Part shown: piece after piece, positions 1-64,000 of the stretch
Numbering within the stretch: position 1 is the stretch's first letter
Layout of the letters: each line of letters starts with the position of its first letter
NCBI GenBank assembly: GCA_963681505.1
Contig: OY811971.1
Coordinates: forward strand, 14,929,338-14,993,337
From: Eunapius fragilis
Taxonomy: Eukaryota > Porifera > Demospongiae > Spongillida > Spongillidae
Direction: 5' to 3'
DNA length: 64,000 nucleotides
Notes under the pieces: model-generated
Database searches by the model: none
What the model saw: only the letters and a program-made list of their open reading frames with translations
Told to the model about the DNA's origin: nothing
Translations under genes and position numbers: made by a program

Positions 1-115
1 TAAAAGGAGGGGAACAAAGTTTTGAGAAAAGGGTAATGAGACAAAAATCTCCTCATCTCTCGTTCCCACGACCCATAAACTCCTACACAGTTTGATTACA
101 ATCACACGCATTTAC

Positions 116-137
116 GGTACCTTCCTTATAAGGTACC
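116..137 (+). promoter_or_regulatory. CArG/TATA-like box flanked by GGTACC inverted repeat, upstream of ROCO gene 1
   Basis: Positions 124-133 read CCTTATAAGG, a perfect match to the SRF CArG consensus CC(A/T)6GG that also contains TATAA. It is bracketed by two GGTACC hexamers (116-121, 132-137). It lies 19-28 bases before the proposed start codon at 152. The same block sits at 61000-61009, 19-28 bases before the start codon of the second copy. Function as an SRF site or as a core TATA element is inference. Confidence 0.4.
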
Positions 138-151
138 ATTCGGTGTCTGCA

Positions 152-169
152 ATGGCGTCAAATATGAAG
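152..169 (+). CDS. ROCO gene 1, start exon (six codons)
   Basis: ATG GCG TCA AAT ATG AAG followed directly by a GTACG donor. The start has G at +4 and a purine at -3 is absent, so the context is moderate. It is chosen because it joins in phase 0 to the first ankyrin exon at 509, and because the identical six codons and donor occur at 61028-61045 in the second gene copy. Confidence 0.55.
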
Positions 170-3100
170 GTACGAAGGAGCTACGTGGAATGGAGTTTAA
201 ATATTAATGATTATACCATGCCAGTTTTAATAGTTTGTGTGACGTCATTTTATGGCTGGCTAAAGTGTTACAAGTGCATACCTGTAATGATGGGGAAGGA
301 GGTGGGTGGGGCCAGAGTGAAACAGACGCCGCGACCACCATCTGCTGATACGTGGAATATACCGTACCGTTCCAGCGATGGAGTTGCTCCGGATGTCTCC
401 CCCGCAGTAACGGTCCAGGCTGTGCTATATTTGTGCCCGCATGTTACGGCATACCTGTGTGGTAGGTGTGGCCTATGAACGGTCTACCTCATGTTCCGTT
501 TCCTACAGAAATTAGAGGAGAGGCTAAGCGATGCTGCATATGGTGGAAGACTTGAAGAAGTGCTGCACCTCCTAGAGCAGGGCATAAATGTTGATGCTGC
601 TGATGATAAGGTAAGACATGTGATCCCATGTCATGTCTGTTTCATGCCCATGGCACTGGAGGGTGTGTACTCTGGCCAAAGAGGTATTTACAATAGACAA
701 CTTCACGATCTGATTATTTTGTACTCCGGATGTGATGTCACCTAGTCACTACGAAGAAGTCCGTTGTTGTCTCTTTGTTGTCTCTAGCTTTTACTGGGCC
801 TCATATAGTTACATCGTTGTGGGGCCCAATAAAAGCTAGAGACAACAACGGACTTCTTCGTAGTGTCTAGGTGACATCACATCCGGAGTACAAAATAATC
901 AGATCGTGAAGTTGTCTATTCACACTACACATATTTGGTATTTACCATGCCATATATGGGTAGTGTGGAAGTGAATAGTATTTAGGCCACACCCTCCAGT
1001 GATAATCGTCTGTGTTTGCTAATACAATAATATCTCTTTATTACAACAGTTAAATGATGTGGTCTGGAAATAACTATATATCCCCTTGTCTATGTGTAGG
1101 CATTGGACGGTGTGGCCTAATGAAACTATGTGGGTGTGGTCTATTTTGTTATGTAAATAAGGGATGTGGTTATTATGTGTCATAGATTGCTTGGACTGGG
1201 CACGAGGTACACGCCCACCACCCATAGCCACGTACATGTAGTCTAGTTATGTTAGACATGTGTGGTGAGTGTGTACAGTGATGACAGAGTGGGTTGGTAG
1301 TGTATGTCCTTCATGGTACACTTATATGTCATCCTCTCATAACAGGATGGATATACCCCACTGATCTGGGCATCAAGGGGGGGACATGTGGAGATTGCAA
1401 GACTTCTGCTGGATAGGGGTGCCCAGCCCAACATGGCTAATTATAAGGTGGGGTACATGTATTTCCATATCATTACATTGTCTTTTTGTGATATGTGTCT
1501 TTGTGGTATATGTGTGTGATGTGCGGGTGGTGTGTTGGTGATGTGTGATGTGTATGTGTGACCAATCAGATGTCATCTAGCCATATGTGAATTTTTATGG
1601 CTTCATATGGAGGCAAAGTAGACCAACATACCTACTTACATGTCTTTGGGGATACAAATGGAAGTGTTATCATTCATGGTAGCTGAACACAGTTCAATGT
1701 GGCCCTTGTCATTCCTTATCAGCACATGTGGGAGGCTACACATGCTTCACACCACCTTAGGTAGCTTGGTCACCAGGTCAGGGATGTGGGTTCTCATTCC
1801 CACCAATCAGTGAGCTGGGCACACTGCAGGACACAAGTACTGAAGTGGTGTGTACACCTACCTATACATGTAATTAGCTGGGGGTGGGGGTGGGGTGGGG
1901 GGTACAAGATGTTGTAGTCTAAAAACATCTTTCATACAGTGGGTGTGGTCTATAGATTGTTACATGTATCTATGTTATGTAACATGTCTTGCATAGCCGA
2001 GTTGTTTGGTGGGTGTGGCCAACTTTAGCTGGTTACTACTTCCCAGTATCCAACACTATGCGTGGACTGGGCACGAGGTACACGCCCACCTCCCATAGCC
2101 ACATACATGTAGTATTGCTCTGTGTGGTGAGTGTGTACAGTGATGACAGAGTGGGTTGATAGTGAATGTCCTTCATGGTACACTTATATGTCATCCTCTC
2201 ATAACAGGATGGAGGTACCCCACTGATCTGGGCATCAGGGGGGGGACACGTGGAGATTGCAAGACTTTTGCTGGAGAGGGGTGCCCAGCCCAACATGTCT
2301 AATAAGGTGGGGTACATGTATTTCTATATCATTACATTGTCTTTTTGTGATATGTGTCTTTGTGGTATATGTGTGTGATGTGTGGGTGGTGTGATGTGTA
2401 TGTGTGACCAATCAGATGTGATCTAGCCATGTGTGAATTTTTATGGCATCAGATGGAGGTAAAGTAGACCAACATACCTACTTATATGTCTTTGGGGATA
2501 CAAATGGAAGTGTTATCATTCATGGTAGCTGAACACAGTTCAATGTGGCCCTTGTCATTCCTTATCAGCACATGTGAGGCACACCGCTTAGCTAGCTGGC
2601 ATGGGCTTCCCTTGGTCACCATGTCAGGGATGTGGGGTCACAGCTCATGGGGTTTCCCACCCTGGCCCCCTATTCCAACCAATCAGTGAGCTGGGCACAC
2701 TGCAGGACGCAAGCACCGAAATACACCTTATTAGCTGGGTGTGGGGGGTACAAGGTGTGGTAGTGTACAAACATGTCCATATATCTTTCATACAGTGGGT
2801 GTGGCCTATAGATTGTTACATGTATGTAACATGTCTTGCATAGTTGTTTGGTGGGTGTGGCCAACTTTAGCTGGTTACATACTTCAACACTATATGTGTG
2901 GACTGGGCACGAGGTACACGCCCACCTCCCATGGCCACATACATCTTGTTCTGTTAGACATGTGTGGTGAGTGTGTACAGTGATGACAGAGTGGGTTGGT
3001 AGTGTATGTCCTTCATGGTACACTTATATGTCATCCTCTCATAACAGAATGGAGGTACCCCACTGATGAGGGCATCAGGGGGGGGACATGTGGAGATTGC

Positions 3101-6100
3101 AAGACTTTTGCTGGAGAGGGGTGCCCAGCCCAACATGTCTAATAAGGTGGGGTACATGTATTTCTATATCATTACATTGTCTTTTTGTGATATGTGTCTT
3201 TGTGGTATATGTGTGTGATGTGTGGGTGGTGTGATGTGTATGTGTGACCAATCAGATGTGAACTAGCCATGTGTGAATTTTTATGGCTTCAGATGGAGGC
3301 AAAGTAGACCAACATCCCTACTTATATGTCTTTGGGGATACAAATGGAAGTGTTATCATTCATGGTAGCTGAACACAGTTCAATGTGGCCCTTGTCATTC
3401 CTTATCAGCACATGTGGGGCACACTGCCTTAGCTAGCTGGCATGGGCTTCCCTTGGTCACCATGTCAGGGATGTGGGGTCACAGCTCATGGGGTTTCCCA
3501 CCCTGGCCCCCTATTCCAACCAATCAGTGAGCTGGGCACACTGCAGGACGCAAGCACTGAAGTACACCTTATTAGCTGGGGGTGGGGGGGGGGGGTACAA
3601 GATGTCCATATATCTTTCATACAGTGGGTGTGGCCTATAGATTGTTACATGTATGTAACATGTCTTGCATAGTTGTTTGGTGGGTGTGGCCAACTTTAGC
3701 TGGTTACATACTTGAACACTATATGTGCGGACTGGGCACGAGGTACACGCCCACCTCCCATGGCCACGTACATGTAGTCTTGTTCTGTTAGACATGTGTG
3801 GTGAGTGTATACAGTGATGACAGAGTGGGTTTGTAGTGTATGTCCTTCATGGTACACTTATATGTCATCCTCTCATAACAGAATGGATATACCCCACTGA
3901 TCTTGGCATCAGGGGGGGGACATGTGGAGATTGCAAGACTTCTACTGGAGAGGGGTGCCCAGGCCAACATGGCTAATAAGGTGGGATATTCGTATAACAT
4001 TACAATGTCATTTGGAGGCATGTTTCTGTGGTATATGTGGGCTATGTGTGTAATGTGTGGGTGGTGTAATGTGTATGTGTGACCAATCAGATGGGATGTA
4101 GCCACGTGTGAATTTTTATGGCTTCATATGGAGGTAAAGTAGACCAACATACCTACTTATATGTCTTTGGGGATACAAATGGAAGTGTTATCATTCATGG
4201 TAGCTGAACACAGTTCAATGTGGCCCTTGTCATTCCTTATCAGTACATGTGGGACACACCGCCTTAGCTAGCTGGCATGGGCTTCCCTTGGTCACCAGGT
4301 CAGGGATGTGGGGTCACAGCTCATGGGGTTTCTCACCCTGGCCCCCTATTCCAACCAATCAGTGAGCTGGGCATACAAGCACTGAAGTGTGCAGCTAGCA
4401 AGCTTAGGGGTCGGGTGTGTACATGTACACCTATTTAGCTGGGGGTGGGGGGTACTAGGCGTGGTAGTTTCCAATGATGGTGGTACATTTATCTTTCATG
4501 TAGTGGGTGTGGCATATTGATTGTTATCTATGTCTGTGGGAGTGGTCTATGTCGTATGTCGAACACAATCAAATAGTTTTGTGGGTGTGGCCAACTTTAG
4601 CAGGCTGATAAACTGCATACTTCCCAGTATCCACTAATTGTGTGGACTGGGCACGAGTTACACGCCCACTTCCCATAACCACATACATACATGGTGATCA
4701 GGGCATCAGGGGAGTATATGAAATCTGAGGGGTGCCCAGCCCAACATGCCTAGTAAGGTGGGGTATTTGCACAAAAGTTCTGTCTTTTGGTGACATGTAT
4801 CTTTGTGGTATATGTGGGCTATGTGTGTGATGTGTGGGTGATGTGATGTGTGTGTGTGACCAATCAGATGTGATCTAGCCTTAGCTAGCTAACATGGGGC
4901 CTTAGGTAGCTAACATGGGGCCTTAGGTAGCTATCATGGGGCCTTAGGTAGCTAACATGGGGCTTTGCTAGCTAACATGAGGCCTTAGGTAGCTAACATG
5001 GGGCCTTAGCTAGCTAACATGGGGCCTTAGGTAGCTAACATGGGGCCTTAGGTAGCTAGCATGGGGCCTTAGGTAGCTAACATGGGGCTTAGGTAGCTAA
5101 CATGGGGCCTTAGGTAGCTAACATGGGGCCTTAGGTAGCTAACATGGGGCCTTACGTAGCTAACATGGGGCCTTAGCTAGCATGGGGCCTTAGATAGCTA
5201 GCATGGGGCCTAAGGTAGCTAACATGGGGCCTTAGCTAGCTAACATGGGGCCTTAGGTAGCTAACATGGGCCTTAGGTAGCTAACATGGGGCCTTAGGTA
5301 GCTAATATGGGGCCTTAGGTAGCTAACATGGGGCCTTAGGTAGCTAACATGGGGCCTTAGGTAGCTAACATGGGGCCTTAGGTAGCTAACATGGGGCCTT
5401 AGGTAGCTATATCATTACAATGTCTTTGGTGGCATGTGTTCTTGTAGTATATGTGGACTATGTGTGTGATGTGTGTTGGTGATGGGATGTGTATGTAGTG
5501 ACCAATCAGATGTCATCTAGCCATGTGTGAAAATTATGGCTTCAGATGCAAGGGCTATTCATGTGGTTAATGTAGACTAGCAGGGCTTCTGATAAGGAGC
5601 AATGAGCGTTCAAAATGTTAGACATGAACAGAATTGAGCAGACATATGGTTTAATTGTTCAGACATGATTGCATGAAGGTTTTTTCAAATTGTGCTTATA
5701 TGTACATATGTGCTATGCAAGTGGTATCATCCCTATGATTTAGGGCTGTACTTAGTAAGATCTGATAAGCTTGAAAATACAGGGTATGTTTTTCATGATG
5801 CACTGACGTTCACAACAGTAGTGTTAATTTCAGTTTTAGCATCAAGATTTTGAATCGGCTGTATAATCGTTGGACAGTTGCTGGTATTACTTGGCCCTGC
5901 TTGCTTCTTTTTAAAAAGCATCATTGCACGCGCATGCATCTCACTTTTGTGTCATTTCTAAAATTCGTAGTACACAGATTGGGTGTTCTGTCAATGAGAA
6001 CGTACGACGAAAGTTGCGCTTTCTAACCAGCCTTGCTTCAAACTCTACGCAAGCCACGCATTTCAGTAACCCAACCATCTTTCACGTACTTCAGTCAAAG

Positions 6101-9100
6101 CAACGTATCCAAATCCTTGTCATTCACTGCCACCCACTCTTCTACAGTCTTAACCGTCTCTGACTGCTTTTATTGGTGCTGCCATCCTCTACGTCGTCCT
6201 CACCTTCCTCCCTAACAAGCGCACACCTTTTTGTCCATGACATTTTGTCCCAACGTAATTAATTATGTGCAGACATTTGGATTAATTGATCTGAAAATGG
6301 CATGTGTTTGAACATTATCGGGAACCTTAACAGAGAGATATTGTGGATGTGTGTGATTAGATTGAGGGAGATCTGTGCATGTACATGTGTACATCAAACA
6401 CTATTGTGCATGGTCCATAGTGACATTGATGTTTTACCTCTGTAGTATGGTGGTGGTACTGCATTGCATAGGGCAGCACATAATGGTCACCTTGATTGTG
6501 TCAACCTCCTCCTGTCCACACCTGGGATTGAGGTGAATAAGCAGAACTCCGACCACCGAACACCTCTGATGTTGGCTACAGATTATGGAGTACTCACCAC
6601 GCTCCAGAAATATAGCACTAGTTGTGAGGACTTCCCTGTTCATAGGTTCAGTAAAGCTATCCTCTGTGGCCACACCGGGGCAGGGAAGACCACATTGGCA
6701 CAGGTGAGGGAGAGATGTGTGACCAGCATGGCTCCTATGCATCAACATTTAAAACACTCCTGCTTGGTAATTATTGACTGATCCCTTCTGCTTAGGTGAT
6801 AATGGAGCTATGCAGGGTGATGGGTGAGGCTATGGAAGATAAGGTGAGTACCAACATGTCCTCTTGTAATAGTGGGAGGAGGTGGTTTGTGGGTAGGAGG
6901 TACTGACTCCTTACAAAGGGGAGGAGATTCACTTTCAGTTTGGACATACAGAATGGAAGTGATTAGCCTCTGTCAATGGAGGTGCTGCACCTCACATGAC
7001 AATGGGCTGCACCTCACATGACACTGGGATACACCTCACAAGACACTGGGTGACACCTCACATGACACTGGGCTACACCTCATAAGACACTGGGTGACAC
7101 CTCACATGACACCGGGCTACACCTCATATGTCACATGACACTTAGCTACAAGGGCAACACCTCTAATGACACTGGGCGACACCTCACATGACACCGGGCT
7201 TCACTGGACAACACCTCACACAACACTGGGATGCACCTCATAAGACACTGGGCTACACCACATTTGACACTGGGCTACATCTCGATTCATACTCGTCTAC
7301 ACCTCACATAACACTGGGATACACCTCACTTAACTCAGGGCAACACCTCACTTGACACTGGTCTACACACATGACACTTAGCTAACCATTGTCGTGTGAG
7401 GTGCAGCCCAGTGTCATGTGAGGTGTATCCCAGTGTCATGTGAGGTGCAGCCCAGTGTCATGTGGGGTGTAGCCCATTGTCATGTGAGGTGTAGCCCTAT
7501 GTACGTGACGTTTAGTCCATGCAGTGTCGTGTGAAGTGTACAGCGCTCTCAACCCACATGTTTACACTCACAAATGATTGATTAGCGTTATGTATATGTG
7601 GGGGAGCGGGAAATTATACTCTACATGTATAGGACTAATTGCTAAATGTGAAATCCCTAATCACTACATGTATCGAAGTGCTAATAAGAAATTCAACATA
7701 TATACAGTTCGACCACTTTACTACACTTGTAGACTTGAATATAGCACTCCAGTACACCATGTTCCATCTTACTGGCACTAAGAACTTGCTGGCCACACCC
7801 ATTGACCCCCACACAATGCCACACTCACTGGCCACACCCATGATCAACTCCACACACACTGGCCACACCCATGGAACCTCACTTACTGACCACACCCATT
7901 GACCCTCACTGGCCACACCCATTGACCCTCACTGGCCACACCCATTGTTACTCACTGGCCACACCCATGATTCTCACAACTCCACACTCGCTGGACACTC
8001 CCATCAACCTTCACTCACTGGCCACACCCATTGACCCTCACTCACAACTCTACACCCATTGACCCTTGCTTGCTGGCCACACCCATCATCCTCACAACTC
8101 CACACAAACTGGTACACACCCATTGACCCACCACCCCCATGGTCCTGACAACTCCACACTCACTGACCACACCCATTGACCCTCACCCAATAGCCACACC
8201 CATATTCCTCACCCACTACTCCACACTCACTGGACCCACCCATCAACCCTCACTAGCCACATCCAGGGCCCTCACTGGCCACTCCCATCAACCCTCACTT
8301 ACTGGCCACACCCATTACCTCTCACTGGCCACACCCATTAACCCCTCACTGGCCACACCCATCAACCCCTCACTGGCCACACCCAGGTGTCCCTGTACAG
8401 TGGCAGCAGGAATATATGCCCTTCCATATAAGGGCTTCAACATAACTCATGTTCTTGTAGACATCCTGTTTTATATACCAGCTGCAAACATACACTACAC
8501 CTCACACTCAGAGACCACTCCCATCAACCCTCACTGGCCACACCTATTGATCCTCACATCTCGACCCTCACTGACCACACTCAAGACCCTCAGTGGCAGC
8601 GTCTCAACTCTCCACTCACTGACCACACCCAGGGGCCCTTACTCACTGGCCACACCCAATCACGTTAACGTGCATGAATACAATGACTAGTTTGGGGTAA
8701 CCCGACATTCACATTTTGGTGGAAGGTCTGGAATTAAGCCTTTAGATTTATCACATATACATGTGGGCTCTAACAACTCATCACGGAGCGTGACAGTTGT
8801 TACGGCACTGAATTAGCCTTTTAAATCCACACCATCGCACCACAAAGGCAGGTACTTATGCTTATGTTCCAAGTGCATGTGCTGTTCGTATTCAAAGACA
8901 TGCGTACTATGAAATGAAGCTACTGTATAATTGTAAAGATAAGTAGACGTATCAATTACATTCCATGCGGTACAAGTACCTCGTTAGGAAATGTGCTATA
9001 TATGTGTAAATGTTTTGGCAGCGGAAGATAGTTGTCGAGCGAGGTAAGCTAGGCAATATAGACAGCCAAAAGTATCGATTGACAATGCATTGGTTAACCT

Positions 9101-10032
9101 ACAGTATATGATCGCGTTGTTAAGCGAATGTGTGAACATGTGTGTACGTGCGCGTGCGCCTGGGTACATGTATACATGAATACAGTGTTGTGGACTAAGT
9201 TATGTTTATGATAACTTTGCTCGGATCTGCCTTGCGGTATAGATGGCAACATGACTCATCTATAGCAATTTGTATCATCTATAGCGATGATACAGATTGG
9301 CCATGCAGACTGCTCAGTTTCTCTTCTTGAGCAGGGAAACATTTTCAATGACGCCTCCTTGATAGCTTTAATCTTTTGTTGGATCAAGCTTCTATGCTTT
9401 GCCGTTCACGTTGCTAGCAGCCCTATCCTGCTCAGAAATAAACTGCTCGTACCATGTTGGCAGCAAAATTTTCCGTTGAACAGCGTATCAGCCTGAGGGT
9501 GCTGATGAAGGAAGTAGAATTCATCAACGTTGAGGTATCTACAGCATCCTGTAAATCTATTTGGAAACTTCCTGAGGAAGACTCCAACACAGTTGGTGGC
9601 ATTTGAACAGTGTGGCTTGGTGGCAAGGTGTGGCTTAGTGGTAATGTCTCTTGAGAAGGACTGGAGGTGAGAGGGGCGTTATCATATAAGGATGGTGGTA
9701 GTCAGATTGGAGATGGCAATGGTGGAAAATAATAATCATCATCTGATGGGCCTGATGGTGGCTGTTGATCAGGTAGTGGTTGGTTAGATGGTGGTGGTTG
9801 ATTGGTAGGAATCAATGATAGATGTTGCAGAAACGTTTCAGCTAGTTCCTTTAGCTGCTGAAGGACAACCCCTTGCTCACTGGTGGCTTTTAGTATTAAA
9901 TCAGCCTTTGCTTGTATTCTTGCAACAGCCACAGCAGATTGACTGAAATAAAAGTAGCAGCCTTAAATCTTGTTGTAAAGATGCACTATTTCCACAGTAA
10001 CCAAACAACTAAACAGGAACTGCATCGGTTTC

Positions 10033-10069
<37 letters not shown>

Positions 10070-13000
10070 TTTATGTGTATAGGGTGTGTGTTATGTGTGC
10101 ATATGGTGTGTGGCATTCTACAGGAATCTCAGTTATTAGATGATTAGGTATAAGGATCTATCGCTCAGTCTCTCCATCCTGCTGAGATTGATGCACTGTG
10201 ATCACCTAATCGGGATCAAGTGCGATGCAACCCAGTGTCATGGGAGGAGTTGGCAATGTCACGCGACATTTAGTTGAGTGTGATGTAATTAAGTGTCAAG
10301 TGAGGTGTAGCTCAGTGTCATGTGAGGTGTAGCCCAGTGTCATGTGAGGTCTAGCCCTGAGGAGTAGCCCTGTGTAATGTAAGGTGTAGCTCAGTGTCAT
10401 ATGAGGTGCATCCCAATGTCATGCAAGGTGTAACCCAGTGTCATGTGGGGTGTTGCCCAGTGTTATGTGAGGTGTAGCCCAGTGTTATGTGGGGTGTTGC
10501 CCAGTGTCATGTGAGGTGTAGCCCAGTGTCATGGGAAGTGTAGTCCAGTGTCATGTGAGGAGTAGCCCACCGTCATATGAGGAGTAGCCCAGTGTCATAT
10601 GCATATGAGGTATAGCTCATCGTCATGTGAGGAGTAGCCCAGTTTCATGTGAGGTCAGGTGTAGCCCAGTGTCAAAGTTAGGTGGGGACCTCTGAGGCTA
10701 TTAAGTTTACAAGAGGAGGCTTGTTTGTGGTGCTTAAACTAATGTTACTGTACTGGCTCAGAACAATGGAGAAGTCACAGCTCACAGCAACAGATAATAA
10801 GGTATATCCAGGAGTTAGGAAAGTTATTGGTGCAACCATAATACTTTCATCAGTAAAAATTCATTTGGTGAAGGCCAGTCCAGATGGATCATTATTGATA
10901 GATAAAAGCAGTAAGGTTGTGCTATGAACACCATGAATATGCCTTATTTTCTATTGTTTCAAGCTGTGACTTTTCTGTTGTTCCAAGCCAGTACTGTACT
11001 TTCATATGGTTATTGTAATGGTTGAGAATCGTTATGAATGTCACTGAATTTGTGTTTGCAACATGCAATGAAATTCATAATGCTTCTAACCAGTATAAAC
11101 AATAACTTTATATATAGAAGAAAGGTTTGTTTAAACCCCATAAATCAAGCATCCTCTTGTATTTTGCTTAACAACTTAATAGCCCTCAGAGGTCCCCACC
11201 TAATAGTTGACGAAGCCAGTATAAATTTTATGATAGTAATCGGTGTTACTTTTTTCCATACTAAAATACAAGTTGTGAAACATGAAACAACAATATCTGG
11301 CATGCTGTACAATAAAGTGTACTGATAATCCACAACTTGAAATCCCATGTTTTAAAGAAATGTTATGATAGGTGAAAGTTTGTATTAAGCGAAGTACCTC
11401 TACAATGTGGCTAAGTATGAAAAGGATTTGACATACTTATGCAAGAACTGATATGATCCTACCCAGTATTTATGAGGATATACTGCGAGATTTTAATTAA
11501 CATGACCAATGAATTAGAATCGACCACGCAGGAAGCACAATGTGACACATCACATCAATTCTAATGGCTCACCAGTTCATGCTTGATGTAAGGTTTAAAA
11601 TGACAATAACTCATTCCTGAAAAGCCATTGATGGGTCCTTGTTGTGTAAGTATAGCCATAGTACATTTTGTACTAGTTAAATTATTTTGTTCTTGAATGA
11701 CTTAATGTTGCTAAACTAACAAATGGCAATTCTAATAATGAGGTATTTGTTTGTGTCCATGACCTTTGAATTGAACATTGATAAGTATGGGTTGCAGGGC
11801 AATGATTTAGCAATGTCCCCGTATCAATTGTTGATGTGTGTTGTGTAATGCACTGCTAATAAAGAGCAGTTATTTAATGTGCTCTTTCTACTTCAATCTA
11901 GTCCGTTCTGGGTTGGCTATCCAGAGCAACAAATCGTATGGTAAGTCATTATGAAAATTTATTCTATAAAGCAACTGGAGAATGTGTGAAGTGTTTGAGA
12001 TACATCCAAATTAGTGCGTCACCAATTTTAGGCTTTTAAGGTAATTTGATTATTATCTGCATGCAACTATGAATGTGATGGCATTAATAGCTTTCTGTTA
12101 CATTGTCGTAATAACCATTTCTAGATTCTGTATTTGTGCAATTAATCTATTGACTTCCACATATAGAGGAAGTGAGTACACTATTATCACAAATACATTT
12201 CTCAACATAGTTGCCTTCATGTAGCTGATTATGTCCACTGATAGGATGCTGCCAAAATCAATGAATGGTAGTAACAGCATAGCATTCACTAGACTGTGTC
12301 AGTTTCCATGCAATAGCATATATAGACAAATAATAAATAGCACATTAAATCTCGATCAGGTGCACTGTGAATAAGCTTTGGAGATACTGTTGTTGGTTGG
12401 GGATCGTGTATTGTTTAGTGGAGATTAGGTACTGAGGGACAGCCTGCAGAGCGGAGGTTTGGGTGACTTTCTGCACAAGAACTGCATGGTGTGGTCCAAG
12501 GAACTCATGGTACTGGGAGGTGTGAAAATGTCACTCATTTTCGGGATCTCGCTGTCTCAAATCACAATACCACTATCAATTCTTTGATTATGATTTAACA
12601 TGTGTGCGGTTGCGATTTCAAATATATCTTTTTATTTGTGAGTATTGCATGCACTAAAAAATGATGGGTACAATTTGGTGCAGACAATTCACTGTATTCA
12701 GTTGAGTACACAGTTTGCAGGTCACGCCCATGTACATATAGTATATCTGCATTTTGGTTCTCATTCCATATTGAAGTATGAACCTGGAGCAATATTGTTA
12801 TGGAGATGTGTTATAGATGAGTGCTGGGAGCACGAGACATTACATGCAAACATGAACATATCTCATGCCCAAGATGTATCGTGAACTATACGAATTTAAC
12901 TTTACTCATTTGTTTTTGATAACCTTAAAAACATAGCTGGGTTTGATCTCATAATAAACCTGCAAACTGAATAAGCCTTAATATTTTTAACGCTGGTTCC

Positions 13001-16000
13001 TTGTCAATCTACTTTTTGTCATACCCAACTTTGTGAAATTATTAATTTTGATAATGGTAATAGCCAGTGTTCAATCAACGCCAAGGCATTTGGTGTAGTT
13101 TGCTTTGATCATTCGGATTGTAGTGGTTGTAACTTGTCTATCTTAATGTGTTGCCGAGGTCTCAATTTCTGAGGCCTTTTAGAGCAGGTTCTAAACTCGT
13201 AATATGAAGCCACAACACATGTAATGCTCCCTATTGGCTTAGTACACACTAACTAGCAGCTCTTTCTGCCTGTTCTGCCTTGCATGCATATGAGAAATAA
13301 GTGATAGTTATTGATTTGAGAAAGGGATACAGCAATTCTGAATATGGCCCAAGTCGCATGTATAGAGTAATGCACACATGAAATCAATTACAGGTTGAGC
13401 ATATGATAATAAAATAGATTTACACACATGTAGCTGATTTGTGCCAGTGTCAATGTCCATGCTTGTATCTCAATACTGGTAAGGTCTGTGAATCATCAGT
13501 GAAACACTGGTAAGAGTTTCAGATTATATTAGGAAGCCCATTCAACATATAATGCAGTGACCTGATTCAATTAAAAAAACATCTGTACAAGTGTGATGTA
13601 CAATATAAGTTTTCATGAACTCGGTGTTAAAATGATCAGTTTTACAGTTTTGAACTAGGTGTTTAACACTGGATCCGTGAGAATCATATACCTTTTTTGT
13701 CGAACCAATTTTGTTGGAAAAGCGTCATAACGTATTTTGTTAGAGAGTTTAATCATTGCCAAGAAGCTTGGTGTTGTTTCCTGCATCGTATCTGTACTAC
13801 ATGGACCCTAAGTTGTATGCATTCTAAGTGACGCAGTTCTAACTTTATAGATCTCAAAGCGTCGCCGGGTACAATTTTTCTTTACCATTTTCTATTTCTC
13901 TACGGACCACAATATTAGTTACGCTTCCAGTAAGCTTAGTTCATGTTCAAAACTCACTTGCATCTGTTTTTGCCTCGTGGCAGACAAGAAACTAGTGATT
14001 GTAAATGATTTCAGCCTAGGGACTATCAAGTCGTGGTAAACGACTAATAGTTTTCAAGTAACATCTGAAGGGTAACACACATAGTTTAACGTGAAATTTT
14101 CGCATCAGATTTATAACGTTTTGGCAAGATATATAATGGCTTTGGTTGAATCAGATTTTTCCCCTCAATTTGTCTGCAACTTCTAAACTAAGCTAGCACT
14201 AGGTGCGGTAGTTCACTATTTGGATTCACTGCTGTATGTCAAAGAAGGCCAATGACAACTCCTGACCCAAACATTGGGCCTGGGCACGACCAATATTTGA
14301 GTCTGGAGTCGAGACCTAGTTAAGTTTGGTTCGTGTTTTGACGCCAACACGATAGGCTTTAGAAAGGATTTGATTGTAACTTACTCCTTTGATTAACGAT
14401 AGCAATCTATACTGTACCGTTTTTGGTAATGGTCTTACCTTCTCGACTTACAACGAATGCAGGTACTCATTCAATTTAGTTGCAAGACCAGGAATAGTTT
14501 AAACAGCGTCTAGAGAATTGAACTCCATCTTGCATCACCTGTATTATTTACAATTAGAGCCTTCTTTCTAACTAATTTTCGAAAACGGGAGTTCAACAAA
14601 ATAGCCAAAGTAATTTCACAGAACTGATGTTAAATGATTAGTTTTATGTATTATATAGCCTTGTCAGCATCTTTGTTTTGTACACAGTGGCTACAAAGCT
14701 ATGATATAACTAGGACTGGTCCTGTGAAGCTACTAACCGCTGGCATTGTCCCTCATCGGATCAAGAGTTCCTGGACTAACATGATGCTTTATGACCTGGC
14801 TGGCCACCACGAATACTACAGTAGTCACTGTGCCATATTAGGGACCTTGTCTCTCAGTCCCTCTACGTTTCTTTTGCTGGTGAACCTGCTCCTGGACCTC
14901 AATGACATCACTGCACAGCTTTACTACTGGTGTGGAATGATTGGAGATGTATGTCATAAGTGTCCTGAAAAGTCGGCCGTCATTGTGGTAGGAACCCATG
15001 CTGATGGGATAGCTGACAGAGGGAAGCTGGAGTCCCTAGGTATAGCTATAGAGAGGGTTGCTAGGGATGCCATCAAGAAGCACACCTTTGCTGGGTACAT
15101 TGCTCTCAATGGGACAGCTCTCCATGGAAGGGAGGCAAAGAGGTTTATGTCAGTACTGAATGACACCAATGGTGGTGTCAATGCCAGATGTCCTGCAATA
15201 TCCCTTACTAGCCACGTGACATTAGCCTTCTTGAATGATAGAGTCCCTGCCCACCTGGATGCCATTAAACTCTCCCAACTAATGACCCTTCTTAGGCAAG
15301 AGGAACCAAAGGTTCTGCCAACTGAGGCCTCTGAGATCATACCACACCTGAAGACCTTGTCTGACAAAGGGTTTATTGTGTTCCTGGAGAGTGTTGTAGG
15401 AGATAGCTGGATAGTTGTACATCCTGAGACATTGCTGGAAAAGGTGAATGGAGTCTTGTTTGCCCCTTCATTCTTCAAGGAGCACCTCCCCATAGCCAGC
15501 AACACTGGAGTGATCCCTTTAGCTGTTCTGAAGCAACGATTCCCTGAACCAACTTCCAACATTGATATGATAGTTCAATTTCTCAAGTTGTTTGAACTAT
15601 GCATTCCCATCACCCTGACCAATGTAGACACCAATATGACAGTGGAGGTGTCTCACAACACACCTTCCAATGACCTAGGACCTCTTCTTTTTTTCCCAGC
15701 TTGTGTAAAGGCAGAAACACCTACCAATGCGGTCCCACTGAAAGGTCTATGTTGGCAGATTCAAACTGCTAGCATCAATCAGTTCTTCTCTCCACGCTGT
15801 CTCCATGTTACTACCTCCAGGCTGGCTGATCACTTTGCCCTGCCAACTGTTGAATCAGCTCTGGTCCCGGGGATGGATAAGTTCAATCGCAGTTGTGATG
15901 TGTGGAGGAGTGGAATCAGCTGGATGAACGAGGAAGGAACGGCCATAGTTGTTGAGATGAAGGATGGTTTCAAATGCTTGTCATGTACCATCTCTACCAC

Positions 16001-16770
16001 TAACAATAGTAACCCTGGTTACCTGCTATCGGTTATTAAGGTCATTAAAGAAACATGCACAGAGTTCTGTCCAACGGTAGAGCAGGTGGATGTGATCACA
16101 TATCCACCTGAGGCTACCTCAGAAAACACGCCAGGCACAGTTGAGCTCTCTCTGTTGAAGAAGATTATCCGAAGCAAAAAAAACACACTAGTTGATACAA
16201 CACGAACCAAGCAAGTCATGTTAGATAAATGGATGGGGATAGAGCCACTCCTGTCAGCTCTTATTGGAATAGATGCTGAAACTGCTGCAGAAACAGGTTT
16301 GTCATAAAAGCAACATTACAGTTTATGTGCTGCTAATGTAAATACATTATTGTGTTGTTTCATATTTAATGTTTCATTTCATTCGTGCATCAAATTATTG
16401 TCCATTAGTTAAGTTGATAACATGTATTTATAACTGCACTCTCATTAATTCATATGCAGATACCAGTGGACCTCCTCCAAATATGGCAGATCTCATGAAT
16501 GCTGTTGCCTCTGAGATCCCTGCTGAGTGGAGAGCTGTTGGTATCCAGTTAGGTCTGCCATCAGACATCCTTGATGGTATTCAGAGTCAGAATGCAGGGA
16601 AACCTAAAGCATGCCAAAGTTCATTTGAAGAGGTTCTCACAGTATGGGAAAGACAAGGCCCCAGACCATTCACATGGAGGACTATGGTAGATGTTCTAAG
16701 AACACAGGCTGTTGGCCACACTGCCCTTGCGAATCAGCTAGAGACAACATATATTAAGTCACCCCACTAA
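152..16770 (+). CDS. Ankyrin-Roc-COR-Death domain (ROCO family) protein, gene 1, eleven-part spliced model
   Basis: Proposed exons: 152-169, 509-610, 1346-1447, 2208-2306, 3048-3146, 3882-3980, 6446-6703, 6796-6843, 14688-16296, 16460-16770. All junctions are GT-AG; all are phase 0 except the last (phase 1). The joined frame gives about 914 residues. Order: ankyrin repeats (about 1-235), Roc GTPase with P-loop GHTGAGKT at about 248-255, DLAG switch-II motif at 311-314, THAD at 378-381 in the place of the G4 NKxD motif, ALNGT G5 at about 414-418, COR region to about 800, and a death domain at about 820-910. ROCO proteins are GTP-binding dimeric scaffolds, here without a kinase domain; the death domain suggests a role in cell-death or innate signalling. 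Gene model is by eye; the 7.8-kb intron 6844-14687 is unusually long for this DNA and could hide a missed exon. Confidence 0.8.
240..247 (+). promoter_or_regulatory. TGACGTCA (CRE-like palindrome) in intron 1
   Basis: A perfect eight-base cAMP-response-element palindrome in the first intron, 88 bases after the start codon. It is retained at 61125-61132 in the duplicated gene. Binding by a CREB/ATF factor is inference; intron 1 as a whole is well conserved between the copies, so conservation of this site alone is weak evidence. Confidence 0.3.
509..610 (+). CDS. ROCO gene 1, ankyrin exon 1
   Basis: 34 codons, phase 0, acceptor TCCTACAG, donor GTAAGA. Reads [18 protein letters not shown] then [15 protein letters not shown], a degenerate N-terminal ankyrin repeat (two helices followed by the GxxVDAxD turn). 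Confidence 0.75.
694..918. mobile_element. MITE-like insertion with ~100-base terminal inverted repeats
   Basis: The two halves (about 694-800 and 813-918) are near-perfect reverse complements, starting TAGACAACTTCACGATCTGA on both strands; the left arm carries an extra 11-base CTCTTTGTTGT duplication. Ends are flanked by TA, as expected for a Tc1/mariner-type target duplication. The corresponding intron of the second gene copy (61570-61600) lacks the whole segment, so the insertion postdates the gene duplication. It has no coding capacity and would need a transposase in trans. Confidence 0.8.
1346..1447 (+). CDS. ROCO gene 1, ankyrin exon 2
   Basis: 34 codons, phase 0, between ATAACAG and GTGGGG. 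Reads [19 protein letters not shown] then [15 protein letters not shown], a canonical ankyrin repeat with TPL and GHxEIxxLLL motifs. It carries one extra TAT codon before the terminal lysine compared with its sister exons. Confidence 0.85.
2208..2306 (+). CDS. ROCO gene 1, ankyrin exon 3
   Basis: 33 codons, phase 0, one exact ankyrin repeat: [19 protein letters not shown] followed by [14 protein letters not shown]. Acceptor ATAACAG, donor GTGGGG. Confidence 0.85.
3048..3146 (+). CDS. ROCO gene 1, ankyrin exon 4
   Basis: 33 codons, phase 0: [19 protein letters not shown] followed by [14 protein letters not shown]. The usual LIW is LMR here, a change on the first helix face. Confidence 0.85.
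3882..3980 (+). CDS. ROCO gene 1, ankyrin exon 5
   Basis: 33 codons, phase 0: [19 protein letters not shown] followed by [14 protein letters not shown]. Donor is GTGGGA. Confidence 0.85.
4693..4757 (+). pseudogene. Decayed ankyrin exon (sixth unit)
   Basis: A shrunken copy of the repeat exon: the GATCAGGGCATCAGGGGA start, a scrambled middle with the helix-2 segment deleted, then GGGGTGCCCAGCCCAACATG and CCTAGTAAGGTGGGG. The central third is missing and TAG occurs near the end, so it cannot supply a full repeat. Confidence 0.7.
4876..5411 (+). repeat. 21-base minisatellite (GGCCTTAGGTAGCTAACATGG)-type, about 25 copies
   Basis: Near-identical units of CTTAGGTAGCTAACATGGGGC interrupt a copy of the ankyrin intron: the unit's normal intron sequence stops after GATCTAGCC and resumes after the array with ATATCATTACAATGTCTTTG. 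The intron itself contains GCCTTAGCTAGCTGGCATGG (about 4260), which is the likely seed. Confidence 0.9.
5412..6445 (+). other. Intron remainder: partial ankyrin-intron copy, then unique sequence
   Basis: 5412-5560 continues the repeated ankyrin-intron sequence (for example GTGACCAATCAGATGTCATC). 5580-6445 is single-copy within this window and holds no exon I can support. Confidence 0.6.
6446..6703 (+). CDS. ROCO gene 1, last ankyrin repeats + Roc P-loop exon
   Basis: 86 codons, phase 0, acceptor CTCTGTAG, donor GTGAGG. Encodes one clear ankyrin repeat ([30 protein letters not shown]) and most of another ([17 protein letters not shown]), a short linker, then the beta-1/P-loop of the Roc GTPase: [19 protein letters not shown]. 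The Walker A motif GxxxxGK[T/S] is intact. Confidence 0.85.
6796..6843 (+). CDS. ROCO gene 1, 16-codon Roc micro-exon
   Basis: [16 protein letters not shown], phase 0 at both ends, acceptor CTGCTTAG, donor GTGAGT. It would form the helix following the P-loop. It is short, so it rests on splice signals and on reading through to the next exon. Confidence 0.55.
6982..7540. repeat. ~22-25-base minisatellite in two opposed orientations
   Basis: 6982-7385 carries CACCTCACATGACACTGGGC-type units; 7386-7540 carries the reverse complement, GTGTCATGTGAGGTGTAGCC. Stretches of about 40 bases from the two arms pair almost perfectly, so the region can fold into a long hairpin. The inverted-orientation family returns at 10205-10677. 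Confidence 0.85.
7785..8660 (+). repeat. Minisatellite of CTCACTGGCCACACCCATTG units
   Basis: About 30 irregular units built on CTGGCCACACCC plus ATTGACCCTCA or ATCAACCCTCA. The reverse strand is GGGTGTGGCC, a motif also scattered singly through the introns of both ROCO genes. A non-repeat island lies at about 8395-8510. Confidence 0.85.
8690..9430. other. Long intron, no feature seen
   Basis: Ordinary AT-rich single-copy DNA inside the 7.8-kb intron; I see no exon or repeat. Confidence 0.5.
9702..9942 (-). CDS. Possible minus-strand terminal exon, Pro/Gln-rich (function unknown)
   Basis: On the minus strand a good acceptor (TTTTATTTCAG) precedes an 80-codon open frame ending in TGA: a helical segment ([35 protein letters not shown]) followed by [18 protein letters not shown] and an acidic/aromatic end ([13 protein letters not shown]). 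I find no upstream exon. It may be a nested gene in the ROCO intron or a transposon remnant. Confidence 0.3.
10034..10068. repeat. (GT)n microsatellite
   Basis: About 15 GT dinucleotides within the ROCO gene 1 long intron. Confidence 0.9.
10205..10677. repeat. ~22-base minisatellite, GTCATGTGAGGTGTAGCCCA
   Basis: Around 18 degenerate units of the family seen in reverse orientation at 6982-7385. It abuts the left end of the inverted-repeat element beginning at 10678. Confidence 0.85.
10678..11207. mobile_element. MITE-like element with ~30-55-base inverted ends
   Basis: Left end TTAGGTGGGGACCTCTGAGG and CTATTAAGT; right end is the reverse complement (CTTAATAGCCCTCAGAGG, TCCCCACCTAA). Similarity continues weakly inward (ACAAGAGG, GCTTGTTTGTGG against ACAAGAGG, ATGCTTGATTTATG). 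No transposase frame inside, and a target duplication is not obvious. Confidence 0.6.
11208..14687 (+). other. Remainder of the long ROCO intron, no feature seen
   Basis: Single-copy, AT-rich DNA. Short open frames here show no family resemblance and no convincing splice context. Confidence 0.5.
14688..16296 (+). CDS. ROCO gene 1, main Roc-COR exon
   Basis: 536 codons plus one base (phase 1 end). Acceptor TTTGTACACAG at 14687 sets the start; the frame extends further upstream but the earlier part is intronic. Early motifs are [14 protein letters not shown] (switch I region), [14 protein letters not shown] (DxxG switch II), [12 protein letters not shown] (G4 position) and [11 protein letters not shown] (G5). 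The long remainder matches the COR dimerisation region: winged-helix-like [33 protein letters not shown], then a C-terminal half-domain ending in [19 protein letters not shown]. No stop or frameshift. The antisense strand is also open for 202 codons but has no family match. Confidence 0.9.
16460..16770 (+). CDS. ROCO gene 1, C-terminal Death-domain exon
   Basis: Acceptor CATATGCAG; the first two bases complete an Asp codon begun at 16296. 102 further codons to TAA. Six-helix death-fold features: [66 protein letters not shown]. The WRxxGxxLG pattern of helix 2 and the L..W helix 4 are typical. Upstream intron is 163 bases. Confidence 0.85.
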
Positions 16771-19171
16771 AAACCCTATCCTATCCAACCATAGTGGATT
16801 TTGTACTGAACACTGAACACTAGTCTCCTAGATCCTTTCATACTACTGTATTGTTTGGTCATCTATATCTTTTGTACTATACAATGTATTTGCTATGACA
16901 TTTATCTTGGTAACTGAACTCTAAAGCACCCATGGGTACGTTTGTGGACAAAACAACATAATTTGCCATTCATCTCTTGCATATGACGGTACATGTCCAT
17001 TGTGCTGGTGAACTTGTCTAGTGCTACGGTGGCCAGTATACCCGGCCGCTGCTAAGCTATGTACTCGTATAGCTATCGTACCCCTGTTTGCATAGTACAT
17101 TTTACCGGCGCTTATTGGTATAACCACAATGATCAATAATTTGTGGAATTTTCACACGGGCTCTCCAGAGGTTTCGTGGCGTGGAGGGGAGGGGGCGTTA
17201 ACGTACGCATGAATGATACAACGAACTAGCTATGGTATACCATTTGTATGCAGCATTTATTATAAAATGAACCACACTTGGCAACTGCAATCTGAACCTG
17301 CGGCAGCAGGTCAATACATGTATAGGATTGATTGAGGGTTGATGAAGTCATTAATAAAACTTCACTCTATAGCGTCTGGAGAGACAACGGAGAAACGGAT
17401 CGCTTATCTCTATATCACAATGGAATGAGAGCACAACATTAACGGTATAAAACGGTGTGGTTATCACAGCGATTCGATTGCCCTGCCGCGGGCCCGTAAG
17501 GTCACGTAAATTCATTTGTAACCCTGACGTTACGGATTACGTTGTCATCAGGCGTACGTACCCCGCGTTCGGACCGATTACTCACGGGAATAGGCCTAGG
17601 ATTACGGTCGTAATCTTCATCCGTGTGTTTGCGCGTGAGTACGTGAGCAACATCCGCAAGACTACGTTATTACACCGTGATTTCATCCCCGTCCCCACGA
17701 TAATGACTCGTTCCCAGTAGTAACATGCTTTAAAAAATTACCCAGCAATTTCTTTCAAATATAATTTAATAACGTTTTACATATGCATGTACAGAGGGGA
17801 ATATAGCGATGTTACAAGTAGAGCCAATTGAAGAGATCATGGCAGAAGCCTCTTCCACCCTGGCTGCATATGCCTAGCCAAATAGAGCACTAATAAAACA
17901 CACGGATGCTGAACGATCTGCTCTACCTGGTATAATGAATACTCCTTCATGATGTGCTTGATCCCGCCGCCTGCATGCACGCAGCTAGAGATGCCTTAAG
18001 TTTTGTATACGTAGGGATCGCTTGGCATGCCTAGCTGAATCGTCACCTATTAGGGTCGATACAGGGTTATATTATAAATTTCACCAACAGCACTAACTTT
18101 TATACAAACCTCCTCTTTATCGATGTTCTTCTATTCAATCCTGGTAAGAAACGCTAGGTGTGAAAGAAAAAGCAATCCACCGCAGAGGGGCGCTGTAAAA
18201 ATCTGCCTGTGAAGAAGCCGCTAACCTTCACGGATCAGTGTAGTTTTCCTCAACTGGGGTGACACAACTGTAGGACCTGCAAGGCATATGACACGCGGGG
18301 TAAAACAAAAAACCTCATCGTGTTGGTGTCACACCTTGTTTGACTTGTTTGTTTCAGAGCCTTACTAGAAAACACATACCTATGTCGAGCGCAATATTTA
18401 TCAGTACGCAGCGCAACATGCACCCTTTAAACGAAGTGTGCAACTTACCAGTACGTCGTAGAATGAATGGCTACCAGCAGCAAACATACGCGTGTAAAAC
18501 GTGCCCCTCCTGAGGCCTGCAAAAAATGTAAAAGGCAGAATACGTACGCTGCATGGGTTTTCTATCTCACCATAGTTTTGTATAGAACACGGAACATGTC
18601 TCGAAACAGCCATTTTGCCAAAAAGGTCATCTACTGGCGGAAACGAAAATATAACAGAATCACCAGGGCACTTTGTGAGCATTTAGAACAATTAGAGGGT
18701 ATTGAATGGGCGTTGCGTATATATGAGTCTGAGTACGAGGCCCATTTTGGTTTGCGATGCCCGTAAACATTCGTTACGTGAACTCCCCGTTGGTCTCATA
18801 GAATACGTGATACGTAGTCGTACGCAATCAGACGCCTGAATTGCTGTGTATAGAGAAACAATTTCCTGTTTCTCGTGCCCAGTCCTAAAAAAATCATAAT
18901 CGTCGTCGTCTTCTTAGGAAGGTATAACTCGAGCTACGAACGGTTTTGAAGAACGGCAATAGTACCGATCGCTTCGAAATTTACCGGCACGTTATCCTTT
19001 CATGTCATATAGACACATATATATCAAGTTCTCTTTAATAATGATATATAATATATTTTAATTAATAATTTTATGCAGTACAGTATAAATACTCTAGGCC
19101 TAAATTTATTGATGTTCCTATCGCAGCTTAGTTGTTACTTTGGCAAGTGAAGTTGTTTTAATATTCTAAAA
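16771..19171. other. Intergenic DNA with possible poly(A) signal at 17353-17358
   Basis: AATAAA at 17353 is the first canonical signal downstream of the ROCO stop. 17450-17720 is CpG-rich. 18467-18766 is open for 99 codons on the plus strand, with a Lys/Arg-rich segment (FAKKVIYWRKRKYNRI), but I recognise no family and see no supporting context. Confidence 0.35.
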
Positions 19172-19437
19172 ATGCCTTCATGGAATCAAAAGAAGAGATC
19201 AAAGCAACGTGCGGAATAACTCCAAAAGCAAGACGAGAGCAAAGCTAAAGTCCGAGCGCTCTACAAGGCCAATCCCGAAAAAAAGAAGGCCTCTGTTAGC
19301 GACAGCTACAAAGCCGATCCCGAAAAGAAGAAGACCTCTGTGCGCGACAGCTACAAGGCCGATCCCGAAAAGAAAATGGCCTCTGTACAGATGCGACACC
19401 TACCAGGGGATTTTGGCGAGGGGGGAGGTCCGACATG
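19172..19437 (+). pseudogene. Remnant of a Lys-rich 15-residue repeat protein (transposon-associated type)
   Basis: ATG at 19172 opens 15 codons and hits TAA at 19217. The same frame then encodes three 45-base repeats of the form DSYKADPEKKKTSVR before ending at about 19436. YKADPEKKKAS-type repeats are known from long uncharacterised proteins, some with helicase or OTU domains, in invertebrates; that link is from memory and cannot be tested here. The stop makes this a fragment. Confidence 0.45.
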
Positions 19438-19440
19438 AAT

Positions 19441-20199
19441 AATTGATGAGGAGGAGGGGCGCGCGCTTCGCGCGCGAAAAATTTTGTGGTGCGCATTTCC
19501 ACAGATTGTAGGGCCAGAGATTGGAAACTAAGGCAATCAACACCAATAAATGAGTGACACTCCGTTACATTCTGCCGGGTTTCCAGGCTATTGTAGTCTT
19601 ATGGATTTAAATGGCTGTGTTGTTACATGCATGCGCTTTCCTTTGCTATTTGAACAACTTAAAGTTTACCGAAAATTGTTTTGCACACATTCCACAGATT
19701 GTACATTTAGGGGGATTAGAAACGGAAAAAATCATAACCAATAAATGCGTGCCACTCCGTTACGTTCTGGTTTCCAGGCTATTGTGGTTTTGCGGATTTA
19801 TACGGCTAGTGTGTTTCGAAGCAGATTTGCATTGTACGTTACATGCGCCGGCTTAGTTTCCTTGTTAAAATTTATAATGTAAGATTTAAATTTACAAGGG
19901 TCTCGCAGCAAGGTGCATTCAACCTTGATGGGTACTAATCATAGAGCACGAATCAAAATAACTGCGGAAAGAATCGCTCTATATTACGACCATGGGTTAG
20001 CATTTTGGAATATATTTACATGTATCTTACGTATAAATACCAGCCTACTACGTATCTCGCAATTTACAGACTAAAATATAGTACTAACCAATGAATAAGC
20101 AATAAGATAAACTATTTAGCAACTTTACGAAGTGTACGACACGTCATATGCTAATTATATTCATATTCAGGTTCGAGGGGGTGAGGGTCCAGACACCCT

Positions 20200-20234
<35 letters not shown>

Positions 20235-20544
20235 TGGATCCGCCACTGCCTACAACGCTCTAACTAACTCGACCGTGCTGCTAAATGGCGGCGATATGAA
20301 GAGTACCTCGAGGGAAACCTCGCTGTTAACAGGCAGATATACAAGGACAATTCAGCAGCATCTAAAAGGAGTCGGTATTGGAATGACCAATAGCACTGCA
20401 GTCTACACATGTATTAAGGATAAAAGTCACTCATCCGCAGAACAGCGCACTTTGCAAATAGAGGCAAACATTAAAAACACCATGTTGATTGTAGGCTTTG
20501 CACTTTGCTTGAATTTAATCATACTCTCTGTTACATACATGTAG
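19441..20544. other. No gene seen; includes a ~30-base C run (20201-20231)
   Basis: The C run is followed by TCCTGGATCCGCCACTGCC, a phrase resembling the end of the dispersed G-run repeat family seen at 60400-60680. Confidence 0.5.
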
Positions 20545-20886
20545 ATGGCAGCTGAAGACCTCACAGGTTTTTTCACCAACGAGGTGTCTGAGGAGGAAGA
20601 GGATGGCTACATTCATCCTCCGACTCCTCCCCTTCACCCCGCCATGCACCTCCTGAAGCAGCGCTACCACTACCACCACCGGCGCTACCCCCACCACCAC
20701 CAGCGCTGCTCCCACCACCACCAGTGCTACCACCACCAGCAATGCTTCCCTCCTGGTTTGCATGGCCACTGCCACCCTGCTCCGCCTGGCCAGAACAAGC
20801 ATGGCGATGAGGCCAGGGAGGAGGACGTCCACGAAGAAGAAGAGGGCGCGGGCGAGGACACATCATACTTTGTACTAATTCTTTAA
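20545..20886 (+). CDS. His-rich open frame of unknown nature
   Basis: 113 codons from ATG to TAA. Acidic start (VSEEEEDGYIH), a dense His/Tyr/Arg stretch (YHYHHRRYPHHHQRC), acidic end (EEDVHEEEEGAGED). Composition follows a CACCACCAC-type repeat, and the antisense strand is equally open, so it may be low-complexity DNA rather than a gene. Confidence 0.2.
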   Translation: MAAEDLTGFFTNEVSEEEEDGYIHPPTPPLHPAMHLLKQRYHYHHRRYPHHHQRCSHHHQCYHHQQCFPPGLHGHCHPAPPGQNKHGDEAREEDVHEEEEGAGEDTSYFVLIL

Positions 20887-20893
20887 TAAATAA

Positions 20894-21139
20894 ATGGCAA
20901 ATGATGTGAAGTGTGCAGAACTGGGTTGGGTCTCTATTCCAGTAGTGGTAGAGACGTATGGGTGCTGGGGTACGGAGACTAAATGGGCATTGTCACAGCT
21001 GGCCTCTCGATTAGCCATGAGGCTTAATTGCCCAAAGCCAACAGCAACAGCATCCCTCTATGGACGACTAAGCATAACCCTTGTCCGAGCCAATGTCAGA
21101 ACACTGTTGTCCAGAGTCATCACTCTGGATGGTTATTAA
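20894..21139 (+). pseudogene. C-terminal tail of a LINE-type (non-LTR) retrotransposon ORF
   Basis: About 80 codons: IPVVVETYGCWGTETKWA, LSQLASRLAMRLNC, ASLYGRLSITLVRANVRTLL. The VETYG.WG, ASRLA and LYGRL..TLVRAN.R..L motifs are characteristic of the extreme C-terminus of reverse-transcriptase polyproteins in invertebrate LINEs, as I recall them. No RT catalytic block is present upstream, consistent with a 5'-truncated copy. Confidence 0.55.
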
Positions 21140-21480
21140 AGCTGGACAATACATGTAGACTTAGTGGTATTTTGATGTGCTATAATGTCAGGTATAGATA
21201 TTAATTATTCATAATAATAATTAAAGATATTTGATTATTGACTACCATACTGCTGACAGGGCGAAAAAAAAGTTATGAAACTAGTAAATAGAAACATTCT
21301 CTAACGAGAGAGTTGTTGGTATATAGGATTAACCAATGGTGGTGTAAAAAGCATGGAAACAGGAGTGACAGAAAATTTTAAATTTGAAATAGGCCTATAT
21401 TTAGCACACTCACAAAATAACAGTGCATGGGCTTAATATAGGCCTACTTTCATTTTTCCAGTACAATATCTGTCACTCTT

Positions 21481-21680
21481 NNNNNNNNNNNNNNNNNNNN
21501 NNNNNNNNNNNNNNNNNNNNNNNNNNNNNNNNNNNNNNNNNNNNNNNNNNNNNNNNNNNNNNNNNNNNNNNNNNNNNNNNNNNNNNNNNNNNNNNNNNNN
21601 NNNNNNNNNNNNNNNNNNNNNNNNNNNNNNNNNNNNNNNNNNNNNNNNNNNNNNNNNNNNNNNNNNNNNNNNNNNNNNNN
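21481..21680. other. 200-base assembly gap (N)
   Basis: Exactly 200 N, the conventional scaffold-join size; real gap length is unknown. It ends inside the following minisatellite, which is the probable cause. Confidence 0.99.
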
Positions 21681-21945
21681 GGTGGGGGAGGGGCAGCTCA
21701 TGGAGGCCTGGTGGGGGAGGGGCAGCTCATGGAGGCCTGGTGGGGGGGGGGGCAGTTCATGGAGGCCTGGTGGGGGAGGGGCTGCTCATGGAGGCCTGGT
21801 GGGGGAGGGGCAGCTCATGGAGGCCTGGTGGGGGAGGGGCAGCTCATGGAGGCTTGGTGGGGGAGGGGCAGCTCATGGAGGCCTGGTGGTGGGAGGGGCA
21901 GCTCATGGAGGCTTGGTGGGGGAGGGGCAGCTCATGGACGCTGCA
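21681..21945 (+). repeat. 29-base minisatellite derived from a coding segment
   Basis: About nine units of GGTGGGGGAGGGGCAGCTCA plus TGGAGGCCT. The seed is recognisable in the FERM gene exon at 29980-30000 (CTGGTGGGGGAGGGGCAGCA, coding PLVGEGQHLDA). The array extends into the assembly gap, so copy number is a minimum. Confidence 0.85.
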
Positions 21946-22375
21946 TTACCCGATTGAGACATTCCAATGACTCTGAATATCCTTCCTGTGAGCATTGGGT
22001 GCTGGCAGTAGGGGTAGCCACACCTCCCCTTTGCTGCTGCTCTGATGTCACGGGGAATGACCAGCAATAGCAGCATGGCCCCCTCACACCAGAGGAGAGC
22101 ACCCTCCCTCATGTCAGGATCCCCTCCTCCTCGTCTCCCTCCCTCCTACAGTCAAGAAGTGACGGGGACTCCCCCTCCTCTTCCTCCACCTGTCCTCCCA
22201 CGACAGAGTCACCATGGACATGAACATCTTCCAGCCAGTCCTCAGGTCCAAAAAGTCCCTCTCAGTCCCCAGACCAACACCGAGAGGCTGTCCAATGTAC
22301 CGGACTCTTCTAAGTACTGGCCATGGAGGAGCTGGAGAAGATGGCCAGAGACAATGAGGAGCTAAAGTAGAAACT
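21946..22375 (+). pseudogene. Decayed copy of the FERM gene's Ser/Pro-rich exon
   Basis: Alignable in patches with 30010-30600: GTAGGGGTAGCCACACCTCC, GACGGGGACTCCCCCTCCTC, CTCAGTCCCCAGACCAACAC, TCCAATGTACCGGACTCTT. Insertions and stops break the frame. It ends with a short coiled-coil-like stretch (MEELEKMARDNEELK) and TAG at about 22364. Confidence 0.7.
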
Positions 22376-22639
22376 GACGGACCTCACCACAATGGTATAC
22401 AACCTCATCCTCCCCCTCAACTTTACTTCCCATCTCCCTCCTATTCCCCCACGTCTTCCCTCACCCTCATCTTCCACCTCTCCACATCCTCCCCCCCCTC
22501 ATCTTCCACCTCTCCTCATCTTCCACATCTTCTCTCCATGTCGTTAGTGTGGTGGTGGGCATTAATTAGTGTGTGAGGTGTATGCAACCATCATGGAGTG
22601 TGACCAGTCACTGTGGTGTAGTATATGTATAAGCCTGCA

Positions 22640-24945
22640 ATCCCACGTTTCCTCCTCACCTCTTTCCTCCCCCTCCCCCTTCTCCCTCTCCTCTTCCTCC
22701 TACCTTTCCTCCCTGTTCTTCCCTCCTTTCCCATCTTCCTTTCTCCGCTTCCACCTCCCCTCCTCCTCCTCCTCTCCCACACCTCCTCTTCCTCCTCTTC
22801 CTCCCCTCCTCTTCCTCCTCTCCCTCCCCTCCTCTTCATCCTCCCCTCCCCTCCTCTTCCTTCTCTCCCTCCCCTCCTCTTCCTTCTCTCCCTCCCCTCC
22901 TCTTCCTCCTCTCCCTACCCGCCTCTTCCTCCTCTTCCTCCTCTCCTCTTCCTCGTCTCCCTCCTCTCCTTTCATCCTCTCCCTACCAGCCTCTTCCTCC
23001 TCTCCCTCCCCTCCTCTTCCTCTTTCTCCTATCCCTCCCCTCCTCTTCCTCTTCCCCCTCCCCTCCTCTTACTCCTCTCCCTTCCCTCCTCTTCTTGCTC
23101 TCGCCCTCCTCTTCCACTTCTTCCTCCCCTCCTCTTCCTCCTCTCCCTCCCCTCTTCCTCCTCTCTCCCTCCTCTTCCTCCTCTCCCTCCCCTCCTCTTC
23201 CTCCTATCCCTCCCCTCCTCTTCCTCCTCTCCCTCCCCTCCTCTTCCTCCCCTCCTCTTCCTCCTCTCCCTCCCCCCTCTTCCTCCTCTCCCTCCCCTCC
23301 TCTTCCTTCTCTCCCTCCCCTCTTCGTCCTCTCCCTCCCCTCTTTCTCCTCACCCTCCCTCCCCTCCTCTTCCTTCTCTCCCTCCCCTCTTCCTCTTCCT
23401 CCTAACCCTCCCCTCTCCTTCTGCCTCTCCCTCCCCTCTTCCTCCTCTCCCTCCCCTCTTCCTCCTCTCCCTCCCCTCCTCTTCCTCCTCTCCCTCCCCT
23501 CCTCTTCCTCCCCTCCTCTTCCTCCTCTCCCTCCCCTCCTCTTCCTCCTCTCCCTCCTCTCTTCCTCCTCTCTCCCTCCTCTTCCTCCTCTCCCTCCCCT
23601 CCTCTTCCTCCTCTCCCTCCCCTCCTCTTCCTCCCTCCTCTTCCTCCTCTCCCTCCCCTCCTCTTCCTCCTCTCCCTCCCCTCCTCTTCCTCCTCTCCCT
23701 CCCCTCCTCTTCTCCTCTCCCTCCCCTCCTCTTCCTCCTCTCCCTCCCCTCCTCTTCCTCCTCTCCCTCCCCTCCTCTTCCTCCTCTCCCTCCCCTCCTC
23801 TTCCTTCTCTCCCTCCCCTCTTCGTCCTCTCCCTCCCCTCTTTCTCCTCACCCTCCCTCCCTCCTCTTCCTTCTCTCCCTCCCCTCTTCCTCTTCCTCCT
23901 AACCCTCCCCTCTCCTTCTGCCTCTCCCTCCCCTCTTCCTCCTCTCCCTCCCCTCTTCCTCCTCTCCCTCCCCTCCTCTTCCTCCTTTCCCTCCCTCTTC
24001 CTCTTCTCCCTCCCCTCCTCTTCCTCCTCCCCCTCCCCTCCTCTCCCTCCTCTCCCTCCCCTCCTCTTCCTCCTCTCCCTCTCCTTCTCTGCCTCCTCTC
24101 CCTCCCCTCCTCGTCCTCCTCTCCCTCCCTTCCTCTTCCTCCTCTCCCTCCCCTCCTCTTCCTCCCCTCCTCTTCCTCCTCTCCCTCCCCCTCTTCCTCC
24201 TCTCCATCCCCTCCTCTTCCTCCTCTCCCTCCCCTCCTCTTCCTTCTCTCCCTCCCCTCTTCGTCCTCTCCCTCCCCTCTTTCTCCTCACCCTCCCTCCC
24301 CTCCTCTTCCTTCTCTCCCTCCCCTCTTCCTCTTCCTCCTAACCCTCCCCTCTCCTTCTGCCTCTCCCTCCTCTCTTCCTCCTCTCCCTCCCCTCTTCCT
24401 CCTCTTCCTCCTCTCCCTCCCCTCCTCTTCCTCCTTTCCCTCCCTCTTCCTCTTCTCCCTCCCCTCCTCTTCCTCCTCTCCCTCCCCTCCTCTCCCTCCT
24501 CTCCCTCCCCTCCTCTTCCTCCTCTCCCTCTCCTTCTCTGCCTCCTCTCCCTCCCCTCCTCTTCCTCCTAACCCTCCCCTCCTCTTCCTCCTCTCCCTCC
24601 CCTCCTCTTCCTCCTAACCCTCCCCTCCTCTTCCTCCTCTCCCTCCCGTCCTCTTCCTCCTCTCCCTCCCCTCCTCTTCCTCCCCTCCTCTTCCTCCTCT
24701 CCCTCCCCTCCTCTCCCTCCTCTCCCTCCCCTCCTCTTCCTCCTCTCCCTCCCCTCCTCTTTCTCCTCTCCCTCCCCTCCTCTCCCACCCCTCCTCTCCC
24801 TCCCCTCCTTCCTCCTCTCCCTCCCCTCCTCTTCCTCCTCTCCCTCCCCTCCTCTTCCTCCTCTCCCTCCCCTCCTCTTCCTCCTCTCCTTCCCCTCCTC
24901 TTCCTCCTCTCCCTCCCCTCCTCTTCCTCCTCTCCCATGCCACTG
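22640..24945. repeat. 2.3-kb polypyrimidine minisatellite (23-base CCTCTCCCTCCCCTCCTCTT + CCT unit)
   Basis: Almost pure C/T on the plus strand. The basic unit is 23 bases, so all three frames read as 23-residue periodic Ser/Pro/Leu proteins; these are not genes. A higher-order block containing CCTAACCCTCCCCTCTCCTT recurs at about 23400, 23900 and 24340 (spacing 500 and 440). The purine strand reappears at 31610-31735 within the FERM gene. Confidence 0.95.
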
Positions 24946-25590
24946 TCCAACTGTACCGCACCCTGTGGGTGTTCTTGTTCTCTCTGTTCCTACGTAACAG
25001 CTACGTCATCTCATTCATTGGTAAGGGAATGAGGAGCTGAAGATGAGACTGAAGGACCTCTGCTCTATTGTCATGTCCAACATAGTGCTCCAAACCCAAG
25101 CCTCCAAATGGTATCCATGACAACCATATAGATGTAATGCTTTAAAAGGGGAGGGGGAGGATGCTGTTCCTCCTACATGTAGCTGTGCCCCTCCAAGTAC
25201 ATGTAAATTTTAAAAAGTCAGACATTGGTCTGACATTGTTGCACATACTTGTACTGGTTAATTAACTTGCTCCAATTACACAATGTTCTCGTACACACTG
25301 ACAATGCAGATTGGAGTGGTGTAGATGAAGCATGGTGGTGTGGGGAGGAGGAGGGGTGTGTGGTGAATGATATGGATGGTGGGGGATTCCTGTGACTAGT
25401 GCTATGAGGGGGTGGAGCCTTCATTCACTAGCCCCATACACAGCCACCACATGAATTGGCTGAAGCTTTCATGGTAAGCAATGTTTTGTTGCCATGGTGA
25501 TGATCATGACTCCGCCTCTCTTCAGTGTTTTGTGTGTCATTGTGTGGGTATGGCATGTGATTATTTAACCGTACACCCCTACAGATGACA
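24946..25590. other. Fragment resembling the coiled-coil tail at 22320, then unassigned DNA
   Basis: 25028-25100 carries NEELKMRLKDLCSIVMSN-like sequence, similar to the NEELK segment near 22350, suggesting another scrap of the same duplicated locus. No complete exon is visible. Confidence 0.35.
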
Positions 25591-25995
25591 ATAATTGCAA
25601 ACGTACCCCCCCCTTCGGGACAATATATATAAAAGCACCCCTGGAAAAGCTTATTGTATATCTCCACCTCCCCGGGACAGACTTGTAAATGCCCCCCTGG
25701 ACAAGCTTCTGTTTTTGTTCCACACTCCCCCCCCCCCCCCCCCTGGATAAGCTTACCTTCTAACCCCCCAGGACAGGTATTTAAATGACCACCCCCCGAG
25801 ACATATTCCCTATACCCCCCCCCCCCCGGACACCATTTTTATTGTCATCTGCAGGAGTGTGTAATGAAATAATGGAATAGTCGCAAGACAAAACGATAGC
25901 TGGCTAGGGAACCAGGACGGGAGATGTGTTACGTGACGCAATGATTGCGTCACCTAAGCAGTTCAGGACCACCCCCCCCCCCCCCCCCCCCCCCA
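25590..25995. repeat. C-run-rich repeat (CCCCTGGACAAGCTT-type) with long C homopolymers
   Basis: Several ~65-base units around CCCCCCTGGACAAGCTT, interspersed with C runs up to about 22 bases (25973-25994). Confidence 0.7.
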
Positions 25996-26697
25996 TCCAT
26001 ATCTTTCACGGACAAGGTCTGGGTACGATACAAGGCAAAAAGGACATGTGAACAGCAGATGGACAGGTTTTATTCCATCTAAAAGTGACGGGGAAGATCG
26101 ACGAAGCACGGTGAAGCTTAACTCTCTCGTTTTCCGCGCGGCACTCGGCATCCTAGCTGTCAAATGTGACGAGTTTGAGCATACTTATGTATTGTGTTTG
26201 CGTTCGCGCGTGTGTGCGCGCACGTGTGTTTGACCAGGAAGACAATATACATGTGGAATGATTTTACCTTTGACCACATGGCGGACCCAAACATTCTGAG
26301 TACAGTACACAACCGGTACGTTTCAACTACCACGTGATACATGTGTATGGGATCCAGGTAGCGAAAAGGGACCTAGCGCATGTTTTCAAATCATTTCATA
26401 TTCAAAGAGACTCCTATGTCCTCTATAACATATTTCTTACGCACTGGAAATAAGTCTGTCCATCATGAAGTTACAGGGTCCTGAATTTTTAATTACGGAC
26501 TTTGATGCTCCTACACCTGGAAATTTTATAAAATGCGCTAGGTCCCTTTTTTGCTGCCTTGTATGTAAAATCAACTGTTCGTGTAATTTTCTGTCACACA
26601 TGTATGACATAACCATGGCAACCTTTTCCCATCCTCCTTTCTCCCACAACATAACCATGGTAACCTGTAATTCCTTCCTCCTCCCCTTCCTCTTCCA

Positions 26698-27098
26698 GAT
26701 TTGGTAGGGTCCCCTCCCAATGAAGGCAGTGAAGCTGGCGGCCATACAGTACCAGGTCTACATCCAACACCACACCGCCATGAACTCCACTGTAGCCTTC
26801 TGCAAGTGGGTGTGGCCTTGGTCTGAATGCACCGCGGTTTTGCCCTGTCACTCTTCCTATGGGGACACACACTCCGCACCCACCCACACACACACCCACA
26901 TACCACCCCCCACCCTTTGCTCAAAACAGACCATCTGACTTTTTCCCTGTTGAGTACGCTGGTCTCCGCGGGATAGACCAGAAGATGTTCAAGGAGCTGG
27001 AGACAATGAACCTGAAGGCTGAGAAGGACATCTACCAGACATACAAGAACTGCTACCTCTCCCTGCCCACACATGACACCGTCTTCTTTTCTGCAAGG
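26698..27098 (+). pseudogene. Chimeric duplicate of two FERM F2-lobe exons
   Basis: 26698-26725 matches the start of the exon at 28123 (ATTTGGTAGGGTC, CCTCCCAATGAAGG) and then switches, at a short shared GGCAGTGAAG, to the F2 exon of 31940. The FERM frame from ATG 26720 reads MKAVKLAAIQYQVYIQHH to 26805 (phase 2), then splices to 26930-27098 (PSDFFPVEYAGLRGIDQ, FKELETMNLKAEKDIY, KNCYLSLPTHDTVFF). Both exons and their intron are nearly identical to 31942-32311 (HHT for HRT, SAR for PAR). The frame inherited from the 28123-type exon is different, so the FERM frame is only used if translation starts at the new ATG or splicing differs. It could be a pseudo-exon pair or an alternative cassette. 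Confidence 0.65.
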
Positions 27099-27239
27099 GT
27101 AGTGGGTGGGGTATGGAGGAGGAGGTTGTGAATCACATCACTGCTACAGTAGGTACGGTCATGTTCTGTGAGGTGTGCTGACATTTTCTGTCACAAATGT
27201 ACATAACCATGGTAACTTCTACTTCCTTCCTCCTCCCCT

Positions 27240-28020
27240 TGTTCCAACCTCCCTTTATTCCCTCCTCTCCTTGTTCCCTCCTCCCCTTGTTCCCTCCTCC
27301 CCTTGTTCCCTCCTCTCCTTGTTCCCTCCTCCCCTTGTTCCCTCCTCCCCTTGTTCCCTCCTCCCCTATGTTCCCTCCTCCCCTTGTTCCCTCCTCCCCT
27401 TGTTCCCTCCTCCCCTTGTTCCCTCCTCCCCTTGTTCCCTCCTCCCCTATGGTCCCTCCTCCCCTTGTTCCCTCCTCCCCTATGTTCCCTCCTCCCCTTG
27501 TTCCCTCCTCCCCTATATTCCCTCCTCCCCTTGTTCCCTCCTCCCCTTGTTCCCTCCTCCCCTTGTTCCCTCCCCCCTTGTTCCCTCCTCCCCTTGTTCC
27601 CTCCTCCCCTTGTTCCCTCCTCCCCTATGTTCCCTCCTCCCCTTGTTCCCTCCTCCCCTTGTTCCCTCCTCCCCTTGTTCCCTCCTCCCCTATGTTCCCT
27701 CCTCCCCTTGTTCCCTCCTCCCCTATGTTCCCTCCTCCCCTTGTTCCCTCCTCCCCTATGTTCCCTCCTCCCCTTGTTCCCTCCTCCCCTTGTTCCCTCC
27801 TCCCCTTGTTCCTTCCCCCCTTGTTCCCTCCTCCCCTTGTTCCCTCCTCCCCTTGTTCCCTCCTCCCCTATGTTCCCTCCTCCCCTTGTTCCCTCCTCCC
27901 CTTGTTCCCTCCTCCCCTTGTTCCCTCCTCCCCTTGTTCCCTCCTCCCCTATGTTCCCTCCTCCCCTTGTTCCCTCCTCCCCTATGTTCCCTCCTCCCCT
28001 ATGTTCCCTCCTCCCCTTGT
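27240..28020 (+). repeat. 16/17-base minisatellite CCTTGTTCCCTCCTCC / CCTATGTTCCCTCCTCC
   Basis: About 48 units alternating TTGTTCC and TATGTTCC. Flanked on both sides by copies of an ATAACCATGGTAAC phrase (26650, 27203, 28074), i.e. it sits in duplicated intron sequence. Long open frames across it are repeat artefacts. Confidence 0.95.
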
Positions 28021-28122
28021 TCCATCATGCAGTCCTTGTATATCAAGATTTGGTTTTGAAAAACAAGTATAGGATAACCATAGCAACCCTTTTCCTCCTT
28101 CCTCCCCCCCTTGTTCCTCCAG

Positions 28123-28337
28123 ATTTGGTAGGGTCTCCTCCCAACGAAGGAGTTAAATTCTACACCCTCACCAGGAAGCCCTATCGGAGCTCTGTTGATG
28201 GTGTGACCAAGTCAGTCCAGCACATGCGCCTAGACGTTGACAGACCTCTCAATGCCCCCTCCTCCTCCACCTCATCTCATGGGGATGCCCCCTACATGCA
28301 GTCCTCCACCTCGACCAAGGATCCCCACTCCCAATAG
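28123..28337 (+). CDS. Exon of the FERM locus upstream part, possibly 3'-terminal
   Basis: Acceptor CCTTGTTCCTCCAG. Only one frame is open: LVGSPPNEGVKFYTLTRKP, YRSSVDGVTKSVQHMRLD, VDRPLNAPSSSTSSHGDA and on to DPHSQ and TAG at 28335. A donor-like AAG/GTACTC follows at 28378 but lies beyond the stop. So it is either a terminal exon or a frame-broken internal one. I do not recognise the domain; the start is duplicated at 26698. Confidence 0.4.
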
Positions 28338-28995
28338 CAGCACACCTTCGCTTTCCTCCCCTCCAAGGTACTCGATTATATATGTCCTCAAGCATGAGTG
28401 TTTAGCAATACGTAAGCAACGGGTGCCATCATTGGTGGTGTGCTAAGTAGTTTGGATTGCTTCAATAGTACACACCCTGTAATTTCTACACCCTACGCTC
28501 CATTTCGGTAATACATGTTTATTTGTACGTACATGTATGTGCAAAAGACCTCAAAGTCTACCCATGTCCATGTTGTTACACCTCCCTCCTCCCTCCTCCC
28601 TCCTCCCTCCCTCCCTCCTCCCTCCTCCCTCCCAGCCTCATGTGTTTCACACACTTCAGTATCATAATTTCCATCATAACATTATCATTATCAACGTCCC
28701 ATCTTGGGACTGCACCTCGAAATAGGCACGGATTGGAATTCCATGCCAAAGTGCCTTTCTTTTTGGCCTCACACGTGTGTTTGTGTGTTTTCCCTTCCTC
28801 AGTGTGTGACACCCCTCCCCCCCATACACAAGCCCCAACACCATATATGGGAAGGCACTAATCCATTTATGTACGGTTGTGCCAGCATGCATGCGTGACA
28901 TCCCAAGTGAACCATCAGGGAACAGAGAGGAGTATTGGTGGGAGGGGGGGGGGGGTGTCACATTAGTTACACACGCAGTGTATTCTGTCAAATGC

Positions 28996-29003
28996 ATGTA
29001 TTT

Positions 29004-29030
<27 letters not shown>
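28996..29030. repeat. (GT)n microsatellite
   Basis: About 14 GT units 40 bases before the acceptor of the exon at 29077. Confidence 0.9.
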
Positions 29031-29036
<6 letters not shown>

Positions 29037-29090
29037 GCCAAAAATGACAGGTGTATAAAATGTGCCTCCTCCCCAGACTCAAAAGGAGGG

Positions 29091-32000
29091 ATGGCTGATT
29101 TGGACTCTGAGCCCCTGCTGGACGATGATTCCTTAGGGGGGAATCCCCCAGAGGTGGACTTCAGTAGGATGGTGTTCTTTTATGGAAAGGTTTGTACGTA
29201 CATGTACACGTATGAAAGTGTGAGATGACATGTTTTTAGTGTGGGATGTTTAGTACATGTCATATTAAATTTCACTATTGTACAAACATGTTAGGGCCTG
29301 GAGGACATTTTAGGCAGGGTGAGAACACACACACACAGTCTGTCTGATGTCCATAATTCCAGTACACACCACAGTAGTATAACAGTGCTGTTGGGTTGTT
29401 TAAAGCTTCATTTGCTCATGTAGTGAGCAGCCAACTCTGGAGGTGTGCCGTCATCTTTATCAAAGGGTGACCCCTGGTTGTTAGTAGTATTGCAGGCAAC
29501 AAAAGAAGTCGCCAGCTTCCTCCTTACTTGTACATCTTGTGGGGTAGCAGTGAACTTACGCATGCATGTGATACACCTGACACCTGACCTGATTAACCTC
29601 ATGTTGCCATAACCACCACCCCCTCCCCTCACTCAGGAAGAACAGAAGGTGTTGGCCATCTCCTCCCTGACGGGGGGCAACCTCAGGCCCAAGGGTTCCA
29701 AGTCAGCTGCCAACGCACTATGGTCCAGACGTACCAGCGAGGGCAAGGAACCTCCTGTTAACATCACGACCCACATGGATGACCGTACACCCCTCACCTC
29801 CACCCCTGAAAAGCAAGCTGAGCCTGTTTGGAAGAGTTCCCTCCTCCCCGCTACTCCACAGGTGGTCTACTACGAAACCCTCACGTCGACGGCCGAAGAT
29901 TCCACCCACAATCCCTCCTCCTCCTGCAGTGACTCTGAGCATGGCTCTCCCCTGAGGGTTGTCATCCCCTCAGGGCCCCTGGTGGGGGAGGGGCAGCACC
30001 TGGACGCAGATCTACTGTATGCCACGCCCATTAATTACCCGAGACGCTCATGTGACTCTGAAGACTCTCGCTACGACAAGCTCCTCGGAGTGTTGGGCGC
30101 CGGGAGTAGGGGTAGCCACGCCTCCCTGTTACCCACGACGTCGGATGACGACCACACCAGCTCTAGCGGCTGCTCCGATCTTGCGGGGGGCAACCAGCAA
30201 CAGGGCCCCCTCGAACCGGAGGAGAGCCCCCTCCACCATCACCACCTGACTGTGCCCCCCTCCGAGAGCCCCCTCCACCACTCACACGTGTACCAGCACA
30301 AGCCCATCAACACGTACGAGGAGGTGGTGCCCCTCCTCCACAACGACGGCGTGGCATCTGGGGGCGGGGCCTTTTTCATGCGCCCGAGGTCTCACAGTCC
30401 TGATGATGACAACTACATTGTACGACCACCTCCCAGGAAGTCGTGGGGACTCCCCATCCTCATCCTCCACTTCTCCCCCTCTCCCTCCCTCCTACAGTGT
30501 CACCATGGACAGGAACATCTCCCAGCCTGTCCTCAGGTCCAAGGTCCCCCTCAGTCCCCAGACCAGCACTGGGAGGCCGTCTAATGTACCGGAGTCTTTG
30601 GATGAAGGGGAAGAGGAGGGTGGTGGTGGTGGTGGTGGTGAAGGATCAGCTAGCAGCTTGGACGTATCTTTAGGGGGCGTGGTCCTGAGAAGCAAGCCCA
30701 AGCCGTCAGACTCCACCCCTCCATCTACCACCGCCCCGACAGAGGAAGAGCGGGATCCATTTGAGGAGCTCCTCACACGGCCAACTGCAGCCTCCAGACT
30801 GAGGTGGTCACAGGAGCTCAACCCTCTCTATGACTACTTCAAGGGGGCAAAGTTCACTCAGAAGATGGCTTCCCTGGACTATGTGTTGTACGAGGACTCA
30901 ACACAGGAAGACCACACCTCCTCTTCCTCCACTGTCACCTCCCCCCTCAACAAAGATGACGAGAAGGCGTCTGCCATTTTGGAGGCGAGGTCACACGAGG
31001 AGGAGGGGTCTGGTGTGGATGACCTGCAGGACGAAGGAGGGGGAATGACGTCCCCTCTCATTACAAGCCAGGTCATGGGTGGAGCGTTGTTGTTAGAGGA
31101 AGCCTCGCTGTCTGGCACTTTGCGCCCAAGGCGTCCCCACATGTACGAAGATGTCGCCCTCACCCAAGGGAAGGGGGATCGTCTCTCCGGCTATGTGGGT
31201 GGAGTCAGGCACCAGTCTGACGTTGTCTCCTCCTCCTCTTCCTCTAATAATCTGGGGGCGGAGCATGTGGCCCTGCGTCACGTGGATTCCAATCCGGCCG
31301 GGGGCGTGGTCGGTGACCACGCCCACATCACCAATCCCCACATAGGGAAGAGGCAGATCATGCTGAACCAGAGGAGAAGCCGTACCATTGGCAGCCTGGA
31401 CGACATAGCCACCACCAAGAGGAAGCAGAAACCTCTGAAGGCTGCCGATAATATGAAGGTGAGGGGAGGATGGCATTGGAGGTGGGGGTGGTTATGGAGA
31501 CACCTTGTGCTGTAGCTATCTGCTCCTTTTTTACTGTAGTGACAAATTGTTTTACAATTAGTAGAGAGTGGGTCCACATCATCAGCCTTTACATTAGGAA
31601 GTATGTTAGTAGGAAGAGGAGGGGAGGAAGAGGAGGAAGAGGAGGGGAGGGAGAGGAGGAAGAGGAGGGGAGGGAGAGGAGGAAGAGGACGGGAGGGGGA
31701 GGAGGAAGAGGAGGGGAGCAAGAGGAGGGGAGGGAATGCCCAGCTTCCCGCGGGGCTGCAACAACCTATGAACTCTGGTGGTTGTGGGTAACCCCGTATG
31801 TCATCACCTTGTCACCTGAGGATGAATTCAACAAAGTAAGCAACCATACATTATCACACACACACCCTAACACACACACACACACTCACTCCCAGTGCTG
31901 GCTCAGTGTAGTTCAAGGGAACACTCCGTGCTCTGTGGATCAGGCAGTGAAGCTGGCGGCCATACAGTACCAGGTCTACATCCAACACCGCACCGCCATG

Positions 32001-33370
32001 AACTCCACTGTGGCCTTCTGCAAGTGGGTGTGGCCTTGGTCTGAATGCACCCCGGTATTACCCTGTCACTCTTCCTATGTGGACACACACTCCACACACA
32101 CACACACTTACATACCCACCCTCCCCCCTTTGCACAAAACAGACCATCTGACTTTTTCCCTGTTGAGTACGCTGGTCTCCGCGGGATAGACCAGAAGATG
32201 TTCAAGGAACTGGAGACAATGAACCTGAAGGCTGAGAAGGACATCTACCAGACATACAAGAACTGCTACCTCTCCCTGCCCACACATGACACCGTCTTTT
32301 TTCCTGCAAGGGTAGGTGGGGGGTGGGAGGTGGAGGTATGGTGGAGGAGAGCCATGACACAGCTATGGTAGAGTGATCACCTCACAGCTAGGCATGGTTA
32401 CGTTTTGTGACATGTGCTGACATGTTTTGTATGCATCCCTTTCCCCCACTACACACACTCACACCTCTAGGAGCCAAGGAGGAAGCTCCTTCACAGCACC
32501 AAGCTGAAGCCCATCTTGATCGGGGTGAACAGCAAAGGTGTGATGAGGGTGGACCACAGGACCAAGGAGGTGCTGGACACGTGGGACTATCAGGTCCTCA
32601 AGAACTGGGCATACTCCAAGAGAACCTTTGTACTGGTAAGGGGCAACTGTGGGGGTGTGGTCGTGTGGGTGTTCTGGTTAGGGGACTGTGGGGGTGAGGT
32701 TGTGTAGGTACATCGTATGGTGTGGATGTACTGGTTAGGGGACTGGGTGAGGTTGTTGGATGAACTTGCTGGTTAGGGGGAGGATAGTGTGGTTAGTTGT
32801 GTACTAGTTAGCTGGACTGGGTGAGGTATGGGTGTAATGTTTGGGGGACTGTACATGTAGATACATGTACATTGTGTGGTTGTGTGGTAGGGGACTGTGG
32901 GTGTGGTTGTGTGTGACAGTACAAATGAAGTAGTGTAATTCAAGTGTTCTGACAGTGGGTGTGGTCTTGTGATGGAGATCAACAGAAGTGGCATATTTTG
33001 TGATGTTGCTTAATTAGAGTAACATGTATATTAACTATGTCTGGTCATTACACTATGTACTGTATGCACACGTCTGGTTCTAACCCACCATCCCTCCTTC
33101 CCCCCCCCCCCCCCCCCCCCCCCTCACACACACATGTAGGCCTTCACCGCCAAGAATTATCCAATGGAGTCCATACAGGCAAAGTGGATCAGTGCTCTAA
33201 TGGATTTCCACGTTGATGCCATCATGGATTCAGCTGTAAGTGCAAACTGCTGAAGGGTCCATTTCTAAGCTTTCATTATTTGGATATTTCCTTCTGGCCA
33301 TCACCCTGACATACATCATTCTCTCTCTCAACAGGACAACCTAGGAAAGCTTATCACCGACAATCAATGA
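29091..33370 (+). CDS. Talin-head-like FERM domain protein with long disordered region (model incomplete)
   Basis: Proposed parts: 29091-29189 (ATG start MADLDSEPLLDDDS, exon opening at 29077), 29637-30439, 30498-31458, an unresolved exon ending at 31835, 31896-32023, 32143-32311, 32471-32635, 33140-33235, 33335-33370 (TGA). The 5' half is a Ser/Pro/acidic disordered region with an NPLY motif at 30820-30831. The 3' half encodes FERM lobe F2 (DQAVKLAAIQYQVYIQ, FFPVEYAGL, YKNCYL) and the PTB-like F3 (LIGVNSKGVMRVDHRTKEV, LDTWDYQVLKNWAYSKRT), where VMRVD..TKEV is a talin hallmark. Talin heads bind NPxY integrin tails and membranes. No rod domain follows; the protein stops 11 codons after F3. The 30440-30497 segment is either a 58-base intron (GTCGTG...CTACAG) or a one-base frame change. 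I could not find a phase-compatible junction between 31458 and the 31835 exon. Confidence 0.65.
29190..29636 (+). other. Intron within the FERM gene
   Basis: GTTTGT donor to CCCTCACTCAG acceptor, phase 0. No other feature seen. Confidence 0.55.
29637..31458 (+). CDS. FERM gene, large Ser/Pro/His-rich disordered exons
   Basis: Frame one (29637-30439): EEQKVLAISSLTGGNLRPKG, then low-complexity sequence with SSSCSDSEHGS, HHHHLT and VYQHKPINTYEEVVPLL. Frame two (30498-31458): VTMDRNISQPVLRSKVPLS, GGGGGGEGSASSLDV, WSQELNPLYDYFKGAKFTQ, SRTIGSLDDIATTKRK. Many SP and TP sites and a HMYEDVAL tyrosine motif suggest a phosphorylated adaptor region. The partial copy at 21946-22375 keeps the second frame (DGDSPSSSS) across the suspected junction, which is mild support for coding through it and so for an indel rather than an intron. 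Confidence 0.6.
31609..31735. repeat. Purine-strand copy of the 23-base minisatellite inside the FERM gene
   Basis: GGAGGGAGAGGAGGAAGAGG-type units, the exact reverse complement of the 22.6-24.9 kb array. One frame stays open from 31470 through this array (RRGGRGGRGGEGEEEEEG) into the exon ending at 31835, so it could be translated, or it could have destroyed an acceptor site. Confidence 0.85.
31734..31803 (+). repeat. 70-base segment with an inverted copy at 33630-33699 (left arm)
   Basis: GAATGCCCAGCTTCCCGCGG through GTAACCCCGTATGTCA. In the FERM frame it encodes ECPASRGAATTYELWWLW, VTPYV. The other arm is identical in reverse complement and lies downstream of the stop codon. Confidence 0.9.
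31896..32023 (+). CDS. FERM gene, F2 exon a
   Basis: Phase 0 to phase 2. CWLSVVQGNTPCSVDQAVK, LAAIQYQVYIQHRTAMNST, VAFCK. Upstream intron is only 60 bases. Near-identical duplicate at 26720-26805. Confidence 0.8.
32143..32311 (+). CDS. FERM gene, F2 exon b
   Basis: Enters in phase 2 (AA|A, Lys). PSDFFPVEYAGLRGIDQKM, FKELETMNLKAEKDIYQ, TYKNCYLSLPTHDTVFFPA, R. FFPVEY and YKNC occupy the positions of talin FLPKEY and HKNC. Donor GTAGGT, phase 0. Confidence 0.8.
32471..32635 (+). CDS. FERM gene, F3 (PTB-like) exon
   Basis: 55 codons, phase 0. EPRRKLLHSTKLKPILIGV, NSKGVMRVDHRTKEVLD, TWDYQVLKNWAYSKRTFVL. This is the strongest talin-type match in the locus: the VMRVD and TKEV strand/turn followed by the W..... 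LKNWA motif. Confidence 0.85.
33140..33370 (+). CDS. FERM gene, last two coding exons
   Basis: 33140-33235 (AFTAKNYPMESIQAKWIS, ALMDFHVDAIMDSA) is the F3 C-terminal strand and helix. 33335-33370 adds DNLGKLITDNQ and TGA. The first acceptor is preceded by a 35-base C run and CACACACATGTAG. Confidence 0.75.
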
Positions 33371-33629
33371 ACCTTGTTGAAATGACTTGACTTTTTACTA
33401 CACAATATAAAAAACCATCTCTTCGTGTGTTACAGCATGTGTGTATATGTGTTGTGTGTGCTTTACACCTCCTCCCCTCCCCTTTCATTGCACCTTTTCC
33501 TAAACACAGAACGCTTCATTTGTATTTACCCAGACCAGTTAACATGCACCATCACAAAGTTTTGGTTAATTACATGTATTGGAATAACGAATAGAGGAAG
33601 CAGTCACGTGATCATCTGGTTACCAGCGG

Positions 33630-33699
33630 TGACATACGGGGTTACCCACAACCACCAGAGTTCATAGGTTGTTGCAGCCCCGCGGGAAGCTGGGCATTC
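33630..33699 (-). repeat. 70-base inverted repeat (right arm) in the probable FERM 3' UTR
   Basis: Reverse complement of 31734-31803. It falls 260 bases past the stop and before the AATAAA at 33783, so a transcript could carry both arms and fold on itself. Confidence 0.9.
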
Positions 33700-33782
33700 T
33701 TCTCCAATACTGTATCGCTTGTTAACCTCACCTCTCTCAATGTACATGTAAAACGTTAGAGAGAAGGGTTAAAATTAAAACA

Positions 33783-33788
33783 AATAAA
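33783..33788 (+). terminator. Candidate poly(A) signal of the FERM gene
   Basis: AATAAA about 415 bases downstream of the stop codon, in a run of A-rich sequence. Confidence 0.35.
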
Positions 33789-33799
33789 AACACCCATAG

Positions 33800-34206
33800 A
33801 TGTCACCTCCGCTGGTTGTTAGCAGTTACTACGCTCTACTACTTTTAACGAGTAGCCTCCCGCGCCCCGCGGTCCATGCACGCAAATGTGTTTTCAGCCA
33901 CTAATGTGGCTTGGACGACATTTTGCCTCAGATATCGCTCAGTCTCTTCCGAATGTAAGAAAAGCTGGATACACATAAGTACGCTAGAAGTACCAGTTCA
34001 TTAAGTCCACGGCACCCGCCTCACTCACGTTATGGAGTTGTTCTTTACTCATAATATTTACGCACGCCACACCCAATCAGGATACAACGAGTAAATCTTA
34101 ATTAAATCAATGATGGACGTTTGAGATGAAATATGTCTCTCCTAAGCGCTCTACAATCTCACATGGCTGTCTGTGTGAATCTGTGGATGACCAATCAATC
34201 CTCGCA
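33800..34206. other. Intergenic, no feature seen
   Basis: Single-copy DNA; one short open frame at 34133 without recognisable content. Confidence 0.5.
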
Positions 34207-34330
34207 CTGTGCAAAAAACCTAGTATACGCTAGCGTATATTTTTGCGTATATTTCGCGTATACCATCAATATACCAAGGGTAGTGTATATTTCGACTATC
34301 CACCTGGTATATTTCAAGAATCCCTAGGTG
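34207..34330. mobile_element. Solo end of the CACTGTGCAAA repeat family
   Basis: CACTGTGCAAAAAACCTAGT, then TATACGCTAGCGTATAT and TTTGCGTATATTTCGCGTAT. Matches the reverse complement of 47030-47083, so the two are opposite ends of one family. No matching partner was found close by in the right orientation. Confidence 0.55.
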
Positions 34331-34693
34331 ACAATTATTCATTGTGCGAATATCACGTATACGCACACCGCAATGAATTATGCAACGCATTCAAATCTAA
34401 ATAACTTACATGTATAACTTTGATATGAACAATTTGAACCGCAGTATGCCTGCTATGTGAATTCGAACGTAGAGCATTATGGACGTTTACCACTTGAACT
34501 ATAAGCGTCGGTACGTATGTAAGATATTAATGATGCATGGCATGGCTTAACAGGTGGGTAAGATAAGTGAGGAGGACAGGAATGGGGGTGTGTATGCCAG
34601 GGTTATGTGTTATCGCATGCGTCACTGTTGACCAGTGGGTACTTTAGGCAACACTAGCTAAGTTAACGAATGCGTAATTGTATGCTGTATACC

Positions 34694-36480
34694 ACACTGT
34701 GCAAATGATTTGTTATACGATAGCGTATTCTATAGCGTATATTCGAATATACCCCTTAAATATACGCACCTGCGTATAGAACCATATACACGGGTGCGTA
34801 TATTGAAATATAACCGATCACGTGACATTCATGGTCGCTTAGCAAGCCTTTGAATTCACTTTGTGGCTATCTTGTCGGTCACCGTATACTAAGCGCTTCA
34901 TATTCCGTGTATTTGTCCTACTCCCACCCCCACCCCTCGTTCCCGATTCAATTTAGAATCCAATTGAAATTTTAATAATTTGCACAAGTACAACAGAACA
35001 ACAAACAGTCCGAGGTGACATCCAGCATAACTTCGTTCCAAGTCGCCTGTACAGAACAACTGTAAATTCTTATCGTCAAAATTATTTAACTCACCGCATA
35101 TGTATCCTTTGCAAACTGTCGTGTTGATACAAGACAGATTGAAATGAAAACGAAATTGGCAACGCTTACCTTTTAGTCACGTTTCATCTAGCAAATTGTG
35201 AACAGTTGGGAAAGGTCAAGGAGGTTAAATGCTTACCGGACCTGTCAGCAACAAATCACGATGAAACAGTCTGATAATACCCGACTTGTCAAAGTGTCCG
35301 GATTCGCCCAACACGTAGCCAGTTACACGAACAACTTTAGACGAATGGACGAGTATAGCAGCACTTCGCAAAACAAGAAATGACATACCCTTTCCTACCG
35401 TGCGTTGTGCCGGTTTCGGTTGCTCAACAGGAACACTTGGGACATGCCAAACTGGTGCAAATAGTCAGGGGTGATTAGCAGCACTATTTCTCGTCAACTT
35501 AGTCTTACCATTCAAACAATACGCTGATCTCAAGAGTCCATTTTCAGAGTCTTCGCATTAAAAGCAATCAACACGCGGCAATGGAATAGCCCGCCTAAAA
35601 TTTACAAGTCACGTGCGGTAAGCAAATCACATTCCTAATTGGAGCAGCCCTATACCATCGCTCATGTCAGAAAGAGCACCAAAGATCGTCACCAACACAA
35701 TGAATCATAGCATGTCTGTTACCATGCAAGGAAGCGATGGCACCTCGATGAGATTTCTGGAGAACCCGAAATCATATTTACTAGCCTAAGGATCTGACAT
35801 TGTGGAAACTAATTACTTCTAAAGTTTATTTGTATAAATGCAATATCCGCTGTATACATAATTTAGTATACAGCTAACATGCGATCATGTACCAGTACAA
35901 TACATATATACTCACGCTCGCAAGTGGCTGTGGTAAAAAATTTGATAGGGGATAGCTTCGAGTAACCAGTACGTATACATACATGGAGTGCTCCATTCGT
36001 CGACCGATAGTGGCTACAGCTTGACTTTTGTTCGCTAAAAGGATGCTAAAATGACCATGTCAGCATCTGTAAACAAGTATGATTATAGGACAAGGTACGG
36101 TTTTAACCGGACCACTTATTCCCCGAGGGAAGAAAAAACAGTTGTGACCCCCTGACGTATGCATTAACCGGCCCTCCCATACCGGCCATATATAGTTATA
36201 ACCGGAGCACTTACTATAGTGTGGCTACACTAGCCTGTAAGATGAGAAGAGCATTTTAGCTGTGGCCAATGAATTTGCAAGTGTAATAAGCGCACAACGG
36301 GTTAATATTGCTTGGTCATAACATTTTAATGGCTGCCTATGTAAACTGTGACGCAAGTGCGGTTGTGTATTCGTGAAATATACTACAGTACGTCGTATAT
36401 TTCAAATGTACTGATCCGGCGTATATTTCAAGTATAGTCCAAAGTATACAGTATCGTATAACAAACTATTTGCACAGTGT
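34694..36480. mobile_element. 1.8-kb non-autonomous TIR element, ends ACACTGTGCAAAT
   Basis: Left end ACACTGTGCAAATGATTTGT, TATACGATA; right end is its reverse complement with one mismatch (ACACTGTGCAAATAGTTTGT, TATACGATA). Interior subterminal CGTATAT/GTATATTTC motifs occur at both ends. There is no transposase. The CACTG start recalls CACTA/EnSpm elements, but no clear 3-base target duplication is visible. Confidence 0.6.
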
Positions 36481-36579
36481 AGGATGTAGTGTGTGCGAAG
36501 GGAATTTGTAAGTTATATCGATCTGTATAGTTAGACTTCGATTTTGCGATCGAATTCCACACTGAATCAGTGGCGTTCA

Positions 36580-36613
36580 GGATATCAGGTCAGGCCTGAT
36601 ATAAGAAAAATTG

Positions 36614-36644
<31 letters not shown>

Positions 36645-36690
36645 TTGCTGTCTGCTTCTGGTCCGATAAGAAAAGTGGGGCCTTCGTTTG
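36580..36690 (+). repeat. Member of the G-run repeat family
   Basis: A ~29-base G run followed by GCTGTCTGCTTCTGGTCCGA and TAAGAAAAGTGGGGCC; the same phrase occurs with longer context at 51270-51365 (inverted) and 60400-60510. Confidence 0.6.
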
Positions 36691-37030
36691 GCACACAGCA
36701 AATACACTGTATGTTATATCGTCAATATAATCATCGTGTTGGGTTCCGTTTATACTGCATGCGCAGGGTCAAAATCAATTTTTGATTTCATAGATGCTTA
36801 AAGCACACCTGCGTATAAGATACTGTTCTGTCAATCATGCGATCATTTTACAAGTGATTTTAAATCAATTATGAAATCAATCGCGGTCTTTGACATGTGC
36901 TGACTGTCGCATGCAAGGCGGTGTAGGTTATTAACGTGTAAGGATTTGAAAAATTCCCATAAGTATATACACACAAGAATTTGAATATGCACGGTTGGTA
37001 GTACGATATAAAAATACTCACTGGTGTATC

Positions 37031-37432
37031 GAAAACGTGCTTATATAAACGGTGACGCTTGCGGATTACAATATACTACTCCGGCGTGCATGTATTCACA
37101 AAAATATACGGTAATGATAAAACTAACGTTTGCACTGTGGTGCCTATAAAAACAGTGACGTATTCGACACTTGCGGATTCTTGAATATACGCAGGCTTAT
37201 ACTACTCAGGTGTATATTTTGGGTATTCTTCAAATATACGCAAAAATATACAGTATCGTAAAAGCAGTGCGGTGCCTATATAAACAGTGACGTAATTAAC
37301 ACATGCATGCGTATTCTTGAATATACGCCGTCGTATACTTAAAATATACTACACACGCGTATATTTTGAGTATTCTTCAATATACGCAAAAATATACAGT
37401 ATCGTATAACTAACTTTTTGCACTGTGCCAGT
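37031..37432 (+). repeat. Three tandem ~135-base units of the CGTATAT family
   Basis: Units begin near 37031, 37136 and 37269 with GTGCCTATATAAACAGTGAC-like sequence and close with AAAAATATACAGTATCGTA. The last ends TTTTTGCACTGTG, the element terminus. Confidence 0.7.
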
Positions 37433-37744
37433 GGGTCAATGTGTCTACAGGATGGTAGGAAGCATGGGAGGCCATGTTTGACCGGGAGCAATCTTTGTAA
37501 CCAGGTAGCCCAGCAGGGTGGTGAATTGGCCGCCCATGCAACCATATAATTGCAGCTCATCATTTATATCAGTCATTGTTTTAAAGTGTGTGAGGGAGCA
37601 GGAGAATGGTCAAGATTCCCAGTGAGAAGGACCTAGAGTTGCAGAGGTTAGCTGATATGGTTCCTGACAAATAGGCCAACAGTATGATCACCACTGAAAT
37701 AGCAGTGAAATAGCAGTGACACCTTGTGGTCTTGGCACTTGCAC

Positions 37745-37985
37745 TGTGTAAAAAGGGTTGTTATACTCGCCTGTATAACATTGTTATACAAGTAGTTATA
37801 CAGCATTTGTTATACACATTGCATATAATTGTGTATAACTGTGTATAATGGTAGTATGTACTAATTAAAAAACCGCAGTGTAAAAAGGGTTGTTATACTC
37901 GCCTGTATATCCGCCTGTATATCATTGTTATACAAGTAACTGTTATGCACATTGTGTATAACTGTATACATGTGATGCTAATTTT
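37745..37985 (+). repeat. Direct pair, CAGTGTAAAAAGGGTTGTTA units
   Basis: Two copies (about 37745 and 37877) of AGTGTAAAAAGGGTTGTTAT, ACTCGCCTGTATA followed by TTGTTATACAAGTA. Termini again resemble CACTGTG, a related sub-family. Confidence 0.65.
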
Positions 37986-38464
37986 ATACCGCATCATAGC
38001 GAGGGCGTAATTCGTTGTTAATTGAGCTATTGGCCATTAATAATGGGCCATTACATTTAAATTTAAAAAGAAAGATGGCTATACGTGTTCCGAAGAAATC
38101 GCGGAAGGAAAGCGTATATCTGGTTGGTCGGAGTTCTGGCTAAAATGTATGTATACACATACTAGCTTAGTTTATGAATTACGCACATTTGAATTTGATT
38201 CGTCTACCGGTACTTGTATACAGTTTCAGTGATGATATGTGTGAAGCCAAAAAGCCCCAAGTTGTGTAGACGTCGCGTTGGATGGAGTGACCACTGAAAG
38301 GTAAGCCAATGTAGTTTTGTAATATTTCTGGGTTGTACCATGTATATAAATAATTTATGGTTGTCATACATACTATTATAATCAATTTTTAAAAGTCACC
38401 TTTTGAAATGGGCTGATTGTAACTGTGGCAACCAGCTCAGTATACACGCCCAGGGTCAGGCTAC
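37986..38464. other. No gene seen
   Basis: AT-rich DNA without recognisable features. Confidence 0.5.
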
Positions 38465-38660
38465 ATGCTGCATATGTGTGTGATTGTGTGTGTGTTGTGT
38501 GTGTGTGTGTGTGTGTATACATGTGTATGTAATAGTAACATGTATGATATGTGTGTGCATTTGGTACATGGTGTGCGTGTGTGTTTGTTGTGTGCATGTA
38601 TGCGCATACATGTGTATGTGAGCATGTATATGTGTACACGTTCAACGTGTGTATATTCAC
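38465..38660. repeat. GT-rich tract
   Basis: GTGTGT microsatellite (38478-38518) decaying into ATGTGTATGT-like sequence. Confidence 0.85.
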
Positions 38661-38827
38661 TGATTCAATGTTCCTGTTACATTGGTCATGATGTAATCTG
38701 TGCATCAAGCATGCAGGATCGGTGCTCTGGGTACATTGCATGTATATGTGTGTTCTGAGTTATTGGTGAGACAAGCGTATGCCGTTTGACAGTCTGATGC
38801 ACATGAACAATGGCCTCCTTGATAATA

Positions 38828-39675
38828 ATGTGCTCACCTCATGCTGTCATGTGCTCACCTCATGCTGTCATCATGTGCTCTCCTCATGCTGTCATCATGT
38901 GCTCACCTCATGCTGTCATGTGCTCACCTCATGCTGTCGTCATGTGCTCACCTCATGCTGTCATGTGCTCACCTCATGCTGACATCATGTGCTCACCTCA
39001 TGCTGACATGTGCTACCCTCATGTTGTCATCATGTGCTAACCTCATGCTGTCATGTGCTCACCTCATACTGTCATCATGTGCTAACCTCATGCTGACATC
39101 ATGTGCTAACCTCATGCTGTCATGTGCTCACCTCATGCTGACATCATGTGCTAACCTCATGCTGTCATGTGCTCACCTCATACTGTCATCATGTGCTAAC
39201 CTCATGCTGTCATCATGTGCTCACCTCATGCTGTCATGTGCTCACCTCATGCTGACATCATGTGCTAACCTCATGCTGTCATCATGTGCTAACCTCATGC
39301 TGTCATCATGTGCTCACCTCATGCTGTCATGTGCTCACCTCATGCTGTCATCATGTGCTAACCTCATGCTGTCATCATGTGCTCACCTCATGTTGTTATC
39401 ATGTGCTCACCTCATGCTGACATGTGCTACCCTCATGTTGTCATCATGTGCTAACCTCATGCTGTCATGTGCTCACCTCATACTGTCATCATGTGCTAAC
39501 CTCATGCTGTCATCATGTGCTCACCTCATGCTGTCATGTGCTCACCTCATGCTGTCGTCATGTGCTCACCTCATGTTGTTATCATGTGCTAACCTCATGC
39601 TGTCATGTGCTCACCTCATACTGTCATGTGTTCACCTCATACTGTCATGTGTTCACCTCATACTGTCATCAGGTG
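38828..39675 (+). repeat. 21/24-base minisatellite, CACCTCATGCTGTCATCATG + TGCT
   Basis: About 38 units alternating between 21 bases (one CAT) and 24 bases (CATCAT). Both lengths are multiples of three, which keeps all plus frames open (the 279-codon frame reads LMLSSCAH repeats). No splice or start context supports coding. Confidence 0.95.
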
Positions 39676-41471
39676 CCTGATGAAGATGGTTTGGTATTTA
39701 ATGCTAGCATTCCTACTTACCCTAATCACCTAATAATGTCTACTAAACCACATCACATGATCTTAACACTCACCTTGCATGCACACACATGCGCACACAC
39801 ATACACACATACACACATACACACACATACACATACTTGAAGAAGTTGCCAAGGGGTAATACACTCACACAGTTGGTGGGATGGCTGCTTTGCCACACCC
39901 CATGATGAGGCTACCATGATGCATGTAGCCACAGTCTTGATAACTGGGGCACTCCTGCCAAAGGGGAGGGTTGGTGGACTAACTGTGGGCTGTTAGCACT
40001 GAAGTTTGATTGCTTTGGTGTCACTCTGAAGTTTTTATAGTTCACTGTGTGATGTTTAGTCAGTGCCAAATAGACCCAGGCAGCAATATGTTTTGGTGCC
40101 TAGCTGTGTAGGGCTTTCATTGTTCTGTGAACATTCTTACATGTAGTGGTTGTATTGAAGGACCTTTTGGGAGGATATTGGCATGTGTGCAGCTACATAC
40201 ATAGGGTATGCATGTGTGTGTATCTGTCTGCATGTCACTAGGAGAAGAAAGCACAATTCTGTCAAGATGTGTGTATGCATGTGTCTGCATTTTATACCAG
40301 TATGTGCATGTGCATCCACATATGTTTACAATTGTCTGTACGTGCTTATATCTGTGTGAGTAGGTGAAGATGCTTAGAATGTGGTTTGAAAGAGGCGAAT
40401 GTGATTTTGGAGCATTCAGAATGAAAATGTTTAGCTAGAGGCTTGGCGCTTGGAGGTGGCACCAGTATTACTGCCATTTAGTAGCTGAGTGCACTAAGAA
40501 TCTATCCTTCTCAATAGTCTTCATCCAAATTGTATGTATGGTATGTTTGCATGGTGTGATATCTTTAAATGATATATTTTCACTCTGATAGGATCAAGCC
40601 TTACATCAATTGAATGAATCAAATAAAGTGGCAGTCCCTGGTGTGCATCTAATAGAGTCATGTTCGTAGGTGTGCATCAAATAGAATCATGTTAGTGGCC
40701 AGACCAGGTATTGTAATACAGTCTTGTGTACATCAAATTTCTAAGTTGCTTTTGAAACCCCACTCTGAGCAGAACAAATACAGTGTGTACGAGGCTTCTT
40801 GTCAAATGAATGTAACGCGCATGCGTAGACTCTTCAAAGCCGCATGCATATATGGCGTCATCGTCGGGAAATCTAATACTGCAACTATAACCGTACGTTC
40901 CTATCATCCAGAAGAAATATCTTAGGTGGGTCTTCAAGTAAATTGAGGGACTAGTGGCTAATTCCCAAGTCTCTCCTCTAACAGGTCCCCGAGAAACGAT
41001 GAAGTCATGTCGTCACAGCAGAACCTACATGTATATCGATACTAGTACGATGATGACGAAGAAGACCGCGCCAAACCCTAGGTCCTAGGCAGCATGGCGA
41101 TGCTGTTTGCACGGTCCGTTACACTACTGCAGGAGGTTGCGAAACTACAGATCCAAAACTGTCTCAAAGCGATGCTGTAAGACCAACTCGAGGGAAAAGG
41201 ACATCACTTTCTGTACAGGTACAGTAACGTTATATCGGCTTTTTTTTTTCCTACTGAGGAGAATCCAGCTGGAAGTCTCGAAGCGTAAGCAGTGATCATC
41301 ACCTTTTTTTTCTCGATCAAATTTAGAGACGTCATAAAAACTAGCAAAGGCAGAGCGGGTAAGAGATTGCGTTTTCATTCACACTTGCTGTTTATCAGTG
41401 TCTGTTGTCAGAATTGACAAATTATACGAAGAGCGGAGATAGAGAAGTAGCGGATTGCTTTGGAGTATAAG
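39676..41471. other. Intergenic; CA/ACAT microsatellite at 39780-39836
   Basis: Apart from the microsatellite I see no exon I can support. A start codon at 41094 with an open stretch to a GTAAGA donor at 41177 is possible but unconnected. Confidence 0.45.
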
Positions 41472-41501
41472 CAGAGATAATATATAGAGGGATTGGAAAC
41501 G
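41472..41501 (+). repeat. P element, left terminal inverted repeat
   Basis: 30 bases starting CAGAGATAATATATAGAGGG, preceded by the GTATAAG duplication. Confidence 0.9.
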
Positions 41502-42065
41502 AGTCACGTGAGCTATACATTTCTACGAGAGCCTCAGCGGGCAATGCTATCTGGCGCTAATCGCACCTTTAAGGTGTTATAAGGGGCGGACGAAGGGGGA
41601 GAAAAAGAAGCTTTTTTGCTTGGTACTCAAGTATAGTGACCAGGATCAGGTAGGTTTATGTTAAGTAAAGTGGGATTGATAGCGGGGTATTGTTTTAAGC
41701 GAAAAAAAACCGCTTTTTTGGCAACATTATGTCACTTATGATGCTTTAAAGTGCTTTTATTGGAGTCCACATTTTTGTGGGGTAGCCGCTTTTCAACTAT
41801 TGGTGCGTGCGATTCGTAAAGCGCAGCTTAAAAGGTTAGTAACTGAATGTATTGTGGCGTAGGCTAGGTTTTGTCGCAAAAGCGCTTCTAGAATGGGATG
41901 TATCGATACGTGGATACCTCGGGTTTGTGGGGTAGCCTAGCCGTTGTTTCAAATCTAAAAATGTCCTGAAATGCTTCAATATGTAGAAAACTGTTTCCTG
42001 TGTGGCGTGGATGTACATTTATGCGATGTCTGCATATAAGTGTGTCTATAAATATTTTTACAGAG

Positions 42066-45000
42066 ATGGGAGGAAGAAAATTTCGCATGGAGCGCCATCG
42101 TAAGAATGAAGAGCGAAAGATAGCACGGCCATCGATGATCGTATCTGTTCCCCGAAATGCTGTGACGTTGTCAGTTGGTTTGATGACCATTCAGAGCTCA
42201 GCACCCGTCCTCCATCCTGTGGTTCAATGCCAGTCTACTGATGAAACTTCTACAATGCTTGTTTCGTTTCCATTATCTGCTTTTATGCAGAGAAAAATCA
42301 CATCTGTTGATGTTCTACTGTCAAGGCTTGAGAAGATATCTCTCCCTTCTATGTGGGTCATTCTTGGTGGTCCACCCCTTGTTGTCTGCAGAATGCACTC
42401 TAGCCAGTTACAGACTACTGTGTTGATGTCAGTGAAAGTTACGGCTGAGTTACAGTGGTCGGCAACTGTCTTGGATAAGACAGTTACATCTGAGATGTTA
42501 CCTGTACTTGGTGAAGTTCCTTCTACAATCTCAGCTGTTACAGAGCTCTGCAGGCTTGTTGATATCTTGGATGGTGTCAAACTATGCATTGGGAATCCAG
42601 ACGACAACATTGTACAGCTGTACCACAGCAGCACATATACGCTACACAGTTATTCAGGTATGCCATGAAGTTTTGTATTTTGCTGTATTCATGCATGTAT
42701 ATTAGAACTACTGGTTATTTCATAGGTCACCAAGCTGGATACATTGACACTGCCCTGCTGAACCACCGTGAAACTGTTCGTCACAAAAATTGCAAACTTA
42801 TAATTCATCCCAACTCTCGTGCCGTACGCTGTTCTGCTTGTTCAACCTATCGATCTACCCTGCTTACTCAGAAGTGGAAGAGAGCAAGTACGTCTGTGGA
42901 TAATGAAAGAACAAACTACCGGTTTGTGCTTTTTTGGTGACTAGGTAAATGAATGACTCTTTATATTTGTACCATATAGATTTATCCAACTACCAGATCT
43001 GGTTGCTCGTCTTGGTAACATTCGAACATCATACCGATCTCTTCTGAAGCAACTTGAACGATTGAGAAGCAGAATTCACCAAGACACAGAAGTGAAAGGT
43101 GTCTTCTTGGATGAAGAATGCAATGCCTACATCAAGGATATTATCTGTTTGCCAGAAACTGCTAAGCATTTGGAAAGCTTGCCTGAAGATTCATTTGAGC
43201 ACATCTTTTGGCAGCAGCAGATTGAGGCAGCATCACAACATAGCTCTCGGCACATGAGATGGCATCCATTGATGATTCGTTTTTGCTTATCACTTAGGCA
43301 TAAGTTAGTGATTTACTTTTGATATTAATTGTTAATTCACTTAAACTTTAAATTTTCTTCAGGTCTGGTGGGGCATATGAGTTGTTACGAGAATCTGGCT
43401 GCATCAAACTACCATCTCAAAGGACTCTTCGAGACTACACTCACTATGTTAAGTCATGTGAGGGCTTTTCTGCAGATGTGGATGTGATGCTTAGGAATGC
43501 AGTGAATGTTGAGAGTTGCCCTGAGAGAGAAAAGTATGTAGCCATCTTAATTGATGAAATGCACGTGCGAGAGGATCTGGTGTTTGATCGTTGGAATGGA
43601 AATTTGGTGGGCTTTGCAAACTTGGGAGAAACCAATAACCATCTGATGCAGCTAGAGTCTGCCCTCACCGATGGCAATACTGCTCCATCCCAAGCTAAGA
43701 CCATGGTCGTATTTATGATACGAGGTCTATTCACCAAGTTGCAGTTTCCATATGCACAGTTCCCTTGTTGTGCCTTGAAGGGTCATCAGCTGTATGACCC
43801 TTTCTGGGAAGCAGTGGGAAGAGTAGAAAACTGTGGTTTAAAGGTATATTTAAAATCATTGTCTGTATATTATTAATATTGATGTCTCATCAGGTTCTTG
43901 CTGTAACTATGGATGGTAGCTCTGCAAACAGAAAACTCATCAAATTGCATAATACTTCATCTGATGTAACCTATCGAATAGCAAATCCGTACACAGCGGA
44001 GAAACGATTCTTGTTCTTTATATCAGATCCCCCCCACTTGATAAAAACCACCCGAAACTGCTGGCACAATCGAATGTTGTGGGTATGTTTTTTGTGCCAC
44101 AGCATTACTGTTATGTATTATTCAGTATTTTTAATTCTATCACAACAGAACAATGGCAAGTACATCTGTTGGGATCAACTCAAACAATTTTATGATATGG
44201 ATACTGCTAAAGCAGTTGGAATGCGAATCCTTCCAAAACTGAAGTTTGAGCACATTTATCTTACAGCATTTTCCAAGATGAGGGTTGTTTTGGCCGCCCA
44301 GGTAAAAAAAGCTCCATAGCTAATTTTAGTTCGTGTATGGATGATCATGATGTACACCTATAGGTATTGAGTGAATCTGTGTCTAAAGCTCTTGTACTTT
44401 TTTGTGGAGATGAATGCAATGAGACATCACAGTTTGTAGAAATGATGGACAAGTTTTTTGACGCACTAAATGTGCATAACTACAGCCATGGGTCTCGAGC
44501 CTTGAAGCCATTTCAGTTGCCCTATACCTCAAGAGAAGATCCTCGCCTAAAGGTATGATTCAGCTCAAGCAATGCAATTTATATTTTATTTTGAAATATC
44601 ACACAGTGGTTAGTTGAATGTTTTTTGAAGTATTTGGAAGATTGGGAGAGATCTGTTATGGGGCGATCTGGCTTTAGTCTGGCAGAGAAGTCTAACATGC
44701 TGTTGAGCAAGGAAACATTATATGGTTTGAAGATGACAAGTAAGAAGTATTTATTCACCCTCATGAGGAGCATTTGATTATGAAAGTAAAAACTTTATTT
44801 TCATCTATCAGGTAGATCTTTTGTAGAGTTGGTCCAGTTCCTGTTTACTCTTCCTGATGTCAGGTCATTTCTAAGTCAAAGAATATGCCAAGACCCATTG
44901 GAGAGATTCTTTGGGGTTCAACGTCAAAGAGGAGGAGTCAATGATAACCCAAATGTTGCTGAATTTACTAAGAACACACAGGCAATAAGGGTCATGAACT

Positions 45001-46174
45001 CAATGTGTCATACAAGACAACTTAGGGGAAATTGTCGTGGAAGTGAAGGCGAGCAGCCAGCAATGTGTACTACTCCATTAGAAAAGCGTCGTCGTACTTC
45101 TTCAGACACAACAGTTATTCCATGTCAACCCATAACAGATGCTGTTGTATCAGGTATGTTAGTTCCTTTCTTAGATTATATTATTTGTGAATCATAAGCA
45201 TTTCTCTCCGCACAGGCAGCTGTGTTTCAGATGGTTATTTGCTTAAATCAGTCAAAGCTCTTTTGGATGATAAAGCTTTTCTGATGCCATCTGCATCAGC
45301 AACATCTGCTTTAAAAATGGCTCAAGATCTTATGAAATGGATGCCATCCAATGATGTAAAAGTAAAAGCATTCCACAACGATATTGTAGAGCTGCTTCGT
45401 GGTTGTATTAAACCGATTAAACTGTTAACCAGCAGTAAGAAGACATGTACAAGACGAAGGATAAAAATGTGGAGCAGCTACCATGTAGTCCGAACTTCGC
45501 AAGATTATGTTGACAAGTGGATGGCATTCCTACGTGACAGTTCCACACTTCCTGCAACACAATTATGCCCTGTCTTTTTTCAGTATGTTGGGAACCAAAT
45601 CTTTCGTCAGCTTGTCAGGGATGAGTGTGGCTTCAGTTTAGAGTGCAGCAATCTTGGAACCACTGAGCAGCTAACATATGAAGAGCTCAATGCACTGCGA
45701 TACACAGCAGGATATGTTCCAAGGGCTCTTCAAAAGAAACTATTCAAGCATCCTAGGCAAAAGGATCTACAATTGTATTTAAATGAACTTGTTAGTGATG
45801 GATCAGAAGCTGTGACTGATTCCTCTGATGATTGGTTAACTGCAGTGAATCGAGGTGGACTGATAGTAGTGAACAACATGGCTTTTGAATTGTTCCACAC
45901 AATGGAGTGTGAGTTTCGCCACAATATCCAACCAACAGGGATAGTTGATAATGCGGTGGAGTTAATTTTAAACAATGAAGATGTTCTATTTTTATGGAGC
46001 ATCATCAGTAACTCCTGGGACCAAGATTGCAGCTCTGAACTGCTTGAGAGAATGGTGAAGCTGTGGATAACACTGCGTGGGTTTTCATTGTGTGGTGCTT
46101 TAATGGAGCAGTACAAAGTTACCAACAAGATAACCACACAAAAATCAAAAGCCATGAGAAAAGAACTACTCTAG
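42066..46174 (+). CDS. P-element / THAP9-like transposase, 10 exons, 1185 residues
   Basis: Exons 42066-42657, 42726-42921, 42980-43303, 43363-43843, 43894-44082, 44149-44301, 44364-44552, 44607-44739, 44812-45153, 45216-46174; introns are 50-72 bases, all GT-AG, with matching phases, total 3558 bases. Start ATG at 42066 follows an acceptor (TTTTTACAG), so a 5' UTR intron is likely (donor GTAGGT at about 41650). P-family motifs run in order: RTLRDYTHYV, ILIDEMHVREDLVFD, GFANLGE, FPYAQFPC, DPFWEAVGRVENCGLK, VLAVTMDGSSANRK, FFISDPPHLIKTTRNC, EHIYLTAFSKMRVVLAAQ, VLSESVSKAL, KFFDALNVHN, CQDPLERFFGVQRQRGG, DNPNVAEF. Probable catalytic acids are Asp435, Asp576 and Glu783. It would excise and insert the element in the nucleus using GTP as cofactor, if it behaves like Drosophila P. 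No C2CH THAP finger is visible at the N-terminus; a Cys cluster (NCKL, RCSAC) in exon 2 may bind DNA instead. Confidence 0.9.
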
Positions 46175-46258
46175 ACAGTTCAGACACTTTTGAATTGAAT
46201 TGTGTGTTGTAAATATGTAAACATTTAGATCATTACTACTCTATTTGATTTGTGAAGA

Positions 46259-46264
46259 AATAAA
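46259..46264 (+). terminator. Poly(A) signal of the P-element transposase
   Basis: AATAAA 85 bases after the TAG stop and inside the element. Confidence 0.55.
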
Positions 46265-46406
46265 AAGAAGGGGGAAAAAATGTACTGAGAGTGGATTCGA
46301 ACCATGTAGCATAGTTATCATCTCTGCTGCTATAGAATAGTAGCTGCACCTGAAGCCTTAAAAGTCACTGGTAGCATTGTCCGTGTTGATTAGTGTTGAT
46401 TGGCTC

Positions 46407-46436
46407 CGTTTCCAATCCCTCTATATATTATCTCTG
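46407..46436 (-). repeat. P element, right terminal inverted repeat
   Basis: Perfect reverse complement of the left repeat, followed by GTATAAG. Confidence 0.9.
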
Positions 46437-46930
46437 GTATAAGGTAATGGCTTCGTTTGTTTTAACCCTGTATATTCCCTGCAGCTAGACAAGGAAACTT
46501 CAGATTCAGCTGAGCTTGTCAAGCAATCCCGCCGTCAGTGTAGGCCTCTGTTTGCATTTGTATCGTATGGATGCTCTATTTTGCTGTAGCTATATGGACT
46601 ATGGTGACAGTACAGGAAAGCAGTTTGAAGCCTACGCTCAACTACTGCCGCGCGTTTCGTTAGAAGAGGTTGCAATGGATTTCTGAGCAACTCGTGGCAA
46701 CGGCGGGTTGGAGGGCCACTACTGGAGTATCTCCTTCCTGGATGGCTGGAGAGCTTGAACGTTGTCTATTGATTGTATTGCTTTATTTAATATTGATAAT
46801 AATTTTAATACTAATCAAGCCAGTATACAACGAACATAATCGGGTGGCGTACCCAATACAGTATACGGTCAACGTAGGTACAGTGTAGTATCCGGAGACA
46901 TTAATTAGAGAATCCTCCATAGCGCACGTG
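46437..46930. other. Flank of the P element, no gene seen
   Basis: 46485-46560 begins after a CCCTGCAG acceptor-like site, but I cannot link it to an exon on the other side of the element. Confidence 0.4.
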
Positions 46931-47085
46931 ATACATTTGAGGATAATATACGCAGTGCGAAATTGGTTCTATACGCAAAATATACCAGTGGGATATTTCG
47001 CGTATACGCACGCGTATATTCGTGCGTATACTCGAAATATACGCAAAATATACAATAGCGTATATCCTATTTTTTGCACAGTGTC
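46931..47085. mobile_element. Right end of a CACTGTGCAAA-family element
   Basis: Dense CGTATA motifs (TTTCGCGTATACGCACGCGT) ending TATCCTATTTTTTGCACAGT. Reverse complement matches the solo end at 34207. Confidence 0.55.
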
Positions 47086-47258
47086 GGGATTCGAACATTG
47101 ATGAAATCTCCCACATTGAATACATCATATTAAAATCATGTACAAGTATTCATGTAGACACCCACATACCCCAAATAATATTTTTTCCTGGTGTATTGCA
47201 CTTGCATCCTCTCAGCATTTCGCAGGTAAATAATAACTTGCATCTGCCTACTCTTGAT

Positions 47259-47612
47259 CTCATTTGTGCTTATCAGATGTAGCTAGCAAAGAGTAGGCTT
47301 TCACTTTTCTTTGTGGGGAGTTGTTAGACTTATTTTGATCATCTGATTCTGAGACATCCTGAGCAAGTGATTTGGAAATGTGCTGAGTGTCTGATATAGA
47401 AGGAGGCTGATCATCTGATTCAGAGGGAGGCTGATCATCTGACAAAGTCTGAGCATGTGACTTGGAGCAAGACTGAGCATGTGACTTAAAGGGAGGCTGA
47501 GCACATGACTTAGAGGGAGGCTGATCTGGTGAGGATTTACGGCCATCTGAAGGGCAGTGTTGAGGATGGTGCATGGGCTGACAGTTCATCATATTCCTGT
47601 GCAAAAACAGAA
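47259..47612 (-). CDS. Possible minus-strand exon with short Ser/Asp/Gln/Pro repeats
   Basis: After a good acceptor on the minus strand (TTTCTGTTTTTGCACAG) one frame is open for about 115 codons: PSDGRKSSPDQPPSKS, CAQPPFKSHAQ, SDDQPPSESDDQPPSIS, ESDDQNKSNNSPQRK. The repeats are in register with a ~30-base DNA repeat. I do not recognise it; it may be a disordered protein end or low-complexity DNA. Confidence 0.25.
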
Positions 47613-48889
47613 AGGAGGCGTCTCTGATTGTGGCCCTTTTGCCATAGCCTTCTGTCACTTATCATGCTGCGCTGGGAGATGATTTGCAAACAATCACTTT
47701 TGATCAGGGTTGGCTGCTCATAGTTCTCTGTCGCAACTGTTTCAGTTTGGTATCAATATGAACACAACGATTTTATGTGCTGGCAACAATATACATACAC
47801 TATAATATACTCTAAACTATACAATACCTTTCCGCGCCAAAGTAAGAATTCCTAGATCATGTTGCGCAATCCTATGATTGCTTTGTGCAAATCCCTGCTT
47901 CGCGGAATACGGTGCGCAATCCTTGGATTGCGCGCCAAAGTAGATTGCGCAGCGCAATCCTAGGATTGCGCAAATTCCTGCTTCGCGCGCGGAACATGCA
48001 TATGCCTGATTGGAGCTGGGCCTAGTTACATTCAGCTTTAGGGAACGAAGTTAAGGCAGAGTATGTGTTGCCGCGGTGCGCCTAACCGACTGATCCGTAA
48101 AAGTACGCCGGGTAATATAAACATCAGAATTTCCCGGCCAACGGCCGTATACCGAAAGTAACAATCCGGTCATATACAGTTATACAGTCTAGTTCGATCA
48201 TAGTCGGGGACCACCAATCCTAACCTCCACCAAGTCAATAATCCGAAAGTGTCAAGCTAAAATATTTAAGTCAGCTGCATGCTGCGTTTTTTTACGACGC
48301 TGGACCATTATCTATCATTAATTCACCCGCGAGCCTATATAATTATAAAATTCAGTACATGCTGCCGAGGTAGTTTGAACCGACAGTCTTAATTAACATG
48401 ACGGAAGTGAATTCGATGGCTGATCTAGGATAAAGACTATACTGGGAGGGCGGGGGGCGTCTCTCGCCAGCAAGGAGAGCGCTGTAGGCTCTTCCGGCCC
48501 ATCGGGGACTGCATGGGGAACCTCCTCAGAAGCTTTCACAGTTTTGAATTGCATGGTGTCAAACCACACTTTTGCAGAGATAATATTATCTCTGGCTATA
48601 GATGATATAGATTTCGGCGAATTATTAAAAGGGGGCTTACACAAGCTTACCGTAATTGTACCGTTCGGTAATTAGCTTTGAATTTGTAATTGGTTGGCAG
48701 CATGTCCTTATATGGTGGGCTCGCCCAGGCCCGTTGTAATGATTCACCGAAATCATCTACAAATTGTATAGTCCACAACATGCAGTCGAACATGATTTTA
48801 ATTTGCACAGATGAATTTAAACCGATTTGTGCACAAAACTGGGATCAAGTGATAGTATACAACCAACGGTCGGGTCCCCAAACTGCAGT
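47613..48889. other. No gene seen; short palindromic CGCAATCC(T)AGGATTGCG cluster at 47855-47985
   Basis: 47855-47985 repeats GCGCAATCCTAGGATTGCGC-like palindromes and CCTGCTTCGCG, a small hairpin-prone island. The rest is unremarkable. Confidence 0.5.
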
Positions 48890-48908
48890 GTGTGTGTGTG
48901 TGTGTGCA

Positions 48909-48946
<38 letters not shown>

Positions 48947-48966
48947 CGTGTGTGTGTGTGTGTGCA
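48889..48966. repeat. (GT)n microsatellite with CG-interrupted core
   Basis: Alternating purine-pyrimidine over 75 bases, including GCGCGCGCGTGCGT, a composition prone to Z-DNA. Confidence 0.9.
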
Positions 48967-49189
48967 GGGCAATTTCATGATAGGGGCGGCGATAGTATGC
49001 ACGATTTGCGAAGGGGTTTAACAAAGAACTATTTTTGTGAATATTCACGTGAATAAAACGCTCATACGTTACTAAACAAGGGCGTGAATCAAAGCTGCAT
49101 GTTTTTTATGCAAGCATGTACATGTAAATGTACACGCTTCGACAAAGAATTAAGAGATTTTCCAGGCTGACATAGCATGCGTATAGAAA

Positions 49190-50190
49190 CTTCACTTGAA
49201 TTAAGAATAATTCATCACAGAGTATATCATATGAGCCATAGCATGCGTATGAAACATTCACGTGAAGAAAAATTCTTCACAGAGTATATTATATGAGCCA
49301 TAGCATGCGTATGAAATATTCACGTGAAGAAAAATTCTTCACAGAGTGTATAGAGCCATAGCATGCGTATGAAACATTCACGTGAAGAAATTTTCTTCAC
49401 AGAGTATATTATATGAGCCATAGCATGCCTATGAAACATTCACGTGAAGAAAAATTCTTCACAGAGTGTATAGAGCCATAGCATGCGTATGAAACATTCA
49501 CGTGAAGAAAGATTCTTCACAGAGTATATTATATGAGCCATAGCATGCGTATGAAACATTCACGTGAAGAAAAATTCTTCACAGAGTGTATAGAGCCATA
49601 GCATGCGTATGAAACATTCACGTGAAGAAAGATTCTTCACAGAGTATATTATATGAGCAATAGCATGCGTATGAAACATTCACGTGAAGAAAAATTCTTC
49701 ACAGAGTGTATAGAGCCATAGCATGCGTATGAAACATTCACGTGAAGAAAGATTCTTCACAGAGTATATTATATGAGCCATAGCATGCGTATGAAACATT
49801 CACGTGAAGAAAAATTCTTCACAGAGTGTATAGAGCCATAGCATGCGTATGAAACATTCACGTGAAGAAAGATTCTTCACAGAGTATGTTATATGAGCCA
49901 TAGCATGCGTATGAAACATTCACGTGAAGAAAAATTCTTCACAGAGTGTATAGAGCCATAGCATGCGTATGAAACATTCACGTGAAGAAAAATTCTTCAC
50001 AGAGTATATTATATGAGCAATAGCATGCGTATGAAACATTCACGTGAAGAAAAATTCTTCACAGAGTATATTATATGAGCCATAGCATGCGTATGAAACA
50101 TTCACGTGAAGAAAAATTCTTCACAGAGTGTATAGAGCCATAGCATGCGTATGAAACATTCACGTGAAGAAAAATTCTTCACAGAGTATA
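49190..50190 (+). repeat. Dimeric ~120-base satellite array
   Basis: About 17 monomers of about 60 bases, each with GCCATAGCATGCGTATGAAA, CATTCACGTGAAGAAA, TTCTTCACAGAG. Monomers alternate between a GTGTATAGAGCC and a GTATATTATATGAGCC spacer, giving an exact 120-base higher-order period from about 49380 on. CACGTG and GCATGC palindromes occur in every monomer. Confidence 0.95.
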
Positions 50191-50959
50191 GACCTTTTTC
50201 ACGCGCCATTTTGAATAATTATTGTCATGTGATTCGCTTGTGATTTCTTTACGACTGACTGTTTTACGAGGTTAGCGAGAGTACCGATGGGTTTCAAATC
50301 ATCATAGCTTGCTTAAAACCTTCAAAGGTGAAGAATTATGTAAGATCTCTGTGCAACGAGTCGCTCTGTGTTTCGATCGAGGCTGTACGCTATGCAATGG
50401 CTTATTTTCCCTCTGGTGGTCGGTAGAAGCGGTTAAAACATAAGGTTTAAAACAGCATGGTTATTTACGGTGCGTAGAGTGCACCAAAATAAAGTTTAGC
50501 CCGACCTGTACTTAGCGAACAAGCATAATTCCATTTTTGGGTGGATGGAATAGGGCAAACTGTGCTCCCTTTTGCAACTTATATTCAAATATTTATTCAA
50601 AAAGAAGAATACAATATCTTTCTAGAAAGGTTCTAAAGTGCGCATCACCTTACAGCACTTTTGTATCACGTTCTGATGCAGAGTTATTCAATTAAGAATT
50701 CCATCGATGCCCCGGAAATTTCAACTTGCAAAACGAGAGCGATGGCATTCATTAGGGAGCTCTGATGTTTCAGTTTACCCTGCTTGGTGTTCCATTCACT
50801 ATTTCAGGTTTGTTGTGTGTATACATTGTGAACTACCTTCATCATAACCAAAATAAGTATCTTATATCGACAGCGCCATTCGGATCCGCCAGTTAACTAT
50901 TAATAAATGTCACATTTTGTCACACAATAATTAATTCAAAATGGCGCGTGAATAAGGTC
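50191..50959. mobile_element. MITE-like element inserted in the satellite
   Basis: 769 bases with inverted ends GACCTTTTTCACGCGCCATT, TTGAATAATTATTG against GACCTTATTCACGCGCCATT, TTGAATTAATTATTG. Flanked by TATA on both sides, within what is TGTATAGAGCC or TATATATGAGCC in uninterrupted monomers. No coding capacity. Confidence 0.8.
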
Positions 50960-51045
50960 TATATAGAGCCATAGCATGCGTCATTCACGTCACAAAGTCT
51001 AATAAATGAGCCATACCATGCATGCGTATGAAACCACCATGTGTA
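50960..51045 (+). repeat. Continuation of the 60-base satellite after the MITE
   Basis: TATAGAGCCATAGCATGCGT followed by decayed monomers (ATGAGCCATACCATGCATGC). Confidence 0.8.
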
Positions 51046-51264
51046 CGGAAGAACATGTGTCAGTGCAATCTTTATCGTTATAGATGCCATACATGCATGT
51101 ACCAGTACGTACATACGCGCACGTGATGCTTGTATGTTTATATGCCCACGCAGGAAAAAAGTCTATGTATAGATTGGTTACTTTTTCAAGTTTAAGTAAT
51201 AGCATGTTTTAAAAACTTACATAATTACCACAATCACAAAATCACAAAATTTCACGCTAGCTTC

Positions 51265-51370
51265 TCAGCGCTGCCCCTCCCCCCGTCATATTGGACCAGA
51301 AACCGACAGCACCCCCCCTGCTTTTCGTATCGGGCCTGACCTTAAACACCCCCCCTTGCTGAAATCCTCT
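51265..51370 (-). repeat. G-run repeat family member (inverted)
   Basis: Reverse complement reads GATTTCAGCAAGGGGGGGTG, TTTAAGGTCAGGCCCGATAC, GAAAAGCAGGGGGGGTGCTG, matching 60411-60510. Confidence 0.7.
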
Positions 51371-51885
51371 GCCATAGGCAACAACATCATTCTGGGGTTG
51401 TGATTTCTCTAGCACGCATGAAAGAAAATTTTCTTGCTCTTCCAACTTGCATAATGTCATTTCCTATTATATATCTCATTCCTCTCACATTATACATCAG
51501 TTCGATTATAAATCACATGTATGTGTTGACAGAGTCACACATAAATCTGCATTTCTCTCGAAAGAGTCGTACATAATGTGCAATTCTCCCTAATAAGCCC
51601 TTGGAAAAATTACCATCAAGTTTTTATGTTATGTACCTAGCTGAATACTGCCACTTGCACCTTCTCTTATTGCTGTAAAATAACCAGATTGAAGATACAA
51701 AATTAATAAACATAATTACAGTTGACAATACAAACATTTTACTGCATAATTATACTTACTCTCAAAAATTCTGTAACTTCCTGCAGTGGTATACTTGCAA
51801 TGGGGACACAAATGCTAGATATACAGGTCACCTGATCTGCATTGATCCCATTTCACGATATGAAACAGAGTTTGCTGCCTTCTTT
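51371..51885. other. No gene seen
   Basis: AT-rich single-copy DNA. Confidence 0.5.
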
Positions 51886-51888
51886 TAG

Positions 51889-52301
51889 TAAATATTGCTT
51901 TCCATATGTGAGGACATCTTTCCTTGCTCGTAGGTCCTTCCTAATTGTGAACTCTTCTGGGTGATCTATCTCTCTCTTCTCAAGTAGCAGTATGAATGGC
52001 TTCAAAGCTACAGCCATGCCACGGATCCTGCTTTTGCAGCCCTTTGGTGCAAAAGTGTATTGAAGGATTTATGACTTTAAGAGCCTGAAATTTGGTGGCA
52101 TTAATTATGCAATAGTTGTAATAATAAAGTTATACATATACCTCTTGAATTGATGGCTTAGCTGCTATGAATGAGGTACTCAATACCTTTGGGCTCTTCA
52201 CTGTGACAGGATTGCCTGGTTCGAACATCTGGAGCTACAATGCCTTCAATGTAATCCCATACAGACAGATATCCAAATTCTTCGTCAGAGTGATGCATGA
52301 T
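51889..52301 (-). pseudogene. Decayed two-exon fragment, unknown family
   Basis: Minus strand: after acceptor TTTTTTCAG, 52301-52158 reads IMHHSDEEFGYLSVWDYIEG, IVAPDVRTRQSC and stops. A second acceptor-led piece (about 52090-51889) reads RIRGMAVALKPFILLLEKR, EIDHPEEFTIRKDLRARK, DVLTYGKQYLLKEG, but needs a frame change shortly after its start. The codon-like quality is high yet I cannot name the family; a transposon source is likely given the surroundings. Confidence 0.4.
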
Positions 52302-52692
52302 CTGAAAAAAGAAATCAGAAATTATTTACATTTCTGACTTACGCGATTTATCAAAGTACCTAGCTACGTGCATTTCTGCCCTTCGTTTCTTGCCCATAAC
52401 TTTCAAGTTTTTCTGCACAACAAACACCCGGTCTCAACAGAAAAACGCATTGCTAGAGCAGTGACTGTACTATATGAGACAAGTTTTGACCTCTATATAA
52501 TGAACATCACATAGCGATGTAACGATTTCTGATAGCACAGTACAAATTTACAAGCATTAACGTTCAATATGATGTATAAAAAGTCATAGGTACTCGTAAA
52601 AAATACTGCTGCTTTCCCCGTTCAAACCTTTGTGACTGAAGTCACAATTTATGCGATGCACGTTAGAGGATTGGAAGGGAAAACTTGTACAT

Positions 52693-54348
52693 AAGGCCAC
52701 TCCAAGTGGTAATCCTATTTCTCATCCCCCGCCCGCGTCTATTATTGAAAACTGCCGAGTTTCAGAAAGTGCATCACTGCGCATGCGTAATGAGTTTAAT
52801 TAACTTTTTAAAATGATCAATTGCACCGTTTTGTGTGTTTCTACCAACAGTTTTACCGTTCCGTGGATTATTTAAGCAGAAAATGTGGCTGAACGTACTG
52901 TAGAACAATATTTTGTATCAACAGTGAAAAATATTTGCCAAGCGCTAGTGGAGACCGGCTGAAAAGTGAATTCTTCGAGGGGCACTTCTTGGACATTCAA
53001 AGGAGGCACTCGACAACATTGAGCTGATTATTCCACCGCGTATTGCAGCAAACATGTTTGCTGAATTTCTCTGCATGATACTATGTATATACAATGTGTG
53101 CTAGCACCGCAAACCACTAGCGTTGCCGTCTGTCGAAATATGCTTGATGTACAGATGGCCCGTCCAGCCAGATGTATGCATATCATCCCAAAAATCTAGA
53201 GCTTGTTAAAATAGGAAGGATGAACTCTTTAATAACCTTTTTGACTTTCTTCAGGCTAATAAGCTGGCTGGTAAGAAAGAGTCATCTTTTAATTTCGTTT
53301 TGTGTAATTGCCTGTGGACTATAGATGGCCATCAGGATACAATGACATCAACTTTTGAATCATTTTGTGGCTATAATTTACCAGAGAAGTCCATGCATGC
53401 AAAATAATTTGTGCAGCCAGTCACTTCATGCAATTTCATCTTCCATGTTCGACATTTTACAGGGAAATTATTGTAAGAGTGAGCCATGGTCAAAATGTTT
53501 CAGTGAAGTTCAAGTCACTTGCTTATAGCATATTTCAGTATGCAGATTGTCTAGACATCAAGTTAAAAGGGTTAAATTTAATCACGCATTGCCAATCCCT
53601 GTAATGGAAATTTAGAATCTATGCAAATAAAATACAATTTTCTGTATTTCCTTTATTTTTGCAGCTAAAAAAACATGAATGAATATGAATATCGATGAAC
53701 CGTGCAATAGATATCATAAAAAGCTTGCAAAAAACGGTTTAGAGTTTCCCACTATACTATGTTCACATACACCTGAAAACAATAAAGGTGAATATCAAGT
53801 ATGTCAGATGCATTTCCTCGTAGTCAACATGTTCATCTGATAGAAAATAAAAGATACAGCATTTGAATCTTCATCACCTGGACGTCATATGAACTTTCTT
53901 CTATTCTCAGTAGCTTGCAGCAGGAGAAAAGATTGTATTATTGTATACAGATGGAGGGCCTGATTACCATGTCACGTTTCTTTCACGTTTCATGTAGAGA
54001 GCCTGTTGAAAAGCTGTACAATGTTGCAAAGTATCCTATATGTGTGTACTGTGCTGAACCAATAATGGGAGATATGGCTGTTAGCAATACCTACCACAAT
54101 GCAAGAAAAAGCCTCCCATTTCTAAGAAGTAACTGAGACCTCTGTTTTTAGTTATTACGTTTGTTTCTGTGATGATTGTATATACATATATGTATGGGTT
54201 AGAAAATTAGTTTCGCGTCAGAAAATGCATATACGTAATACACTAAATAAGCTACACCCACGGTTTCCGAGATGCTGAAAACCCGCCCGCCCGCTCTAAT
54301 ATTCAATAATGGTCGGATGAGAAACAGGGTTACAACTTGGAGTGGCCT
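52693..54348. mobile_element. 1.66-kb TIR element, ends AGGCCACTCCAAG
   Basis: Left AGGCCACTCCAAGTGGTAAT, CCTATTTCTCATCC; right reverse complement AGGCCACTCCAAGTTGTAAC, CCTGTTTCTCATCC, about 31 of 34 bases matching, followed by GC-rich GCCCGC patches on both sides. The interior holds broken plus-strand coding fragments (next entry). A target duplication is not clear. Confidence 0.65.
53915..54136 (+). pseudogene. Transposase-like fragment inside the AGGCCACTCC element
   Basis: In one frame 53925-53980 reads LYTDGGPDYHVTF, a DDE-like acidic motif I associate with invertebrate transposase relatives. After a frame change the sequence continues CREPVEKLYNVAKYPICVY, CAEPIMGDMAVSNTYHNAR to TGA. 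At least one frameshift separates the two, so it is not functional as it stands. Confidence 0.4.
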
Positions 54349-54780
54349 AACGTGTTTCCAGCTGTTTAAATGCTATTGTATGAGAGCACATGACTTTATA
54401 ATCATTCTACGTATTCTAAAAATACCCTAGTTGATAGAATTCTTTTGGTGCATTATTTAGAAAAGTATTGTGACTTAAGTCACAGTTTACATTTTGTACG
54501 AGATGGAGCACAAGGCCTTGTATAGTAAATGTTAAGTGCATCCAAGTGTTGACAAAAAAAACACACTGCATGCATCAGTGCATATGAGGTAAGTTTCGAA
54601 AAGACAGATAGTAATGTCACATTTCCTAATTGAAATTTATCGTGACTTAGTCACATTTGGTCAATCTATATAATTAAATAAAGCACAGCAGTACAATATA
54701 TACATGTATGATAAATGCACAAGCATTTTTCAGTGACACGTACACAGACAAACAATTACAAGCACCTACATGCAGTGAAT
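54349..54780. other. No gene seen
   Basis: AT-rich DNA with several GTGACT(N)AGTCAC palindromes (near 54471 and 54640). Confidence 0.4.
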
Positions 54781-54789
54781 TCACTGTCA

Positions 54790-57245
54790 CTGTTCATCAT
54801 GAGTTAACTTAGGAAGCAATGACTTTTTCCCATGTTGATAGCATTTTGCAGTATAAAAATTCTGTTGTATGACCATCCGATGCAGGTAAAACAAGTGATG
54901 GGATTTAGGCATTGCACAGAGGATATGCCTAAATCGATGTAGCCATGTGAACGTCTATTCACCCACTTGAGTATTGAAGTGGAGATGCTTCTCCTTTATC
55001 TTGTCAGGTGAAAACTTTATTTTGCATTCTTCACTCACATGGTTAGGAAGATGAAATGTGTCAATGATCTTGATAATCTTTGAGTCATAATTGTCATCCA
55101 GTGGAGGTTCTAAAGGTAACGGATGTCTTGATCGAAGCACGCATCCTTTCAAGGTTGCACATGTTGTTGTAAGCAAGGATTACATCTTCACTGAGCTCAT
55201 TATTTTCATGTAGCAGTAGCAACCATTGAATATATATAAAGAACAACTGAGAAGGAGATTCACTCCTACATGGATATTTAGATACATGTAGCATAAGTGC
55301 AAAGCTGCATGCAATAGCCAACCTGTATAATGGCTGCCATGTATCTATGTGACCTCCTCCTCTAACGACGAAGTGGTGACCCCTTGACCATTTTCTCAAC
55401 TTTGTTTTTCTGTCACCTAACTCCTTACGGCAGAGAACACCATCCATTTCCACATTAAGTGACAAACTTGGGTGGTTAGAGAGCATCTTAAGAGTACCTA
55501 TTTTCAGAGGAATTACATACACCAACGACGTTACTTAGCACCATGCATAATTCCATAAAAAACATCACCTTGCGACGTAGCTGCATTTTGGCCAGCGATA
55601 ACATCATCTGGAAGTTGATTCACAACTAAATCATCACATCTTCACTTGATGCTGTCATTGCAACAGAGTCTATGGGGTGCAATTGAATTCAGTGTGTTCC
55701 ATTAGACATATAGATAACAAAAGCATACCATCCGATCCGTTGTTGCAGAACTGAAGGAATTCCCTTAAATTTATTGAAACAGAAGGAGCTTTATCTGTTA
55801 ACAACTGGCAGTGTTCAGCACAATAGGCCTTTCCATGGACAGGCTGATTAGCACATACATTGGGAAGATTTAATGTTGGGATTCCTGATACAGCGTGCTA
55901 AAAATACTGCAATTTAATATACATGCACACGTGCATACGTTACCTTTACACTTCATACATGCAATGAGCGAATGTAAGTTTCCAAAATTCATCTGTAACC
56001 CATAACCTTCCACATCCTATTTAAGAAGTTATGTAATGTAGTGTTGGAGTGGTGTCAAAAGGGTACATGCACTGAGGTACCTCTGTCCTTGCATTGTAAA
56101 GTGCACACTGATGATGGGTGTGGATAAAGTGTCTCCCGACGAACAGACTCAATCATCTCCATGCAAGCATCCATATCATGGTCAAGCCGAAAGCAATAGT
56201 CCAGCTTATCAATCCTTCTCAACTCCGCTTCAACTTCTTTTTTCCAAAAAGCAGCTACTACAGTTTTTGGATTCTATTCTACAGGGTGTCCCACAATCAA
56301 GGAAAGGTTGATAAAAATTCAATACATGCGTGTGACATGTAATTGTATTAGTGGGAATTGATTATTAATAACAGGTTTGAATAGGAAGAATGCTGATCAT
56401 ATTAAAAATCATTTGATAGAAAAAATATAAAAGTACTCAAGTGATAACTCTGCGGTAGAATAGGATAATTAACTTTAGGGTGAAATTTGTAAACATTAGT
56501 AATTATGACTTGAATTATGGGCGATCACTTTAATTCTTCCACGATTACTTTTAAATTAAACATCAATTAACTTAAACTTTTCATTCACTAATTTTTTTAC
56601 TGTTGCATAAGTTATACACAGCAATGATCATTAGTACATTTCAAATTTTATTACTACTTTTGTCAGGTATGATGTGAAAGGCATCATTGTATGACTCGGC
56701 AAATCCTTGGAAAGAAACCCAGCTGTGATTTCTATAAACATGGAAACAAATGCATTAATAAATGTGCTAGAAGCAGTTGAATAAAACTTACGCAAGGCTG
56801 TACTGTAAGTCCAACAATTTTCTTTCGAAAAATACCCCATCAGTGACTTCTATGGCGTCCCGTTCAGTTTCATAAAAGCGAAACCCCATGCTTGTCTGTT
56901 GCCATACTGTGCGTAGTTGTACAATAAGCCACACTCTTGACATCGTAGGGAAATTTTTGTGGCAACGAGAACTCCCGAACAGCGATAGTACATAACATTG
57001 GTTGTGTGATAAGACACAAGACGTCGTTGACACGTTATGCACTCGCGCGTAGGTGGAGCAAAAAGGCTTGAGCATAACGCACTTGATGTATTCAGTGCGA
57101 GCTCCAGTTCACTGGTCACATTCAAACGCTCTTGATTTAACATCATACGTATTGCTTCGATATCCGTTTCAGAAGCTTCGACGGCTTTATCTCATCGATC
57201 CCTTAAAAACTTCAACTTCTGATGCTCAGTTAGGGACTCAGGCAT
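54790..57245 (-). pseudogene. KDZ-type transposase gene with one stop and frameshifts
   Basis: Read on the minus strand from ATG at 57245: MPESLTEHQKLKFLRDR, in-frame TGA (57192-57194), DKAVEASETDIEAIRMM, a zinc-cluster region CITCQRRLVS...RCQECGLLYNYAQYG, a one-base frameshift near 56890, then ERDAIEVTDGVFFERKLLD and a GTAAGT donor. Later pieces: AAFWKKEVEAELRRIDKLD, YCFRLDHDMDACMEM (56250-56100); HAVSGIPTLNLPNVCANQP, VHGKAYCAEHC (55895-55745); RGHHFVVRGGGHIDTWQPLY, SESPSQLFFIYIQW, VILAYNNMCNLE (55525-55130); IDTFHLPNHVSEECKIKFS (about 55060); HILCAMPKSHHLFYLHRMV (about 54880). The RGGGxIDTWQPLY, YxNMC and HLxNH blocks are those I know from Kyakuja-Dileera-Zisupton elements of fungi and invertebrates. 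Defects are few, so the copy is fairly young. No flanking inverted repeat was identified. Confidence 0.6.
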
Positions 57246-57314
57246 ACGTTGGATGGCTATAAACAGCGGCAGCACAAATTAATAACCAGCCCCGGATCCA
57301 GGATTTGGCTTTGG

Positions 57315-58400
57315 GTAGGTAGGGGGGGGGGGGGGGGGGGGCGGTTTTACGGGAGGAGCGACACATTGACAATGAATGCATGCGAAGCCAGGGGCGGATA
57401 CGGGGGGCGCTGCTTGCCGTACGATGATTTATATCCTCGTTTGTGTGAGCGTGCGTGATAGTGCGTGGGGGGCGGGGCGGAGCGGGGTGTGTCACGAAAA
57501 TTTTGGTCCGCCGAAAATTATGGTCCCGGACCAAAATTTTTGGAAAAAATTGGTCCGGGCGGACCAATATTATCAGGAAATTTTGGTCCGGGTAAGTAAA
57601 AATTGGTCCGGGCCCTCCATTTACATGTAAAACAGACGAATCATCTCAAACACAACTCTAAACCCTGAACTCAGCTAGTGGGTGAACAGTAGGGTAGCTG
57701 CTTTTCTAAGCTACGAAGGCTATGGAACAGTAGGCCGGGTTCTGCGCGCCCCAGGTTAGCGGATTGGCCTTCCGGTCGCGATCGGACCAGTTCCCACTTG
57801 TTTTTTACAATTCATGTACACGTCATAAACAGTGATATTCACGGCTGCAGACCTGCCTGGCCGGATCCCAGCTGCGCAGTTTGTCAGACCGGACCTAATT
57901 CCTGATGGATTTCAAAAAATAATTAATTCCTCAGCTGACATCTTGTTCAGAACTCTGCTTCGTCACAGGGGGAAACTATAGGCGCTCGATGCAACGCAAA
58001 CGGGCCGCAAACCTCGTTACAAATATCTATGAATTGATCACCCGCAACAACTCGATAACACAGCTAGAGCCGGAGTATATGTACAAACTGGTTTATCCGT
58101 TTGGCGCTTCGCCCGGCCATCATGCCCTCGTGCATACAGCTAGCATACAGTACGATATCAAACTACTGTGTCTGGCTACGTGAAGCCTCTATAAACCGGC
58201 TGTAGGGCTACTTCCAACATCCGGACCAAAATTTTCAGCTCGGACCATAATTTCTGGTAAGTTTGGTCCGGGCGGACCAAAATTTTCAGCGATAATTTTG
58301 GTCCCGGACCAAAATTACCGCGGACCAATTTTCCAGTGACAGGTGGGGGGTGGCAATTGGTCCCAGAGGGCGGCATTTCATAAGAATGGGGGGGGGGGGG
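57315..58400. mobile_element. GGTCCG-rich inverted-repeat element bracketed by G runs
   Basis: 57498-57620 and 58219-58340 are roughly inverted copies, each a chain of TTTTGGTCCG, GGACCAAAATT and GGTCCGGGCGGACCA modules (palindromic within each arm). Outside them lie G runs of about 23 (57319-57341) and 12 (58388-58399). The ~600-base interior has no clear gene; 57989-58183 is open for 64 codons without recognisable content. Confidence 0.55.
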
Positions 58401-58945
58401 CCCAAGCCTATGCTGAGCACAATCCTAGCTCCATAGTGCGCAATCAACCACGTGAACTTCACGTTCTCATCAGGCTTTTCATACAGTGACTGCTACATTG
58501 CCCTGGCAAACTGCTGGTACGCTGCCTTCACTGCGGTATATCCATCTTGTTACTGACGCTACGCTGGGCTAGATCATCGAGATCGGGAACTAACTGCCGA
58601 GACCTGAGTCTGACATTTTAAAAGTCACTGACGTAATTCGACTCAAGTCCCCAGGCCGGCGTGTGAAACAAAAATGTTCACAAAAAATGTATTACTGAAA
58701 TGTCCTTCGCAAATCGTGCTGCATATGGGGGCGGCATTTTATATGAATGCATATGGGAGTGCAATATATGTCTATACAGTGGCTGAATAGTACTTTGATT
58801 TGAACATGCATGGTTGCTGATTAGCTGCCGGTGTCACGATAGAGATTATCCCCCGTAACAACTGATCCTCCGGGTAATCTATTCCGGAATAGTTCATCAC
58901 CCCAGAAAACGGAAAAGTTTATCCTCCCTCGTAATAATTTATCCC
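58401..58945. other. No gene seen
   Basis: Single-copy DNA; nothing supportable. Confidence 0.5.
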
Positions 58946-59025
58946 CCCCCCCCCCCCACCCCCACCCTCAAAAAATGTGTGCTGTGTGTGTGTGTGTCCC
59001 CAGAAATGTGTGCTGTGTGTGTGTG

Positions 59026-59060
<35 letters not shown>

Positions 59061-59165
59061 CTGTGTGTGTGTGCCGGCATGAGTGTACATGTGTGTGTGA
59101 AACCAATGCAATTTAAATGTGCATGTGTGCGCGTGTGTTTGTGCAGGTGTATGTGTGTGCAACCA
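58946..59165. repeat. C run and (GT)n microsatellites
   Basis: CCCCCCCCCCCC near 58946, then GTGTGT tracts (58980-59000, 59013-59070) with decayed flanks to 59160. Open frames across them are repeat artefacts on both strands. Confidence 0.9.
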
Positions 59166-59559
59166 GAGATACATGTATATTATCTCTGGTGCAATGTATA
59201 TACAGACGTGCTTTGTCGTGTGTGTACGTGTGTGTGCTCGCGCGGGCGCGCGAATACCATAGTGCTATGGTTAAACTTTGTGCGACTAACCTTTTGAAAG
59301 TATACAGTAATCAGCCAGGCCATGTATCAATTCATTACACAAACACAAATAACAATCAGGGCATAAAGTTTTCCATGTAATAATTGGTAATTTCATCCCT
59401 TGCTCGTTTAAGAGAAATCAAACAGTTCATCGACTTCATACATATAATCGACGCCTGATGTGATATTATTTTTAAGTCACACAATTTACACACATCTGGA
59501 TACAAAACATCTAAGGCAATAAAGGATTTTTACTCTTCCATATCCCTCATCGATGGCAA

Positions 59560-60010
59560 TACCATACAGAAAATGCTCGACTGCGTCCACCTACTTTGGT
59601 AACTAAAACTGGGCCAAACCTTTTTTGTTACCTTTCGTGTGCCTCATATACCATACTTCATCTCCAACTTTAAACTCTCCTTAATTGCCTATTGAGTTTT
59701 CTATCATACAATGAGCCTTTTCTGAGTGGCCTGAGCTTGCTGAATATTCTTACATCGCATTACTTCGTTTATCTCCAAGTATTTTTAAGTTCTCCATTAA
59801 CATTTCCATATGATTGCCATCTTCATCTTGTTGAAACGTATGTGTGTTGGCAGATCTAGTTCAATAGGTAGCCTTGCTTTCACACCATAACCAAATTCAA
59901 ATGCATGGGGAATACAGCGAAGATGATTGCATAGATGAGAGGTAACCAAGCATTATAAGATCCTAATCGTCCTCCCAATTTAGCTCTCCACCATTGGAGA
60001 ACTTACTTAA
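59560..60010 (-). pseudogene. Gypsy-type retrotransposon integrase tail, heavily mutated
   Basis: Minus strand: HSRRSPFEFGYGVKARLPI, ELDLPTHTFQQDEDG, KNIQQAQATQKRLI, SLKLEMKYGI. SPFELxYGxxARLP and the following IxxAQxxQKxxYD..VGDxVW pattern mark the C-terminal end of Ty3/Gypsy integrases. Several stops interrupt it, and no LTR is visible nearby. Confidence 0.6.
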
Positions 60011-60099
60011 ACAAGCCGGCACAAATTAAATACGAGAGGAATACTAGTACCTTCAAAGTCGAGACGACGAGTTAGAATTCTCCCGCGTTCCGTATAGCA

Positions 60100-60770
60100 G
60101 TGGCGTAGAAACGGGGGGGAGGGGGGGGTCGAGGGGGACATATGTCTCCGGGCGCAGTGTTGAGGGGGCGCCGAAATAGACGAGAGAAAGTTATTTATCG
60201 CGTCAAAGAGAACTCACGAACGCATGGGCAGATACAGGGAGCAGTTGACCCCCCCCCCCCTCCCCCTCCCTATCGGGCCCGGGCCAGAAGCCGACAGCAC
60301 ACCCCCCCCCCCCCCCACCCCCTACTGGGCGCCATTAGTGCATTATGTCCCCGGGCGCTCAACACTCACACTACGCCACTGCCGTATAGTGTCACAGAGG
60401 CGTATCCAGGATTTCAGCGAGGGGGGTGCTTAAGGTCAGGCGCGATACGAGAAGGGGGGTGGGGTGGAGGGGGGGTGCTGTCAGTTTTTGGCCCGATACG
60501 AAAAGCGGGGGGGGGGGGGGTAAGGGGGGGGGGGGGGGGGGGAGGCAGCGCAAGCGTACAGCTATTATTATAAAACGCGGCCCGAAACGTTATGAATTTA
60601 TATATGGAAGGACCTATGGCCGAGGGGGGTGCTCAAACACCGGGGCCCGGAGCACCCTCTCTGGATACGCCACTGCAGTGATCCCAAACAAAAGCGGGCG
60701 TCTGCTCGTGACGATTATTGAAGCGAGGGAGGGAGGGGGGGGGGGGGGGGGGGATGGCGCTTGACAATTG
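60100..60770 (+). repeat. Cluster of G-run repeat family members
   Basis: Two opposed copies: 60250-60390 (C-run strand, CGGGCCAGAAGCCGACAGCA) and 60395-60680 (GCGTATCCAGGATTTCAGCG, GAGGGGGGTGCTTAAGGTCA, GATACGAAAAGCGGGGG), ending GGATACGCCACTGC. Homopolymer G runs reach about 18 bases. The ends GTATCCAGGATTT and GCCACTG define the family. Confidence 0.75.
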
Positions 60771-60999
60771 CCGTATAAAAATTAAAAAAATAGAGGAAAC
60801 AAGTAAAGAATAACATTCTCTGACGAGAAAGTTGGTAGGATATAGGAATTGGAGGCAAAGGTGGTGTTAAAAGGAGGGGAACTCAACAAAGTTTTGAGAA
60901 AAGGGTAATGTGACAAAAATCACCTCACCTCTCGTTCCCACGACCCACAAACTCCTACACAGTTTGATTACAATCACATGCACGCATTTACGGTACCTT

Positions 61000-61009
61000 C
61001 CTTATAAGG
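61000..61009 (+). promoter_or_regulatory. CArG/TATA-like box upstream of ROCO gene 2
   Basis: CCTTATAAGG with the same GGTACC brackets and the same spacing to ATG as in gene 1. Confidence 0.4.
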
Positions 61010-61027
61010 TACCATTCGGTATCTGCA

Positions 61028-63800
61028 ATGGCGTCAAATATGAAGGTACGAAGGAGCTACGTGGAATGGAGTTTAAATATTAATGGAGATGTATATTATA
61101 CCATGCCAGTTTTAGCAGTTTGTGTGACGTCATTTTATGGCTGACTAAAGTTATACAAGTGTGTTTACCTGTAATGATGGGGAAGGAGGTGGGTGGGGCC
61201 AGTGTGAAACAGACGCCGCGACCACCAGCTGCTGATACGTGGAATAAACCGTACCGTTCCAGCGATGGAGTTGCTCCGGAAGTCTCCCCCGCAGTAACGG
61301 TCCAGGCTGTGCTATATGTTTGTGCCCGCATGTTAGGGCATACCTGTGTGGTAGGTGTGGCCTATGAACGGTCTACCTCATGTTCCGTTTCCTACAGGAA
61401 TTAGAGCAGAGGCTAAGAAATGCTGCAGGGGGTGGAAGATTTGAAGAAGTGCTGCACCTCCTAGAGCAGGGTGTAAATGTTGATGCTGGTGATGAGGTAA
61501 GACATGTGATCCCATGTCATGTCTGTTTCATGCCCTTAACACTGGAGGGTGTGTACTCTGGCCAAAAAGGTATTTACAACTCACACTACCCATATATGGT
61601 ATTTACCATGCCATATATGGGTAGTGTGGAAGTGAATACGTTTTTGGCCACACCCTCCAGTGATAATCATCTGTGTTTGCTAACACAATTATATCTCTTT
61701 ATTACAACAGTTTAATGATGTGGTCTGGAAATAACTATTTATACCCTTGTCTATGTGTAGGCATTGGACTGACCTTTGGGTGTGGCCTAATGAAACCATG
61801 TGGGTGTGGTCTATTTTGTTATGTAAATAAGGGATGTGGTTATTATGCGTCATAGATTGCATGGACTGGGCACGAGGTACACGCCCACCTCCCATAGCCA
61901 CGTACATGTAGTCTAGTTATGTTAGACATGTGTGGTGAGTGTGTACAGTGATGACAGAGTGGGTTGGTAGTGTATGTCCTTCATGGTACACTTATATGTC
62001 ATCCTCTCATAACAGGATGGATATACCCCACTGATCTGGGCATCAGCGGGGGGACATGTGGAGATTGCAAGACTTCTGCTGGAGAGGGGTGCCCAGCCCA
62101 ACATGGCTAATAAGGTGGGGTATTTGCATAAACCGTACATTATTTGGTAACATGTGTCTTTGTGGTATATGTGGACTATGAGTGTGATGTGTGGGTGGTG
62201 TGATGTGTATGTGTGACCAATCAGATGTGATCTAGCTAAGTGTGAATTTGTATGGCTTCAGATGGAGGCAATGTAGACCAACATACCTACTTATATGTCT
62301 TTGGGGATACAAATGGAAGTGTTATCATTCATGGTAGCTGAACACAGTTCAATGTGGCCCTTGTCATTCCTTATCAGCACATGTGGGGCACACCGCCTTA
62401 GCTAGCTGGCATGGGCTTCCCTTGGTCACCATGTCATGGATGTGGGGTCACAGCTCATGGGGTTTCCCACCCTGGCCCACTATTCCCACCAATCAGTGAG
62501 CTGGGCACACTGCAGGACGCAAGCACTGAAGTACACCTTATTAGCTGGAGGGGGGGGGGGGGGGTATATATCTTTCATACCGTGGGTGTGGCCTAGATTA
62601 TGTTATATGTCTTGCTCAGCTTGAGTTGTTTAGTGGGTGTGGCCAACTTTAGCTGGTTTTTATACTCTACGTACTTCCCACTATCCATGGACTGGGCACG
62701 AGGTACACGCCCACCTCCCATGGCCACATACATCTTGTTCTGTTAGACATGTGTGGTGAGTGTGTACAGTGATGACAGAGTGGGTTGGTAGTGTATGTCC
62801 TTCATGGTACACTTAATTATATGTCATCCTCTCATAACAGGATGGAGGTACTTCACTGATCTGGGCATCATGGAGGGGACATGTGGAGATTGCAAGACTT
62901 CTGCTGGAGAGGGGTGCCCAGCCCAACATGGCTTATAAGGTGGGGTACATGTATTTCTATATCATTACATTGTCTTTTTGTGATATGTGTCTTTGTGGTA
63001 TATGTGTGTGATGTGTGGGTGGTGTGTTGGTGATGTGTGATGTGTATGTGTGACCAATCAGAAGTGATCTAGCCATGTGTGAATTTTTATGGCTTCAGAT
63101 GGAGGCAAAGTAGACCAACATACCTACTTATATGTCTTTGGGGATACAAATGGAAGTGTTATCATTCATGGTAGCTGAACACAGTTCAATGTGGCCCTTG
63201 TCATTCCTTATCAGCACATGTGGGAGGCTACACATGCTTCACACCACCTTAGGTAGCTTGGTCACCAGGTCAGGGATGTGGGTTCTCATTCCCACCAATC
63301 AGTGAGCTGGGCACACTGCAGGACACAAGTACTGAAGTGGTGTGTTCACCTATACATGTAATTAGCTGGGAGTGGGGGTGGGGTGGGGGGTACAAGACGT
63401 TGTAGTCTACAAACATCTTTCATACAGTGGGTGTGGCCTATAGATTGTTACATGTATCTATGTTATGTAACATGTCTCACATAGCCGAGTTGTTTGGTGG
63501 GTGTGGCCAACTTTAGCTGGTTACTACTTCCCAGTATCCAACACAATATGTGTGGACTGGGCACGAGGTACACGCCCACCTCCCATGGCCACATACATCT
63601 TGTTCTGTTAGACATGTGTGGTGAGTGTGTACAGTGATGACAGAGTGGGTTGGTAGTGTATGTCCTTCATGGTACACTTTTATGTCATCCTCTCATAACA
63701 GTATGGATGGACCCCACTGATCTGGGCATCAGGGTGCGGACATGTGGAGATTGCAAGACTTCTGCTGGAGAGGGGTGCCCAGCCCAACATGGCTGATAAG
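61028..63800 (+). CDS. ROCO gene 2 (ankyrin part), continues past the window
   Basis: Exons 61028-61045 (MASNMK), 61398-61496 ([33 protein letters not shown]), 62016-62114 ([19 protein letters not shown]), 62841-62939 (DGGTSLIWASWRGHVEIAR), 63702-63800 ([19 protein letters not shown]), the last three each ending [11 protein letters not shown] plus ANK, AYK or ADK. All are 33 codons in phase 0. Helix-1 positions differ between repeats (SAG, SWR, SGC) while the rest is constant, so the concave binding face is where variation sits. Roc, COR and death domains would lie beyond 64000. A closely related paralogue of gene 1, including 5' flank and introns. Confidence 0.8.
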
Positions 63801-64000
63801 GTGGGTTATTTGCAAACATTACAATCTCTTTTGGTAAAGTGTCTTAGTGGTATATGTGGGTTATGTGAGTGATGTGTGGGTGGTGTGATGTGTGACCAAT
63901 CAGATGTCATCTAGCCATGTGTGAATTTTTATGGCTTCAGATGGAGGTAAAGTAGACCAACATACCTACTTATATGTCTTTGGGGATACAAATGGAAGTG
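62010..64000 (+). repeat. Tandem ankyrin exon+intron units of ROCO gene 2
   Basis: Spacing 825 and 861 bases. Introns align with those at 1450-4130; for instance 63050-63560 matches 1560-2050, including the CACATGCTTCACACCACCTT variant seen only in the unit after exon 1346. This shows which units are orthologous between the two genes. Confidence 0.85.

Follow-up and report, generated by a model that had tools for sequence, protein, structure and literature searches.

A recently mobile, THAP-less P-superfamily transposon with a single predicted multi-exon gene in the sponge Eunapius fragilis, and two gene layouts among its relatives

The analysed window comprised 64,000 nucleotides of the genome of Eunapius fragilis (C1:14929338-14993337), a freshwater sponge and hence in keeping with the early-branching animal of the original prediction, and was searched against 218.94 Mb on 24 contigs. 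It held an element of 4965 bp at positions 41472-46436, bounded by a perfect inverted repeat of exactly 30 bp (41472-41501 on the plus strand and 46407-46436 on the minus strand). Beyond these 30 bp, no clear similarity between the two ends was found. The 7-bp target-site duplication GTATAAG was located at 41465-41471 and 46437-46443. Ends and duplication were thus as the original prediction had described them. With up to three mismatches, the 30-bp end gave 654 matches in the genome (343 + 311), compared to 0 for the reversed sequence, so the end is not a chance match. The motif TCACGTG at 41504-41510 recurred at one end of the related loci L019, L069, L022, L024, L035 and L021, and with one base different in L020, and is possibly a candidate binding site. 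Subterminal repeats resembling the 11-mers of the fly element were not found in the element; its left 595 bases contained only a 14-bp direct repeat and a 10-bp palindrome.

A single gene was modelled on the plus strand. Ten exons could be rebuilt exactly, giving 3558 nt including the stop codon and a protein of 1185 amino acids, and the nine introns were all of the GT-AG type with 50-72 bp, in agreement with the predicted open frame of 3558 bases and very short introns. The splice search returned ten exons at its lowest intron cost and nine at the others. A model with 52 exons, produced by a separate search at too low an intron cost, was discarded. The donor of intron 2 was weak (GTTTGT). Intron 5 (66 nt) contained no stop codon and its retention keeps the frame, so that a nine-exon model is also possible. 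The alignment of the spliced protein with the Drosophila P transposase crossed the intron 5 junction without a gap, which favours removal of this intron. Splicing into about ten exons and expression of the gene are predicted from the DNA sequence.

Exon 1 (42066-42657) starts with MGGRK, and the start M-G-x-R-K was common to L069, L022, L073, L035 and L023. It carries a CxGNPD motif with C174 at 42585-42587. Exon 2 (42726-42921) contributes the conserved C220, C233 and C236 (42791-42841), and exon 3 (42980-43303) a weakly indicated, possible coiled-coil and helix-turn-helix region. The N-terminal part of the RNase H domain (PF21787) with the catalytic D435 (43553-43555) is encoded by exon 4 (43363-43843). 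Exon 5 (43894-44082) holds the catalytic D538 (43912-43914) and the D576-x2-H579 signature. The GTP-binding insertion domain (PF21788) extends over exon 6 (44149-44301) and exon 7 (44364-44552), the latter with D678. Exon 8 (44607-44739) was placed by the gene model, and exon 9 (44812-45153) encodes the C-terminal part of RNase H (PF21789) with D780 and the catalytic E783 (44901-44903). Intron 9 (45154-45215) parts the catalytic core from a C-terminal domain, with the boundary at residues 866/867. This domain, residues 867-1185, is encoded together with the stop codon by exon 10 (45216-46174), followed by an AATAAA, a possible polyadenylation signal, at 46259-46264 on the same strand.

The three Pfam domains of the spliced protein were all above their curated cut-offs (PF21787, 1.1e-19; PF21788, 3.8e-18; PF21789, 1.6e-7). 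The Drosophila P transposase was the only solved structure matched in the PDB at E up to 10 (3.4e-12). Its residues D230, D303, D528 and E531 aligned with D435, D538, D780 and E783, and D339, H342 and D444 with the identical D576, H579 and D678. The DDE triad was thus complete (D435, D538, E783). The sequence D576-P-P-H579 matched the [C/D](2)H signature that is defined for the P superfamily in the available part of PMC8230255. The 30-bp terminal inverted repeats and the 7-bp target duplication also agreed with this superfamily. Coding constraint was evident in comparison with L019, with pN 0.15 against pS 0.85 in exon 4 and pN 0.34 against pS 0.82 in the C-terminal domain; synonymous sites were saturated. 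Outside the core, Pfam and PDB searches gave weak, unconvincing matches only, for the N-terminal region as well as for the C-terminal domain. Coiled-coil proteins were at the top of a weak profile search with the N-terminal region, and residues 332-444 in the exon 3 region scored -2.2 bits on their own against residues 133-239 of Drosophila P. The AlphaFold model of exon 10 alone had a mean pLDDT of 38, too low for use.

Recent movement of the element was strongly supported, as the original prediction had held. The joined flanks (150 + 150 bp) matched without a break at all 40 loci scored, the best 40 of 1441 candidates. Identity was printed as 100%, with 26 loci at the top score and 14 within 5 bits. 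The element is therefore inserted into a member of an abundant repeat family, whose other near-identical copies in the same genome represent empty sites. The flanks of four further insertions gave no unbroken match, the scored places being taken up by the repeat of the window. Pairs of terminal inverted repeats were read at 31 places, including the window and L069, 16 of them picked from the first 100 places listed. A perfect 7-bp duplication was present in 28 of the 31, each with a different sequence. Two pairs had one mismatch (one of these, L023, judged by eye) and one had three; an 8-bp duplication was found in none of the 31.

Contig C21 carried a second full-length copy with its own 7-bp duplication. 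Over about 4970 bp, it showed 16 substitutions and 5 gap letters relative to the window element (99.6% identity over 4302 bp). In exon 1 this copy is interrupted by a 2345-bp insertion, and in exon 5 it is broken by a one-base indel. The insertion has CAGTGTTGCCGCGAT ends and an 8-bp duplication, and we take it to be hAT-like. Deletion derivatives with about 99% identity were present at three further sites (L027, L028 and L029). In the more diverged derivative L035, a 241-codon frame connected the N-terminal part with the end of the C-terminal domain, a layout reminiscent of the fly KP repressor. A second intact copy of the subfamily was not found in the primary assembly among the best 40 of 625 candidates.

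Altogether, the ends, duplications, copies, empty sites, domains, catalytic residues and coding constraint very probably mark a P-superfamily DNA transposon of the cut-and-paste type that looks autonomous and has a single predicted gene of about ten exons. The insertion looks young and the C21 copy is already broken, as would be the case if the element were a recent but functionally dead copy, moved by transposase from another source, such as another haplotype or a kin family, and open only because of its youth. The same 30-bp end occurs in other families, so that cross-mobilisation is possible. We regard a dead copy as unlikely, because the protein retains the conserved catalytic and signature residues and its ten exons join into an open frame. 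The transposon may be active today.

No THAP domain was listed by Pfam for the window protein at E up to 10, with the HMMER filters dropping most matches above about 0.1. The lack of a recognisable THAP finger noted in the original prediction was thereby confirmed. In the genome, where the best 150 of 271 THAP candidates were scored as a lower bound, none of the 150 listed matches was within 7 kb of the 51 P-type loci described below and only one was within 10 kb, at 7.5 kb. Absence of THAP seems to be common to the local relatives of the element. These observations, the duplications of 7 instead of 8 bp, and the large extra C-terminal domain, for which convincing relatives in Pfam and PDB were lacking, could point to a separate superfamily outside P. 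Such a placement is nevertheless very unlikely, because the protein has all three TNP-like domains of Pfam, a full DDE set and the D-x2-H signature given for the P superfamily in PMC8230255. Neither THAP nor an 8-bp duplication was found when looked for, so the element cannot be classed as a canonical P element or as THAP9. The original designation as a P element stands for the superfamily of the transposase. A domesticated THAP9-like host gene keeping relics of transposon ends is hardly credible: only one unbroken subfamily copy was found in the primary assembly (best 40 of 625 candidates), but the perfect ends and duplication, the empty sites in near-identical repeats, the C21 copy at another site and the 654 matches to the 30-bp end all speak against it, and it was rejected. 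Of the refuting conditions set by the original prediction, those on further copies and on empty alleles likewise counted against domestication, since both other copies and empty sites are present.

In the N-terminal region, the position of THAP in P elements, conserved cysteines were located instead. The alignment covered 24 local sequences including the window, some of them near-copies, and was assembled from search pieces, so that a few columns are shifted. C174 in the CxGNPD motif was conserved in 20 of 20 sequences with a letter at this position, C220 and C233 each in 22 of 22, and C236 in 20 of 22. In L071, a near-copy of L069 outside the 24, tyrosine replaces C236, the last conserved cysteine. 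The four cysteines may bind zinc or DNA, and the three in exon 2 form a candidate zinc-binding region.

In the P-superfamily transposon proposed here, the single gene would give a 1185-aa transposase with a THAP-less N-terminal region, whose four conserved cysteines would probably serve end recognition. A possible coiled coil and helix-turn-helix would follow, then an RNase H domain that contains a complete DDE set and is interrupted by the GTP-binding insertion, and finally the 319-aa C-terminal domain. Transposase bound to both ends would cut the element out and insert it at a target with a 7-bp stagger, producing the 7-bp duplications. The element would have landed in this way in a copy of the abundant repeat, and its transposase or close kin could plausibly move the numerous short derivatives that share its ends.

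A genome search with PF21787 gave 57 matches, which were merged to 51 loci. The C-terminal domain was searched alone with exon 10 of the window and yielded at least 126 matches, with 125 of 277 candidates scored; 87 of these had no core within 5 kb. With this lower bound, a C-terminal match was present within 4 kb at 32 of the 51 loci, downstream of the core in all 32. It was in line and on the same strand, like in the window element, at 17 loci. At 15 loci it was on the opposite strand, 1216-1584 bases away and in one case 2225. The remaining 19 loci had no C-terminal match among those listed within 4 kb. These numbers refer to loci and should not be read as independent families: the window element and its C21 copy are both among the 17, and near-identical copies on C4 and C16 are among the 15.

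The convergent elements L067, L068, L070 and L072 shared the transposase core and the N-terminal cysteine motifs with the window element, but carried the C-terminal domain on the opposite strand, tail to tail with the core. Exon 10 of the window is homologous to this opposite-strand frame. In L072 the frame is complete and separate, with 328 codons and an ATG at codon 4, at a distance of 92 bases from the element's right end. L067 showed 350 open codons with 33% identity to window residues 873-1184; its first ATG is at codon 78, which makes the start of the frame uncertain. The frame of L068 consisted of two matching pieces, possibly with an intron between them, and that of L070 had one internal stop. 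Between L067 and L070, dN/dS was about 0.15 and 0.22 in two core segments and 0.18 in the part of the opposite-strand frame before the L070 stop. The L072 element spans C4:10955271-10960124 by matches, with ends related to those of the window element (CATAGATTAAAG...GAAACG) and likewise 7-bp duplications. In its C16 copy, the two frames were present with about 100% identity. The C5 copy had a changed middle and lacked part of the opposite-strand frame, and the C10 copy was a short derivative. The 7-bp duplications of the C4, C16, C5 and C10 copies, read by eye, were all different. The different duplications of the C4 and C16 copies show that both genes moved as one unit. The coexistence in one genome of two layouts, one gene versus apparently two facing genes, appears to be new.

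The core tree comprised 28 sequences, of which 9 were scored as in-line, 8 as convergent and 11 were unscored. Two of the eight convergent scores, L045 and L047, rest on weak matches (1e-3 and 4e-6) and are absent from the 51-locus survey. One change of layout sufficed. With midpoint rooting, the in-line sequences formed one group inside the convergent ones (93/96, not a starred branch), and this position was kept with Drosophila P as outgroup (91/96). Five of the 11 unscored sequences were later placed by the 51-locus survey, all five on the expected side (L053 and L060 in line; L040, L041 and L062 convergent). The outgroup branch was very long (3.03), so a convergent layout that came first and gave rise to the in-line layout by inversion or fusion is offered as a suggestion only. 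No relatives were found in viral contigs. The prokaryote contigs contained one relative, L113, filed under a Nitrosopumilus MAG and sharing the CxG.PD and CxxC motifs. Its N terminus is cut by the contig end, which allows no judgement on THAP, and the C-terminal domain was not found in the remaining 1.4 kb. The two layouts therefore rest on one species.

We lean slightly towards a THAP-less sponge branch of P elements that comprises convergent two-gene elements with a trans-acting C-terminal protein and one-gene elements derived by inversion or fusion. A separate promoter close to the right end would then drive the C-terminal protein of the convergent elements. On this view, the C-terminal part of a P-type transposase would either have started out as an independent partner subunit or be able to act as one, and the joint between the transposase and its former partner would be marked by the last intron in the window gene. 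With the two layouts in one genome, the role of the C-terminal domain can be studied in a natural split-gene test. The family is also a practical choice for a transposition assay in sponges, given its many empty sites and near-identical copies. Among the best matches in the open-access literature, no description of P elements in sponges or of two-gene P elements was found, which does not prove absence.

Paired convergent genes are known from maize MuDR, which has two genes that each start near one end. MuDR resembles the convergent sponge elements in this arrangement and differs in its transposase superfamily; to our knowledge, the second genes are unrelated. The Drosophila melanogaster P element (6p5a, 6pe2) shares with the window element an RNase H domain interrupted by the GTP-binding insertion, the DDE set with D-x2-H and D444, internally deleted derivatives, and a last intron ahead of the C-terminal part, which is IVS3 in the fly. 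The fly element carries THAP and has an 8-bp duplication, compared to no THAP and 7 bp in the window, and is 2.9 kb long with three introns, compared to 4965 bp and nine introns. THAP9 and the zebrafish THAP9 element, Pdre2, are like the window element P-type transposases outside flies. According to the available part of PMC7776569, the fly ends are 31 bp, close to the 30 bp found here, and removal of IVS3 in germ cells gives the full transposase. Four of six domains are visible in the fly structure (PMC7776569), and the C-terminal part is not among them. As described there, THAP9 and the zebrafish element carry THAP, human THAP9 is without transposon ends, and the zebrafish element has 13-bp ends, 8-bp duplications and internally deleted copies (PMC7776569). 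The original statement that P elements are classically known from flies is too narrow because of this zebrafish element (PMC7776569, available part). The element described here is a P-superfamily transposon with recent mobility and an intact frame in a sponge, which extends the range of such elements beyond flies and fish.

The host sequence of the P element was itself an abundant repeat, present in at least 40 copies in the genome search. Its pieces lay at about 34205-34694, 37428-41471 and 46444-47084 of the window, and a second repeat split it at about 34695-37427. Copies of the right piece were 98-99% identical, and those of the remaining pieces 89-99%. Long tandem-repeat arrays were present at 38825-39676 and 49171-50190. 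A weak match to the FERM central domain was located at 31452-32186 (8.5e-5, just under the cut-off).

THAP-domain matches numbered at least 150 in the genome, all above the cut-off, and many contained stops. Of the 150 listed, one match had a P-type core within 10 kb, 7.5 kb away. The C-terminal domain was found at least 87 times genome-wide, among the matches listed, with no transposase core within 5 kb. A P-type transposase was also carried by L113 (JACERO010000093.1), a contig assigned to a Nitrosopumilus MAG and for this reason probably eukaryotic contamination.

The second full-length P copy, L017 (C21:4625375-4632689), was disrupted by a 2345-bp insertion with the ends CAGTGTTGCCGCGAT, flanked by the 8-bp duplication TGATCGTA. 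The related locus L035 held a deletion derivative at 584-2169 with a frame of 241 codons, which connected the N-terminal part with the final stretch of the C-terminal domain. In this layout it resembles KP, the repressor of flies.
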